55,782 nucleotides of DNA. It comes from an uncultured Alphaproteobacteria bacterium (lineage in GTDB: Bacteria > Pseudomonadota > Alphaproteobacteria > Methylaequorales > Methylaequoraceae). Positions 1 through 55,782 of the stretch are shown here, in pieces. Made by a program: the position numbers and the translations under genes. Location: positions 1-55,782 of the forward strand of contig CACACI010000007.1 in assembly GCA_902530985.1 (NCBI GenBank). The letters run 5' to 3'. Within the stretch, counting starts at the first letter, position 1; every line of letters starts with the position of its first letter. Below the pieces are notes generated by a model. The model saw only the letters and a program-made list of their open reading frames with translations. It was not told the DNA's origin and ran no database searches.

Positions 1-338
1 ATTGCTGAAAATTCAATTCTCTTAAAAGTTTTATTTTCAATTAATTTCTTTTCTTTACATAATTCAACAACATGCCAAGCAATTAGTTCACCCTCTCGGT
101 CTGGGTCAAGGGCTAAGAATATTTCATTTGCTTTTTTGATTCCATTAATGATAGGCTCTGCTTTCTTTTTATCCACAACCCATTCTTTAACAGTAAAGTT
201 CTCATCTTCTTCTATACCAATGCCCTTGTTTGGGAGATCTCTGAAATGACCTATACTAGAAACTACTTCAAAGTTTTCGTCAAGATACCCTTTGATAGTC
301 TTAGCTTTTGCTGGCGATTCTACAATTAGAAGTTTCAT
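1..338 (-). CDS. topA: DNA topoisomerase I, N-terminal part (partial, runs off left edge)
   Basis: Reverse strand reads MKLLIVESPAKAKTIKGYLDENFEVVSSIGHFRDLP...DPDREGELIAWHV, the Toprim N-terminus of TopA; ATG at 338. Confidence 0.95.
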   Translation of the reverse strand, partial: MKLLIVESPAKAKTIKGYLDENFEVVSSIGHFRDLPNKGIGIEEDENFTVKEWVVDKKKAEPIINGIKKANEIFLALDPDREGELIAWHVVELCKEKKLIENKTFKRIEFSA

Positions 339-387
339 GATAATGACGTTTACTATATTTAAAAGTTAACAAAGTCAAAATTAATTT

Positions 388-975
388 TTATTTTTTTAAA
401 ATAATTCTTGATTCTTTTCTAATTAATAACCTTTTAATATTTGAAGTATGTTTAAAAAAAATCATCACTACTATAATTAGCAGTACTGAAAAAAACTTTT
501 CATTTATAAAAAAAACTAATATTAATATATTGATTGAAGCTATTAAAGCGGAAAGAGACGAGTATCTACTAATAATAGCCACAATTAGCCAAGAAAAAAC
601 ATAAAATATTCCATAGTAGACATTGTAAGCTGTTAAACATCCAATCAATACAGCAATACCTTTTCCACCTTTGAATTTAATCCAAATGGGAAACAGGTGG
701 CCTAAAAAAACACAAAGTATCAATAGCTCTAGGTTTGCAAACTGACTTTGAAAAAAAAATATAGTTAAATATCCTTTTAAAATGTCAAAAATGAGGGTTA
801 GTAGGCCTAACTTCCAACCACTTGTTCGAGCTATATTAGTTGCTCCAATATTTTTGGATCCCACAAGTCTTGGATCATTCTTTTTTAATAATAATGAAAT
901 TAAAAGACCAAAAGGGATAGACCCAATAATATAACAAAAAATATAAATAAATAAGTTATCAAAATTTATAAACAA
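388..975 (-). CDS. plsY: glycerol-3-phosphate acyltransferase PlsY
   Basis: GSIPFGLL, GSKNIGATNIARTSG and GGKGIAV motifs. Confidence 0.95.
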   Translation of the reverse strand: MFINFDNLFIYIFCYIIGSIPFGLLISLLLKKNDPRLVGSKNIGATNIARTSGWKLGLLTLIFDILKGYLTIFFFQSQFANLELLILCVFLGHLFPIWIKFKGGKGIAVLIGCLTAYNVYYGIFYVFSWLIVAIISRYSSLSALIASINILILVFFINEKFFSVLLIIVVMIFFKHTSNIKRLLIRKESRIILKK

Positions 976-2275
976 GCCTGCCTCTTACAAATGTCATTAA
1001 GTTTCTTCCCTCAACTAGAATACTGTCAAATGGTGAATTTTTTGATTTGCTATAAAATTTTTCAGGTTTTATTTTCCATGGTTTCTCTAGGTCAAAAATC
1101 ATAAGGTCAGCTTCAGACTTAATATTTAATTTACCCACATCTAAACCAAGAATTTCAGATGGGTTTTTCGTGACTAATGATATAGCTCTTATCAAATCAA
1201 GGTTTTTATTTTTTACTAAACTTAATATCATGGGTAAAAGTGTTTCTAATCCAACACCCCCAAACTCTGCTTGATTGAAAGGTAGTCTTTTTGCATCTTG
1301 ATCTTGAGGTGTATGATCTGATACTATGGCATCTATTGTTCCATCAAGAATACCTTCAACAATTTTTTCTCTATCTTCTTCTGTTCTCAATGAAGGTGAT
1401 AACTTGGAAAAAGTTCTATAATTTTCTAAAGATAGTTCATTTAATAAAAAATAAGGTGGGGCTGTATCACAAGTAACATAAATCCCTTTTTCTTTTGCAT
1501 TTCTGATTATTTCAACTGTTTCTTTTGTTGAAATATGACTTACGTGGTATCGACATTCTGTATCTTTTACAAGCCATAAATCTCTTTCAACAATCATTGC
1601 TTCACAATAGCTTGGAATTCCAGCAAGTCCCATCCTTGTTGATATTTCACCTTCATTGACCATTCCGCCAGCACTAAGTTCTGGCTCCTCAGCATGTTGA
1701 ATTATAAGTCCATTGAACGATTTAACATAATTAAGTGCTCTTTTCATTACTCTTGCATTAGCAACACTTTTATTTCCATCTGTAAAACCAACTGCTCCAG
1801 ATTCATGCATAAGTTGTAACTCAGAAATCTCATTACCCTCGTGACCTCTAGTTATGCAACCAGTACAGAAAACTTTACTAAGTGCAACTTCTCTGGCTTT
1901 CCTTTGAATACTTTGGATAATTGCTGGTTGATCAATTGCTGGAATTGTATTAGGCATACAAATCATTGATGTTACTCCTCCACTTGCCGCAGCCATGCAT
2001 GCACTTTTAATTGTTTCTTTATGTTCTAAACCAGGTTCACCAAGGTTAACCCTCATATCCACTATACCGGGTGATATATATAAATTATTACAATCAATTA
2101 TTTCAAACTCATTTGGATCAACAGATATTTCCTTATTTATTGCCTCTATAACTTTATTTTTGATAAGTATATCTTTTTTTTCAATCTTGTTTTTACAAGG
2201 ATCAATTACAAAACCGTTTTTGAGCAAATAATTGGGGGATTGTTTTCTATTATTAAAAGGATCTTTTAAATTCAT
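959..2275 (-). CDS. pyrC: dihydroorotase
   Basis: Amidohydrolase motifs (ISPGIVDMRVNLGEPG, HVSHISTKETVEIIR, DAIVSDHTPQ); adjacent to pyrB. Confidence 0.93.
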   Translation of the reverse strand: MNLKDPFNNRKQSPNYLLKNGFVIDPCKNKIEKKDILIKNKVIEAINKEISVDPNEFEIIDCNNLYISPGIVDMRVNLGEPGLEHKETIKSACMAAASGGVTSMICMPNTIPAIDQPAIIQSIQRKAREVALSKVFCTGCITRGHEGNEISELQLMHESGAVGFTDGNKSVANARVMKRALNYVKSFNGLIIQHAEEPELSAGGMVNEGEISTRMGLAGIPSYCEAMIVERDLWLVKDTECRYHVSHISTKETVEIIRNAKEKGIYVTCDTAPPYFLLNELSLENYRTFSKLSPSLRTEEDREKIVEGILDGTIDAIVSDHTPQDQDAKRLPFNQAEFGGVGLETLLPMILSLVKNKNLDLIRAISLVTKNPSEILGLDVGKLNIKSEADLMIFDLEKPWKIKPEKFYSKSKNSPFDSILVEGRNLMTFVRGRLVYKF

Positions 2276-2279
2276 TAGT

Positions 2280-3224
2280 TCAATTGCATTTAACCAGGGC
2301 TTTTAAGCAAGCCATTCTTACGGCAACTCCCATTCTTACTTGTTCAAAAATTGCCGATCTGTCAAGATCATCGGCAAGTTCAGAGTCTATTTCAACTCCT
2401 CTATTCATCGGTCCAGGATGAAGAATTAATGCATCAGATTGCGCATATTTTAATTTATCTCTATTCAGACCATAAAATCTAAAATATTCTCTTATTGATG
2501 GTACAAAAGACCCTGACATTCTCTCAAGTTGTAATCTTAGCATTATAATTATATCAACATCTTTTAACCCATCTTTCATTTTATAAAAGACTTTAACGCC
2601 CAATGATTCAATGTCTTTTGGAATAAGTGTCGCTGGACCAATTACCCTTACTTCAGCTCCTAAGGTGTTAAGAAGGTGGATATTAGACCTAGCTACTCTA
2701 CTGTGCATAATATCACCGCAAATAGCAATTTTTAAACCTGATATTGTTTTTTTTCTGCTTAAAATAGTAAGTGCATCTAAAAGTGCCTGAGTAGGGTGTT
2801 CATGGGGCCCATCACCAGCATTAATTACTCCACAATTTACTTTCTCTGATAAAAGTTTTACTGCTCCAGCATCATGATGTCTCACCACAATTAGGTCAGG
2901 TTGCATTGCATTTAGTGTCATTGCAGTATCAATTAGAGTTTCACCTTTTTTTATTGAACTTGAAGCTACAGAAATATTTAACATATCAGCACCAAGTTTT
3001 TTTCCGGCAAGGTCAAATGAAGTTCTGGTTCTTGTAGAATTTTCAAAAAATAAATTAATGCAAGTTTTATTTTTTAAGATATTAAGCTTTTTTCCGTTAT
3101 CTTTGAGATAAATTACATATTTTTGAGATAGGTCTAATAAAAAATTGATCGAGTCTGGAAGAAGTCCCTCAATCCCAAGGAGATGTTTATGAGGATAACT
3201 TTTTAGTTTGATTTCCTCTTTCAT
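2280..3224 (-). CDS. pyrB: aspartate carbamoyltransferase catalytic subunit
   Basis: [24 protein letters not shown] and [12 protein letters not shown] motifs. Confidence 0.97.
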
Positions 3225-3269
3225 TAAAACTGAATACTATAGTTTATATTTAATTGTTCAACTATCTAA

Positions 3270-4502
3270 TTAAATAATTTTCTTTTTTTTAAGTTTTTCT
3301 AGATCATCATTTTTTAATTTTAAAAATTGTCTTAGCACTTTTTCGGTATCTTGTCCTAACAAGGGTGGAGATTTTTTATACTTTATTTTTGATTGTGAAA
3401 AATTCATAGGACTCCCAATTAATTTAATTTTCTTATTTTTTGACTTAGGGTGCTTCATAGAAATTATCATCTCTCGCCACTTTACTTGTTGATCATTGAA
3501 AACTTGTTTTAGATTATTTATAGGCCCACAAGGGACATTACATTTTGTTAGACCTTTTACCCATTGATTAATTGTTTTTTTTTTTGTAACATCTTTTATT
3601 ATCTTATTTAAATAATTTCTATTTTTGACTCTCGAGGAATTAGTTTTAAATTTAGAGTTTTTGTATATTTCCGGAATATCAGCAAATTCACAAAAACTTT
3701 TAAATTGTCTGTCATTTGCTATTGCCAACACCATTAAACCATCCCTTGCTTCAACCGTTTGGTAAGGAACTATTGAAGGATGGTCATTTCCGATTCTTTT
3801 AGGGATTGATCCAGACAAAAGATAGTTTTGTGCAACGTAACTTAACCAAGAAACTTGAGAATCCATTAACGAAATATCAAGATGCTGTCCTTTTCCAGTT
3901 TCTTCTTTGAATCTAAGAGCAGATAAAATGGCGATAGTTGAATATAGTCCAGTTATAATATCTGAAACGCCAACACCAATTTTTGTTGGGCTTCCTTTTT
4001 CTTCTCCAGTTATACTCATAATTCCGCCCATTGCTTGGACTAAGTAATCATACCCACCTCTTTTTGAATAAGGACCAGTTTGGCCAAACCCTGTTATCGA
4101 ACAATAAATAATTTCTGGATTTATTCTTTTTATGCTTTTGTAGTCCAAACCATATTGTTTCAAATTCCCAACTCTAAAATTCTCAACTAATATATGACAT
4201 TTCTTTACTAGTTTCTTTGCTAGGTTTTGGCCTTCTTTTTTTGTGAGATCAATTTCAACAGATTTTTTATTTCTATTAACACTCAAAAAATAGGCACTTT
4301 CCTTGGGGTCTTTACAGTCTTTATCTAAATATGGAGGGCCTAAGTTTCTTGAATCATCTCCGGTTATAGGTCTTTCAATCTTTATAATATTAGCCCCAAG
4401 ATCGCCAAGGATTTGAGTGGATGTTGGCCCTGCTAGAACTCGAGTAAGATCCAAAACATTAATTCCATCAAGTGGTTGTTTAATTTTGTTATTCATTCCC
4501 AA
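3270..4502 (-). CDS. CaiB/BaiF family CoA transferase
   Basis: LDGINVLDLTRVLAGPTSTQILGDLGANIIKIE and GGYDYLVQAMGG; class III CoA-transferase signatures. Confidence 0.93.
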   Translation of the reverse strand: MGMNNKIKQPLDGINVLDLTRVLAGPTSTQILGDLGANIIKIERPITGDDSRNLGPPYLDKDCKDPKESAYFLSVNRNKKSVEIDLTKKEGQNLAKKLVKKCHILVENFRVGNLKQYGLDYKSIKRINPEIIYCSITGFGQTGPYSKRGGYDYLVQAMGGIMSITGEEKGSPTKIGVGVSDIITGLYSTIAILSALRFKEETGKGQHLDISLMDSQVSWLSYVAQNYLLSGSIPKRIGNDHPSIVPYQTVEARDGLMVLAIANDRQFKSFCEFADIPEIYKNSKFKTNSSRVKNRNYLNKIIKDVTKKKTINQWVKGLTKCNVPCGPINNLKQVFNDQQVKWREMIISMKHPKSKNKKIKLIGSPMNFSQSKIKYKKSPPLLGQDTEKVLRQFLKLKNDDLEKLKKKKII

Positions 4503-4965
4503 AGTTATTAAAATTAAGAAAATCTTCTAAAATTACTTTAGCTGCAAATTTATCCAGGTCTTTTTTTTGTTGTTTCTTATTTACAAAAAGATTTTCTGTC
4601 ATACTCTCTGCTTCAATACTTGTGAAGTTTTCATCCCAAAAATATATTGGAAGTTTAATATTATTATTCTTTAAAAAAAAATCTATATTTCTTGTTATAT
4701 CTTTAATTGACTGGCTCATTCTATTAATTTTTTTTTTTTCATCAATTGGCAAACCAACTAAAATACCACCAATATTAAAATCTAGAATAATTTTTTTTAT
4801 ATTTTGATTAAATTCTTTATTTTTTTTTATTGTTTTCATGGGCATGCTTATTTTATGATTATCATCTGAAATTGCTATACCAACCTTCTTTTTTCCGCAA
4901 TCAAGGCAGATAATTTTTTTTTTATTAGTTTTTTTTTTAAACTCTTTTATATTGCGAACAAGCAT
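4489..4965 (-). CDS. ruvX: Holliday junction resolvase RuvX/YqgF
   Basis: CLDCGKKKVGIAISD, GILVGLPI and WDENFTSIEAE motifs. Confidence 0.9.
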   Translation of the reverse strand: MLVRNIKEFKKKTNKKKIICLDCGKKKVGIAISDDNHKISMPMKTIKKNKEFNQNIKKIILDFNIGGILVGLPIDEKKKINRMSQSIKDITRNIDFFLKNNNIKLPIYFWDENFTSIEAESMTENLFVNKKQQKKDLDKFAAKVILEDFLNFNNFGNE

Positions 4966-5003
4966 ACCTGATGTTATTTATAAATTAATCTAGTTTATTA
5001 TTT

Positions 5004-5291
5004 ATGTCCATTGATAATTCAACAGTAAAAAAAGTTGCTCTATTAGCTAGAATAGAAATTCAAAAAAATGATGAGGCTGCTCTTATAGATGAATTGAATA
5101 ATATTATAGGATGGGTTGACGAATTAAAGAAAGTTAATACTGAAGATATTGAACCAATGTTATCAGTTTTTAATGAAACTATGAACATGCGCAAAGATAA
5201 TCCACAATCAAATTACACAAATGAATTGATTCTTAAAAACTCTCCTGAGAATAATGCAGGATTTTTTGTTGTACCAAAGGTTGTAGAGTGA
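5004..5291 (+). CDS. gatC: Asp-tRNA(Asn)/Glu-tRNA(Gln) amidotransferase subunit GatC
   Basis: GatC-type sequence (VKKVALLARIEI, LNNIIGWVDELKKVNTEDIEPM); upstream of gatA. Confidence 0.95.
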   Translation: MSIDNSTVKKVALLARIEIQKNDEAALIDELNNIIGWVDELKKVNTEDIEPMLSVFNETMNMRKDNPQSNYTNELILKNSPENNAGFFVVPKVVE

Positions 5292-6739
5292 CAGATTTCT
5301 CAAGCCTTACAATTACTTCTGCAATTAATGGTTTAAAAAATAAAGAATTTACCTCGCAAGAATTAGTTCAATTTTTTATAGAAAAGATTAAACAAAATAA
5401 ACATTTGAACTGTTTTATAACGCATACATTTGAACAAGCTATAGATATGGCTAAAATTGCTGATAAAAGAATAAGTGCTAAAAATCATAGAATGCTAGAA
5501 GGTATTCCAATAGGCATGAAAGATTTGTTTTGTACTAATGGAATAAAAACTACTGCGGGATCAAAAATTTTAGAAAATTTTATTCCTTTTTATGAGTCAA
5601 CAGTATCAAAAAACCTTTGGGATTCTGGAGCCATTATGCTTGGAAAAACAAATATGGATGAGTTTGCAATGGGTTCAGCAAATACAACAAGTTTTTTTGG
5701 CAATGTAATTAACCCCTTAAAGTCTTTTTCTAATCAAAAGAAAGATCTTGTTCCTGGAGGATCTTCAGGTGGTTCAGCTTCCGCTGTTTCTTCTGGTTTG
5801 TGTTTGGGTGCAACAGGATCAGATACAGGTGGTTCTATTCGTCAACCAGCATCTTTTTGTGGTTTGGTTGGACTAAAACCAACTTACGGAAGATGTTCAA
5901 GGTTTGGGATGATAGCTTTTGCTTCATCTCTCGATCAAGCTGGACCAATTGCTCAAACAGTTGAAGATGCAGCTCTAATGCTACAATGCATGACAAGTTT
6001 TGATGAAAAAGATTCAACAAGTTCAAGAAATGAAATTCCAAATTATCTGGATTATAAGAATTATAGGCTTAAAGGAAAAAAAATAGGAATACCAAAAGAA
6101 TATTTAATTGAAGGATTGAATAATGAAATAAAAGAAGTTTGGGATAATTGCATTAATTGGTTTAAATCAGAGGGTGCGGAAATAGTTGATATATCTCTTC
6201 CGCATACAGAATCAGCCTTACCAACTTATTATATTATAGCTCCGGCGGAAGCATCTGCTAATTTAGCAAGATATGATGGTATTAGATATGGTTTTAGACA
6301 AAAGGAAAAAGATTTGAAAGATCTGTATCAAAAAACTCGAGGACTTGGTTTTGGAAAAGAAGTTAAAAGAAGGCTTATGATTGGCACGTATGTTCTATCC
6401 GCTGGTTATTATGATGCCTATTATTTGAAAGCTTTGAAAGTCAGAAAATTAATTTCTAAAGATTTTGAAGAAGCATTTAAAATCTGTGATTTAATTCTAA
6501 CTCCAACTACTCCAAATGTAGCCTTCCCTATAGGTGAAAAACAAACAGATCCAATTGAAATGTATTTAAATGACGTTTTGACTGTTCCAGCTAGTCTGGC
6601 TGGTTTGCCAGCGATATCTGTTTCTTCAGGTTTTAATAAAGAAAAACTCCCAATAGGTCTTCAAGTAATTGGCAAACCATTTGATGAAATCTCTATTCTA
6701 GGCGCAGGAAATGCTATTGAAAAGTTACGAGGGTTTTAA
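5288..6739 (+). CDS. gatA: Asp-tRNA(Asn)/Glu-tRNA(Gln) amidotransferase subunit GatA
   Basis: Amidase signature GGSSGGSASAVSSGLCLGATGSDTGGSIRQPASFCG. Confidence 0.98.
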   Translation: MTDFSSLTITSAINGLKNKEFTSQELVQFFIEKIKQNKHLNCFITHTFEQAIDMAKIADKRISAKNHRMLEGIPIGMKDLFCTNGIKTTAGSKILENFIPFYESTVSKNLWDSGAIMLGKTNMDEFAMGSANTTSFFGNVINPLKSFSNQKKDLVPGGSSGGSASAVSSGLCLGATGSDTGGSIRQPASFCGLVGLKPTYGRCSRFGMIAFASSLDQAGPIAQTVEDAALMLQCMTSFDEKDSTSSRNEIPNYLDYKNYRLKGKKIGIPKEYLIEGLNNEIKEVWDNCINWFKSEGAEIVDISLPHTESALPTYYIIAPAEASANLARYDGIRYGFRQKEKDLKDLYQKTRGLGFGKEVKRRLMIGTYVLSAGYYDAYYLKALKVRKLISKDFEEAFKICDLILTPTTPNVAFPIGEKQTDPIEMYLNDVLTVPASLAGLPAISVSSGFNKEKLPIGLQVIGKPFDEISILGAGNAIEKLRGF

Positions 6740-8190
6740 TGGAATATTATATTCAAGGTGAGAAAAATAAATGGGAAGTTATTTTGGGTTTAGAAGTACA
6801 TGCCCAAATAAGTTCAAAATCGAAACTTTTCTCTGTGGCCTCTACCAATTGGGGTGGTGAGCCTAATTCACAAGTTGAATTAGTTGATTGTGGAATGCCT
6901 GGAGCTCTTCCTGTGATAAATGAATATTGTGTTGAGCAAGCTATTTTAACTGGTTTAAGTATAAATGCTAAGATTAATAAGATGTCAATTTTTGATAGAA
7001 AAAACTATTTTTATCCTGACCTTCCTCAGGGATATCAGATCTCACAATTTGAGCACCCAATTGTTGGAAGTGGTTACATAAATATTGATTGTGAGGGAAA
7101 GAAAAAAAAAATAGGTATAACTCGCCTTCATCTTGAGCAAGATGCTGGTAAGAGTCTTCACGATCAAAATGAAGAAAACTCTTATATTGATTTAAATAGA
7201 TCGGGTTGTGCTCTTATGGAAATAGTTTCTGAACCGGACATGAGGAGTCCTCTTGAAGCGGCAGAATATGTTAAGAAATTAAGGAATATTTTGAAATATG
7301 TTGGAAGTTGTGATGGGAATATGGAAAAAGGTAATTTAAGAGCAGATGTTAATGTTTCGGTAAAACTAAAAGGAGAGGAACTTGGTACTCGATGCGAAAT
7401 AAAGAATGTAAATTCAATAAAGTTTATCCAACAAGCAATTGAGTATGAAGCAAAAAGACAAGTGAAAATTCTAGAGAGTGGAGATGAAATTTTTCAAGAA
7501 ACTAGACTTTTTGATCCTAATGTTGGAGAAACTAGATCAATGCGAGGTAAAGAAGAGTCTCATGATTATAGATATTTCCCTGACCCTGATTTACCCCCAT
7601 TAATAGTAACGGAAGAGAAGATTAATGAGTTGAAAAAAACTTTACCCGAATTACCTGATCAAAGAAAGAACAGATTGATGATTGAATTTAATTTAAGTAG
7701 TTATGATGCAGAGGTAATTGTCAATGATAAAGATGTTGCAAATTTCTTTGAAAAAACTGTAGAAGGAAGGGATTCAAAAATAGTTACTAGTTGGGTTACA
7801 GGTGAATTATTTTCTTTTCTAAAGAAAACTGAAAAAAACATAAAAGCTTCTGGTATATCACCATTAAAACTTGGGGAGTTAATTGATCTAATAATTGATG
7901 GAACAATATCTAACCGACAAGCAAAAGAGGTGTTTGAAGATTATATAAAATCAACAGAAAGTGCAAAAATTTTTGTTGAAAAAAGAGGATTGATTCAAGT
8001 TTCGGATGAACAGGAAATAGAGAACTTAATTAATTCAGTTTTACAGGAAAACCCAAAAATGTTAGAGCAATATAGAAATGGAAAAGATAAATTATTTGGA
8101 TTCTTTGTTGGGCAAGTGATGAAGGTCTCAAAAGGTAAGGCAAATCCAAAGGTTTTAAATGAACTCCTTAAGAAGATATTAAGTAATTGA
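6739..8190 (+). CDS. gatB: Asp-tRNA(Asn)/Glu-tRNA(Gln) amidotransferase subunit GatB
   Basis: WEVILGLEVHAQISSKSKLFS and DYRYFPDPDLPPL motifs. Confidence 0.98.
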   Translation: MEYYIQGEKNKWEVILGLEVHAQISSKSKLFSVASTNWGGEPNSQVELVDCGMPGALPVINEYCVEQAILTGLSINAKINKMSIFDRKNYFYPDLPQGYQISQFEHPIVGSGYINIDCEGKKKKIGITRLHLEQDAGKSLHDQNEENSYIDLNRSGCALMEIVSEPDMRSPLEAAEYVKKLRNILKYVGSCDGNMEKGNLRADVNVSVKLKGEELGTRCEIKNVNSIKFIQQAIEYEAKRQVKILESGDEIFQETRLFDPNVGETRSMRGKEESHDYRYFPDPDLPPLIVTEEKINELKKTLPELPDQRKNRLMIEFNLSSYDAEVIVNDKDVANFFEKTVEGRDSKIVTSWVTGELFSFLKKTEKNIKASGISPLKLGELIDLIIDGTISNRQAKEVFEDYIKSTESAKIFVEKRGLIQVSDEQEIENLINSVLQENPKMLEQYRNGKDKLFGFFVGQVMKVSKGKANPKVLNELLKKILSN

Positions 8191-8197
8191 GTTATAT

Positions 8198-8289
8198 GGA
8201 GAGGTGGCCGAGTGGCTGAAGGCGACGGTTTGCTAAACCGTTATAGGTGGCAACATCTATCGTGGGTTCGAATCCCATCCTCTCCGCCA
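8198..8289 (+). tRNA. tRNA-Ser(GCT), CCA encoded
   Basis: GGAGAGG...TTTGCTAAACC anticodon loop, long variable arm, GGTTCGAATCC T-arm, CCTCTCC acceptor, GCCA end. Confidence 0.96.
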
Positions 8290-8331
8290 AAAAAATCTGC
8301 ACAATAATGGCAAAATGACAATAGAAAATCC

Positions 8332-8802
8332 CTATAAACCAACAATACTATAAAAATATTGTGGTAGAAATGTGGTAACTGATGTTTTTTTAAACAAAAA
8401 ATAAATTAATTGAGATATATAATAAAATATACCAATTACAGCAAGTATCATCGAATAAATAGTAAGTCTCATTCCTATTCTTCTGTCTTCTATTTTTTCA
8501 TTTAAGTCAGAGATAGCTCTAGAATGAATTGTTCTTCCAATTGCAAGAATGACGGCAACCGGTAAGGCAAAATATAAAAGATTGTTAAAATATAGAATAA
8601 AACTTAATAGTATTATAAAAGGAACAGTTTCACAAAAATTTGCATGTGCCCTGATTGCTCTTTCTAATCTTTTATCAATGAAACCAATTGATTTTTTTGT
8701 CTCTCTTCTAAGTCTGACAACATTTACAAACAATTTATGGTAGAGTTTGCATAAATAAATTATTGTTAATAAATATGTTATTTCAAAAATAATTCTTAAC
8801 AT
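8332..8802 (-). CDS. MAPEG family membrane protein
   Basis: Four-helix membrane protein with RAIRAHANFCETVPFIILL (MAPEG motif). Confidence 0.85.
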   Translation of the reverse strand: MLRIIFEITYLLTIIYLCKLYHKLFVNVVRLRRETKKSIGFIDKRLERAIRAHANFCETVPFIILLSFILYFNNLLYFALPVAVILAIGRTIHSRAISDLNEKIEDRRIGMRLTIYSMILAVIGIFYYISQLIYFLFKKTSVTTFLPQYFYSIVGL

Positions 8803-8872
8803 TGAAAAAGTTTAATAAATTTAACATATATAATAAACAACAGTTTTTTTTAATAATTTCAAAAATTAATTA

Positions 8873-10291
8873 ATGAAGCAAGAATTTGCAATACATTGGT
8901 TTAGACAAGATTTAAGGATTAAAGATAATCCTTCTTTGAATTACTTGTCTAAAAAATATAAAAGAATTGTAGCGGTTTATATTTATGATGAGGTTAATTG
9001 TGACAAGAAATTGGGTTCAGCAAGTAAAATTTGGCTTCATCATTCACTAATTTATTTAAATAAGAAACTTCAGGGAAATCTGGTAATATACAATGGAGAC
9101 CCAATCAAATTTTTTAAATTAATTCTTCATCAGTACAACGTTTTAGAAATATCTTGGAATAGGTGTTATGAACCATGGGTTATTAAAAGAGATAGGTTTA
9201 TAAAAAATAATTTGAAAGAGGAGGTAAAAGTTAATTCTTTTAATGCATCACTTTTGTGGGAACCTTGGGAAATATTAAAGCAAGATGGTACTCCTTATAA
9301 AGTTTTTACACCATTTTATCGTAAAGGTTGTTTAAATTATAAGAAACCCAGAATTCCATATACTAGAAAATTTAATTTTTTTGACCACCAAATAAAGTTT
9401 TCAGATATTTCTGGGCTAAAATTATTAACTAATAAAGATTGGGAAAAAAAAATAATTAAGTATTGGATGATTGGAGAGTCACATGCTGAAGAGTCTATGC
9501 ATACTTTCTTTTCCTCAGGGATTAAAGATTATTTTGAGGGAAGAAATTTTCCAATTAAAAAAAATGTATCAAAATTATCACCATATCTCCATTGGGGTCA
9601 AATTTCTCCAAATACCCTTTGGTATGAAGCATTAAAAAATAAAAATAAATCTGATAGTAAAAATATTGATACTTTTAAAAGTGAGTTAGGGTGGCGTGAA
9701 TTTTCCTATAATTTGTTATATCATTTTCCAAAAATATATAGTCAAAATCTCCAAAAAAAGTTTAATAGATTCCCCTGGACCAAAAATAATAAGTTTCAAA
9801 TTTCTTGGGAGAAAGGTAAGACTGGATACCCTATAGTAGATGCAGGTATGAGAGAGTTGTGGCAAACTGGATATATGCACAATAGAGTTAGAATGATTGC
9901 AGGGTCATTCTTAGTAAAAAACCTCCTTATTGACTGGAACACTGGCGAAAAATGGTTTTGGGATTGTCTTTTTGATGCTGATCTAGCTAGTAATTCTGCA
10001 AGTTGGCAATGGGTTTCAGGAAGTGGAACAGACTCGTCACCATATTTTAGAATATTTAATCCCACTACTCAGGCAAAAAAGTTTGATCCTAATGGTGAAT
10101 ATATCATAAAATTTATTCCAGAACTTAAAGAGATACCATTAAAATACCTTTTCTCACCCTGGGAATGTCCTAAAAATATCCTTAATGACATTAATTTTAA
10201 GTTTGGTATAGACTATCCAAGACCTATAGTTGATTTGAAGCTTTCAAGACAAAAAGCCCTTAGTGCTTTTTCAAGTTTAAAAAGTTATTAA
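8873..10291 (+). CDS. phrB: class I deoxyribodipyrimidine photolyase
   Basis: IHWFRQDLRIKDNPSL, GWREFSYNLLYHFP, DAGMRELWQTGYMHNRVRMI and DADLASNSASWQWVSGSGTDSSPYFRIFNP motifs. Confidence 0.96.
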   Translation: MKQEFAIHWFRQDLRIKDNPSLNYLSKKYKRIVAVYIYDEVNCDKKLGSASKIWLHHSLIYLNKKLQGNLVIYNGDPIKFFKLILHQYNVLEISWNRCYEPWVIKRDRFIKNNLKEEVKVNSFNASLLWEPWEILKQDGTPYKVFTPFYRKGCLNYKKPRIPYTRKFNFFDHQIKFSDISGLKLLTNKDWEKKIIKYWMIGESHAEESMHTFFSSGIKDYFEGRNFPIKKNVSKLSPYLHWGQISPNTLWYEALKNKNKSDSKNIDTFKSELGWREFSYNLLYHFPKIYSQNLQKKFNRFPWTKNNKFQISWEKGKTGYPIVDAGMRELWQTGYMHNRVRMIAGSFLVKNLLIDWNTGEKWFWDCLFDADLASNSASWQWVSGSGTDSSPYFRIFNPTTQAKKFDPNGEYIIKFIPELKEIPLKYLFSPWECPKNILNDINFKFGIDYPRPIVDLKLSRQKALSAFSSLKSY

Positions 10292-10294
10292 TAT

Positions 10295-11785
10295 ATGAAA
10301 AAAAAAATCTTTGTGGTTCTAGGTAATCAACTTTTTGATAAAGACTATTTTAACAAATTTAAAAATGATCATTATTTTTTTATGTGTGAAGACCACGGTC
10401 TTTGTAATTTTCAGAAACATCATAAACAAAAAATTTTATTTTTTTTATCTTCAATGAGATCTTTTGCAGATGAACTTATTGAAAATAAATATGAATTAAT
10501 TTACAAAAAAATTGAAGATAAAGACTTTATAATTGATTATTCCAAAAAACTTATTACTGAAATAGAAGATAGAAAAATAACTGATATCTCAATATTTGAA
10601 ATAGAAGACAAACCTTTTGAAAAACATTTACTTTCTTCATTAAAAGGACTTGTAAAAGTAAACTATTTAAATTCACCAATGTTCTTAAACTCAAGGAATG
10701 AATTTAAAAAATATTTGTGTACAGTAAAAAAACCGCTAATGGCTCATTTTTATAAGAAACAAAGGCTTAAACATAATATTTTAATAGACGCAAAAAATAA
10801 ACCAGTGGGTGGTAAATGGAGTTTTGATAAAGAAAACAGAAAAAAAATTCCTAAAGAAATAACATTCCCAAAGAAATTTTCTTTCAATCATACAAATCAT
10901 ACAGAAGAATTAAAGAAAATCATTGAAACTAAATTTCCAAACAATCCAGGAAATGTTGAAAACTTCTGGGTTTGTACAAAAAGGAAGGATGTTCATAGAT
11001 TATTTGATTATTTTATTGATAATAAAATAGAGTTTTTTGGTGATTATGAAGACTCTGTTGATCAAAGAGATAATATATTGTTTCACTCTGCTTTAAGTCC
11101 GCATATTAATGTTGGGTTATTAACACCAAATGAAATCATTAAAAAATTAAAAATGAAATCATTTATCAAATTAAATTCATATGAAGGATATATTCGCCAA
11201 ATTATTGGTTGGAGAGAGTTTATGAGAGGTATTTACCAAAATTTTGACGAAAGACTTGAAAACAATAACTTCTTTAATCATAAAAGAAAAATGAAATCGC
11301 ATTGGTATAGTGCATCAACTGGTTTAGTTCCTCTAGATTTTTCTATAAGAAATGTTCAAAAGTATGGATGGACTCACCACATAGAAAGACTAATGATACT
11401 TTGTAATATTATGAATTTATGTGAAATAGAACCTAAGCTAGTTTATAAATGGTTTATGGAAATGTTTGTTGATTCATCAGATTGGGTAATGGCACCAAAT
11501 GTTTATGGAATGGGCCTTTTTAGTGATGGTGGAATATTTTCAACAAAACCTTACATCTGTGGTTCATCATATTTTTTAAAAATGATGGACTTTAACAGAG
11601 GTACATGGTGCGAAATAATGGATGGCCTTTATTGGAGATTTATTAGTCGAAATAAAAAGTTTTTTTTAGCTAATCCTAGACTTTCCATGATGGTAAGAAT
11701 TTTAGAAAAGATGACAACAAAAAGAAAAGAAAAAATTTTTGTAGCTGCTGAAAACTTTATAAATAGGAATACTTATGTTAATTAG
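10295..11785 (+). CDS. cryptochrome/photolyase family protein, FeS-BCP/(6-4)-photolyase-like
   Basis: QIIGWREFMRGIYQ, THHIERLMILCNIMNL and SDWVMAPNVYGMGLFSDGG...STKPYICGSSYF motifs. Confidence 0.9.
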   Translation: MKKKIFVVLGNQLFDKDYFNKFKNDHYFFMCEDHGLCNFQKHHKQKILFFLSSMRSFADELIENKYELIYKKIEDKDFIIDYSKKLITEIEDRKITDISIFEIEDKPFEKHLLSSLKGLVKVNYLNSPMFLNSRNEFKKYLCTVKKPLMAHFYKKQRLKHNILIDAKNKPVGGKWSFDKENRKKIPKEITFPKKFSFNHTNHTEELKKIIETKFPNNPGNVENFWVCTKRKDVHRLFDYFIDNKIEFFGDYEDSVDQRDNILFHSALSPHINVGLLTPNEIIKKLKMKSFIKLNSYEGYIRQIIGWREFMRGIYQNFDERLENNNFFNHKRKMKSHWYSASTGLVPLDFSIRNVQKYGWTHHIERLMILCNIMNLCEIEPKLVYKWFMEMFVDSSDWVMAPNVYGMGLFSDGGIFSTKPYICGSSYFLKMMDFNRGTWCEIMDGLYWRFISRNKKFFLANPRLSMMVRILEKMTTKRKEKIFVAAENFINRNTYVN

Positions 11786-12128
11786 AGTATTTTACAATAA
11801 ATCATGCAAAATTTGTAATATTGAAATAAGTCATTATCAAAAATACTGTAATAAAAAAATTTTATGGGAGAATATAGTGGATAATGAAGAAGCTCGCAGA
11901 ATTACTAAAAAAACATATGAACAGTTAATTAGAAGAATTCATGTAATAAAGAATGGCAAAATTTATGAAGGAGTTAATGCATTTATGCAAATCTGGAAAA
12001 TTTTACCGAAGTACCACTTTTTATATAAACTACTTAAAGTAAAACCAATTTTTCTTATTTTCCACGTTATATACGAAATTTTAGCCTATTTTCTTTTTAT
12101 GAAAAATAAACATCTCTTAAAAAAGTGA
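11775..12128 (+). CDS. DUF393 (DCC-type thiol-disulfide oxidoreductase-like) protein
   Basis: N-terminal [14 protein letters not shown] (DxxCxxC-like) and [22 protein letters not shown]. Confidence 0.75.
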
Positions 12129-12262
12129 AAAAAAAAAAAATTCCGTCGAAGGTTTGTTTGATTTGCAATAGGCCTTTTAAATGGAGGAAAAAATGGAAAA
12201 AAGATTGGGAAAATGTTAAATTTTGTTCAAAAAGATGTTCTAGTAAATCTAATCAATTTTAG
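12125..12262 (+). CDS. DUF2256 domain small zinc-ribbon-like protein (45 aa, not in ORF track)
   Basis: GTG start overlapping previous stop; reads [45 protein letters not shown]; matches the CxxCxRPFxWRKKW...VKxCSxRC pattern of DUF2256. Confidence 0.88.
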
Positions 12263-12896
12263 TGTATCTTAAATAAGGTTTAATTTTTTTGAATTTACCA
12301 AATAACTCTTTAGCTTCCTCATCAGAAACTGCAGGAACAATTATTACATCATCATTTTTTTTCCAATTAGCTGGTGTTGCTACTTTTTTGACGCTGCTTA
12401 ATTGAACTGAATCAAGTACTCTCAAAATTTCATCAAAGTTTCTACCTGTAGTCATAGGATAAGTTAATGTCATTCTGATTTTCTTGTCAGGATCAATTAG
12501 GAAGATTGATCTTACTGTTGCATTGGTGAGTGCAGTCCTTTTACCATCATTAATTGCTTCAGCTGGAAGCATATTATAAAGTTTAGCTATTGTGAGATCC
12601 TCATCTGCTATAAGAGGGTATTTTACGATAGCATTTTGCGTTTCTTCTATATCTTTTTTCCATTTGATATGATCTTCAACTGAATCAACACTTAGTCCAA
12701 CTAATTTACATTTTCTAGATAAAAATTCGCCTTCAATTTTTGCCATATAACCAAGTTCAGTTGTACAAACGGGTGTAAAGTCTTTTGGATGTGAAAATAA
12801 AACACCCCAAGAATCATCTAAATATTGATGAAAATTAATTTTTCCTTCTGTAGTATTGGCCTCAAAGTTGGGTGCAATGTCATTTATTCTCAGCAT
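12249..12896 (-). CDS. 1-Cys peroxiredoxin (Prx6 type)
   Basis: [38 protein letters not shown] and [20 protein letters not shown]. Confidence 0.95.
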
Positions 12897-13006
12897 AAAG
12901 CTTATTTTATTTAAAATTTAAAAAAAAGAAATATAATTCGATTTATTTTTTTAAAATTTTTTTAATTATTTATTCTTATTGATGTTAAAAATTATTAAAA
13001 TGTTTC

Positions 13007-14122
13007 ATGCCATTAAAATTTAATTATTCTTTTATCAAGCGGCAACAAGAACCATTCTATATTTTTTATCCAGAAAGATTAAAAAAAAAGATTAGAATTT
13101 TTAATGAAAACTTTTCTGGAGAAGTGCTCTATGCAGTCAAGGCAAATCCATCAAAATTTATAATTGAAATTTTATTAAAAAAAGGAATAAACAGTTTTGA
13201 TGTTGCTTCGTTGAATGAGGTTAAATTAATAAAAAAAATCTCACCGAATGCAAAAATTTTTTTTATGAACCCAGTCAAATCGAGAAATTCAATTAAGAAA
13301 GCTTACAAAAATTATAACGTAAGAAATTTTGCAATTGATAGTTTGGATGAAATAAAAAAAATTCAAGAAGAAACAAATTTTGCTAAAGACTTAAATATTC
13401 ATCTGAGACTTGCAATTCCTAACAAATTTTCTGCCATAAGTTTATCTAATAAGTTTGGAGTAAAAGAGATAAATGCTCCTCAATTATTAGAATATATAAA
13501 AAAAGAATTTTTTAAGGTGGGTATTTGTTTTCATGTTGGATCTCAATGCATGAATCCAATTGCATATAAAATTGCTATAGAAATTTCCAAAAAAATTATA
13601 AAGAGAAGTGGAGTTAAAATTAACTTTTTTAATATAGGTGGAGGTTTTCCTGTTTTTTATCCAGGTTATAAAGATTTTTGTCTTGATGATTATTTCAATC
13701 AAATAAATGATTACATATTAAATTTAGATGATGATAATTTTCTAAATACCAAACTTTTGGCAGAGCCCGGAAGATCAATTGTCTCAGAGTGTATGTCAAT
13801 GATAGTAAAAGTTAATTTAAGAAAAAAAAATAAACTGTACATTAATGATGGTATATATGGTTCCCTAAATAATGCTGGATATCTTGGTTTCAATTATCCT
13901 GTTAAATTGTTTGGTAGAGAAGATAAAAAATCTAAATTTGAGCCATTTATATTTTATGGACCAACTTGTGACTCAAGAGATTTTATGCCTGGCCCATTCT
14001 ATCTTCCAGATTCTATAAATGAAGGAGATTGGATTGAAATCGAACATATGGGCGCTTACACGATGACCATGAAGACAAAATTCAATGGATTTTTTGAAAA
14101 ATACAATGTCTTTACTATATAA
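13007..14122 (+). CDS. type III PLP-dependent ornithine/lysine decarboxylase-like protein
   Basis: YAVKANPSKFII, FHVGSQCMNP, FNIGGGFP, AEPGRSIV and GPTCDSRDFMPGPF motifs. Confidence 0.92.
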   Translation: MPLKFNYSFIKRQQEPFYIFYPERLKKKIRIFNENFSGEVLYAVKANPSKFIIEILLKKGINSFDVASLNEVKLIKKISPNAKIFFMNPVKSRNSIKKAYKNYNVRNFAIDSLDEIKKIQEETNFAKDLNIHLRLAIPNKFSAISLSNKFGVKEINAPQLLEYIKKEFFKVGICFHVGSQCMNPIAYKIAIEISKKIIKRSGVKINFFNIGGGFPVFYPGYKDFCLDDYFNQINDYILNLDDDNFLNTKLLAEPGRSIVSECMSMIVKVNLRKKNKLYINDGIYGSLNNAGYLGFNYPVKLFGREDKKSKFEPFIFYGPTCDSRDFMPGPFYLPDSINEGDWIEIEHMGAYTMTMKTKFNGFFEKYNVFTI

Positions 14123-14214
14123 AAGAAACTTTCTTGTAATGATTTCATGAGTGAAACTAAAAATAAAAAGTTTTAATACAAATTTAAATAAATTTGCTTA
14201 CATCAAACTCCTTA

Positions 14215-15081
14215 CTATATTATCATGTTTACCCCAATCGAAATAAAAATTACTCCTACTATCTTTTGTAATGTAATTTTTTCATCGAAAAATAATTTAC
14301 CAAAGATTACAGCACTAAATTGACCCATAGCTCTTTTTATAGACTCCATTATGGGAACGAAGTTCAATAAAATAGCATAAAACTGAACTATTAATGCAAT
14401 AGTTCCAACAGAAATGGTAAAAAAGATTAATTTATATTTTTCTATTCTGATTTTTTTTATATTTATTAACTCAGTTTTGGAAATAGCAAACAAAACAAAA
14501 ATTGTAAAAAATGCCTGGAGCAATCCATGGATATTTATTGAACTATATTTCAAACAAATCTTGTCTAGAACTGGAGTTAAACTCCAGCAAAAAGAGACTA
14601 AAATCATTAATTTTGCACTTAAATTATTTTTTATATTAATAATACTCTTCAGAAAAAAACTAAATTGAAATTTGTCTGAATATAGAATTAATGTGCCAAA
14701 GATTATGGCAAAAATTCCCAAATATTGAATTTGATTTAATTCTTCTTTTAAAAAAAAGAAAGAGAAAAGTGAACTAAACAAGGGTGAGAATGAGAGAAGG
14801 GGAATTGTTAAACTTAATTCAGAATCTTTAATAGATTTTAGAAAAATTAGAGCAGAAAAAGTTCCTAAAATTATCAATATTATACCTGGTGGAAAATATA
14901 AAATAATATCTAAATAAAAACTTTCTTTTACACACCAAATAAAAAAAATTAATATTTGGACTAAAGTGAATAATATTAATAATACCTTGGGGTGAATGTA
15001 TTTAAGACTAAGTTTTCTTGTTATATCAAATATAGCCCAAAAAACACCAGATATTATACATATAAGGATCGGCGTTGACAA
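14215..15081 (-). CDS. EamA/DMT superfamily transporter (TTG start)
   Basis: About 10 hydrophobic helices in two EamA-like halves (SFSPLFSSLFSFFFLKEELNQIQYLGIFAIIFGTLIL; AVIFGKLFFDEKITLQKIVGVIFISIGVNMI). Confidence 0.85.
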   Translation of the reverse strand: MSTPILICIISGVFWAIFDITRKLSLKYIHPKVLLILFTLVQILIFFIWCVKESFYLDIILYFPPGIILIILGTFSALIFLKSIKDSELSLTIPLLSFSPLFSSLFSFFFLKEELNQIQYLGIFAIIFGTLILYSDKFQFSFFLKSIINIKNNLSAKLMILVSFCWSLTPVLDKICLKYSSINIHGLLQAFFTIFVLFAISKTELINIKKIRIEKYKLIFFTISVGTIALIVQFYAILLNFVPIMESIKRAMGQFSAVIFGKLFFDEKITLQKIVGVIFISIGVNMII

Positions 15082-16100
15082 AATTTATCTCACATATACT
15101 TGTTGTTTTATTACTTTTCTCATGTTCAGAAACTATTACAAAAGTAAGTAAGGTAGCAAGAATTAATGAAAAAGAAAGATACGTTAATAATTATATTGAT
15201 GACTACAAAGTTGGAGGATTAAAGTTTTTTATATTCTTTTTGAACAATTTATTCAATAAACCAGAAAAAAAGAATTTTGAATCAGTTAAACTAAATAAAA
15301 AAATTTATGGAAATGAATCAACAATTATTACTTGGGGAGGTCATTCAACTATTTTATATCAAAATAATAATTTAAATATTTTAGTTGATCCTATTTTTTC
15401 TAAAAGAGCTTCTCCTTTTTCTTTTATAGGACCCAAGAGATATACAAAATCAATATTTAATTATTCAAACTTACCTAATATTGACTTGGTTGCAATTAGT
15501 CATAATCATTACGATCATTTAGACCTTAAAACTGTAAAAAGCTTGGCTAAGAAATTTCCTAATTTATTATTTCTTATTCCCTTAGGTATGACAGACTGGT
15601 TTAAAGATAATGGATTGGAAAATACAAAAGAATTTGATTGGTGGGATAGTATAGTTATTCAAAATACAAAAATAGAGTTTGTTCCAGTTCAACACTGGTC
15701 TAAAAGAACTTTTTTTGATAGAAACAAATCACTTTGGGGTGGATGGTGGTTTGAGGATGAAAGTAAATCTTTTTTGCATCTCGGAGATACCGGTTATACA
15801 AAAGATTTTATTGATATAAAAAATAAACTTGGTTCTCCAGATGTTGTTGCGATTCCAATAGGAGCTTTTAAACCTAGAGAAATAATGGAGAGAAGTCACC
15901 TGGACCCAGATGAAGCAGTTCAAACATTTAAAGATCTAGATGCGGGGTTGGCAATACCAATTCATTGGGGAACCTTTATTTTAAGTCAAGAAGAAGTTGA
16001 TGAACCAATTACTCTTCTAAAAAAAAGCCTAAAAACAAATTCATTGAATGAGGAAACTTTTAAAATTCTAAAACATGGAGAATCAATCATCTTAGATTGA
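15075..16100 (+). CDS. MBL-fold metallohydrolase, lipoprotein-like N-terminus (NAPE-PLD/UlaG-like)
   Basis: TWGGHSTILYQ, AISHNHYDHLDLKTV, VPVQHWSKRTFFDRNKSLWGGW and IPIHWGTF; N-terminal LLLFSC lipobox; TTG start. Confidence 0.92.
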   Translation: MTKFISHILVVLLLFSCSETITKVSKVARINEKERYVNNYIDDYKVGGLKFFIFFLNNLFNKPEKKNFESVKLNKKIYGNESTIITWGGHSTILYQNNNLNILVDPIFSKRASPFSFIGPKRYTKSIFNYSNLPNIDLVAISHNHYDHLDLKTVKSLAKKFPNLLFLIPLGMTDWFKDNGLENTKEFDWWDSIVIQNTKIEFVPVQHWSKRTFFDRNKSLWGGWWFEDESKSFLHLGDTGYTKDFIDIKNKLGSPDVVAIPIGAFKPREIMERSHLDPDEAVQTFKDLDAGLAIPIHWGTFILSQEEVDEPITLLKKSLKTNSLNEETFKILKHGESIILD

Positions 16101-16101
16101 A

Positions 16102-16893
16102 TTACATTCCTGGTAATCTCATCAAACTTGCCCCTACGGAATCAAGTTCCTCAGCCATCTGGATAAATTTAACGTGCATCTCAAATTTTCTTTGTTGATC
16201 AATAGTATTAACCATCTCCTCAACTGCATTTACATTACTTTTTTCTAAGAATCCTGAAACAATTTTTGATTGTTGATTAGGTTCAATATCAACAATTGTC
16301 GTTATTCCTTCTTCATTAGGTTGGGATTCAATTCTTATGTGTCCATCTAAGGTTTTTTTTAATCTATCTTCTTCTGCAGGAGAAAAAGTCCCTATTATAC
16401 CGACATTCTGTGGAAGTGCACCTGGTTCTGCACCGATTGGTTGAATATAAACCTCTCCTTGAGGAGAGATTGTTAGTTCACGAAAAGCAGGTAAAACAAG
16501 AGGTTGCAAACCACCATCAAGAACTTTATTTCCAGCTCCATCTAATAATTCACCTGTTTCACTAGTTTGAAAATCACCTCTTCTAGAAAGTGAAGGTTCT
16601 CCGCCATCCCTAGGTTGTATTACAAAGTAACCATTACCATCAATTGCAACATCCAGAGGATTTTTAGTATAATCCATTGTGCCTTGTTCGATAGAGAATC
16701 CCCCAACATTTCTTGATGAAACAATTCTTGGTTCTACACCATTCTGCCTATTTAAGTAGATAGAGCCAAAATCTGTTACTATATCTTGTCTATATCCTGG
16801 CGTACTTAAATTGGATAGATTATGAGAAGTTGCTGTCTGATTTTCCATAAGCATTTTCAAACTATTAAGAGCTGTTTGTGCCATTCTATCCAT
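16102..16893 (-). CDS. flgF: flagellar basal-body rod protein FlgF
   Basis: Rod-protein N-terminus (NSLKMLMENQTATSHNLSNLSTPGYRQD), PLDVAIDGNGYFVIQ, C-terminal FLEKSNVNAVEEMVNTIDQQRKFEMHVK. Confidence 0.88.
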   Translation of the reverse strand: MDRMAQTALNSLKMLMENQTATSHNLSNLSTPGYRQDIVTDFGSIYLNRQNGVEPRIVSSRNVGGFSIEQGTMDYTKNPLDVAIDGNGYFVIQPRDGGEPSLSRRGDFQTSETGELLDGAGNKVLDGGLQPLVLPAFRELTISPQGEVYIQPIGAEPGALPQNVGIIGTFSPAEEDRLKKTLDGHIRIESQPNEEGITTIVDIEPNQQSKIVSGFLEKSNVNAVEEMVNTIDQQRKFEMHVKFIQMAEELDSVGASLMRLPGM

Positions 16894-16922
16894 AATTTAT
16901 ATCCTTAGCTAAATATTCTTAG

Positions 16923-19900
16923 TTACATTCTTATGTTAACAATAGCTTGTGTAGTTGCAGCTGTTGTTTCAATTGATTTAGCATTTGCCTGGAAGTTTCT
17001 TTGAGCAGTAATTAGGTTCACAAGCTCCTCCGTAATGTCAACATTCGATCTTTCTAGTGAACCAGATAGAACTGTTCCAAAACCCTCAGCACCTGCTTCA
17101 CCAACCGTTGCTGTTCCAGAAACTGCTGTTTCAACATAAGTTGCGTTACCAATTTGTTTTAAACCGTTTTGGTTGTTAAAGTTTGCAAGAACAATTTTTC
17201 CAAGTGGATTATTCTGTCCATTGGTATAGTTAGCTCTAACTGTTCCAGATGCATCAACTTCCAAACCATCTAATCGTCCAGATGTAAAACCATCCTGATT
17301 AACTGTTGATACGAAGAATGGTTGTGCTAACTGAGTTGACTTCGTAAAGTCAATATCTAGATCAATACTAAATCCAGCTTCTTGCTTTTCGTAATGAACA
17401 CCTTGCTTTGGACTAACAATTCGACCAGATTTATCAAACGTTAATTCACCCTCATCTATATACAAAGGATAATATCCATCAACTAAGTTGGCTGGTGGCG
17501 TAGTAACTTTGTTACCAGCAGCATCAACATAAAGAGCTAAACCTTCACTGTTAGTTGCTTGGGTTAAGTTATAAATTTGCGGAACTGATCCAACACCTAA
17601 GTCAACATTGTCAAGACCAAATTTAGAGGCTCCTCTAACTTTAATTGTAGAATCTCTTCCTGTTGTACCATTTGTAAATGTGAATTTATTAGTAGCGGAA
17701 TCATATTTCACTGTGATACCACCGCCAACTGTTCCTGATGTATCTTCAATCTGATTAATTCTTTGTTGAAGTGCTTCAGCTAATGTTGTGCCAACATAAA
17801 ATCCTTGAGGTATTTCAATAATACCCGCCACACCATTAACAGAAACGTTAAATATATTCTCATTATTTTGGTTAGATAATCTAAAGACTTGAGTTAGATC
17901 CTCAGTTGCAGAAGAACCAAGAGCTTGTGCAGGCTGAGCTGCCAAACCTTTTGCTGCCGTTTTTAGGGCATTTGTCTTAGTTTTACCAATACCGAGTAAG
18001 TTATTATCTCCAGAGAAGAAATCAGTAGTATCAGTGATAGATCCGTCAGTTGTAGATAATGCATATCTTCCTACTTGAATATCTGATGCAGTTTGATTAG
18101 TTGTAACTCCTAGTGCCCCATTTGCAGCAATAGTTTCACCTGTAGTTCCACTACTAAATTCAAAAGCTTTTAATTCACTATTATAACCGACTTTCACTCC
18201 AAATCTTTTATCATTTAGCTGAATTTCAGCTCCATCAGCTACAAAAGTTGCTGCAGAGAACTTTTCACCACCTCTTATCAGAGTGGTTGAAGTGTCATCT
18301 GCAGTTGGAATACCTAAATTATTTGTAGCAGTGGCTGTTGAAGAACCATAAAGTTTAAAACTATTAAAGTTACTGTTTGTTCCTGTACCAATTAAGTTTC
18401 TGTCAACTTCAAATTGTAACCTTTGATTTAAAACATCATAAGTTACTTCAATTGGTGGATTTTTTTCGTCAACCCAATGCATTTGCGGTGTTACCTTATC
18501 GGTGGCACTACCATCACCATTTAAATGGTTATCTCTTGTGCCCGCACTTGCGTTATCTCCAATACCAATCAGATCAAATGTATCTAGAGCCGAACCACCT
18601 GTAGTCTTACCAGTTTTAAGAATGAATTGTTCTGTAAAACCATCAAGAATATGTTTGCCCGAATTTCCAGCAACCATTTGTCTATCTGTATAAGAATGCT
18701 TATTTGATGTTCCAATTTCTCTCATTACTAATTGTTTGTTACTAAAATTAACATCTGCGCCTTTATATACAGCTGATGGATCTGCCCCTTCAAAGAAAGC
18801 TTCAACTGAAGTAGATACAGTACTGTAGATATTTGCATCATTACCACTAGTAAAATCAATACTAAAATCAGAATCAGGTAAATTCATTCCAGCTGTACTA
18901 CACTCGATGTAATACTGAGCTGCTGAACTTACGGTTTCTGAACCAACACTGGTTACAGTAAATTCTCTTCCATTAATAAATTCTCCATTTGTTGTATCGG
19001 TTGTATTAGCATAAAATTGTCCAATTAATCGAACTTTCGAGTTAGCTGCTATTCCGTTTGAAGCTGGGTTAGTTGTCCCAAAATGGAATCTTATAGTATT
19101 CTCTGATTGATCATAGAAAACAGCTTTTCCTGCATTTACGGATGCTCCACCGGGATTAATAGCCATTTCAGTTTTTTTATCATAAACATGAACTTGAGGG
19201 CTTTTACCAAAATATGAATAAGTTAAATACTGATTAGTTGCTGTAAAACTTGAAGCTGCTGTAGCATGGGTTGAAGAATTTCTTTGAAATTCAAATGCTT
19301 GACTTTGTTCTAGCATTGTAGACATTTCTTTGCCAGTTGCTCTATAAAATAATTGACTGGATATCCCTAAGGCTGATGCTTTTGCTGTATCAACTACTCC
19401 ACCTGCTGAGGCTCCAGTTTGTTTTGACACTGCGTATGTATTCAAAGAATCATTAAGTCTTGCCTGTGTGTGAGCAAGAAACTGATCTCTAGTAAAATCT
19501 GGAGATGCACCTGTTAATACGATGCCTTCTTTAGTTGAAACATATGAATCTGCTAGTAAATCAACAGAAATAGGAGTTGTTAAACCTGTTGAAGTTCCAT
19601 CAGCATTTAATTTTTGAAGATCTATTGTCAAAGTATCGTCAACGTTTTGAACAATTTGAATTTTTTTATCATCACCATATGCAGCATTAGTAGACCTTTG
19701 TATTTCAGCTGCTAATTGTGCCGCGTTGTAAGAACCTGGTCTAATATCAATATTTACTGGTTGGTCACTTCCATCAACATTAATTGTCATGAAATTTTTT
19801 CCCCAGTAAGTTTGAGAACTTGTGTCACCACTTTCTCTCGTTGCATTAAATTGTAATGGATCAGTAACAACTGTAACGGTTTTATCACCTTCTTCACCAA

Positions 19901-20828
19901 AATCAAAGGCGCTTGATTCACCAGTTATTTTTGCTGGAGTAGAATCAACCAAGGTTTTAAGATCATCTTGTTTGTATAGCGCTGACCCTTTACCTTCTAA
20001 GAAGTAGTTATCATCAGGAACCTTAGTAGTCTGTTGACCAAATCTATCAATAAAGATTGGCTGCTTCGTATCATTTACAGCTTTAACAAGATCTGGATCA
20101 ATTACAGTATCGTTAATCACTAATCTTGTATCATACTTATTTGTTGGATCGCTAGCAGATGCAGCTTGAGTTCTTATGAAGAAAATAGTTGCAATTGTTG
20201 GATTACCTAAATCATCAAATATTGTAATTGATGTTGAATTGTTATATGTTGTTGGATCATTTGGATTAAAAACATAACCACTCGCAAATTGTGCATTATC
20301 TGTAATAACATCACTGGTTGCCGATACGTTAACACCAAGCTCAATGGCTGTTGTTGCCTTTGGAGTTCCAGATGTCACTGGGAGTTGGAGAGGTATTGCA
20401 CTTGTTAAATCTTTTGCTGTTACAGAACCGTCAGCATTCACTGGGAATGTAAGAAGGAACTGTCCAGAAGAGTCAGTAACATATCTATCGTTGTTAACGT
20501 TAAAAGATCCGTTACGAGTATAAACTGTTTGTCCAGAAGTTAAAGAAGGCTTAAGTGAGAAGAAACCTTGCCCTGAAATCGCCATGTCAAGAACGTTCAG
20601 AGATGAAGTAATGTTACCCTGAGTAAACTGCTGCTTTACACTTTTAAGAATTGTACCAGAACCAATTGATGATGATGCATTCTGTAATGGTGATGTTGCA
20701 AAAATATCACCAAATTCTGCTCTTGATCTCTTAAAACCGGTCGTATTTACGTTTGCGATATTATTCGACGTTGCCGAAATATCTGATTGTGCTCCATTAA
20801 GTCCGGTTAGTGCTGTATAAAATGACAT
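16923..20828 (-). CDS. flgE: flagellar hook protein FlgE, unusually large (1301 aa)
   Basis: N-terminal MSFYTALTGLNGAQSDISATSNNIANVNTTGFKRSRAEFGDIF and C-terminal LERSNVDITEELVNLITAQRNFQANAKSIETTAATTQAIVNI; strong AGGAG upstream. Confidence 0.95.
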   Translation of the reverse strand: MSFYTALTGLNGAQSDISATSNNIANVNTTGFKRSRAEFGDIFATSPLQNASSSIGSGTILKSVKQQFTQGNITSSLNVLDMAISGQGFFSLKPSLTSGQTVYTRNGSFNVNNDRYVTDSSGQFLLTFPVNADGSVTAKDLTSAIPLQLPVTSGTPKATTAIELGVNVSATSDVITDNAQFASGYVFNPNDPTTYNNSTSITIFDDLGNPTIATIFFIRTQAASASDPTNKYDTRLVINDTVIDPDLVKAVNDTKQPIFIDRFGQQTTKVPDDNYFLEGKGSALYKQDDLKTLVDSTPAKITGESSAFDFGEEGDKTVTVVTDPLQFNATRESGDTSSQTYWGKNFMTINVDGSDQPVNIDIRPGSYNAAQLAAEIQRSTNAAYGDDKKIQIVQNVDDTLTIDLQKLNADGTSTGLTTPISVDLLADSYVSTKEGIVLTGASPDFTRDQFLAHTQARLNDSLNTYAVSKQTGASAGGVVDTAKASALGISSQLFYRATGKEMSTMLEQSQAFEFQRNSSTHATAASSFTATNQYLTYSYFGKSPQVHVYDKKTEMAINPGGASVNAGKAVFYDQSENTIRFHFGTTNPASNGIAANSKVRLIGQFYANTTDTTNGEFINGREFTVTSVGSETVSSAAQYYIECSTAGMNLPDSDFSIDFTSGNDANIYSTVSTSVEAFFEGADPSAVYKGADVNFSNKQLVMREIGTSNKHSYTDRQMVAGNSGKHILDGFTEQFILKTGKTTGGSALDTFDLIGIGDNASAGTRDNHLNGDGSATDKVTPQMHWVDEKNPPIEVTYDVLNQRLQFEVDRNLIGTGTNSNFNSFKLYGSSTATATNNLGIPTADDTSTTLIRGGEKFSAATFVADGAEIQLNDKRFGVKVGYNSELKAFEFSSGTTGETIAANGALGVTTNQTASDIQVGRYALSTTDGSITDTTDFFSGDNNLLGIGKTKTNALKTAAKGLAAQPAQALGSSATEDLTQVFRLSNQNNENIFNVSVNGVAGIIEIPQGFYVGTTLAEALQQRINQIEDTSGTVGGGITVKYDSATNKFTFTNGTTGRDSTIKVRGASKFGLDNVDLGVGSVPQIYNLTQATNSEGLALYVDAAGNKVTTPPANLVDGYYPLYIDEGELTFDKSGRIVSPKQGVHYEKQEAGFSIDLDIDFTKSTQLAQPFFVSTVNQDGFTSGRLDGLEVDASGTVRANYTNGQNNPLGKIVLANFNNQNGLKQIGNATYVETAVSGTATVGEAGAEGFGTVLSGSLERSNVDITEELVNLITAQRNFQANAKSIETTAATTQAIVNIRM

Positions 20829-20851
20829 GTTTTTTCTCCTCTGTTATTATT

Positions 20852-21556
20852 TTAGTTATTTGATTTAAATTTTATTGCTTCAGAAGCTGAGATTTCTCCA
20901 TAATCTTTTGTTTCTAAAATCACATCTTCACTGTTTTTAGGTGCAGATGCTGCAATAACTTTGTTATAAACTGCTGTATTTAATCCGTCTGATCCTTCAG
21001 CATTTCCTGAGTAAGCTTGTATAGTTAATTTTGTTTTATTTTTTTTAATTTCATCTGGAATGTCTGACCAAATAAAACCCACAAGACCTTTATCTTGAGA
21101 TCCTAAATTCATTGAATGAACTATTTCTCCACTTGGATTGGTAAAAGTTAAACCGACATCATTTGAGAAAACTGGAAGATCAATAACCCCATGAATTTCA
21201 CCATTATCGTCTGGACTAGCCACTTGACCGGGTACAAGTACTGAATGACCAAGAAATTGGGCTGCAGTAGCAACTCTATTAGGTTCCAGTTTTGAACCAA
21301 GGCTAGTTAGATTGTTATTAATTTCTGTGATTCCTGTAACTGTTGAAAATTGTGCCATCTGAGCAATAAAGTCACCATTGTCCATTGGTGCAAAAGGGTC
21401 TTGATTTTGTAATTGAGTTGTCATCAATTTCAAAAAATCTTCTTGACCTAATGAAGTTTTTTTACCACTTTTGGCGACATCTTCTTGAGTTTTTACTCCA
21501 AGTTTATTTAAGATATTATTTAAAGATTGTTCTGATGTTTTTGAAATATCTGCCAT
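20852..21556 (-). CDS. flgD: flagellar hook assembly protein FlgD
   Basis: LGQEDFLKLMTTQLQNQDPFAPMDNGDFIAQMAQFSTVTGI. Confidence 0.97.
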   Translation of the reverse strand: MADISKTSEQSLNNILNKLGVKTQEDVAKSGKKTSLGQEDFLKLMTTQLQNQDPFAPMDNGDFIAQMAQFSTVTGITEINNNLTSLGSKLEPNRVATAAQFLGHSVLVPGQVASPDDNGEIHGVIDLPVFSNDVGLTFTNPSGEIVHSMNLGSQDKGLVGFIWSDIPDEIKKNKTKLTIQAYSGNAEGSDGLNTAVYNKVIAASAPKNSEDVILETKDYGEISASEAIKFKSNN

Positions 21557-21569
21557 TTTTACTCCTTAA

Positions 21570-21983
21570 TTACTTTCCTAAACTTGCAGTTTTGAGCATT
21601 AATGCTCTAACAGTTGATATTACTTCTACATTGTTTTGATATTGTCGAGATGCTTCAAGCATATCAACATATTCTTCTTCAATATTTACTGGTGCCCTGT
21701 AGATAAAGCCATCTTGATCAGCCATTGGATGACCTGGTTTAAATTCTTTAATAGGATCAACATCCATTTTTTTGACCGTAACAGCATCAACGGTTGAAAT
21801 GCCTCTTTTTCTTATCAAATCAAAGTATTTTGTTTCAAAAATTGGTTTAACTGGTCTATATGCATCCGCAGGGCTTGATGCTATATTATCAGCGTTAGCT
21901 AAATTACTTGCAGTTGCATTCAATCTTACTAATTGTGCTCCCATTGCTCGTTGAGCTATATGATAAATATTTTTAATGTCCAT
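21570..21983 (-). CDS. flgC: flagellar basal-body rod protein FlgC
   Basis: RLNATASNLANADN...; MLEASRQYQNNVEVISTVRALMLKTASLGK. Confidence 0.96.
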   Translation of the reverse strand: MDIKNIYHIAQRAMGAQLVRLNATASNLANADNIASSPADAYRPVKPIFETKYFDLIRKRGISTVDAVTVKKMDVDPIKEFKPGHPMADQDGFIYRAPVNIEEEYVDMLEASRQYQNNVEVISTVRALMLKTASLGK

Positions 21984-22372
21984 TATTCACCTCTAATTGC
22001 ACCCATTAAACCTTTAACTTTTGAATTAATAAAATCCAATGTAGTTTGGTATCTAATCGCATTTTCTGCAAATTCCATTTGTTCTACTGCTAGTTCCACG
22101 GTATTGCCATCAACAGAAGGGTTGACAGATTGTCTGTATTGTACTTTGCCAGGAAGGTTCTTTGAAACTAGGGCAATATGCTGCGAATTAGAGGTATTTA
22201 GTGGACCCACATTAAGTGATCTTGCTAATTCAACTTCAAAGTCTACGTCTCTAGCCTTGTAATTCGGTGTAGCGGCGTTGGCAATATTAGATGCAAGGAT
22301 TTCTTGTTTTTGATTCCTTACTCTTAATGCATTGCTCAATACATTTAATTGTTGTTTAATATTATCTACCAT
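21983..22372 (-). CDS. flgB: flagellar basal-body rod protein FlgB
   Basis: RNQKQEILASNIANAATPNYKARDVDFE; NTVELAVEQMEFAENAIRYQTTLDFI. Confidence 0.96.
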   Translation of the reverse strand: MVDNIKQQLNVLSNALRVRNQKQEILASNIANAATPNYKARDVDFEVELARSLNVGPLNTSNSQHIALVSKNLPGKVQYRQSVNPSVDGNTVELAVEQMEFAENAIRYQTTLDFINSKVKGLMGAIRGE

Positions 22373-22393
22373 TTAATTAATTTTTAATAATTT

Positions 22394-22409
22394 TGGTTTA
22401 GAATTTGCA
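22394..22409 (+). promoter_or_regulatory. weaker sigma-54 type element for the K/E-rich protein gene
   Basis: Plus strand TGGTTTAGAATTTGCA; GG-N10-GC spacing, 31 nt before the ATG at 22441. Confidence 0.5.
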
Positions 22410-22421
22410 AATTAAGTGCCA
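22406..22421 (-). promoter_or_regulatory. sigma-54 type -24/-12 promoter for flgBCDE(F)
   Basis: Minus strand TGGCACTTAATTTGCA: TGGCAC...TTGCA with GG and GC 10 nt apart; 34 nt upstream of flgB ATG. Confidence 0.85.
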
Positions 22422-22440
22422 AAAGAAAGGTAAAATAATT

Positions 22441-23532
22441 ATGAATGAAAAAAATGCATTTAATTCTGACTTAGATCCTGAAGTTATAAAGATTAGAGAC
22501 AAGATTATAAGTAAGATCGGAGATAAACCGCTTGATGAAGTAAATTCTATTATTAAAAAATTATTAAATGAGAGTATGGATGAGGTTACAAGACTTGGAG
22601 CACTTGCAGCGAGATTAAAAATTATAAGGTCTAAGATCGATTTGTTGTATGAAAGAAAAGTAGACATTAAACCACAAGTAAAAAAAGCACCTGTAAACAC
22701 TAAAAAAGAAGAAAGTAAGACTGAATCTCTCGAAGAAAAATGGGTGAGGGTGAAAATGCTTGAGGCCTCAGATGTTAATGGCAAGCAAATTGATAAGGGC
22801 GTAATTCTGGATGTAAAAGAGGAAGATAGTAAAAAGCTTTTAGATACAAAAAAGGCTGAAATAGTTGAAGAAAAAACTGAAGGAGCCACACCTATTCAAA
22901 AAAGTGAAAAAATTCAGACAAAAGAAGATCAAAAAGAAGATAAAAAAGAAGAACAAAAGGAACATCAAAAAGAAGAACAAAAGGAACATCAAAAAGAAGA
23001 ACAAAAGGAACAAAAAAAAGAAGAACAAAAGGAACAAAAAAAAGAAGAACAAAAGGAACAACAAAAAGAAGATCAAAAAGAAAGTGAGAACAAAAAAGAA
23101 GAAAAAGTTATAAAAAATGATGATAAAGACAAAAGGGATGAAGAAAAAGAATCAGTTCCAGAGAAAAAAACAGATATTAAAGAAGAAGATTCTAAACCAA
23201 AAAACTTATTAGAAAAACATGAGGATGCAGTTTCAGATGATGATAGTGTTGAAGATTCCTCAAATGATAATAAAAGTGTTAAATCAGACGATGTAAAAAA
23301 AGAAGAAGTAAGTAAATCTGAAGAAAACTCGAGTGAAGGTAAGGTAGATGAGAAAGATGATGTTAAGGATTCAGCCAATGTGTCTGTAAAAAAATCTGAA
23401 CCATTACCAAATACAGATAACGAAGATAAATCTGAAAATAAAGATAAAAGTCAGGAAAGTTCAAGCGCTGAAAATACTGAGGAAAATAACAAAGATACAG
23501 AGAATGATAGTTCAGTCAAAGAAGAAAAATAA
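22441..23532 (+). CDS. K/E-rich low-complexity protein with conserved-looking N-terminal region; flagellar-locus associated, unknown function
   Basis: ORF with AAAGG-type ribosome site before ATG 22441; folded-looking N-terminal ~140 aa (EKWVRVKMLEASDVNGKQIDKGVILDVKEEDSKKLLDTKKAEIVEE) then a repetitive charged tail. Confidence 0.7.
   Translation: MNEKNAFNSDLDPEVIKIRDKIISKIGDKPLDEVNSIIKKLLNESMDEVTRLGALAARLKIIRSKIDLLYERKVDIKPQVKKAPVNTKKEESKTESLEEKWVRVKMLEASDVNGKQIDKGVILDVKEEDSKKLLDTKKAEIVEEKTEGATPIQKSEKIQTKEDQKEDKKEEQKEHQKEEQKEHQKEEQKEQKKEEQKEQKKEEQKEQQKEDQKESENKKEEKVIKNDDKDKRDEEKESVPEKKTDIKEEDSKPKNLLEKHEDAVSDDDSVEDSSNDNKSVKSDDVKKEEVSKSEENSSEGKVDEKDDVKDSANVSVKKSEPLPNTDNEDKSENKDKSQESSSAENTEENNKDTENDSSVKEEK
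22945..23064 (+). repeat. 5 x 24-nt in-frame tandem repeat encoding KEEQKE(H/Q)(Q/K)
   Basis: Successive units AAAGAAGAACAAAAGGAACATCAA (x2), ...GAACAAAAA (x2), ...GAACAACAA. Confidence 0.9.
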
Positions 23533-23591
23533 AATGAACCCTAATTTTCTTAAATTAAATAGGGATTTAATTTAAAAATTTTAACTATTAT

Positions 23592-23933
23592 ATGATAAGA
23601 AATATATTAATTTTACTTTCATTTATTATATTTTCTTCATGTGAGGATATTTTTTTGAGATTTAAATATGAAACATTTGAATGTAAAAAAAATAATTTTA
23701 AATTAGATAAGATTTCAATTAAAGACGATTCTGTGGGATCATCAGCAGACGTGCAGTTTGGAGATATATATTATTCTATAAAGATTGTAGAAAATGATAA
23801 AAAATACACTGTTTTAAAAAACAATGATTTGGATATAGAAATAACTATTCACAAGATTAATGAAAGGGTTGATGTTAGATTAAAAAATAACGTAACTAGA
23901 CTATCTTGTAAGAAAAATACATTTAAAATGTAA
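23592..23933 (+). CDS. putative small lipoprotein, unknown function
   Basis: Signal peptide with lipobox IIFSSC; no family recognised. Confidence 0.6.
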   Translation: MIRNILILLSFIIFSSCEDIFLRFKYETFECKKNNFKLDKISIKDDSVGSSADVQFGDIYYSIKIVENDKKYTVLKNNDLDIEITIHKINERVDVRLKNNVTRLSCKKNTFKM

Positions 23934-23934
23934 T

Positions 23935-24360
23935 TCAAACTTTTCCATGATATTTAAGTATTGGTTCTATCTCTTCGTTACTTAGACCTGTTGAGGAGGA
24001 AATTTCCTCAAGACTGCGGCCTTGATTAGCCATTTGAATTGCTGTTGTAATATTTGAATCACCTTGATTTGAATCTGCTAATCTGGAAATTTCTAAATCT
24101 AATTTCTCGAGTGTGTATTTGTAATCTTGGAGAGTTTTTTTTTGTTCTGACAAATTCAATTCTAGAGATCTGAATTCTTCAATAAGGTCCTTTATAGCTC
24201 TTTCTAATATACTTATTTTTTTTGCATTACCACTATTCCTAGAATAATCTATGAAATAACCTGCAATTACAACTAAAACAAAAAAAATTGTAATTAAAAT
24301 AATAATTGAAGATGTATGAGCTAAAGGGTCTTTTTCAATGTAATCGTTAAGAAAATTCAT
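23935..24360 (-). CDS. membrane-anchored coiled-coil protein, DUF6115-like
   Basis: N-terminal TM, coiled coil, C-terminal AIQMANQGRSLEEISSSTGLSNEEIEPIL helix-turn-helix-like motif. Confidence 0.6.
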   Translation of the reverse strand: MNFLNDYIEKDPLAHTSSIIILITIFFVLVVIAGYFIDYSRNSGNAKKISILERAIKDLIEEFRSLELNLSEQKKTLQDYKYTLEKLDLEISRLADSNQGDSNITTAIQMANQGRSLEEISSSTGLSNEEIEPILKYHGKV

Positions 24361-24397
24361 ATTCCTAGCTTATTATTAAATATCCAAGACAACAACT

Positions 24398-24676
24398 TTA
24401 TTTAAATTTTCTGTTATCAATAAAGTTTTTAAACTCAGTAAAAGTTTCTTTATTTAAATTATTATTCTTATCTAGGATTTTAATTGCATCTTCAAGTGAT
24501 TTGAGCTTTGCAAGAAAATCTTCATTATTTAACTCCAACTTTTCCTTATCAAGTTCATTTTTTAATGTTATGGAAACTTTTTGTAATTCGTCTTCAATAG
24601 AAGAAAGTTCATCAATATCTCGGGATTCCGATGCTTTTTTAAGTAGATTTAAAAATGAGTCTAGTTTATTTTCCAT
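24398..24676 (-). CDS. small helical protein, candidate FlgN-like chaperone
   Basis: 92-aa predicted coiled coil immediately downstream of the flgM-like gene; call is mainly positional. Confidence 0.4.
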   Translation of the reverse strand: MENKLDSFLNLLKKASESRDIDELSSIEDELQKVSITLKNELDKEKLELNNEDFLAKLKSLEDAIKILDKNNNLNKETFTEFKNFIDNRKFK

Positions 24677-24690
24677 TAATTAATGGGAGC

Positions 24691-25002
24691 TTACTTCATT
24701 TCCTTATAAGCATCAAAGAGAGCATCAGCAACCTTTGATAAATCTAGCGGGTAATTACCGTTTTTAATTGCTTCTTTGATTCGCGATGTTGAAATCTTAT
24801 CTATAGGTGGTTCCTTGGACATACTCTTGATTTTCTCCTTAGTTATGAACTGCGAAACCTTTCCATCATAAGCATCAATTTTAGGTTTAGTAGGATTATC
24901 GACTTTTTGAACTTTAGTTTTAGTTTGATTAGCGTTGTCAATAGCCTTCTTTGCGCTAGAAACGCTTGCATTTAAAGTTTTATTTTTTATTTGGTCTATC
25001 AT
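24691..25002 (-). CDS. flgM: anti-sigma-28 factor FlgM-like
   Basis: C-terminal PPIDKISTSRIKEAIKNGNYPLDLSKVADALFDAYKEM resembles the FlgM sigma-28-binding region; fliA is in the same region. Confidence 0.78.
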   Translation of the reverse strand: MIDQIKNKTLNASVSSAKKAIDNANQTKTKVQKVDNPTKPKIDAYDGKVSQFITKEKIKSMSKEPPIDKISTSRIKEAIKNGNYPLDLSKVADALFDAYKEMK

Positions 25003-25037
25003 TTTATTTAATCCTTACAAATTATAACGACTACTTT

Positions 25038-25745
25038 TTAATTTTGTTTAGTGTTTATTATAACTTTTTTTTGATTTTTTGCATATCCTACAATTATTTT
25101 CCCACTTTTTATGTTTTTAACTTTGATTTTTTCCATATAATTAGCATTATTCATAGCTAAACCTTCTTCTTTGATAGTTACAAAACTTCTATTATTAACA
25201 ATGGTAACTAGGGAATTTTTCTCAATAAGCCAATCATTTGTAAGGTTGGAATATCTCAATGCTTCTTTGGGTTTAATTTTCTTTTTTAATTTTTTACCAA
25301 TTATCTCTGATTTATCTGTGATAAATATGTTTGTAATACCTCTTTTTTTATTTATTGTCATTAAATCTTCCTCTGAGATTATTGTACCCTTATCTTTAAA
25401 ATTCTTTAAAGCAAAAACCTCAATAGATTTATCAAGTTTCTTAGCTTTTTTCTTACCACCAATTTTATTTCTTACAATAAATTGCCATGGATTTTCCCCA
25501 AAGCAATTAACTTTAATAAGTTTTGAATTGCCAGAAATATCATTTATTATCATTTTTGAAGAGTCACATTCTGGATATTTTAATTCATCTAAAATTGAAA
25601 TGTTAGCTTCCTTACCATTATTTTCGAGCCAACTTTCAACAATAGTTTTAAGTTGACTTCCGTTAATTGTTGATGCACTTAGATTATTTCCAAACAACAA
25701 TATCAATGAAAATTTAATTAAAATTTTTAAAAATTTAGTTTCCAT
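25038..25745 (-). CDS. flgA: flagellar P-ring formation chaperone FlgA
   Basis: SAF-type C-terminal region (GKKLKKKIKPKEALRYSNLTNDWLIEKNSLVTIV...GLAMNNANYMEKIKVKNIKSGKIIVGYA). Confidence 0.85.
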   Translation of the reverse strand: METKFLKILIKFSLILLFGNNLSASTINGSQLKTIVESWLENNGKEANISILDELKYPECDSSKMIINDISGNSKLIKVNCFGENPWQFIVRNKIGGKKKAKKLDKSIEVFALKNFKDKGTIISEEDLMTINKKRGITNIFITDKSEIIGKKLKKKIKPKEALRYSNLTNDWLIEKNSLVTIVNNRSFVTIKEEGLAMNNANYMEKIKVKNIKSGKIIVGYAKNQKKVIINTKQN

Positions 25746-26160
25746 AAAAATAAATATGACCGTTTCTTGAAGAGTTGCTCGAGCTTTGTTGTCCTTTTGT
25801 TTTTTTTACTAAATTCATTATTTCGTTAATTGAAGGAATTTTTATTTTTTTTCCTGCAAATAAAAAATGAGGATTATTTCTTACAAACGCATGTTTGTTC
25901 ATTTCAATAAGAGAAATTTCTATAATTTTCATATTAAGTCCACTGTTTCCATAATATTTTTTTAAAATTCCACTCAGTGATTCACCAGTTTTAACTTTAT
26001 GACTAACTGAATAATTTTGATCTTTTATAAAAACATTTTCTTTATTTAAACTTTGGACTGAATTGCCAGCACCCTTGTATTCCAATACAACAAATGGCTC
26101 ATTGGACATAACGTTGTTATACAAAAAAATATTACATATAATTAAAATAAGTATTTTCAT
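25735..26160 (-). CDS. LysM domain protein in flagellar operon
   Basis: YSVSHKVKTGESLSGILKKYYGNSGLNMKIIEISLIEMNKHAFVRNNPHFLFAGKKIKIPS. Confidence 0.75.
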   Translation of the reverse strand: MKILILIICNIFLYNNVMSNEPFVVLEYKGAGNSVQSLNKENVFIKDQNYSVSHKVKTGESLSGILKKYYGNSGLNMKIIEISLIEMNKHAFVRNNPHFLFAGKKIKIPSINEIMNLVKKTKGQQSSSNSSRNGHIYFYGN

Positions 26161-26167
26161 TTCACAC

Positions 26168-27343
26168 CTAATTCATAAATTTTATAATTTTTCCATTTAT
26201 ATCTTCTTTTTTATTCAAAGAATTTAGAGGCTCAACAGTTGCAAAGTTTTCCTGAGAATTACTAACTGTTAAAACTATCCATTCACTCATTATAACATCC
26301 TTAGAGTTTGAAATAAAACCTACAGTACCTCTTTTCAAACCTTGATTCAAACCAATTGGAATAGTAAGTTCATCATTAACTAATTTGACCTCAGCTTGCA
26401 GTGGTTGACATTTTAATTTATCTAGAACTCTATATTGAATTTTTGAAATACTGTTTTTTACAAAATCTGTCAATTTGTCTTCCGAAACACCAATAAATGC
26501 ATCTATATGTGAGTAACCTGTTTTGTTACCAGCCCAAAGAGAAAATTGATAGCTAAGTGAATCCAAAATTTTGTAATATGGTCCTTCATAAATATTTAGT
26601 GTAATGTTAACCATTATCTCTTTTGAAACTTTGGTAAGTCTTCCTTTTGCATAATCAAGCTTGATAATAGGATGGATTGCAAATTCACCATTATTTAGAG
26701 CATTTCTTTTTCCTTCTACAATATTATTGTAATCAAGCGATATTGATTTCTTCACTACTTTACTTGGATTAAAAGTTACCTTTGATGAATCATTTAAATT
26801 GATATAATCGATGTTATTTAAATTCCTGAAAATAGCTGAAGAGATAACATTTGGAAGTTTATTTGTCCATGCTGGAAGTCTGCTAGAGATGGAATAATGG
26901 GGAGATAAATATGATACATTTACAAATTGTCTACTAGAACAATTTAGCATATTATTAACACTTACTAAATAAGCTTTTATGCTGACATTGTAATGAGTTT
27001 CGTCAGCATTTTCCTCTAAGATTACAAAATCTTTTATAGTTGATGCAGGTCGAACTAAAACATTTTCATTTAAGTTTGTACTAGTATCAACACTAGAGTA
27101 TCCGTCTATTTTTGCTCCACCTTGAAGACTTGCCAAGTAAAGTGCATCTTCTAATGCTCTTTTCTTTGCTAAATTAATGTCCCCATTGATTATGACGGCT
27201 CTTCCTTTTGAGAAGACTTCTTTGTAGCCAATCTCATTTGCAACTAAGTAAGTTGATCCAAGAAGAATTACCAGAAGCGATGTAAAAAAATATACTAGCT
27301 GTCTTAGAAGCACATCAAAAGAGTTGTATTCAATTTTTTTCAA
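26168..27343 (-). CDS. flgT: FlgT-like flagellar H-ring protein
   Basis: KEVFSKGRAVIINGDINLAKKRALEDALYLASLQGGAKIDGYSSVD resembles the FlgT N-terminal domain; C-terminal GLKRGTVGFI segment; adjacent FlgP-like gene. Confidence 0.7.
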   Translation of the reverse strand: MKKIEYNSFDVLLRQLVYFFTSLLVILLGSTYLVANEIGYKEVFSKGRAVIINGDINLAKKRALEDALYLASLQGGAKIDGYSSVDTSTNLNENVLVRPASTIKDFVILEENADETHYNVSIKAYLVSVNNMLNCSSRQFVNVSYLSPHYSISSRLPAWTNKLPNVISSAIFRNLNNIDYINLNDSSKVTFNPSKVVKKSISLDYNNIVEGKRNALNNGEFAIHPIIKLDYAKGRLTKVSKEIMVNITLNIYEGPYYKILDSLSYQFSLWAGNKTGYSHIDAFIGVSEDKLTDFVKNSISKIQYRVLDKLKCQPLQAEVKLVNDELTIPIGLNQGLKRGTVGFISNSKDVIMSEWIVLTVSNSQENFATVEPLNSLNKKEDINGKIIKFMN

Positions 27344-27354
27344 TTTAATCTCTC

Positions 27355-27864
27355 TTACATAGATTGTGCTTGTCTAAAAAGATAAGCAACCATATCTTGG
27401 TCAATTTCTAAAACTGTCTCATATGTATCATTACCAGTAGGATTTATTCTAACAGTCCTTGCTCCCCTTATGACACCAGATACGATACCTCTGAAAGTAT
27501 CATTCTGAACCATTAAGTCTATTACAGTCGTATTACTGTCGACTTTGAGACCATGTATTTGTTCAGCAAGTTCTCTCATTGCAGCCATTCTTGCAGATCT
27601 AATTGCCATCAACCTTTTTTGCTCAACATTTTGACCTGGTTGAGTTGATACTACGGCATATCCAGTCGCAGTAAGTGTTGGGAAATTAATAGATGCTCCA
27701 TCAAGTAATTCTCTGGTTTTATTTAATTGACTGGTTGGTTTAGAGTAATCATCTATGTTCTCTTGAGAAACACTGGAAAGTTGTGAATTATTGAACCCAC
27801 TCATCAAATTTCCATTACATGATTGTAGAAAAATTGTTATAATAACTAGTAGAAATTTATTCAT
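27355..27864 (-). CDS. flgP: FlgP-like/LPP20-family lipoprotein
   Basis: Lipobox TIFLQSC, then ATGYAVVSTQPGQNVEQKRLMAIRSARMAAMRELAEQIHGLKVDSNTTV...RTVRINPTGNDTYETVLEID. Start placed at MNKFLL, downstream of the sigma-54 element, not at the track's 27921. Confidence 0.78.
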   Translation of the reverse strand: MNKFLLVIITIFLQSCNGNLMSGFNNSQLSSVSQENIDDYSKPTSQLNKTRELLDGASINFPTLTATGYAVVSTQPGQNVEQKRLMAIRSARMAAMRELAEQIHGLKVDSNTTVIDLMVQNDTFRGIVSGVIRGARTVRINPTGNDTYETVLEIDQDMVAYLFRQAQSM

Positions 27865-27899
27865 AATTAAATCCTCATTAATAAAATTTAGGATATTTC

Positions 27900-27915
27900 T
27901 GCATAAATTATGCCA
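27900..27915 (-). promoter_or_regulatory. sigma-54 type promoter for flgP-flgT-lysM-flgA operon
   Basis: Minus strand TGGCATAATTTATGCA, GG-N10-GC spacing, 36 nt upstream of the flgP ATG. Confidence 0.75.
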
Positions 27916-27953
27916 TTTCAATTTTCAAGGCTGTAAACCACTTCATATATATA

Positions 27954-27969
27954 TGGCACATCTCTTGCA
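27954..27969 (+). promoter_or_regulatory. sigma-54 type promoter for flhA-flhF-flhG-fliA
   Basis: TGGCACATCTCTTGCA, near-consensus -24/-12 (TGGCAC-N5-TTGCA), ~86 nt upstream of the flhA ATG. Confidence 0.88.
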
Positions 27970-28054
27970 TCTATTTTTCTATGCTTTTTAAACATAAAAA
28001 ATGTATGGATTTAGCGGTTTTTACCGGTCAAAATTTTGACAATGAGGTTTTTCA

Positions 28055-30196
28055 ATGGATTTAGTGCTAAAAACATTCCATAAACAAAATTTTTTAGATT
28101 TTGCAAGGACTTTTAGTATTCCAATTGGAATAATGATACTAATTGCGATGATGGTAATACCATTGCAACCTTGGATGTTAGACATATTATTTACTTCAAA
28201 TTTGTTGGTTTCTTTATTAGTTCTAATGGTGGCATTACAAACATTTAGACCATTGGATTTTTCAAGTTTTCCAACGGTGCTACTGTTTGCAACAGTTTTG
28301 AGACTTGGTCTTAATGTTGCTTCAACAAGAGTAATACTAAAATCTGGACACAATGGAACTGACTCTGCAGGACAAATAATAGAGGCTTTTGGTGAATTTG
28401 TGATGTCAGGTAGTTATGCCGTCGGATTATTTGTTTTTGCAATTCTAGTGATAATTAATCTTATAGTTATAACAAAAGGTGCAGGTCGTGTTTCAGAGGT
28501 TGCAGCAAGATTTACATTAGATGCAATGCCAGGAAAACAAATGGCTATAGATGCTGATTTAAATGCAGGAATCATAACAAGTGAAGAAGCAAAAGCTAGA
28601 AGAAATGAAACTTCTAAAGAAGGAGAATTTTATGGTGCTATGGATGGTGCAGCAAAGTTTGTTAAAGGTGATGCTATTGCTGGAATACTAATTTTGGTTA
28701 TTAACATAATTGGAGGATTGATTATAGGTTCAGTAATGCATGATCTGACTCTAAATGAATCAGCAGAGACTTATATACTTCTAACAGTAGGTGATGGTCT
28801 AGTTGCACAAATTCCTTCATTACTTCTCGCCATGGCTACAGCAACTATTGTAACTAGAATATCATCAGATAAACATGATTTAGCTGGTCAGATTTCAGCA
28901 CAAATGGGATTGTCAAAAGCATGGGTTCCTGTATCTGCTGTATTATTATTATTTGGTTTAGTTCCGGGTATGCCAAATACTTTATTTCTAATGGGAGCTT
29001 TTATATCAGGAACTATTGCTTGGTTTACATCAAAAAGTAAGGGACAAGAACAAATTGATGAAAAAAAAGATACAAATGATGATGAAGAAAATATAGGAAA
29101 AATAGAAATTGATGAGGTATCTGACAACGCTTCAATATCATTAGATTTAGGTTATGGTTTAATATCACTGGTAGATTCTAATGACAAAAAATCAGCTGGC
29201 CCTTTAATTTCGAAAATTACAAGTATTAGAAAACAAGTTTCAAAAGATTTAGGTTTTATTATTCCAAATGTAAGAGTTAAGGATGATTTATCTTTAGATG
29301 CTAATTCCTACAAAATCAGAATAGGTCATACGATTGTTGCTGAGGATAAGATTTATGTTGATAGAAAACTTGCAATGCCTGGAGATGAGACTCAATTAAA
29401 AGTTCAAGGTATTCAGGTTAAGGATCCATCATTTGGATTAGATGCATTTTGGATTGAACAACATTTGGTAGCCAAAGCAGAAGCAAATCATTATATGATA
29501 ATAGAACCAGAAGCAGTGATTGCTACGCACCTAAATCAAATTTTACTGAGGTTTGCAGGAGAACTGATTAGTCAAGATGATGTGCAATCTCTTTTAGATA
29601 ATCTTTCAAAAACAAACCCACAACTGGTTCAATCAGTTATTCCTAAACTTGTACCGCTACATTATTTAACAATAATACTTAGAAATTTATTAGTCGAAAG
29701 AGTTCCAATTAATGATTTGAAGAAAATACTTGAAGCTTTGTCAAATTTGGCTGAAAAAAAACTTAGTCCAGATGAATTATCTGAAGCTGTTAGACCAGCA
29801 ATTTCTTCATTACTTATTCAAAAGATTTCAAGTGTGAATGAGGCTCTTAATGTAATTACATTTAATCCAGAATTTGAACAGATGTTGATTTCTATGTCAA
29901 AAAAGAGTGGTTCCGATGGACTTCTTATTGACCCTGCTTTAGCCAAACAAATGATAAAATCAATTATTGATGTTGGAGACAAAACATCAATAGATGGAAA
30001 TTCTCTTGTGGTAATAACATCACCGATTGTAAGAAAAGATTTATCAATCTTACTTCGTCAACATGTTGACGACATAGTGGTGTTATCCTTTACTGAACTG
30101 CCAGAAACCAAAAGAGTTAAAGTAATTGCCACAATTGGTGAACAAATATCAACCACAACAAAAAAGGAGCAAGAAAATGAAAACACAACTATTTAA
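28055..30196 (+). CDS. flhA: flagellar biosynthesis protein FlhA
   Basis: FPTVLLFATVLRLGLNVASTRVIL, GRVSEVAARFTLDAMPGKQMAIDADLNAG. Confidence 0.98.
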   Translation: MDLVLKTFHKQNFLDFARTFSIPIGIMILIAMMVIPLQPWMLDILFTSNLLVSLLVLMVALQTFRPLDFSSFPTVLLFATVLRLGLNVASTRVILKSGHNGTDSAGQIIEAFGEFVMSGSYAVGLFVFAILVIINLIVITKGAGRVSEVAARFTLDAMPGKQMAIDADLNAGIITSEEAKARRNETSKEGEFYGAMDGAAKFVKGDAIAGILILVINIIGGLIIGSVMHDLTLNESAETYILLTVGDGLVAQIPSLLLAMATATIVTRISSDKHDLAGQISAQMGLSKAWVPVSAVLLLFGLVPGMPNTLFLMGAFISGTIAWFTSKSKGQEQIDEKKDTNDDEENIGKIEIDEVSDNASISLDLGYGLISLVDSNDKKSAGPLISKITSIRKQVSKDLGFIIPNVRVKDDLSLDANSYKIRIGHTIVAEDKIYVDRKLAMPGDETQLKVQGIQVKDPSFGLDAFWIEQHLVAKAEANHYMIIEPEAVIATHLNQILLRFAGELISQDDVQSLLDNLSKTNPQLVQSVIPKLVPLHYLTIILRNLLVERVPINDLKKILEALSNLAEKKLSPDELSEAVRPAISSLLIQKISSVNEALNVITFNPEFEQMLISMSKKSGSDGLLIDPALAKQMIKSIIDVGDKTSIDGNSLVVITSPIVRKDLSILLRQHVDDIVVLSFTELPETKRVKVIATIGEQISTTTKKEQENENTTI

Positions 30197-31322
30197 AGCC
30201 AGAGACATGAAAACAGCTATGAATCTGGTCAATGATGAATTTGGTGAAAAAGCCATAATTTTATCTACAAAAAAAAATAATGGTGTAGTTGAAGTTGAGG
30301 CATCAGACAATGATGATATTATTGAAACTCATAAAAAACAAATAGAAGAAAATAAGAGTTTTTCAAATGTTTTTATGAAAGAAATGGATATACCGGTTAA
30401 ACATAAAATAAATAAGAAGGATAATATATCTTATTTAGGAACTAAAAAACTAAAGGAGCCTCTTCAAAAAGGAGAAAGTACAGAATTGCTAAAAAAAATT
30501 CAGAAACAGCTTGATTCTTTAAAAGAAGAAATGAACAATATGATTCTCACAGATCAGTCAGGCATATCAGATAAATTATCTCACTTTACGCCTATAAAAC
30601 TCAGACAAGAAAAGTTTTTACCTAGTATAATAAATAAATTAAGTTATTCATTTATTGGTAAGAATTTGGAAGAGGGTAGAGTTTCTTTTTTCAGGGAACT
30701 ATCAAAGAAATTAGCATCAGATGATTTCTCAAGATTTTTAAATTCAAAAAATATCTTTGTATTTGGCAACTCTGGATCAGGAAAATCAACACTTGCAGCG
30801 AAGATTGCATCTTACTTATCTGATAAAAGGAGTTCAAAGAATATAAATTTCATAGATGTAACAAATTCGAGCACTGGTAATTCAGATGTTTTAAGATCTT
30901 ATAGTCGAGTCTTAGGCTTTCCAGTTAAGGATTATAACTTTTTTAACTTTAATAACTCAGATAAGAATGATTCTATAAATATTTTTGATTTTTCTGGTGA
31001 TATAAATTTCGGAGTACAAAAAATAAAAGAGATAAAAAATTCATTTCCGTCTTTTAATTTTTGTTCTATATTAACCTTACCAAGTGGTTCAAATTCTGAA
31101 ATGATTGATGGCCTTACGGCAAAAGTATCAGATATCAGGCCTATGGTTGCAGTTACAAAACTTGATGAATGTTGGGTTGGTGCAGAAGAATTTTCGTCAC
31201 TTGCGTTGAATAATGCCAGAATAGGCATTGTAACAGGAACTAAAATTTTGATAGATTCAATAATGGAAGCTAATGAGAACTCACTAACAAAGTATATGAA
31301 AGAGAATTTTAAAGGTGTCTGA
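30177..31322 (+). CDS. flhF: flagellar biosynthesis regulator FlhF (SRP-type GTPase)
   Basis: N-terminal MKTQLFKARDMKTAMNLVNDEFGEKAIILSTKKNNG; P-loop GNSGSGKSTLAAKIA; VTKLDE. Start 30177, overlapping the flhA end. Confidence 0.88.
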   Translation: MKTQLFKARDMKTAMNLVNDEFGEKAIILSTKKNNGVVEVEASDNDDIIETHKKQIEENKSFSNVFMKEMDIPVKHKINKKDNISYLGTKKLKEPLQKGESTELLKKIQKQLDSLKEEMNNMILTDQSGISDKLSHFTPIKLRQEKFLPSIINKLSYSFIGKNLEEGRVSFFRELSKKLASDDFSRFLNSKNIFVFGNSGSGKSTLAAKIASYLSDKRSSKNINFIDVTNSSTGNSDVLRSYSRVLGFPVKDYNFFNFNNSDKNDSINIFDFSGDINFGVQKIKEIKNSFPSFNFCSILTLPSGSNSEMIDGLTAKVSDIRPMVAVTKLDECWVGAEEFSSLALNNARIGIVTGTKILIDSIMEANENSLTKYMKENFKGV

Positions 31323-32112
31323 TTCAATTGCAATAACGAGTGGTAAAGGTGGGGTTGGTAAAACTACTTTTGCTGTAAACCTTTCAATTGCTCAAAAAAA
31401 ACTAACTGAAAAAGTTTTTTTGCTTGATACCGACATGGGTATGGCAAATTCTCATGTTCTTCTTGGCATCAATCCTGAATTCTCGATTGCAGATGTTATA
31501 TCTGGAAGAAAAAAAATATCAGAGATTATTGTTTCAAATAAAAATGGAATTAATTTAATCTCTGGAGGCACTGCGTCTAATAATCTTTTAAATATGGAAA
31601 ATATTAAAAGATATTCAATTTTAAACGAAATTGATAATTACCTTAAAGAATCAGGGAATGTCAAACTAGTTGTAGATATTGCTGCCGGTGCTGAAGATAA
31701 CGCATTAGTATTTTCAATGGCATGTGACCGTATTTTAATTGTAATTATTGGTGAACCGACAAGTTTTATTGATTCATATGCTTTAATTAAAGCACTATTT
31801 TCTAAATCATCTTTTAAGAATTATTGTATTGCAGTCAATCAAGTTGATGATGATGAACATGGAAAGGATTTATTTAAAAAGTTTCAGTCAATAACTTCAC
31901 AATTTTTAGATGTTAATTTACATTATGTAGGATGTATAAAAAACTCAGGTAAGATTAGAAAGTCAATTGTAGATAGAACTCCGATAATGTCGAGTGAACC
32001 TAAGTCAGATATATCTCAGTCTTTCTTAAAGATTGCTAAAAATATTAATAATACGCCAATAAATCAGTGGGGGGGATTAACTTTTCTTTCAAAAGTCAAA
32101 AAAAGGGCGTAA
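31315..32112 (+). CDS. flhG: MinD-like ATPase FlhG/FleN
   Basis: IAITSGKGGVGKTTFAVNLSIA, LLDTDMGMANSHVLLG; GTG start overlapping the flhF stop. Confidence 0.93.
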   Translation: MSDSIAITSGKGGVGKTTFAVNLSIAQKKLTEKVFLLDTDMGMANSHVLLGINPEFSIADVISGRKKISEIIVSNKNGINLISGGTASNNLLNMENIKRYSILNEIDNYLKESGNVKLVVDIAAGAEDNALVFSMACDRILIVIIGEPTSFIDSYALIKALFSKSSFKNYCIAVNQVDDDEHGKDLFKKFQSITSQFLDVNLHYVGCIKNSGKIRKSIVDRTPIMSSEPKSDISQSFLKIAKNINNTPINQWGGLTFLSKVKKRA

Positions 32113-32122
32113 ACTAAGCGAT

Positions 32123-32827
32123 ATGAATAAATATTACTTGGACAAATCTCAGGTATCGATAAATAATTTAATTCAAGAAAACTTAGATTTGGTAAAAAAA
32201 ATAGCTTGGCAACTTCATGGAAGAGTTCAAAATATTGTTGAAATAGAAGATCTAATTCAGCAAGGTATGGAAGGTCTTGTTCATGCTGCACAGAAATATT
32301 CACCAAGAGAAGGTGTAAATTTTTCACAATACGCTCAACTCAGAATTAGAGGATCAATTATAGATTATCTCAGAAAAAACTCTAATCTATGTAGAACTAC
32401 AATTAAAAAAAAACAAGAGTTTGATAGATATAAGCTTGATCTTGAAAAGAAATTGAATAGACAAGTTACTGAAAGAGAATTAATTGAATTTATTGGAATA
32501 ACCGATGATGAATATAATTATTGGAAGCAGGCTTTTGAAGCAAATGTTGTTCAGAGTCTTGATACAGCCTATAATGAATATTCAATACTTTTTGCTAGTC
32601 CAGATGAAAATCCAGAGGCAAAATTGCAAAATAAGGAACTAAAAAATCAGATATTTGAAGCTCTAAATGTTTTAAACCAAAGAGAGGCTATGGTTGCTCA
32701 ATTATATTATGTTGAAGAGTTAAATATCTATGAAATTGCAGATGTATTAGAGATAAGTACTGGTAGGATTTCTCAAATTAAAAAGTCAATAATTCAGAAA
32801 TTAAGAAATGAAATCAATCCAACGTAA
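32123..32827 (+). CDS. fliA: flagellar sigma factor FliA (sigma-28)
   Basis: VEIEDLIQQGMEGLVHAAQKYSPREGVNFSQYAQLRIRGSIIDYLR; sigma-4-like AQLYYVEELNIYEIADVLEISTGRISQIKKSIIQKLR. Confidence 0.95.
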   Translation: MNKYYLDKSQVSINNLIQENLDLVKKIAWQLHGRVQNIVEIEDLIQQGMEGLVHAAQKYSPREGVNFSQYAQLRIRGSIIDYLRKNSNLCRTTIKKKQEFDRYKLDLEKKLNRQVTERELIEFIGITDDEYNYWKQAFEANVVQSLDTAYNEYSILFASPDENPEAKLQNKELKNQIFEALNVLNQREAMVAQLYYVEELNIYEIADVLEISTGRISQIKKSIIQKLRNEINPT

Positions 32828-33224
32828 AAAAGATACATGGAAAAAAATAAATAAAGTCATCTTGAGAGTTGATAGTATTGATTTAAGTTATGAAAAAAAC
32901 ACAATAATCTTGTTTGATTGTGGATTTGAAAATATTTCCAAAGGAAGGTGCAAGTTAACTATTAAAGAAAAAGAAAAGACATCTAAAGATAATCTTTTTA
33001 TTCATAATGACAAAGCTTTAATGGAGGTGAATGTTCACTATAATATATCTGATTTAGATAAGCTTTTAAAATTTTTTTCATATAAAAGAAACTTGATAAG
33101 AAAAATTAAGATCAGCCTAACTATTTCAGATAGCTTGATGGTCAATTATATCGGAGATCTTTATGTAAAAGATAAAACAGATATTAGAATTGAGTCTATA
33201 GGATGGGATATACCGATATTGTAA
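32808..33224 (+). CDS. unknown protein, end of flhA-fliA operon
   Basis: 138-aa ORF overlapping the fliA 3' end by 20 nt; no family recognised. Confidence 0.6.
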   Translation: MKSIQRKKDTWKKINKVILRVDSIDLSYEKNTIILFDCGFENISKGRCKLTIKEKEKTSKDNLFIHNDKALMEVNVHYNISDLDKLLKFFSYKRNLIRKIKISLTISDSLMVNYIGDLYVKDKTDIRIESIGWDIPIL

Positions 33225-34037
33225 TTATCTTGCTGATAATTTTTTTGTTATGTCGACTTCTGATTGCAGAAGTTTTGAGCAACCATTAAAAGCTCTTTGA
33301 GTTCTCATCATTAGAACAATTTCATCTGTAATGTCAGTATTAGATTTTTCTAAAAAACCTGCTTGAACTTTACCAATTGTTCTTTGTTTAGGAAGCCCAA
33401 AAGTCGGTTCACCACTATCTTGGGTTTCTTGAAATCTCGCATTACCAATGTTTTTTAAACCATGCTCATTTACAAAGTCTGCTAATTGAATTTGTCCAAC
33501 TGTTGTAACTTGATCTAATCCATAAGTTGCTATAATTTCACCTTCAGAATTTACAGCTATCTCTGACAATAACGCTTTTTTATCAACGCTATTATCTGAT
33601 ATAATTTTTGTAAAAGGGATATTTATTGGAGTTTGTCCCAAACCTAGTAAAGGAAGTCCATCAGTATTGACTAAATTTCCCTCTCTATCTAATTGAAACG
33701 AACCATCTCTGGTAAATACAGGTTTGTCTGTTGTTGTAACGGCTGTTCTTCCAAGTGGTTGCCCCAATACAAAAAAACCTTCCCCCATAATTGCTAAGTC
33801 AAGACTTCCATTTGTAGCTTGAAGTGATCCTTGAGCAAAACTTTGACGTGGTTTAATTGTTTTTACTCCCATACCTCTTGCAGGTTCTGTAGAATTATTG
33901 TGCTGAGAGTGATAAAGGTCTTCAAATTGTGCTTCACTTTTTTTAAAACCGTTAGTTCCAGCGTTTGCTATGTTATTTGAGATAACTGCTAAGTCTCTAT
34001 TAGCTGCATCTAGTCCTGTTCTAATTATTGAAAACAT
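33225..34037 (-). CDS. short FlgE/FlgF/FlgG-family hook-basal-body protein (270 aa)
   Basis: FSIIRTGLDAANRDLAVISNNIANAGTNGFKKSEAQFEDLYH; LDLAIMGEGFFVLG; FLEKSNTDITDEIVLMMRTQRAFNGCSKLLQ. Confidence 0.88.
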   Translation of the reverse strand: MFSIIRTGLDAANRDLAVISNNIANAGTNGFKKSEAQFEDLYHSQHNNSTEPARGMGVKTIKPRQSFAQGSLQATNGSLDLAIMGEGFFVLGQPLGRTAVTTTDKPVFTRDGSFQLDREGNLVNTDGLPLLGLGQTPINIPFTKIISDNSVDKKALLSEIAVNSEGEIIATYGLDQVTTVGQIQLADFVNEHGLKNIGNARFQETQDSGEPTFGLPKQRTIGKVQAGFLEKSNTDITDEIVLMMRTQRAFNGCSKLLQSEVDITKKLSAR

Positions 34038-34048
34038 GAAAGATTCAC

Positions 34049-34064
34049 AGCAAATAGTATGCCA
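34049..34064 (-). promoter_or_regulatory. sigma-54 type promoter for the short hook-like gene
   Basis: Minus strand TGGCATACTATTTGCT, GG-N10-GC spacing, 12 nt upstream of the ATG. Confidence 0.72.
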
Positions 34065-34108
34065 TTTTTCTTGTTGGTTTTAATTTTTAGTTGTATAGTC
34101 TACAGCTT

Positions 34109-34184
34109 GGGCGGATAGCTCAGCTGGGAGAGCAATTGCTCGACACGCAATAGGTCGCAGGTTCGACCCCTGTTCCGCCCACCA
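34109..34184 (+). tRNA. tRNA-Val(GAC), CCA encoded, C at position 33
   Basis: GGGCGGA/TCCGCCC acceptor, GCTC/GAGC D-stem, ATTGC-TCGACAC-GCAAT anticodon arm, GCAGG-TTCGACC-CCTGT T-arm, ACCA. Confidence 0.9.
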
Positions 34185-34196
34185 TAAGAGACTAAT

Positions 34197-35291
34197 ATGA
34201 GAAGAAGAAAATTTTTAAAAAAAACACTAAACACATCTATTATTGGGGGTGTTGCAGCCTCTAGTCTTTTTTTTCCTAATATTGTAAGATCAAAAAAAAA
34301 ACACACATGGGTTGCAGTTTCTGCATTTGATAAAGCTGGTATCCTAGGTAGAGCTTTTAAAAAGCTGTGCGATGAGATTACAAGAATATCAGAGGGAGAA
34401 TTAAATATAAAACTATTTCATGCTAATGAATTAGTTGGAGCTTTTGAGTCATTTGATGTGGTTCAAAGTGGAACTTGTCAAATGGGGTTTGGATCACCAT
34501 ACTATTGGGCTGGAAAGTCTCCAGCTATATCATTTTTATCAGGAATACCATTTGGTTTTAATCAACAAGAAATGGCTGCATGGTTTTATCATGGAGAAGG
34601 GATGAATTTAGCTAATGAAGTATATAACAATTTGAATTTAAAATTTTTTCCAGCAGGTAACACAGGAAACCAAATGGGTGGTTGGTTTAATAAGTCTATT
34701 AAAGATGTAACAGATTTTAAGGGTCTAAAATTTAGGATGCCTGGTTTGGGTGGAGAAGTTCTTAAAAGTTACGGAACAAATGTGGTTCTTCTTCCCGGTC
34801 CTGATGTTGTTCCAGCTATAACTTCTGGAACTATTGATGGTACAGAATGGATTGGACCTGCTGCAGATTTAGGTAAGGGGCTCCATAAGGTTTGTGATTA
34901 CTATTACTATCCAGGTTGGCACGAACCAGGAACATGTTTAGAAGCATTTATAAATTTACAAGCGTGGGATAAATTGAGTAAAAGTTTACAGAGATTAGTG
35001 GAGGTTAGTTGTTCTCAATCAAATTCTCTGATTGCATCTGAATTTTTTGCAAGGAATTGTTTTGCTGTAAAAAAACTGAAAGATCAATATAATGTTTCTT
35101 TCATAAGATATAATGACTTAGTACTTAAACTGCTCAAAAGGAGATCAGATGAAGTTGTTGCTGACATTGCATCAAAAGATTCTTTATCAAAGAAAATTTT
35201 TGATAGCATAATATCTTTTAGGGAGCTTGCAATTTTTTGGTCACATTATTCTGAAGCTGATTATTTAAATGCTAGAATTTTAGACGATTAA
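34197..35291 (+). CDS. TRAP transporter substrate-binding protein (DctP-like), Tat-type signal
   Basis: MRRRKFLKKTLNTSIIGGVAASSL; SGTCQMGFGSPYYWAGKSPAISFLSGIPFG; KGLKFRMPGLGGEVLKSYG. Confidence 0.92.
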   Translation: MRRRKFLKKTLNTSIIGGVAASSLFFPNIVRSKKKHTWVAVSAFDKAGILGRAFKKLCDEITRISEGELNIKLFHANELVGAFESFDVVQSGTCQMGFGSPYYWAGKSPAISFLSGIPFGFNQQEMAAWFYHGEGMNLANEVYNNLNLKFFPAGNTGNQMGGWFNKSIKDVTDFKGLKFRMPGLGGEVLKSYGTNVVLLPGPDVVPAITSGTIDGTEWIGPAADLGKGLHKVCDYYYYPGWHEPGTCLEAFINLQAWDKLSKSLQRLVEVSCSQSNSLIASEFFARNCFAVKKLKDQYNVSFIRYNDLVLKLLKRRSDEVVADIASKDSLSKKIFDSIISFRELAIFWSHYSEADYLNARILDD

Positions 35292-36670
35292 ATTTGTTTG
35301 GGAAGCCATGTTATGATTGAGGGAAACTTATATAAAATTAATAACAAAATAATTTGTAATGCTATGAAGGGAATTACTCCCTGATAAATTTCACTCGTCT
35401 TAACTTCTTTAGGGCAAACGCCTCTGAGGTAAAATAATGCAAACCCAAATGGAGGCGTTAAAAAACTCGTTTGCAAATTAATTGCGAACATTAATGCTAA
35501 CCATATTGGGTCATATCCGATTGCAATTAACGAAGGGCCAACAATTGGAACGATCACAAAAACAATCTGAAAAAAATCTAAAAAGAAACCTAATAAAAAA
35601 ATTATTATCATTACAACAATAAAAGAACTTACGGCACCTCCAGGTATTTGATTAATAAAGTTTTCAACGAGAAGATCGCCTCCAAAGCCTCTGAATACTA
35701 GTGAAAATAAGGACGCGCCAATAAGAATAAAAAACACCATACATGAAATTTTCATAGTTTCTTCACTTGCATCAAGTAAGGTATTAATATTAATTCCTTT
35801 TTTTCTGATTGAAATTAGTATTGAACCTAGTGCTCCAAGTGATGCAGATTCTGTAGGAGTTGCAATTCCAAAAAGGATTGAACCTAAAACGATAATAATT
35901 AAAGCTATAGGGGGAAAAATTATTCTGAGAATAGAGATAAAACTGAAGTTTCTTGTTTCAATTTGATTGTTTATAGGAAAAATATCAGGTTTTAGTTTTG
36001 AGCAAAATATTATCCATAAAAAATATAAACTCACTAATAATAATCCAGGGAATATTGCTCCAGCAAATAAATCTATACTACTTACAGGGTCAGGGGCTAA
36101 ATCTCCAGAAATAGCTGATGCTTGTTCATTAGCTCCTTGAAATACATCAGCAAGTAAAACAAGAACAATAGAAGGTGGAATTATTTGACCAAGTGTACCG
36201 CTTGCACAAATAACACCAGTTGAAATTTTTTTATCATATTTCCATTTGATCATTAGGGGTAATGATAAAATACCCATAGTTACAACTGTTGCTCCAACAA
36301 TTCCAGTAGAGGCTGCCATTAAGACACCAACTATCAATATTGAATAAACTAATCCTCCTCTTTTTTTACCCCATATTTTACTCATATTTTCTAGTAAATC
36401 ATTTGCTATTCCTGATTTTTCCAGCATAACTCCCATAAAAATAAATAACGGAACAGCGATTAAAGTTTCATTGGTTAAAATTCCAAAAATTCTATTTGGT
36501 AAAACACTTATTAATACAAGAGGAAAAAAATCAAAAAGGAAACCAATAGTTCCAACTAAAATTGCTGTTCCAGCAAGTGTAAGTGCAACTGGATAACCAG
36601 CTAATAAAAAAACTGCTAGTAAAAAAAATAACAAAAAAGGAAAAAACTCTTGATTAATTAGTTCAATCAT
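35288..36670 (-). CDS. TRAP transporter large permease (DctM-like)
   Basis: PLFIFMGVMLEKSGIANDLLENM; IPPSIVLVLLAD; GIATPTESASLGALGS; LQTSFLTPPFGFALFYLRG. Confidence 0.95.
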   Translation of the reverse strand: MIELINQEFFPFLLFFLLAVFLLAGYPVALTLAGTAILVGTIGFLFDFFPLVLISVLPNRIFGILTNETLIAVPLFIFMGVMLEKSGIANDLLENMSKIWGKKRGGLVYSILIVGVLMAASTGIVGATVVTMGILSLPLMIKWKYDKKISTGVICASGTLGQIIPPSIVLVLLADVFQGANEQASAISGDLAPDPVSSIDLFAGAIFPGLLLVSLYFLWIIFCSKLKPDIFPINNQIETRNFSFISILRIIFPPIALIIIVLGSILFGIATPTESASLGALGSILISIRKKGININTLLDASEETMKISCMVFFILIGASLFSLVFRGFGGDLLVENFINQIPGGAVSSFIVVMIIIFLLGFFLDFFQIVFVIVPIVGPSLIAIGYDPIWLALMFAINLQTSFLTPPFGFALFYLRGVCPKEVKTSEIYQGVIPFIALQIILLLILYKFPSIITWLPKQI

Positions 36671-37160
36671 TTTTTGAAAAAAAAGTTAAGATTTTATTTA
36701 TAATCTCAATTAAGAGAAGTACTCCCATAAAAAAGACAAAAAATTTTAAAAGAAATAAGTTTGGCAACCCTCCAGCTTCCTTTGAATTTTCCCCTATAAG
36801 AAATGACCTTAGGAAATATTCATATCCCTCAAAAATTATAAAATAGCAAACAGGAAGTCCAAAAAGGATAGATCCAAAAAAATTTATTTTTTTTTTTTTA
36901 GAATCACTAAAATTCCTATAGAGAATATCAATTCTTACATGACTGTTTTTGCTCATAGTATAAGCAATCCCTAGCATTATAAAGCAAGCATGAACCCATA
37001 TATAAAGATCTTGTAACCAAGTGAAACCAACAGAGAAGATATATCGCAGTAAAACGGATGTGCTGACCAGTAAAATGAGAAACAAGACAAGAAAGCTCGA
37101 GATTTTACCAAAAAAATCATTGACAATTTTTAGTGATTTATTTTCAAGTAATTTTTTCAC
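36663..37160 (-). CDS. TRAP transporter small permease (DctQ-like)
   Basis: Four-TM protein upstream of DctM; VLLRYIFSVGFTWLQDLYIWVHACFIMLGIAYTMSKNSHVRIDI. Confidence 0.92.
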   Translation of the reverse strand: MKKLLENKSLKIVNDFFGKISSFLVLFLILLVSTSVLLRYIFSVGFTWLQDLYIWVHACFIMLGIAYTMSKNSHVRIDILYRNFSDSKKKKINFFGSILFGLPVCYFIIFEGYEYFLRSFLIGENSKEAGGLPNLFLLKFFVFFMGVLLLIEIINKILTFFSKND

Positions 37161-37228
37161 TTGGTAATATTAATACATTTTCTTTGATTGACAAATTCTA
37201 AGAATTAATTATTTTACAGTTTTATATT

Positions 37229-37354
37229 ATGAAAGTACTTAGATCAATAAAATCAGCCAAGCTTAGGCACAGAGACTGTCGAGTAGTTAAAAGAAAAGGC
37301 AGGTTGTATGTTATTAACAAAACAGATTCTAGGTTTAAAGCTCGTCAGGGCTAA
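37229..37354 (+). CDS. rpmJ: 50S ribosomal protein L36 (41 aa, not in ORF track)
   Basis: [41 protein letters not shown]. Confidence 0.97.
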
Positions 37355-38766
37355 CTAATTTTAGCGATTCTCAAATTGTTTGTCGAACCAGATACACCAA
37401 TTGGTGCACCTGCAGTTATCACAACATAATCTCCTTTTCGAACAATTCTTTCTTTTTTAGCAAGTTCACATGCATTTTCAATCATTCCAGAAAAACTTTT
37501 CGGTTCAAGCGCATGGATATTATGTACCCCCCAAATTAATGCTAGTTGTCTTGCAGTTAACCTCTCAGGGGATATTCCAATTATAGGTACAGTTGGTCTC
37601 TCTCTTGCAGCTCTTTTCGCTGTTCCACCAGACCTTGTATATGTAAAAATTGCTTTAGCTAGAACAGTCTTAACAACCTGAGAAGCAGCTGAGCTAATAG
37701 CATCTGAAGTAGTTTCTTCTAATTTTATTTTTTTGCTATCTAACATTTGTCTGTAAGAAAAATCATTTTCAACCCCTCTAATAATTCTATCCATTATCTT
37801 AACGGACTCTATTGGAAATTTCCCTGAAGCAGTTTCTGCTGATAACATTACACAATCAACTGCATCAAAAACAGCAGTTGCCACATCAGACGCTTCTGCT
37901 CTGGTTGGAGAAGGGGAACTGACCATTGAATCCAGCATTTGAGTTGCAACAACTATTGGTTTGCCTTGGTTTCTAGATGCATCAACTAGTCTTTTTTGAA
38001 TTATTGGGACCTCTTCAGGAGGCATTTCTACGCCTAAGTCGCCTCTAGCTACCATTGCCGCATCACAATGGAACAAAATATCTTCCATTCTCTTGATAGC
38101 TAATGGTTTTTCAAATTTTGCCATAATTGCAGTCTGCTCACCAGTATACTTTTTTAAATCAATAAGATCTTTTGATTTTTGAACAAAAGATAAAGCTACA
38201 TAATCAAGACTTAAATTAAGACAAAGTTCCAGATCTTTGATATCTTTTTTTGTTAATGAGGACATTTTGACAAATGTTTCTGGTATATTAACACCTTTTT
38301 TATTAGATATTTTCCCACCATTTATTACTTCGGTAGTAATTTTTTCGGAGTTCACAGAATTAACATTAAGGATTATTTTGCCGTCATCTATAAGTATTCT
38401 ATTATTTTTTTTTACTGACTTAAATATTTCAGGGTGTGGTAAGTAAACTCTTGTTTCATTTCCTACTTTTGGATTTAAATCAAGGTTAAACCTTTGATTA
38501 TTTTTTAAAAAAACAGAAGAATTTCTAAAATTACCAATTCTTATTTTTGGTCCTTGAAGATCACCAAGAATTGCAATAGGTCTACCCAACCTTTTTTCAT
38601 ATTGTCTAATATGGTAGACTCGTCTGCGATGATCTTCATGCGTGCCATGACTGAAATTTAGTCTAAAGATATCTGCACCTGCTTGGAAAAGAGAGTGAAT
38701 TTTTAATGGCGACGATGAAGTTGGACCCAGAGTGGCTATGATCTTTGTATTTCTATTTCTTAACAT
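37351..38766 (-). CDS. pyk: pyruvate kinase
   Basis: [54 protein letters not shown]. Confidence 0.98.
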
Positions 38767-38821
38767 TTATAAATGAGATTATACTACACTTAAAATCTAT
38801 TTAATATAAAATTAAATTGAG

Positions 38822-39559
38822 ATGAAAAGTGTTTTTTCGACAAAAGAATTCAATAAATATAAATTCAAAAATCATATAATTTTTATTTGTGATCATGCTA
38901 ACAATACTATTGCAAAAAGATATAAAAACTTAGGTTTATCAAGAAGAAATATTGATAGTCATATAGCATATGATATTGGAGCTAAAATGCTGTCAATTGA
39001 ATTGGCCAAGAAATTGGGGCAGACATATTTCTTATCTAATTTTTCTAGACTAATTATTGATCCAAACAGAAGAGAAATTGATGAGGAATTAATTGTTTCT
39101 AATTCTTTTGGAATTGAAATTCCCGGCAATAGATCTATCACATTAAGGGAAAAACAAAAGAGAGTTAAGGACTTTTATAAACCTTATCATTCAAATCTAG
39201 AAAAAATAGTAAAAAATAAATTACAAAAATTTAGAGAAATATTTTTAATTTCAATTCATAGCTTTACAAAAAAATCTCAAAATTTTAATAGAGGTATAGA
39301 AGTTGGCCTGCTTTGGAATAAAAATATGAATCTTTTATTAAGAATTCAACAAAGACTTAAAGAACAAAGAATACTTTTTGGAAGAAACTTTCCGTATTCT
39401 GGATTTCATTACAATTATACCTTGGATAAATTAAACGAGACTTTTTCAATGGATAATATTTCTATAGAAATAAGAAACGATTTGATTTGTTCTGAAAAAG
39501 GAATTAAAAAATATGTAATGATTTTTGCTAACATATTTAAGGAATTTCTTAATGACTAA
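38822..39559 (+). CDS. N-formylglutamate amidohydrolase family protein
   Basis: HIIFICDHANNTIAKRYKNLGL; HIAYDIGA; FSRLIIDPNR; LISIHSFTK. Confidence 0.9.
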   Translation: MKSVFSTKEFNKYKFKNHIIFICDHANNTIAKRYKNLGLSRRNIDSHIAYDIGAKMLSIELAKKLGQTYFLSNFSRLIIDPNRREIDEELIVSNSFGIEIPGNRSITLREKQKRVKDFYKPYHSNLEKIVKNKLQKFREIFLISIHSFTKKSQNFNRGIEVGLLWNKNMNLLLRIQQRLKEQRILFGRNFPYSGFHYNYTLDKLNETFSMDNISIEIRNDLICSEKGIKKYVMIFANIFKEFLND

Positions 39560-39812
39560 TAATTCTAAAAAAGAGAGTATTGAAGCCGCAACATTTAGAA
39601 GATTGGTGAAACATCTACAGAACAATACGAACCTTCAAAATATTGACTTAATGAATCTTGCGGGTTTTTGCAGAAACTGTCTTTCTAAATGGATGGTTGA
39701 GGAAGCAAAAAAGAAAAATATATTATTGGACTATGAGAAAGTTCGTTCTGAAATTTATGGTATGGATTATTCAGAATGGAAAAAGAAATATCAGACCCCA
39801 TTAAATAAATGA
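39552..39812 (+). CDS. DUF1244 family protein
   Basis: EAATFRRLVKHLQNNTNLQNIDLMNLAGFCRNCLSKWMVEEAKKK...YGMDYSEWKKKYQ; start at ATG 39552. Confidence 0.88.
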   Translation: MTNNSKKESIEAATFRRLVKHLQNNTNLQNIDLMNLAGFCRNCLSKWMVEEAKKKNILLDYEKVRSEIYGMDYSEWKKKYQTPLNK

Positions 39813-40771
39813 ACATTTTAATCACTGGGGTTGCTGGTTTTATTGGTTTTCATACTTCATTATCACTTCTTGAACAGCAGAAAGACAAAATCATTGGCAT
39901 TGATAATTTAAATAGTTATTACAATGTAAAATTAAAAAAAGATAGGCTCCAAATTCTTAATAAATATAAAAACTTTAAATTTATAAAGAATGATATTCAA
40001 GATAAAAGCTTATTTAATAAACTTAAGAAATTTAAAATTGACATTATTATTAATTTAGCTGCTCAAGCAGGTGTAAGGTATTCTTTAAAAGATCCATACT
40101 CATATATTAATTCAAATATTCTAGGACAAATTAATTTACTAGAATTTGCTAAAAAGAACAAAGTAAGAAAATTTATATATGCTAGTTCATCTTCTGTATA
40201 CGGTGGTAATAGAATTTTACCATTTTCTGTTAAACATAGAGTAGATAATCCAATATCACTCTATGCTGCATCAAAAAAATCATCAGAATTATTAGCAGAA
40301 TGTTACTCTCATTTATTTGAAATCAAATGTATTGGTCTAAGGTTTTTCACAGTATATGGTCCCTGGGGGAGACCTGACATGGCTACTTTTATTTTTACAA
40401 AAAAAATTTTAGAAAAAAAAAGAATAGATATTTTTAATTATGGAAAAATGCAAAGAGATTTTACATACATTGATGATATTGTTGATGGTATTCAAGGCGC
40501 TATAAAGCTGGAATGTTATTTTAAACACAAAGTATATAATCTTGGAAACAGTCACCCAGAAGTTCTAGCTGATTTTATATCTTTAATTGAAGAAAACTTA
40601 AATTTAAAGGCAAAGAAGAATTATTTGCCAATGCAACCAGGAGATGTAGAGCGAACTTTTGCTGATATTAAGGAGAGCAAAAAAGATTTAAAATTTTTTC
40701 CAAAAACAACCATAATTGAAGGAATACCAAAATTCATAGATTGGTATAAGGATTATTATAAGTTCAAATAA
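39809..40771 (+). CDS. NAD-dependent epimerase, UDP-glucuronate 4-epimerase-like
   Basis: ILITGVAGFIGFHTSLSLL; GIDNLNSYY; NLAAQAGVRYSLKDP; LYAASKKSSE. Confidence 0.92.
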   Translation: MNILITGVAGFIGFHTSLSLLEQQKDKIIGIDNLNSYYNVKLKKDRLQILNKYKNFKFIKNDIQDKSLFNKLKKFKIDIIINLAAQAGVRYSLKDPYSYINSNILGQINLLEFAKKNKVRKFIYASSSSVYGGNRILPFSVKHRVDNPISLYAASKKSSELLAECYSHLFEIKCIGLRFFTVYGPWGRPDMATFIFTKKILEKKRIDIFNYGKMQRDFTYIDDIVDGIQGAIKLECYFKHKVYNLGNSHPEVLADFISLIEENLNLKAKKNYLPMQPGDVERTFADIKESKKDLKFFPKTTIIEGIPKFIDWYKDYYKFK

Positions 40772-42456
40772 AGTTTTTTAATTTCATTAGAAAACTTAGA
40801 AAAAACCTGAGATCTCTTAACTTTTTGAGTTTGAGTTAAAACGCCATCCTCATAGGTAAAGGGTTTATTTATAAGTACAAATTTTCTGATTTGTTCTAAT
40901 GAATTTAGCTTTTTATTTATTTTATTTATTATTTCTTTTATTTCTTTGTAATTAAATTTACTTTCTACTACTAGTAATGCAATCAAATAGGGTTTGTTAT
41001 CTCCATAAACTACAGCCTGATTTATTTCTAATTGTTGGGTTAACATTGTTTCAATTTTTTGGACTGAAATATTATCTCCACCTGATGTTACTATAAGGTC
41101 TTTTTTTCTTCCGTTTATAATCAATCTTCCAATTTTATCAAAATAACCTAAATCACCTGTATGAAGCCAATTATTTTTAATTGTACTATTAGTTAATTTC
41201 TTGTTTTTCCAATAACCTAACATAATATTATCTCCTTTTACTAAGATTTCATTTTCATTGGATATTTTTACTTTGACATTCTTAACAGGGAATCCCACTG
41301 TTTTTGGGTCATTCAAATTTTTTGTATTACAACTTATTAAAGGTGCCGCTTCTGTCTGACCGTATCCTTGAAGGAGTTTTAACCCAATCTTATTAAAAAA
41401 GAGACCTATATTAGGGCTTAATGCAGCACCTCCAGATACTAATGCTTTAATTTTTCCACCAAAGATTCTTTTTACTTTTCTCTCAATAAAAATTTTGATT
41501 AAGGCCTTACTTAAAAGTTTCAGTAAGATTTTACTATTATTTTTTTCAATATAATTAAAAATAGTAATTAGTATAAAACTTTCGATTTTTCCTGAGCTTT
41601 TTATTCTACCTTTGATCTTCTTGAAAATATTTTCGTATAGTCTTGGTACAGCAGAAAAAATTGTTGGTTTTACTTCTTTTATTTCTGTCAATAATTTGTC
41701 TATTGAAGAACAAAAAAAAATTTCTGCTCCAATTAATAAAGGAAAATATAACCCAGCAACTCTTTCATATGAATGAGAAAGTGGCAAGAATGACAAAAAT
41801 TTATCCTCAAAAATCTTAAATTCTTTGATGATTTCAAAAGCAGCTTGAAGATTATGCAAAACTGATTTGTGACTTAATACAACACCTTTTGGATATCCAA
41901 TTGTTCCAGATGTATAAATTATTGAAGAAATATCGTTTTTATCTAAATTAGGAACTCTGAAAATTACGTCTTTCTTTGATATAATTTTATTATAGTCCAA
42001 AAAAATTTTACTTTTTTCTATAATAATTATTTTTGATAATTTTAATTTTTTTAAAAAAAATTTATTATTTTCAAATATTTTTTCATTTTCCAAGATAATT
42101 ATCTTTGGCTTAGAATTATTTATAATAAATCTGTTGTCCTCGCAATTATTTGTCACAAAAGATGGAACAGTAATTCCTCCTGCACTCATAATAGCAATAT
42201 CAAATTCGACCCACTCGATTCGATTCGAAGATAAGAGGAATGCTCTGTCACCTTTATTTAATCCAAGTTTTTGAAGAGTGAAAATAATTTTATCAATCCT
42301 GACTCCTATATTCTCAAATGTTTCTCCTTTCCAGTAACAACCTTCTTTCTTGTATAAAAATTTTTTTTGAGGAAAATTTTCTCTGTAATATTGAAAAATA
42401 TCAGTTAAATTTGTTGAATTATTTAAAATACTTGTAATATTATTTTTTTTATTCAT
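40756..42456 (-). CDS. AMP-dependent long-chain acyl-CoA synthetase
   Basis: SSIIYTSGTIGYPKGVVLSHKS; LQGYGQTEAAPLISCN; WLHTGDLGYFD. Confidence 0.95.
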   Translation of the reverse strand: MNKKNNITSILNNSTNLTDIFQYYRENFPQKKFLYKKEGCYWKGETFENIGVRIDKIIFTLQKLGLNKGDRAFLLSSNRIEWVEFDIAIMSAGGITVPSFVTNNCEDNRFIINNSKPKIIILENEKIFENNKFFLKKLKLSKIIIIEKSKIFLDYNKIISKKDVIFRVPNLDKNDISSIIYTSGTIGYPKGVVLSHKSVLHNLQAAFEIIKEFKIFEDKFLSFLPLSHSYERVAGLYFPLLIGAEIFFCSSIDKLLTEIKEVKPTIFSAVPRLYENIFKKIKGRIKSSGKIESFILITIFNYIEKNNSKILLKLLSKALIKIFIERKVKRIFGGKIKALVSGGAALSPNIGLFFNKIGLKLLQGYGQTEAAPLISCNTKNLNDPKTVGFPVKNVKVKISNENEILVKGDNIMLGYWKNKKLTNSTIKNNWLHTGDLGYFDKIGRLIINGRKKDLIVTSGGDNISVQKIETMLTQQLEINQAVVYGDNKPYLIALLVVESKFNYKEIKEIINKINKKLNSLEQIRKFVLINKPFTYEDGVLTQTQKVKRSQVFSKFSNEIKKLYLNL

Positions 42457-42486
42457 TTATTAATAATAACTTTTAAAAAAATTTCT

Positions 42487-44235
42487 ATGTCAAATCTACC
42501 AGTATGGAATCTCGCCGATTTCTATCCAAATTATAAATCAAAAATAATTAAAGATGATCTAAATAAAATAAAACAGGATACTATATCTTTTCAAAAAAAA
42601 TACAGAAAAAAATTAAAAAAAATAAATAAAACCCAATTAATCCAATCAATTAAAGAGTATGAAAAATTAGAGGAAAGAATTTTTTTTATCAAAAGTTTCT
42701 CTTTTCTTACGCACTGTACTGACCAACTTAATAAAGATAAAAATAAGTTTTATCAAAGTACAGAGGAAATCCTGACAAGTATTGAAAAAAATCTTGTTTT
42801 TTATGGCATAGAAATCAATAGACTCAGTAAAGACAAAACAAGTCCACTAAACGTTACCAAATATAAAAGTTGGATTAAAAATCTTAATAAATTCAAGAAA
42901 TTTCAACAAACAGAAATAATTGAAAAGTTGCTTATAGAAAAGTCAATTACTAGTTCTTCTGCTTGGATAAAATTTTTTGATCAAACAATAACGCGGCTAA
43001 AGTTTAATTTTAGAAACAGAGAATTAACAGAAACAGAAATAATTAATCTTTTTTCCTCTCATGACAAATCGATAAGAAAAGATGCCGCATTAAGTTTTGG
43101 AAAAACTCTTAAAGATAACATCTTCAATTTTACGTCGATAATGAATAACATATCCAAAGATCTAGATATTGATAAAACCTTAAGGGGGTTTAAATTTTCT
43201 GAATCCTCTAGGCATTTATCAAACCAAATAGATAAAGAGGATGTTGATTCATTAGTTAAAACAGTAAAATCGAATTATGCTTCAATTAGTCATAGATACT
43301 ATAAATATAAAGCAAAATATTTTAGACAAAAAAAGTTAAACTTCTGGGATAGGAATGCTCCCTATCCAAAGTCAAAAAATGTTAATATTTCATGGAAAGA
43401 GGCTGAAAGAATCGTGCTAAAGTCTTATTACGATTTTGATGAAAGATTGGCAGATATTGCAAATGTTTTTTTTAAAAAATCATGGATACATGCCAAACCA
43501 CAAAAAGGAAAATCATCTGGAGCCTTTTCTCATCCTACCGTTCCATCCTGTCATCCTTATATTTTAATGAACTTTCATGGAAAAATAAGAGACGTAATGA
43601 CACTAGCTCACGAATTGGGTCATGGCATTCATCAGTTTTTAGCTAACGAGCAAGGATTACTTCTAGCTGATACGCCACTTACTTTAGCAGAAACAGCTAG
43701 TGTATTTGGTGAGATGCTTACATTTAAATCTTTAGTTAAAAATGCAAAAAATAAAGATGAAAAAATTTATCTTCTTAGGTGTAAAATTGAAGACATGCTT
43801 AATACAGTTTTTAGACAAATCTCTTTTTTTATATTTGAAAGAAATGTCCACTCAATGCGAATAAGATCTGAACTTTCGGATGAAGATATTGCAAAAATAT
43901 GGATGAATACACAAGAAGCTAGTCTTGGTAAAAGTGTTAATCTCACCAATGATTACAAATATTTTTGGGCTTATATTCCTCATTTCATTCATTCTCCTTT
44001 TTATGTATACGCATATGCATTCGGTGACTGTTTAGTTAACTCTTTATATTCAAAATTTGAAGAATCTTCTAAAGACTTTAATGAAAAATATTTTAACTTA
44101 TTAAAGTCAGGAGGTTCCCAAGACTATAAAGTTCTATTAAAGCAATTTAATTTAAACCCAAAAGATAAGAACTTCTGGCAAATGGGAATGAATCTTATTA
44201 AAAATCTCATGGATGATTTAGAGAAAATAAGTTAA
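42487..44235 (+). CDS. M3 family oligoendopeptidase F-type
   Basis: VMTLAHELGHGIHQFLA zinc site; TLAETASVFGEML. Confidence 0.95.
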   Translation: MSNLPVWNLADFYPNYKSKIIKDDLNKIKQDTISFQKKYRKKLKKINKTQLIQSIKEYEKLEERIFFIKSFSFLTHCTDQLNKDKNKFYQSTEEILTSIEKNLVFYGIEINRLSKDKTSPLNVTKYKSWIKNLNKFKKFQQTEIIEKLLIEKSITSSSAWIKFFDQTITRLKFNFRNRELTETEIINLFSSHDKSIRKDAALSFGKTLKDNIFNFTSIMNNISKDLDIDKTLRGFKFSESSRHLSNQIDKEDVDSLVKTVKSNYASISHRYYKYKAKYFRQKKLNFWDRNAPYPKSKNVNISWKEAERIVLKSYYDFDERLADIANVFFKKSWIHAKPQKGKSSGAFSHPTVPSCHPYILMNFHGKIRDVMTLAHELGHGIHQFLANEQGLLLADTPLTLAETASVFGEMLTFKSLVKNAKNKDEKIYLLRCKIEDMLNTVFRQISFFIFERNVHSMRIRSELSDEDIAKIWMNTQEASLGKSVNLTNDYKYFWAYIPHFIHSPFYVYAYAFGDCLVNSLYSKFEESSKDFNEKYFNLLKSGGSQDYKVLLKQFNLNPKDKNFWQMGMNLIKNLMDDLEKIS

Positions 44236-44248
44236 TTTAATTAATATT

Positions 44249-45361
44249 ATGAAATTGGTTGTACCAACAGAAGTTTTTAGTGGAGAGAATAGGGTGAGCA
44301 TAACACCAGATTGTGTTACGTCACTTATTAAAATGGGTTTTAAGGTTTTTATCCAAGAAAATGCTGGATTACAAGCTTCATACACAAATGAAGATTATCA
44401 AAAGCATGGTGCAAAAATTTCCTCAAAACTTTCAGATTTATATAATAAGGCCGACCTAGTAATTAAAATTCAGAGACCGACAAAACTAAAAAAGATCAAT
44501 GAACACAACTTTCTGAAAAATTGTAATATTCTCACGCTTTTATATGAGCAAAAATTTAAAAAAGAATTTGATCTATTAAAAAAATTAAAGATTAATGTAT
44601 TTGCATTAGAGAAGATGCCAAGAATCTCTAGAGCACAAAGTATGGATGTGCTATCATCACAGAGTAATCTTTCAGGTTATAAAGCAGTTATTGATGCGGC
44701 AAGTCAATTTAATAAGGCGTTTCCATTAATGATGACTTCTGCAGGCACTGTTGCACCTGCAAAAGTTCTTGTAATTGGAGCAGGGGTGGCTGGTTTGCAG
44801 GCTATTGCTACTGCAAAAAGACTTGGTGCAGTTGTATCATCTTTTGATGTTAGAACTTCAACAAAAGAACAGGTAGAAAGTTTGGGAGCAAAATTTATTC
44901 AAGTAGAAGGAGAAGATTCTGGTGAAACAGCTGCTGGTTATGCCAAGGAAATGTCAAAAACATACAAAAAGCAGCAGAATCAACTTCTTGCCGAATCAAT
45001 TAAAAAAATGGATATAGTAATAACAACAGCTTTGATTCCAGGAAAACCAGCTCCAAAATTAATTAGTAAAAAAATGCTCGAATCAATGAAAGTAGGGAGC
45101 ATAATAGTTGATTTGGCATCTGAGTTTGGAGGAAATTGCGAGTTAACAAAACATGGAGAAATCGTCAACTTTAAATCAAAGAAGATAATTGGTCCACAAA
45201 ATTTAGCTTCAACAGTTGCACAAGATTCGTCAAGACTTTTTTCCAAAAATGTGATTAATTTTCTCATGAATTCTTGCGATTCAGGAAAATTTAAGAGTTT
45301 TAATTGGGATGATGAACTTGTTAAGGACACTTGTGTTATAAAAAATTACGTTTTTGAATGA
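44249..45361 (+). CDS. pntAA: NAD(P) transhydrogenase subunit alpha part 1
   Basis: VPTEVFSGENRVSITPDCVTSLIKMGFKV; VLVIGAGVAGLQAIATAKRLGAVVSSFDVR. Confidence 0.95.
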   Translation: MKLVVPTEVFSGENRVSITPDCVTSLIKMGFKVFIQENAGLQASYTNEDYQKHGAKISSKLSDLYNKADLVIKIQRPTKLKKINEHNFLKNCNILTLLYEQKFKKEFDLLKKLKINVFALEKMPRISRAQSMDVLSSQSNLSGYKAVIDAASQFNKAFPLMMTSAGTVAPAKVLVIGAGVAGLQAIATAKRLGAVVSSFDVRTSTKEQVESLGAKFIQVEGEDSGETAAGYAKEMSKTYKKQQNQLLAESIKKMDIVITTALIPGKPAPKLISKKMLESMKVGSIIVDLASEFGGNCELTKHGEIVNFKSKKIIGPQNLASTVAQDSSRLFSKNVINFLMNSCDSGKFKSFNWDDELVKDTCVIKNYVFE

Positions 45362-45393
45362 AATACAGAATATTAAAATAAGGAGATTTATTT

Positions 45394-45696
45394 ATGGAAA
45401 ACATTGACCCTATTATAAACTTAATAATGATTTTCATTTTAGCATGTATTATTGGCTACTATGTAATTTGGGGCGTTACTTCGGCTTTACATTCCCCTTT
45501 AATGGCTGTTACAAATGCTATTTCAAGTGTCATAATTGTAGGTGCACTAATTGCAGCAGGACCAGAAGAAATTAATTTTTCATCTATCATGGGTTTCTTT
45601 GCAATAATACTAGCTTCAGTTAATATTTTTGGGGGATTTGTTGTTTCTCATAGAATGCTTTCAATGTTTAAAAAAAAAGAAAAGAAGAATAAATAA
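45394..45696 (+). CDS. pntAB: NAD(P) transhydrogenase subunit alpha part 2
   Basis: YYVIWGVTSALHSPLMAVTNAISSVIIVGAL...NIFGGFVVSHRMLSMFKKK. Confidence 0.96.
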   Translation: MENIDPIINLIMIFILACIIGYYVIWGVTSALHSPLMAVTNAISSVIIVGALIAAGPEEINFSSIMGFFAIILASVNIFGGFVVSHRMLSMFKKKEKKNK

Positions 45697-47087
45697 TGAC
45701 CGAAAATCTCACAGCTATTTGTTATCTAATTTCTGCAATTTTTTTTATTCTTGCACTTAAAGGATTATCTCACCCAGAATCAGCTCGTAATGGCAACATC
45801 ATGGGTATTATTGGGATGGTTATTGCAATATTCACAACACTTTTTAATCCTAACGTAGTCTCATATGAACTAATTATTTTAGGTATTATTATAGGTGGTA
45901 CAATAGGAACATTTATAGCTTTTAAAATTGAAATGACTGCTTTACCTCAGTTGGTAGCAGCCTTTCATTCTCTTGTTGGTTTGGCTGCTGTTTTTGTTGC
46001 TACAAGTGCATTTTATTCACCTGATAGTTATGGAATAGTTGATCCAGAAGGGAAGATATTTGCTTCTAGTCTAGTTGAAATGTCTTTAGGAGTTGCTATA
46101 GGTGCGATTACTTTCACGGGTTCAATTATTGCTTTTCTAAAACTCCAAGGATTAGTTAGTGGAGCTCCTACAGTTTTTTTTGGTCAGCACTTTTTAAATT
46201 TATTGATTTTTATATCTTTGGTTATTCTTACTGTTCTATTCACTTTAGAATCATCAACTAATACATTTTGGTCTATTGTGGGGCTTTCCCTGATACTTGG
46301 AATATTACTTATAATTCCAATAGGTGGCGCGGACATGCCAGTAGTGGTTTCCATGCTTAACTCTTATTCGGGATGGGCAGCAGCAGGTATTGGTTTTACT
46401 CTATCAAATCATTTGCTTATTATTGTAGGATCATTGGTAGGAGCTTCCGGAGCAATACTTAGTTATATCATGTGTAAGGGTATGAATAGATCTTTTGTAA
46501 GCGTGATCCTTGGTGGATTTGGAGTTGAAGAGGGAACTGCTGTAGATAAAGATAATGGAAAAACAGTAAAAACTGGAAGTCCCGAAGATGCTGCTTTTAT
46601 TATGTCAAATGCAAGTAGTGTAATAATTGTTCCAGGTTATGGTATGGCCGTAGCCCAAGCGCAACATGCATTAAGAGAGATGTGTGATATATTAAAAAAA
46701 AATGGAGTTACAATCAAATATGCAATTCATCCTGTAGCTGGAAGAATGCCTGGACATATGAATGTTTTACTTGCTGAGGCAAATGTTCCCTATGATGAAG
46801 TTTTCGAGCTTGAAGAAATTAATAGCGAGTTTTCTAATACGGATGCAGCTTTTGTTATTGGTGCTAATGACATAACTAACCCAGCTGCAAAAACTGATAA
46901 GACAAGCCCAATATATGGTATGCCAATTCTGGACGTAGAGAACTCCGGCACTGTGCTTTTTGTAAAAAGATCCATGGCATCAGGTTACGCAGGAGTTGAT
47001 AATGAATTGTTTTTTAGAGACAATACTATGATGTTGTTTTCTGATGCAAAAAAAATGGTTGAGGATATAGTAAAAAGTTTAGACTGA
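45696..47087 (+). CDS. pntB: NAD(P) transhydrogenase subunit beta
   Basis: LPQLVAAFHSLVGLAAVFVA; IVPGYGMAVAQAQHAL; VIGANDITNPAAK. Confidence 0.98.
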   Translation: MTENLTAICYLISAIFFILALKGLSHPESARNGNIMGIIGMVIAIFTTLFNPNVVSYELIILGIIIGGTIGTFIAFKIEMTALPQLVAAFHSLVGLAAVFVATSAFYSPDSYGIVDPEGKIFASSLVEMSLGVAIGAITFTGSIIAFLKLQGLVSGAPTVFFGQHFLNLLIFISLVILTVLFTLESSTNTFWSIVGLSLILGILLIIPIGGADMPVVVSMLNSYSGWAAAGIGFTLSNHLLIIVGSLVGASGAILSYIMCKGMNRSFVSVILGGFGVEEGTAVDKDNGKTVKTGSPEDAAFIMSNASSVIIVPGYGMAVAQAQHALREMCDILKKNGVTIKYAIHPVAGRMPGHMNVLLAEANVPYDEVFELEEINSEFSNTDAAFVIGANDITNPAAKTDKTSPIYGMPILDVENSGTVLFVKRSMASGYAGVDNELFFRDNTMMLFSDAKKMVEDIVKSLD

Positions 47088-47100
47088 TTAGTTTAATTGT

Positions 47101-47307
47101 TTAATAACCTTGGATCTCATGTTTTTTTCTTAACAGCTTTTTATAGCGGCGAGTACATTCATTAAGTAATCGAGCTTTTTTTTCAGAAGGTTTTTCGTAG
47201 GCTCTCCTTTGCTTCATTTCTTTGAAGATACCTTCTCTTTGAAGTTTCTTCTTCATTGCTCTCATAGCTTTTTCAAGATTATTATCTCTTACGTTAACTC
47301 TAATAAT
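47101..47307 (-). CDS. rpsU: 30S ribosomal protein S21, apparent ATT start (not in ORF track)
   Basis: Minus strand (ATT)(ATT) RVNVRDNNLEKAMRAMKKKLQREGIFKEMKQRRAYEKPSEKKARLLNECTRRYKKLLRKKHEIQGY; AAAGGAG 7 nt before the first ATT; in-frame TAA just upstream. Confidence 0.9.
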   Translation of the reverse strand: MIRVNVRDNNLEKAMRAMKKKLQREGIFKEMKQRRAYEKPSEKKARLLNECTRRYKKLLRKKHEIQGY

Positions 47308-47378
47308 TTTGCTTCTCCTTTAATAGTGCATTACTTTTATATAAAAATGAGATAATGTAAATAACTTTTTGTAAAATT

Positions 47379-47987
47379 ATGAATAAAAAAATTGATAAAC
47401 TGAAATTACTCAACCATCTGCTAAATTATTTACAGAATGATTTAAATTTTGAAAATTGTTTGGAGAAAGTTGCTACTGAATTTAAGTTTGATAAACCAAC
47501 AAAAGAAAGACTTTATAATGAAGTTTTTCATAATGGTATTGATTCATTTATTTATGAATTAAATAATTTTATTAATCAAAAAATGAAACAAGGAATTCCA
47601 AGGAACTTTAGAAAATACAATACAACTGAGAAAATAAGATTTTTAATATTTTATAGAATAAACCTGATTAATAAATTATTTAATAGAGAGATACTTCTAA
47701 AACTGATTCTTAAACACAGATCACCAATCAAATTAAATAAGATGCTATTTAATATTAGTGATGAGATTTGGTTTTTATCTGGAGACAACTCAACAGATTT
47801 TAATTATTATAGTAAAAGATTTATTTTAATGAACATTTACACAACATCTTTTCTCTATAATTTAAGAGATAATTCAAAGGATTTTTTAAAAACCAAACAT
47901 TTTTTAGATAAACAAATTGACTCAGTAATAAGTTTTGGTCGTCTAAAATCAAAAGTTAAAAGTTTTTTTTATTCAAAGACAATGTAG
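47379..47987 (+). CDS. COQ9 family protein
   Basis: C-terminal ISDEIWFLSGDNSTDFNYYSKRFILMNIYTTSFLYNLRD; next to rpsU as in other alphaproteobacteria. Confidence 0.87.
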   Translation: MNKKIDKLKLLNHLLNYLQNDLNFENCLEKVATEFKFDKPTKERLYNEVFHNGIDSFIYELNNFINQKMKQGIPRNFRKYNTTEKIRFLIFYRINLINKLFNREILLKLILKHRSPIKLNKMLFNISDEIWFLSGDNSTDFNYYSKRFILMNIYTTSFLYNLRDNSKDFLKTKHFLDKQIDSVISFGRLKSKVKSFFYSKTM

Positions 47988-49009
47988 TGTCCCATTTTTC
48001 TTGATGGTCTAATATCTTTTTTAAAATAATCGTAAACTTTAAAATTATTGTTAATTTCGTTAAACTTTTGAAATTCCTTTCCTATAATATTTATCATTTT
48101 ACAATTCTTAAATGGTTTAGGTTCGAGCACTCTCTTTTTCATTATTAATGAAACCAAATTGTCAAATTGGCTAAATTTGCATGAATCCATTGTCCAATGA
48201 CCAGAGTTATGTGGTCTTGGAGCTAGTTCATTAATTAATAATTCCTGATTATGAGTTAGAAACATTTCAATTGCTAAAATACCATTCAAATTTAAATTGT
48301 TAGCAATTATTTTAGCCTTATTTATAGAATCTTTTTCAATTGATGGATTTATTCTTGCAGGATAGATACTTTCCCTTAAAATTGAGTCCTTATGAAAGTT
48401 TTCAACCGGAGGGTAGAAAGTGAATTCTTTACCATTACTAACAACGATTACTGAAATTTCTAATTTAAAATTTATTTTTTCTTCTAGAATAGAGTTTCTT
48501 AAATCCTCTGTTGCAAAATCATTTAAATTTGTTTTATTGATTTGAAACTGCCCTTTGCCATCGTACCCAAACTCTTGTGTTTTTAAAATACATTGATGAT
48601 TTAATTTTTTTGCAGAAGTTACTAAATCAGAAAAATTATTTATCTCAAAATATTTTGCAGTCTTAATGGTATTAAGATTATTCAGAAAATTTTTTTCTTT
48701 TAACCTGTTTTGAGTTATTTCAATGATCTTACTTGATGGGAAAAGCTTTTTCTTATGTTCAATAGTTTGGCAAAACTCTTTTGGAATATTTTCTGTTTCT
48801 ATGGTAAATAATTCGGCAGAATTCACGAATTTCTGAATTTTAGCCTTATCATTAAAACTTCCTATAAAAAAATCATCACAAAAGTTCTTTGCACTAAATT
48901 CTTCTGCATTAGAAAAAACTATTGTTTTGACACCAATTTTTTTTGCGGCATTACATATAAACATTCCTAGTTGACCACCACCAACTATCCCTAAAACATT
49001 TTTAGTCAT
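47969..49009 (-). CDS. purK: 5-(carboxyamino)imidazole ribonucleotide synthase
   Basis: LGIVGGGQLGMFICNAAKKIGV; ELAPRPHNSGHWTMDSC. Confidence 0.97.
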   Translation of the reverse strand: MTKNVLGIVGGGQLGMFICNAAKKIGVKTIVFSNAEEFSAKNFCDDFFIGSFNDKAKIQKFVNSAELFTIETENIPKEFCQTIEHKKKLFPSSKIIEITQNRLKEKNFLNNLNTIKTAKYFEINNFSDLVTSAKKLNHQCILKTQEFGYDGKGQFQINKTNLNDFATEDLRNSILEEKINFKLEISVIVVSNGKEFTFYPPVENFHKDSILRESIYPARINPSIEKDSINKAKIIANNLNLNGILAIEMFLTHNQELLINELAPRPHNSGHWTMDSCKFSQFDNLVSLIMKKRVLEPKPFKNCKMINIIGKEFQKFNEINNNFKVYDYFKKDIRPSRKMGHYIVFE

Positions 49010-49493
49010 TAAGTGGAATCTTTTTAATTGAATTTGTCTGTTTGTTTCTAAATTCGTTCAATTTTTTTTTAATATCTGGATATTTATTTCCTAATATTGA
49101 GATTGCAGTCAAAGCAGCATTAATCGCCCCAGGTTTGCCAATGGCAAGTGTGGGAACAGGAATGCCAGCAGGCATTTGAACAATAGATAACAAACTATCC
49201 AATCCTTTTAATGATTTTGTTTCTATAGGTATGCCGATAACTGGAACAATGGAAAGTGCTGCAACCATGCCTGGTAAGTGTGCTGCTCCACCAGCACCTG
49301 CAATAACTACTTCAATTTCTCTTTCTTTCAGAGACTTTGCATAAGCATATAATCTTTCAGGTGTTCTGTGCGCTGAAACAATTTTTTTTTCAAATGGGAT
49401 TTTAAATTTTTCCAATATTTCTTTTGATGAGCATAACACCTTCCAATCAGATTGGCTTCCCATTATTATTGAAACAAGTTTTTTACTTTTCAT
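49002..49493 (-). CDS. purE: 5-(carboxyamino)imidazole ribonucleotide mutase
   Basis: IIMGSQSDWKVL; VSAHRTPERLYAYA; AGAGGAAHLPGMVAALS. Confidence 0.98.
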   Translation of the reverse strand: MKSKKLVSIIMGSQSDWKVLCSSKEILEKFKIPFEKKIVSAHRTPERLYAYAKSLKEREIEVVIAGAGGAAHLPGMVAALSIVPVIGIPIETKSLKGLDSLLSIVQMPAGIPVPTLAIGKPGAINAALTAISILGNKYPDIKKKLNEFRNKQTNSIKKIPLND

Positions 49494-49540
49494 TTTAAAA
49501 AATTATAGATTTTAATTCAAAAAAATACTAACATTAAATA

Positions 49541-49720
49541 ATGGAAAGAGTTTTTATTAAAGAAAAAAAAATTAAATCTTTGCTCTCTAAACATGAATTC
49601 TTTGATTTGTTAATTCAAAAAAAAACTAGAAACGTCAGTATTGATGATTTGGAGATCAATTCTTTAAAGAAAAAAAAATTAAAAATAAAAGATGAAATAA
49701 ATAAACTTAAAAATAACTAA
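49541..49720 (+). CDS. DUF465/YdcH-like small helical protein (59 aa)
   Basis: MERVFIKEKKIKSLLSKHEFFDLLIQKKTRNVSIDDLEINSLKKKKLKIKDEINKLKNN; LKKKKLKIKDEI pattern of DUF465. Confidence 0.68.
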   Translation: MERVFIKEKKIKSLLSKHEFFDLLIQKKTRNVSIDDLEINSLKKKKLKIKDEINKLKNN

Positions 49721-50241
49721 TTTTCATTTTTGTACTTATCAATAATTTTTTCAATATCTTCTTTATTGCACAAACCTAATTCAAATGGGTTTTGAGCCCT
49801 TACATTTTGCATATTCCAATATGACCTATCTCTAATGGACTGGACAGTTTTTTTTGTTGTGCCTATAACCTTACATATTTTTGAATCAGGTATATCTGGT
49901 ATGTTTTTGATAAACCAGTATATTCCATTTGGTTTATCAGCTCTTTTAGATAAAGGAGTGTATCTTGAACCTTTTGTTTTCGCATTTGGTATTGGAATAT
50001 CTGAGTTCTTAATATTTAGAAGTGAATTCTCATTTTTTTCACATTTGACAATCTCTTCTTTAGTGAGTTCTCCACTCTCTAAAGGGTTTCTGGGTAGAAT
50101 ACCGCTTGAAACCTCGCCATCAGCAATAGCTTGAATTTCAAGGATATGCAAACCCACAAATTCGGAAATTTGTTTAAAAGACAAGCTGGTATTATCTATT
50201 AACCAACTTGCTGTAGCTTTTGGCATTAATGGTTTTCTCAT
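49717..50241 (-). CDS. DUF1013/TrcR-like cell cycle transcriptional regulator
   Basis: PLMPKATASWLIDNTSLSFKQISEFVGLHILEIQAIADGEV; IGTTKKTVQSIRDRSYWNMQNVRAQNPFELGLC. Confidence 0.92.
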   Translation of the reverse strand: MRKPLMPKATASWLIDNTSLSFKQISEFVGLHILEIQAIADGEVSSGILPRNPLESGELTKEEIVKCEKNENSLLNIKNSDIPIPNAKTKGSRYTPLSKRADKPNGIYWFIKNIPDIPDSKICKVIGTTKKTVQSIRDRSYWNMQNVRAQNPFELGLCNKEDIEKIIDKYKNEN

Positions 50242-50251
50242 ATTATTTTCC

Positions 50252-51226
50252 CTACAGTTCTAAAACAACCTTTCCAATATGGCTTCCCTCTTGTAAACGT
50301 TTATGAGATGCAACTACATCTTCAATTTTAAATACAGAATCAATATAACACTTTATTTTACCATTCTCAAAGTTTGGGAAAACAAATTTTTTAAGTTGAT
50401 TTAATATGTGCCCCTTAAAAGATGAATTCCTGATCCTTAATGTAGATCCTGTGATAGTTATTCTTCTTAACATAATTTTCATTAAATTCAAATTAACATT
50501 TGAACCATTCTGAAATCCAATATTTATAAGTTTTCCATCATTTCCAAGAAGATTAAGATTCTTATTAATATAATCACCTCCAACAAAATCTAAAATCATA
50601 TCTAAGCCTTTGTATTTAAGTTTCTTTATCTCTTCAAAATAATCTTGCTCTTTGTAATTGAATACATTTTGAACACCTAGTTTTTGACAAAATTGCTTTT
50701 TATTATTATTACCAACAGTTGTAAATATTTCTGACTCAAAAAGCTTTAATACTTGTATTGCCGCGAGACCAATTCCACTTGTACCTCCATGAACTAATAC
50801 TTTTTGATTTTTTTTTAAATTACCTCTCATTACAATATTTGACCATACTGTAAAAAAACATTCTGGGATAGCAGAAGCAGCAGTTAATGAAATATTTTTT
50901 GGAATTTTAAAAGTGGTTTCTTGATCGGCAATACAATATTCAGAATACCCGCCACCATTTACTAGCGATGCAACTTTATCACCTAATTTTAAACCTTTAA
51001 CATTTGAACCAACTTTTGATACCAGTCCTGAAACCTCTAAACCTAATATTTTCGAATGCCCTGGGGGTGCAGGATAGTTTCCTTCTCTCTGAATGATATC
51101 TGGTCTGTTAACACCAGCAAATTTAACTTCTATGAGAACTTGATTTTCATTTATTTCTGGAATATCACAATCTACAACTTTCATGACTTCAGGAGGGCCT
51201 GGTCGATCAAAGTTAACTGCTCTCAT
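50252..51226 (-). CDS. NAD(P)H quinone oxidoreductase (zinc-independent MDR family)
   Basis: GVNRPDIIQREGNYPAPPG; VLVHGGTSGIGLAAIQVLK. Confidence 0.93.
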   Translation of the reverse strand: MRAVNFDRPGPPEVMKVVDCDIPEINENQVLIEVKFAGVNRPDIIQREGNYPAPPGHSKILGLEVSGLVSKVGSNVKGLKLGDKVASLVNGGGYSEYCIADQETTFKIPKNISLTAASAIPECFFTVWSNIVMRGNLKKNQKVLVHGGTSGIGLAAIQVLKLFESEIFTTVGNNNKKQFCQKLGVQNVFNYKEQDYFEEIKKLKYKGLDMILDFVGGDYINKNLNLLGNDGKLINIGFQNGSNVNLNLMKIMLRRITITGSTLRIRNSSFKGHILNQLKKFVFPNFENGKIKCYIDSVFKIEDVVASHKRLQEGSHIGKVVLEL

Positions 51227-51240
51227 TTATTACAAATTTT

Positions 51241-51468
51241 CTATTTTTTGAAATTCAAATTTTGGAATCTTTTTTTAAATTTAGCAACTTGACCATCAGA
51301 GTCTAGCATTTTTGAACCTTCACCTGTCCATGCAGGGTGTGAAACTGGATCTATATCAAGCTTTAATATTTCTCCTTCTTTACCATAAGTTGATCTGGTT
51401 TCGAAAGTTGTTCCATCCGTAAGTTGAACAATTATCTTATGATAGTTAGGGTGTATATCTTTTTTCAT
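51241..51468 (-). CDS. rpmE: 50S ribosomal protein L31
   Basis: [49 protein letters not shown]. Confidence 0.97.
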
Positions 51469-51530
51469 ATTTCTTGACTGATCTTATATAACTATTAAAT
51501 TTAATTTGCAATAACAAAACTAATTTAAAA

Positions 51531-51830
51531 ATGGATGATTTTAAACAAAAAGCGCAAATTACATTAGATGAAATATTTAGTTTGGTAGAATCTAAATATA
51601 AAGACTTCGAAGTTGATTATGAAGATGAGAACCTTAGAATAGATTCTATTGAAAATGAAGATATCTATATCATAAGCATTCACGCTCCAACATCTCAAAT
51701 TTGGTTATCTTCTCCGTTAAGTGGAGCTCACCATTTCCAAATATCCTCCTCAGCTCCATTTATCTGGGTTAGTACAAGAGATAAAAGTATTGAACTCTTT
51801 AATTTAATTGAACAGGAATTAAATAATTAG
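51531..51830 (+). CDS. cyaY: frataxin-like iron donor CyaY
   Basis: APTSQIWLSSPLSGAHHFQISSSAPFIWVSTRDKSIELFNLIEQEL. Confidence 0.9.
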   Translation: MDDFKQKAQITLDEIFSLVESKYKDFEVDYEDENLRIDSIENEDIYIISIHAPTSQIWLSSPLSGAHHFQISSSAPFIWVSTRDKSIELFNLIEQELNN

Positions 51831-51835
51831 TTAAA

Positions 51836-52141
51836 ATGCTTAAAAAATTAATTAAGATCTTTAAAGTTAAAAATAGCAATCAGTTAATAATCGTATTCAT
51901 TGTTTTTGGAATCACTGGTTCTTTATCAGTTGTTCTAGGAAAATTGATTTTATTAGAATTGATTGGAGAAAGTATTCTAGATAATGATTTTTATTGGATT
52001 TTAAGAATAGTTCTGATTTTTCCAATTTATCAAATTTTGTTAATTGTTGTGGGTACTGTTTTTGGTCAATTTAGTTATTTCTGGAAGATAGAAAAAAAAA
52101 TTTTGATACGTATGGGGTTTATTAAATCACCGGGTAGTTAA
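51836..52141 (+). CDS. small membrane protein, DUF6787-like
   Basis: Two to three TM helices; QLIIVFIVFGITGSLSVVLGKLIL...VVGTVFGQFSYFWKIEKKILIRMGF. Confidence 0.65.
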   Translation: MLKKLIKIFKVKNSNQLIIVFIVFGITGSLSVVLGKLILLELIGESILDNDFYWILRIVLIFPIYQILLIVVGTVFGQFSYFWKIEKKILIRMGFIKSPGS

Positions 52142-53212
52142 TTTAATTTCGATTCTTCTGTTTTTTTGTAACGCTTCTTGACTATCACCAATGTTGATAG
52201 GATAGTTTTCTCCGAACCCAGCTGCAACTAGCCTGTGAGGTTCAATACCTTCTTTAATAAAAAATTTCACAATATTTATTGCTCTAGAGCTAGACAAATG
52301 CCAGTTTGAATTAAATTTTTCGTTGTTTATAGGAATTTTATCAGTATGGCCATCAACTCTTAGAATCCAATCTATTTTTTTTGGAATTTTTTTTGAAATT
52401 TCAATGAGACTAATAGCGATTTCACTTAATTTCTCTATACCTTCTGCTTGAATTATGTCTGAACCAGATTCAAAAAAGATTTCAGATGGGAAGATAAACC
52501 TATCACCTGAGACAATAACATCATCTCTTTCTCCAAGAGCTTTTTTAATTTTTTTAAAAAAAACAGATTGATATTTCCTCAATTCTTGAACTTTTCCTGC
52601 AAGTGCTTGATTAAGCTTCTGTCCAAGGTTTTTTATTTTAACTTTATTTCTTTTATCCTCTTCTTCGGCATCTATTAGCAACTTCGACAGCTCTGCCAAC
52701 CTATCATTTAATTTTTTAAGGTCTCTTTTAAGTTCAAATATTTCCAATGAATTTTCTTCACTAACTTGATTGAGTTCTTTAACCTCTTTATTTTTCAATT
52801 TAAGGTTTTCTAGTAACTTTCCTTTTTCATCAACCAATTGTTTAAGTTCTTGTGTTTTTATTTTTAGTAAATAATCAGATTTAATTCGTAGATCTTCAAC
52901 AGCCTCTTTTTCAGTATTTAATTGTTTAATTTTTTGCTTAGAACTAGAAAAAGATCTGGATAATTCTTTGTTTTTCTTTTCAAGATCCTTTTTATCCTTC
53001 AATGTTGATTCAATTTGAGAAAGCAATTTTTCTATTTCATCATCAAGAGAAGAAATTTCTCCTCTTTTAATTTCAAGCTGATCGTTGAAATATATTTGAG
53101 TTACTGTAGAAATTAGAACGGTGAAAATAGTTACTATAAGTAAGGTGCCAAGAATATCTACAAAACCAGGCCAAATATTGATCTCATATATATTTTTTCG
53201 ATTAAGTCTCAC
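52127..53212 (-). CDS. MotB/OmpA-type peptidoglycan-binding protein with TM and long coiled coil
   Basis: N-terminal WPGFVDILGTLLIVTIFTVLI TM; coiled coil; C-terminal DWILRVDGHTDKIPI...LSSSRAINIVKFFIKEGIEPHRLVAAGFGENYPI OmpA domain. Confidence 0.9.
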   Translation of the reverse strand: MRLNRKNIYEINIWPGFVDILGTLLIVTIFTVLISTVTQIYFNDQLEIKRGEISSLDDEIEKLLSQIESTLKDKKDLEKKNKELSRSFSSSKQKIKQLNTEKEAVEDLRIKSDYLLKIKTQELKQLVDEKGKLLENLKLKNKEVKELNQVSEENSLEIFELKRDLKKLNDRLAELSKLLIDAEEEDKRNKVKIKNLGQKLNQALAGKVQELRKYQSVFFKKIKKALGERDDVIVSGDRFIFPSEIFFESGSDIIQAEGIEKLSEIAISLIEISKKIPKKIDWILRVDGHTDKIPINNEKFNSNWHLSSSRAINIVKFFIKEGIEPHRLVAAGFGENYPINIGDSQEALQKNRRIEIKLTTR

Positions 53213-54153
53213 TATCTTTTACTAATGTTAGCAATTGTTTTTGATAAAACTTTTATTTCCTCTTTTATATCTTTATTGAGATTTGTGTTTTCAGATATAA
53301 TTCTGTTAATTTCATGGATTGATTTGGATATTGATTCTTGGTGAAGATTTTGTTTATCTATAACTGCTGTAGACTTTTTTAAATTTTCTGTTGTTACCTC
53401 AATCAAAGACTCTATATATGCTGGTGCAAGATTCTTCTTGTCATTATTATCCATGTTCATGAGTGAAAATTTAGTTCTCTCAGATAGTTTTTCTTCAATT
53501 TCATTGTAAAACCTATTTTGTGCTTGATTTGATTGTAAATCTAGGAAACCCAAAACTAAAGATCCCCCTAGACCAAATAGAGAGGAACTAAATGCAGTTC
53601 CCATTCCACCTAATGGTTTTTCTAGGCCTTCTTTTAAAACTTTAAAAAGTTTTTGTGTATTCTCTGAGAAATCCAAACCACTTACTGTAGAACTTACAGA
53701 ATTTATAGTTTCAAGTAACCCCCAAAAAGTACCAAGTAAACCCAAAAAAATGCTGAGACCTATCATATATCTTGATATCTCTCTACTTTCAATAAGTCTT
53801 CCTTCTATACTTTCCATGACAGTTTTCATTGAAGATTGAGTGAAAATAAACTTGCCAGAGTGCTCTTTAAGATAATTATCTAAATATTTAAGTAATCTTG
53901 GTGATTTAACACTTAATTTATTAGTTGTTGATTGTTTAAAGGTGTTGGCAAGCCAATTCAGCTCATTTTTTATATTTATTAATTGTTTTAGAATGTAAAT
54001 TATTCCAAAAGTGATAACAAATAATATGAGAGTATTAAGTGTCTGGTTTGTTAAATAAAAATTTTTTAGATTGTCAAAATGAAAAAAGAGAAGCGCTAAA
54101 ACTATTGACAAGAAAAAAATAATTCTTAGTAAGTATTTTCCAATAATTTTCAT
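53212..54153 (-). CDS. MotA/TolQ/ExbB-type proton channel protein
   Basis: RYMIGLSIFLGLLGTFWGLLETINSV; LEKPLGGMGTAFSSSLFGLGGSLVLGFLDLQ. Confidence 0.88.
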   Translation of the reverse strand: MKIIGKYLLRIIFFLSIVLALLFFHFDNLKNFYLTNQTLNTLILFVITFGIIYILKQLINIKNELNWLANTFKQSTTNKLSVKSPRLLKYLDNYLKEHSGKFIFTQSSMKTVMESIEGRLIESREISRYMIGLSIFLGLLGTFWGLLETINSVSSTVSGLDFSENTQKLFKVLKEGLEKPLGGMGTAFSSSLFGLGGSLVLGFLDLQSNQAQNRFYNEIEEKLSERTKFSLMNMDNNDKKNLAPAYIESLIEVTTENLKKSTAVIDKQNLHQESISKSIHEINRIISENTNLNKDIKEEIKVLSKTIANISKR

Positions 54154-55782
54154 TTAAACACCAATAAAATTTAATATTACCTCATTCTTCCAATTTTTTG
54201 TTATATTTTCTTCATTTGTTTCAATTTTAATTCTATTGTGCGAAATTCCCTGATTTATGAGGAAGGCTCTTATGTATAGAGATCGTGATTTTGAGATTTT
54301 CTTATATTTGTTAAAATTCTTTTCTTTCTTTGATAGAAAAGTTTTTATTATTATTTTAACTGGTTTGTCTTTAATAATTTTGGCAAACTCTTTCAACTTT
54401 TTTTTTTGCTTAATACCGAGTTCTTTTTTATTGTCATCAAAATTTAATACTTCTCTTTTTGAACTAACTATTTGCTCTTTAAGTTCAACTATTGAACTAG
54501 GTTTCTTTATTATTGCAGTAAGAAGTTCATTGTCTTTTTTTTCTTGTAAGTTTTTACTGTTTTTGTTTTGTACTGACTTTTTTTGAAGTTTCTTCTTATT
54601 CTCATTATCTTTTTCAACTTTAATATTATTTTTTTTCCCTATATTTCTTTTTATAGAATTTTCATCAAAAAATTGTTTGGTTCCAACTATTTCTTTATCT
54701 TTTTCAATATCTTTTTTATTGAAATAAGAGAATTTCCTTTTTTGAATTTCTTCCTCTCTTTTTTTAATCAACTCTTCCTTTAAAAATTTGTTTTCAATAT
54801 TTTCTAAAATAATTTCATTTTGTTGGTTGTTATTCTTTTCTTCTTTCTTCAATATATCCGATTTGTTGAGAACTGTTATTTGAGTGAATTGATCAGGATT
54901 TTCGATTATATCCAATTCTTTTTGTTTGTTGTTAAGCATTTTATTCATTTTTTCTTCACTAGATTTCTTTCTGGCAGTTATAATTGCATTCTTTTCCGCA
55001 ATTCTTTCTGATTCTATTTTTTGCATATCTTCTCCTTTCTTTTTTTGTTCTGCTCTCTTTTTTTGTTTGCTTAACTCCTTTTTTTTTTTTATAAATTCTG
55101 CCCTTTCTTTTTTTTGATTTGCAAGATCTTGCTTAGCTTTAATTTTTTGCTCTTCTTGATATTTTCTTTCTATATTTTTTCTTTTTTTTAAATCTTCTTT
55201 TAATTTTTTTCTTTCAGCTAGTTTTTGTAACTTTTCTAATTTTTCAATTTCTTTTTTTCTCTGCTTTTGTTTGTCCCTCAGTTTTCTCTCCTGGACCAAT
55301 CTCTGTTTATCTTTTAATTTTTTTTGAATTTCATACTGTTTTTCTAATTCTTTTCTTTTTTGTCTTTCTTTCTTAATTCTTTCTTGTTCAGCTAATTTTT
55401 CTTTTTCAACTTCTCTTTTTCTTTTGTTTTGAATTTCTTTTTCTTTAATTTCAGCAGCTAATTTTTTTTTTTTTTCAATTTGTTTAAATTCTTCTAAGGT
55501 CAATTTTCTCTGTATTTCCTCCTCTTTTTTTAGTTGTAATAATCTTCGAGCTTCGTCAATTTCTTTCCTTTGTCTATTCTTTTCAGCTTCTCTTGCAATT
55601 TCTAATTCCTTTTGCCTTTGCTTTTCTATTTCTTTTGCTTCTTTTATTTCCTTTATTTTTTTTTTCTCTTCAGCTTTTTTTTGCTTTTCCAATTCTTTAA
55701 GCTTTTTATTTTCTACTTTTTTGGCTTTTTCTATTTCCTTAATTTGTCTTTTTTTTTCAGCTTTTCGAGCTTTTTCAAGTTC
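54154..55782 (-). CDS. very long K/E/R-rich helical protein with C-terminal OmpA-like domain (partial; frame open to right edge)
   Basis: Frame continues past the track's 55692 start with no stop (...LEKARKAEKKRQIKEIEKAKKVENKKLKELEKQKKAEEK). C-terminus LNFDDNKKELGIKQKKKLKEFAKIIKDKPVKIIIKTF...KISKSRSLYIRAFLINQGISHNRIKIETNEEN is OmpA-like. Confidence 0.82.
   Translation of the reverse strand, partial: ELEKARKAEKKRQIKEIEKAKKVENKKLKELEKQKKAEEKKKIKEIKEAKEIEKQRQKELEIAREAEKNRQRKEIDEARRLLQLKKEEEIQRKLTLEEFKQIEKKKKLAAEIKEKEIQNKRKREVEKEKLAEQERIKKERQKRKELEKQYEIQKKLKDKQRLVQERKLRDKQKQRKKEIEKLEKLQKLAERKKLKEDLKKRKNIERKYQEEQKIKAKQDLANQKKERAEFIKKKKELSKQKKRAEQKKKGEDMQKIESERIAEKNAIITARKKSSEEKMNKMLNNKQKELDIIENPDQFTQITVLNKSDILKKEEKNNNQQNEIILENIENKFLKEELIKKREEEIQKRKFSYFNKKDIEKDKEIVGTKQFFDENSIKRNIGKKNNIKVEKDNENKKKLQKKSVQNKNSKNLQEKKDNELLTAIIKKPSSIVELKEQIVSSKREVLNFDDNKKELGIKQKKKLKEFAKIIKDKPVKIIIKTFLSKKEKNFNKYKKISKSRSLYIRAFLINQGISHNRIKIETNEENITKNWKNEVILNFIGV

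Follow-up and report, generated by a model that had tools for sequence, protein, structure and literature searches.

A probable FlgP/FlgT ring locus within a gamma-type flagellar block of the marine alphaproteobacterial order TMED127/Methylaequorales

Described H-rings and the layout of the locus

In Vibrio, a disk of FlgP lies beneath the outer membrane and is linked by a ring of FlgT to the L-ring and the stator zone. The polar flagella of this genus carry an H-ring of FlgO, FlgP and FlgT and a T-ring of MotX and MotY (PMC6375700). Among alphaproteobacteria, a 2026 review cites Cereibacter (Rhodobacter) sphaeroides as one species with H-ring homologues (PMC13023049). In C. sphaeroides, which has no MotX/MotY, FlgT builds a visible H-ring and interacts with MotB, FliL and FlgH, and FlgP interacts with FlgT as well as with FlgH (PMC7277832).

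The locus described here lies in a stretch of 55,782 nucleotides (the window), a contig of a 1.12 Mb assembly that is 78% complete. At 27864–24398 the minus strand reads flgP, flgT, lysM, flgA, flgM and a small ORF, which confirms the gene order given by the first-pass annotation. The gene for the P-ring chaperone, flgA (25038..25745), matches Pfam ChapFlgA (6.5e-20) and flgA_cterm (4.5e-22), and flgM (24691..25002), encoding the anti-sigma-28 factor, matches Pfam FlgM (1.3e-6). The small ORF (24398..24676) had been called a candidate flgN. It does occupy the flgN position, as do similar-sized ORFs in relatives; its identity as FlgN is unproven, with no family match of its own and no match to the FlgN family for it or for ten positional equivalents in relatives. 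Downstream on the same strand follow a gene for a DUF2802 protein (23935..24360; Pfam DUF2802 1e-8), the conserved next gene of the block (60/63 loci of sufficient length), then flgC and flgB (21570..22372; flgC by Pfam rod domains, flgB by sequence and position) and flgF, flgE (1301 aa) and flgD (16102..21556; profile matches).

Head-to-head with flgP, the plus strand carries flhA (28055..30196), whose export gate protein matches Pfam FHIPEP (2e-230) and is of gamma type in our trees, followed by flhF (30186..31322; NCBIfam FlhF 4.5e-21), flhG (31315..32112) and fliA for sigma-28 (32123..32827; NCBIfam FliA_WhiG 6.8e-59). FlhG is a MinD-like ATPase assigned from Pfam ParA (7e-15) and its position after flhF. 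The flhF gene is divergent and its start codon uncertain; a degenerate FlhF was considered and rejected, as the family scores are weak yet the P-loop and TKLDE motif are intact. Beyond fliA lie a plus-strand ORF of unknown function (32808..33224), conserved in most loci and without a family match, and a minus-strand gene for a flagellar rod/hook (FlgE/F/G) protein (33225..34037; profile match).

A sigma-54 (-24/-12) promoter element, TGGCACATCTCTTGCA (27954..27969, plus strand), precedes flhA. Its motif, TGGCN7TTGC, faces flhA in 74/74 loci, whereas the background frequency is 0.11 per kb per strand. The motif scan also returned sigma-54-like sites on the minus strand before flgB (22421–22406) and before the rod/hook gene (34064–34049). 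A sigma-70 promoter scan was uninformative (30 sites vs 24.5 expected).

Identity of FlgP, FlgT and the LysM protein

The matches of the block to Pfam FlgT_N, LPP20, ChapFlgA, FlgM and LysM each exceed the curated cut-off. The flgP gene (27355..27864, minus strand, with an ATG at 27864) encodes an outer-membrane lipoprotein of the LPP20/FlgP family (Pfam LPP20 4.7e-8 over 27355–27921) with a possible lipobox, LQSC, judged by eye. Its best PDB match by phmmer is Vibrio FlgP (8z5n, 9.5e-16).

Assigning flgT (26168..27343, minus strand) as a gene for a three-domain H-ring protein combines a sequence profile with structure prediction. By Pfam profile the N-terminal domain is the sole match (FlgT_N 8.9e-10). 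Plain phmmer found no PDB match and a FlgT profile reached Vibrio FlgT at E 0.014 only, so that a fold search was needed. The AlphaFold model, built from 46 window and related sequences, has a mean pLDDT of 82, and its two best PDB matches in Foldseek are both Vibrio FlgT (3w1e, E 5e-17; 8z5n, E 1e-16), aligned over ~389 columns and thus the full length. The TM-scores measured only ~0.4 at 14% identity, and outside FlgT_N the similarity is one of fold only; we read the low scores as differing angles between the three modelled domains. The FlgT-like and FlgP-like labels of the first-pass annotation, which had proposed to compare a predicted structure of this gene with Vibrio FlgT, are borne out by profiles and PDB matches.

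Between flgT and flgA lies a gene (25735..26160, minus strand; Pfam LysM 1.5e-5) for a small, predicted secreted LysM protein of apparent FimV/HubP-core type. These proteins measure ~140 residues (141 aa in the window), with a signal peptide predicted by eye, and the model shows a confident single LysM fold with a disordered C-terminus. The sequence has no meaningful match in the PDB. NCBIfam FimV_core matches each of the 33 aligned members (best 3e-10; the window member, at 24.5 bits, stays below the curated cut-off of 43.5), a possible likeness to the polar landmark FimV/HubP. However, they lack the transmembrane, long acidic cytoplasmic and TPR regions of the HubP layout (PMC8789113).

The full-length protein was found only in FlgT-bearing alphaproteobacteria. 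FlgT-bearing gammaproteobacteria gave short matches within large open frames and none as a separate protein. Among the FlgT-matching alphaproteobacteria, one genome gave a partial match only (G134), and two gave none: G527, where the contig ends inside flgT, and G631, where the FlgT match is itself below cut-off. The LysM protein looks specific to alphaproteobacteria and appears to be new.

Conservation, absences and stators

The TMED127/Methylaequorales sample comprises one family with 12 genera and 32 genomes. The order is uncultured and its genomes are streamlined, mostly 0.9–1.4 Mb. One family and 12 genera agree with the account of TMED127/Methylaequorales in PMC12542740. One related MAG, MED-G10, bears the label HIMB59, but HIMB59/AEGEAN-169 was rejected as the identity of the order, since it comprises two families (PMC10734472). 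FlgT_N was detected in 27/32 of these genomes and 11/12 genera. Contamination is ruled out by this distribution and by FlgT in single-cell genomes. Sampled across the class, FlgT_N occurs in 11/386 genomes, six of the 11 lying outside TMED127 in three family codes.

A scan of named genomes confirmed 139 relatives, of which 80 were kept; many are labelled SAR116/Puniceispirillum and some Rhodobiaceae/Rhodobacteraceae, a set biased to the window's FlgT type, as FlgT sequences resembling that of the window served as seeds. Counting only cases with a sufficiently long contig, FlgP adjoins FlgT upstream in 77/77 loci, the LysM gene follows FlgT in 76/76, flgA belongs to the block in 71/71 and flhA stands head-to-head with flgP in 72/72. 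Conserved in 71 to 77 loci, the gene pattern is not a product of chance. The block flhA-flhF-flhG-fliA / flgP-flgT-lysM-flgA is common to TMED127, SAR116 and other marine alphaproteobacteria. Plasmid pOA238_118 of Octadecabacter arcticus shows this arrangement too, with a LysM ORF that is not annotated, and in G527, presumed from its family code to be a Rhodobacterales relative, flhA is head-to-head with flgP-flgT.

One locus (L032) comes from the TMED127 single-cell genome AG-892-F10, which is named in PMC12542740. In that paper on TMED127/Methylaequorales, the sole mention of flagella found is a species name in the reference list. A literature search on flagella in TMED127, SAR116, HIMB59 and AEGEAN-169 (titles, abstracts and selected papers) found no description of the module, nor was a description of TMED127 motility found. 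The first-pass annotation had named, as a counter-case, that the module might prove widespread in related alphaproteobacteria and be on record for them: it is common in marine members and described for C. sphaeroides Fla1, whereas for TMED127 and SAR116 no description was found.

FlgO and MotY, which had been noted as not visible, are missing from the order as sampled. Neither was found in any of the 32 genomes or in five other FlgT-bearing alphaproteobacteria, while the same searches recovered FlgO in 7/9 and MotY in 9/9 FlgT-bearing gammaproteobacteria as positive controls. FlgH was found in 23/32 order genomes, including the window's own. The same genome, 78% complete, has no detected MotB, which is present in 21/31 relatives. 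In sister genomes, the MotA homologue scores 210 bits to Vibrio PomA vs 152 to the best MotA, and the MotB homologue 192 bits to PomB vs 93. By these sequence scores the sister-genome stators are of the PomA/PomB type; no such stator turned up in the window's own genome. The stator also shares the stretch GMIGTLVGLVAML...DPKAIGPAMAVALLTTLYGA with PomA, and from this stretch and the bit scores a sodium-driven stator is predicted. For Rhodobacteraceae, MotF has also been reported.

When comparing the locus with Vibrio polar flagella, the two share FlgT, FlgP, PomAB-type stators, FlhF/FlhG, sigma-54 class genes and FliA/FlgM. However, TMED127 lacks FlgO and MotY, has an additional LysM protein and carries flgPT joined to the flhA block. 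The TMED127 module is thus not the full Vibrio H/T-ring set. It corresponds to the type described for C. sphaeroides Fla1, likewise an alphaproteobacterial, gamma-derived flagellum with FlgT and FlgP and without MotY. Rhodobacterales relatives (Octadecabacter pOA238_118 and G527) share flgPT head-to-head with flhA, whereas TMED127 is set apart from C. sphaeroides Fla1 by its streamlined genomes and by stators of the PomA/PomB type. Apparently new are the module as a fixed feature of SAR116 and of a marine order with streamlined genomes, the locus layout that its carriers have in common together with the sigma-54 site, its combination with stators of the PomAB type, and the LysM gene.

Origin of the block and the proposed ring

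In the FlhA tree, FlgT-type sequences of TMED127, SAR116 and Rhodobacterales group in a single clade (100/99), adjacent to family f12 and inside the gammaproteobacteria, a label that here covers the same phylum outside the class Alphaproteobacteria and may include further classes. A wider FlhA sequence set was also run as a tree. A single alphaproteobacterial FlhA clade was rejected by the AU test (p-AU 4.7e-5). This rejection and the position of FlhA indicate a flagellum of gamma type. In the combined FlgP+FlgT tree, a branch with 100/100 support separates all alphaproteobacteria from the gamma sequences. Together with the block common to TMED127, SAR116 and others, this group speaks for a system long established in alphaproteobacteria rather than for a recent Vibrio-type import. 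The first-pass annotation had weighed a transferred gamma-type polar flagellum against an under-described alphaproteobacterial outer disk, and each idea holds in part: the flagellum is of gamma type, without the recent Vibrio-type import, and the disk genes belong to an old shared alphaproteobacterial system, whose FlhA is nonetheless gamma-type. The trees favour one ancient gain of a gamma-type flagellum, which alphaproteobacteria then inherited and may also have passed among themselves. The direction of transfer is read from one gene family (FlhA) in an unrooted tree, which allows for other histories.

One such history is a vertically inherited alphaproteobacterial flagellum whose FlgT/FlgP-like proteins evolved independently or were kept from the common ancestor. 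It would fit the separate clade of alphaproteobacterial FlgPT and its occurrence in several alphaproteobacterial groups. We consider it improbable, as FlhA lies far from other alphaproteobacterial FlhA and the single clade is rejected, only 11 of the 386 class-wide genomes carry FlgT_N, and FlgT matches its Vibrio counterpart structurally over the full length. That the lineage recently took up a polar flagellum module of Vibrio/Aeromonas type by horizontal transfer is very improbable: the position of FlhA within the gammaproteobacteria and the gamma-type flhAFG-fliA order and sigma-54 sites would agree with it, but FlgP and FlgT form one alphaproteobacterial group, the module occurs throughout most of the order and, as a block of the same composition, also in SAR116 and Rhodobacterales, and in the FlgT-bearing gammaproteobacteria examined flgPT is not beside flhA. 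That LPP20/FlgT-like periplasmic proteins in a flagellar operon serve another envelope function is scarcely credible. The LPP20 family does cover a wide range of lipoproteins, and HpaA, CsgG and PelC are also among the fold matches of FlgT, but FlgT and FlgP themselves are the best matches by far, the flagellar synteny is strict and the distantly related pair of C. sphaeroides is associated with the motor (PMC7277832).

Thus, we propose that the locus very probably encodes an additional outer ring (H-ring/basal disk) for the gamma-type flagellum of TMED127, within a block acquired long ago from gammaproteobacteria. The following model of ring assembly, stator recruitment, sodium use and LysM protein role is our interpretation of the gene identities, conservation, absences, sister-genome stator type and phylogeny computed here. 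The FlgP lipoprotein would form a disk beneath the outer membrane; FlgT would encircle the L-ring and connect this disk with the basal body and the stator zone. As FlgO and MotY are missing in the order, direct recruitment of the stators, which are of PomA/PomB type and probably driven by sodium, probably falls to FlgT, as has been proposed for C. sphaeroides Fla1. The FimV-type LysM protein probably adds a contact to peptidoglycan, which its operon position, exclusivity and domain type suggest it could make. More tentatively, and with some doubt on our part, it may be an undescribed motor part, a peptidoglycan anchor that replaces MotY (perhaps also FlgO) and lets PomAB-type stators work with a ring of FlgP and FlgT only. 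The block as a whole (sigma-54 promoter, flhAFG-fliA and flgPT-lysM-flgAM) would have come from a gammaproteobacterial lineage and been kept and diversified in marine alphaproteobacteria.

An H-ring decoupled from MotY and FlgO that nevertheless keeps PomAB-type stators would put to the test the suggested connection between the kind of stator and the presence of additional rings (PMC6375700). The module also draws attention to an uncharacterised LysM protein that is linked to it in every case. Where the review cites one species (PMC13023049), the module emerges as a fixed flagellar part in a streamlined ocean order, in SAR116 and in other marine alphaproteobacteria.

H-ring genes outside the Alphaproteobacteria

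In some FlgT-bearing genomes outside the class, flgP and flgT lie side by side on the same strand (loci L154, L155, L151 and L152). Two of these out-of-class FlgT-bearing genomes, G548 and G530, have no match to FlgO, indicating that FlgO is not universal among gamma-type H-ring sets.

Open reading frames and genes beside the flagellar loci

Between flgB and the DUF2802 gene, a 375-aa ORF with a long Lys/Glu/Gln repeat region (22405-23532, plus strand) occupies the strand opposite to that of the flagellar operon. A further ORF of 138 aa is located 3' of fliA (32808-33224, plus strand), at a position that is kept in most related loci. The family search returned no match for either ORF. On plasmid pOA238_118 of Octadecabacter arcticus, an unannotated LysM ORF (L212:9786-10133, minus strand) sits between flgT and flgA. 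Two TMED127 loci (L206 and L205) carry a conserved protein gene that adjoins the PomA/PomB-type stator genes in divergent orientation, and its product is probably secreted.

An extended hook protein

The hook protein FlgE of the window (16923-20828, minus strand) measures 1301 aa, approximately three times the usual FlgE size. Both ends are normal for FlgE, and the extra length is a large insert in the middle. Judging by how the loci of TMED127 and SAR116 are spaced, a long FlgE may well be general in both groups.
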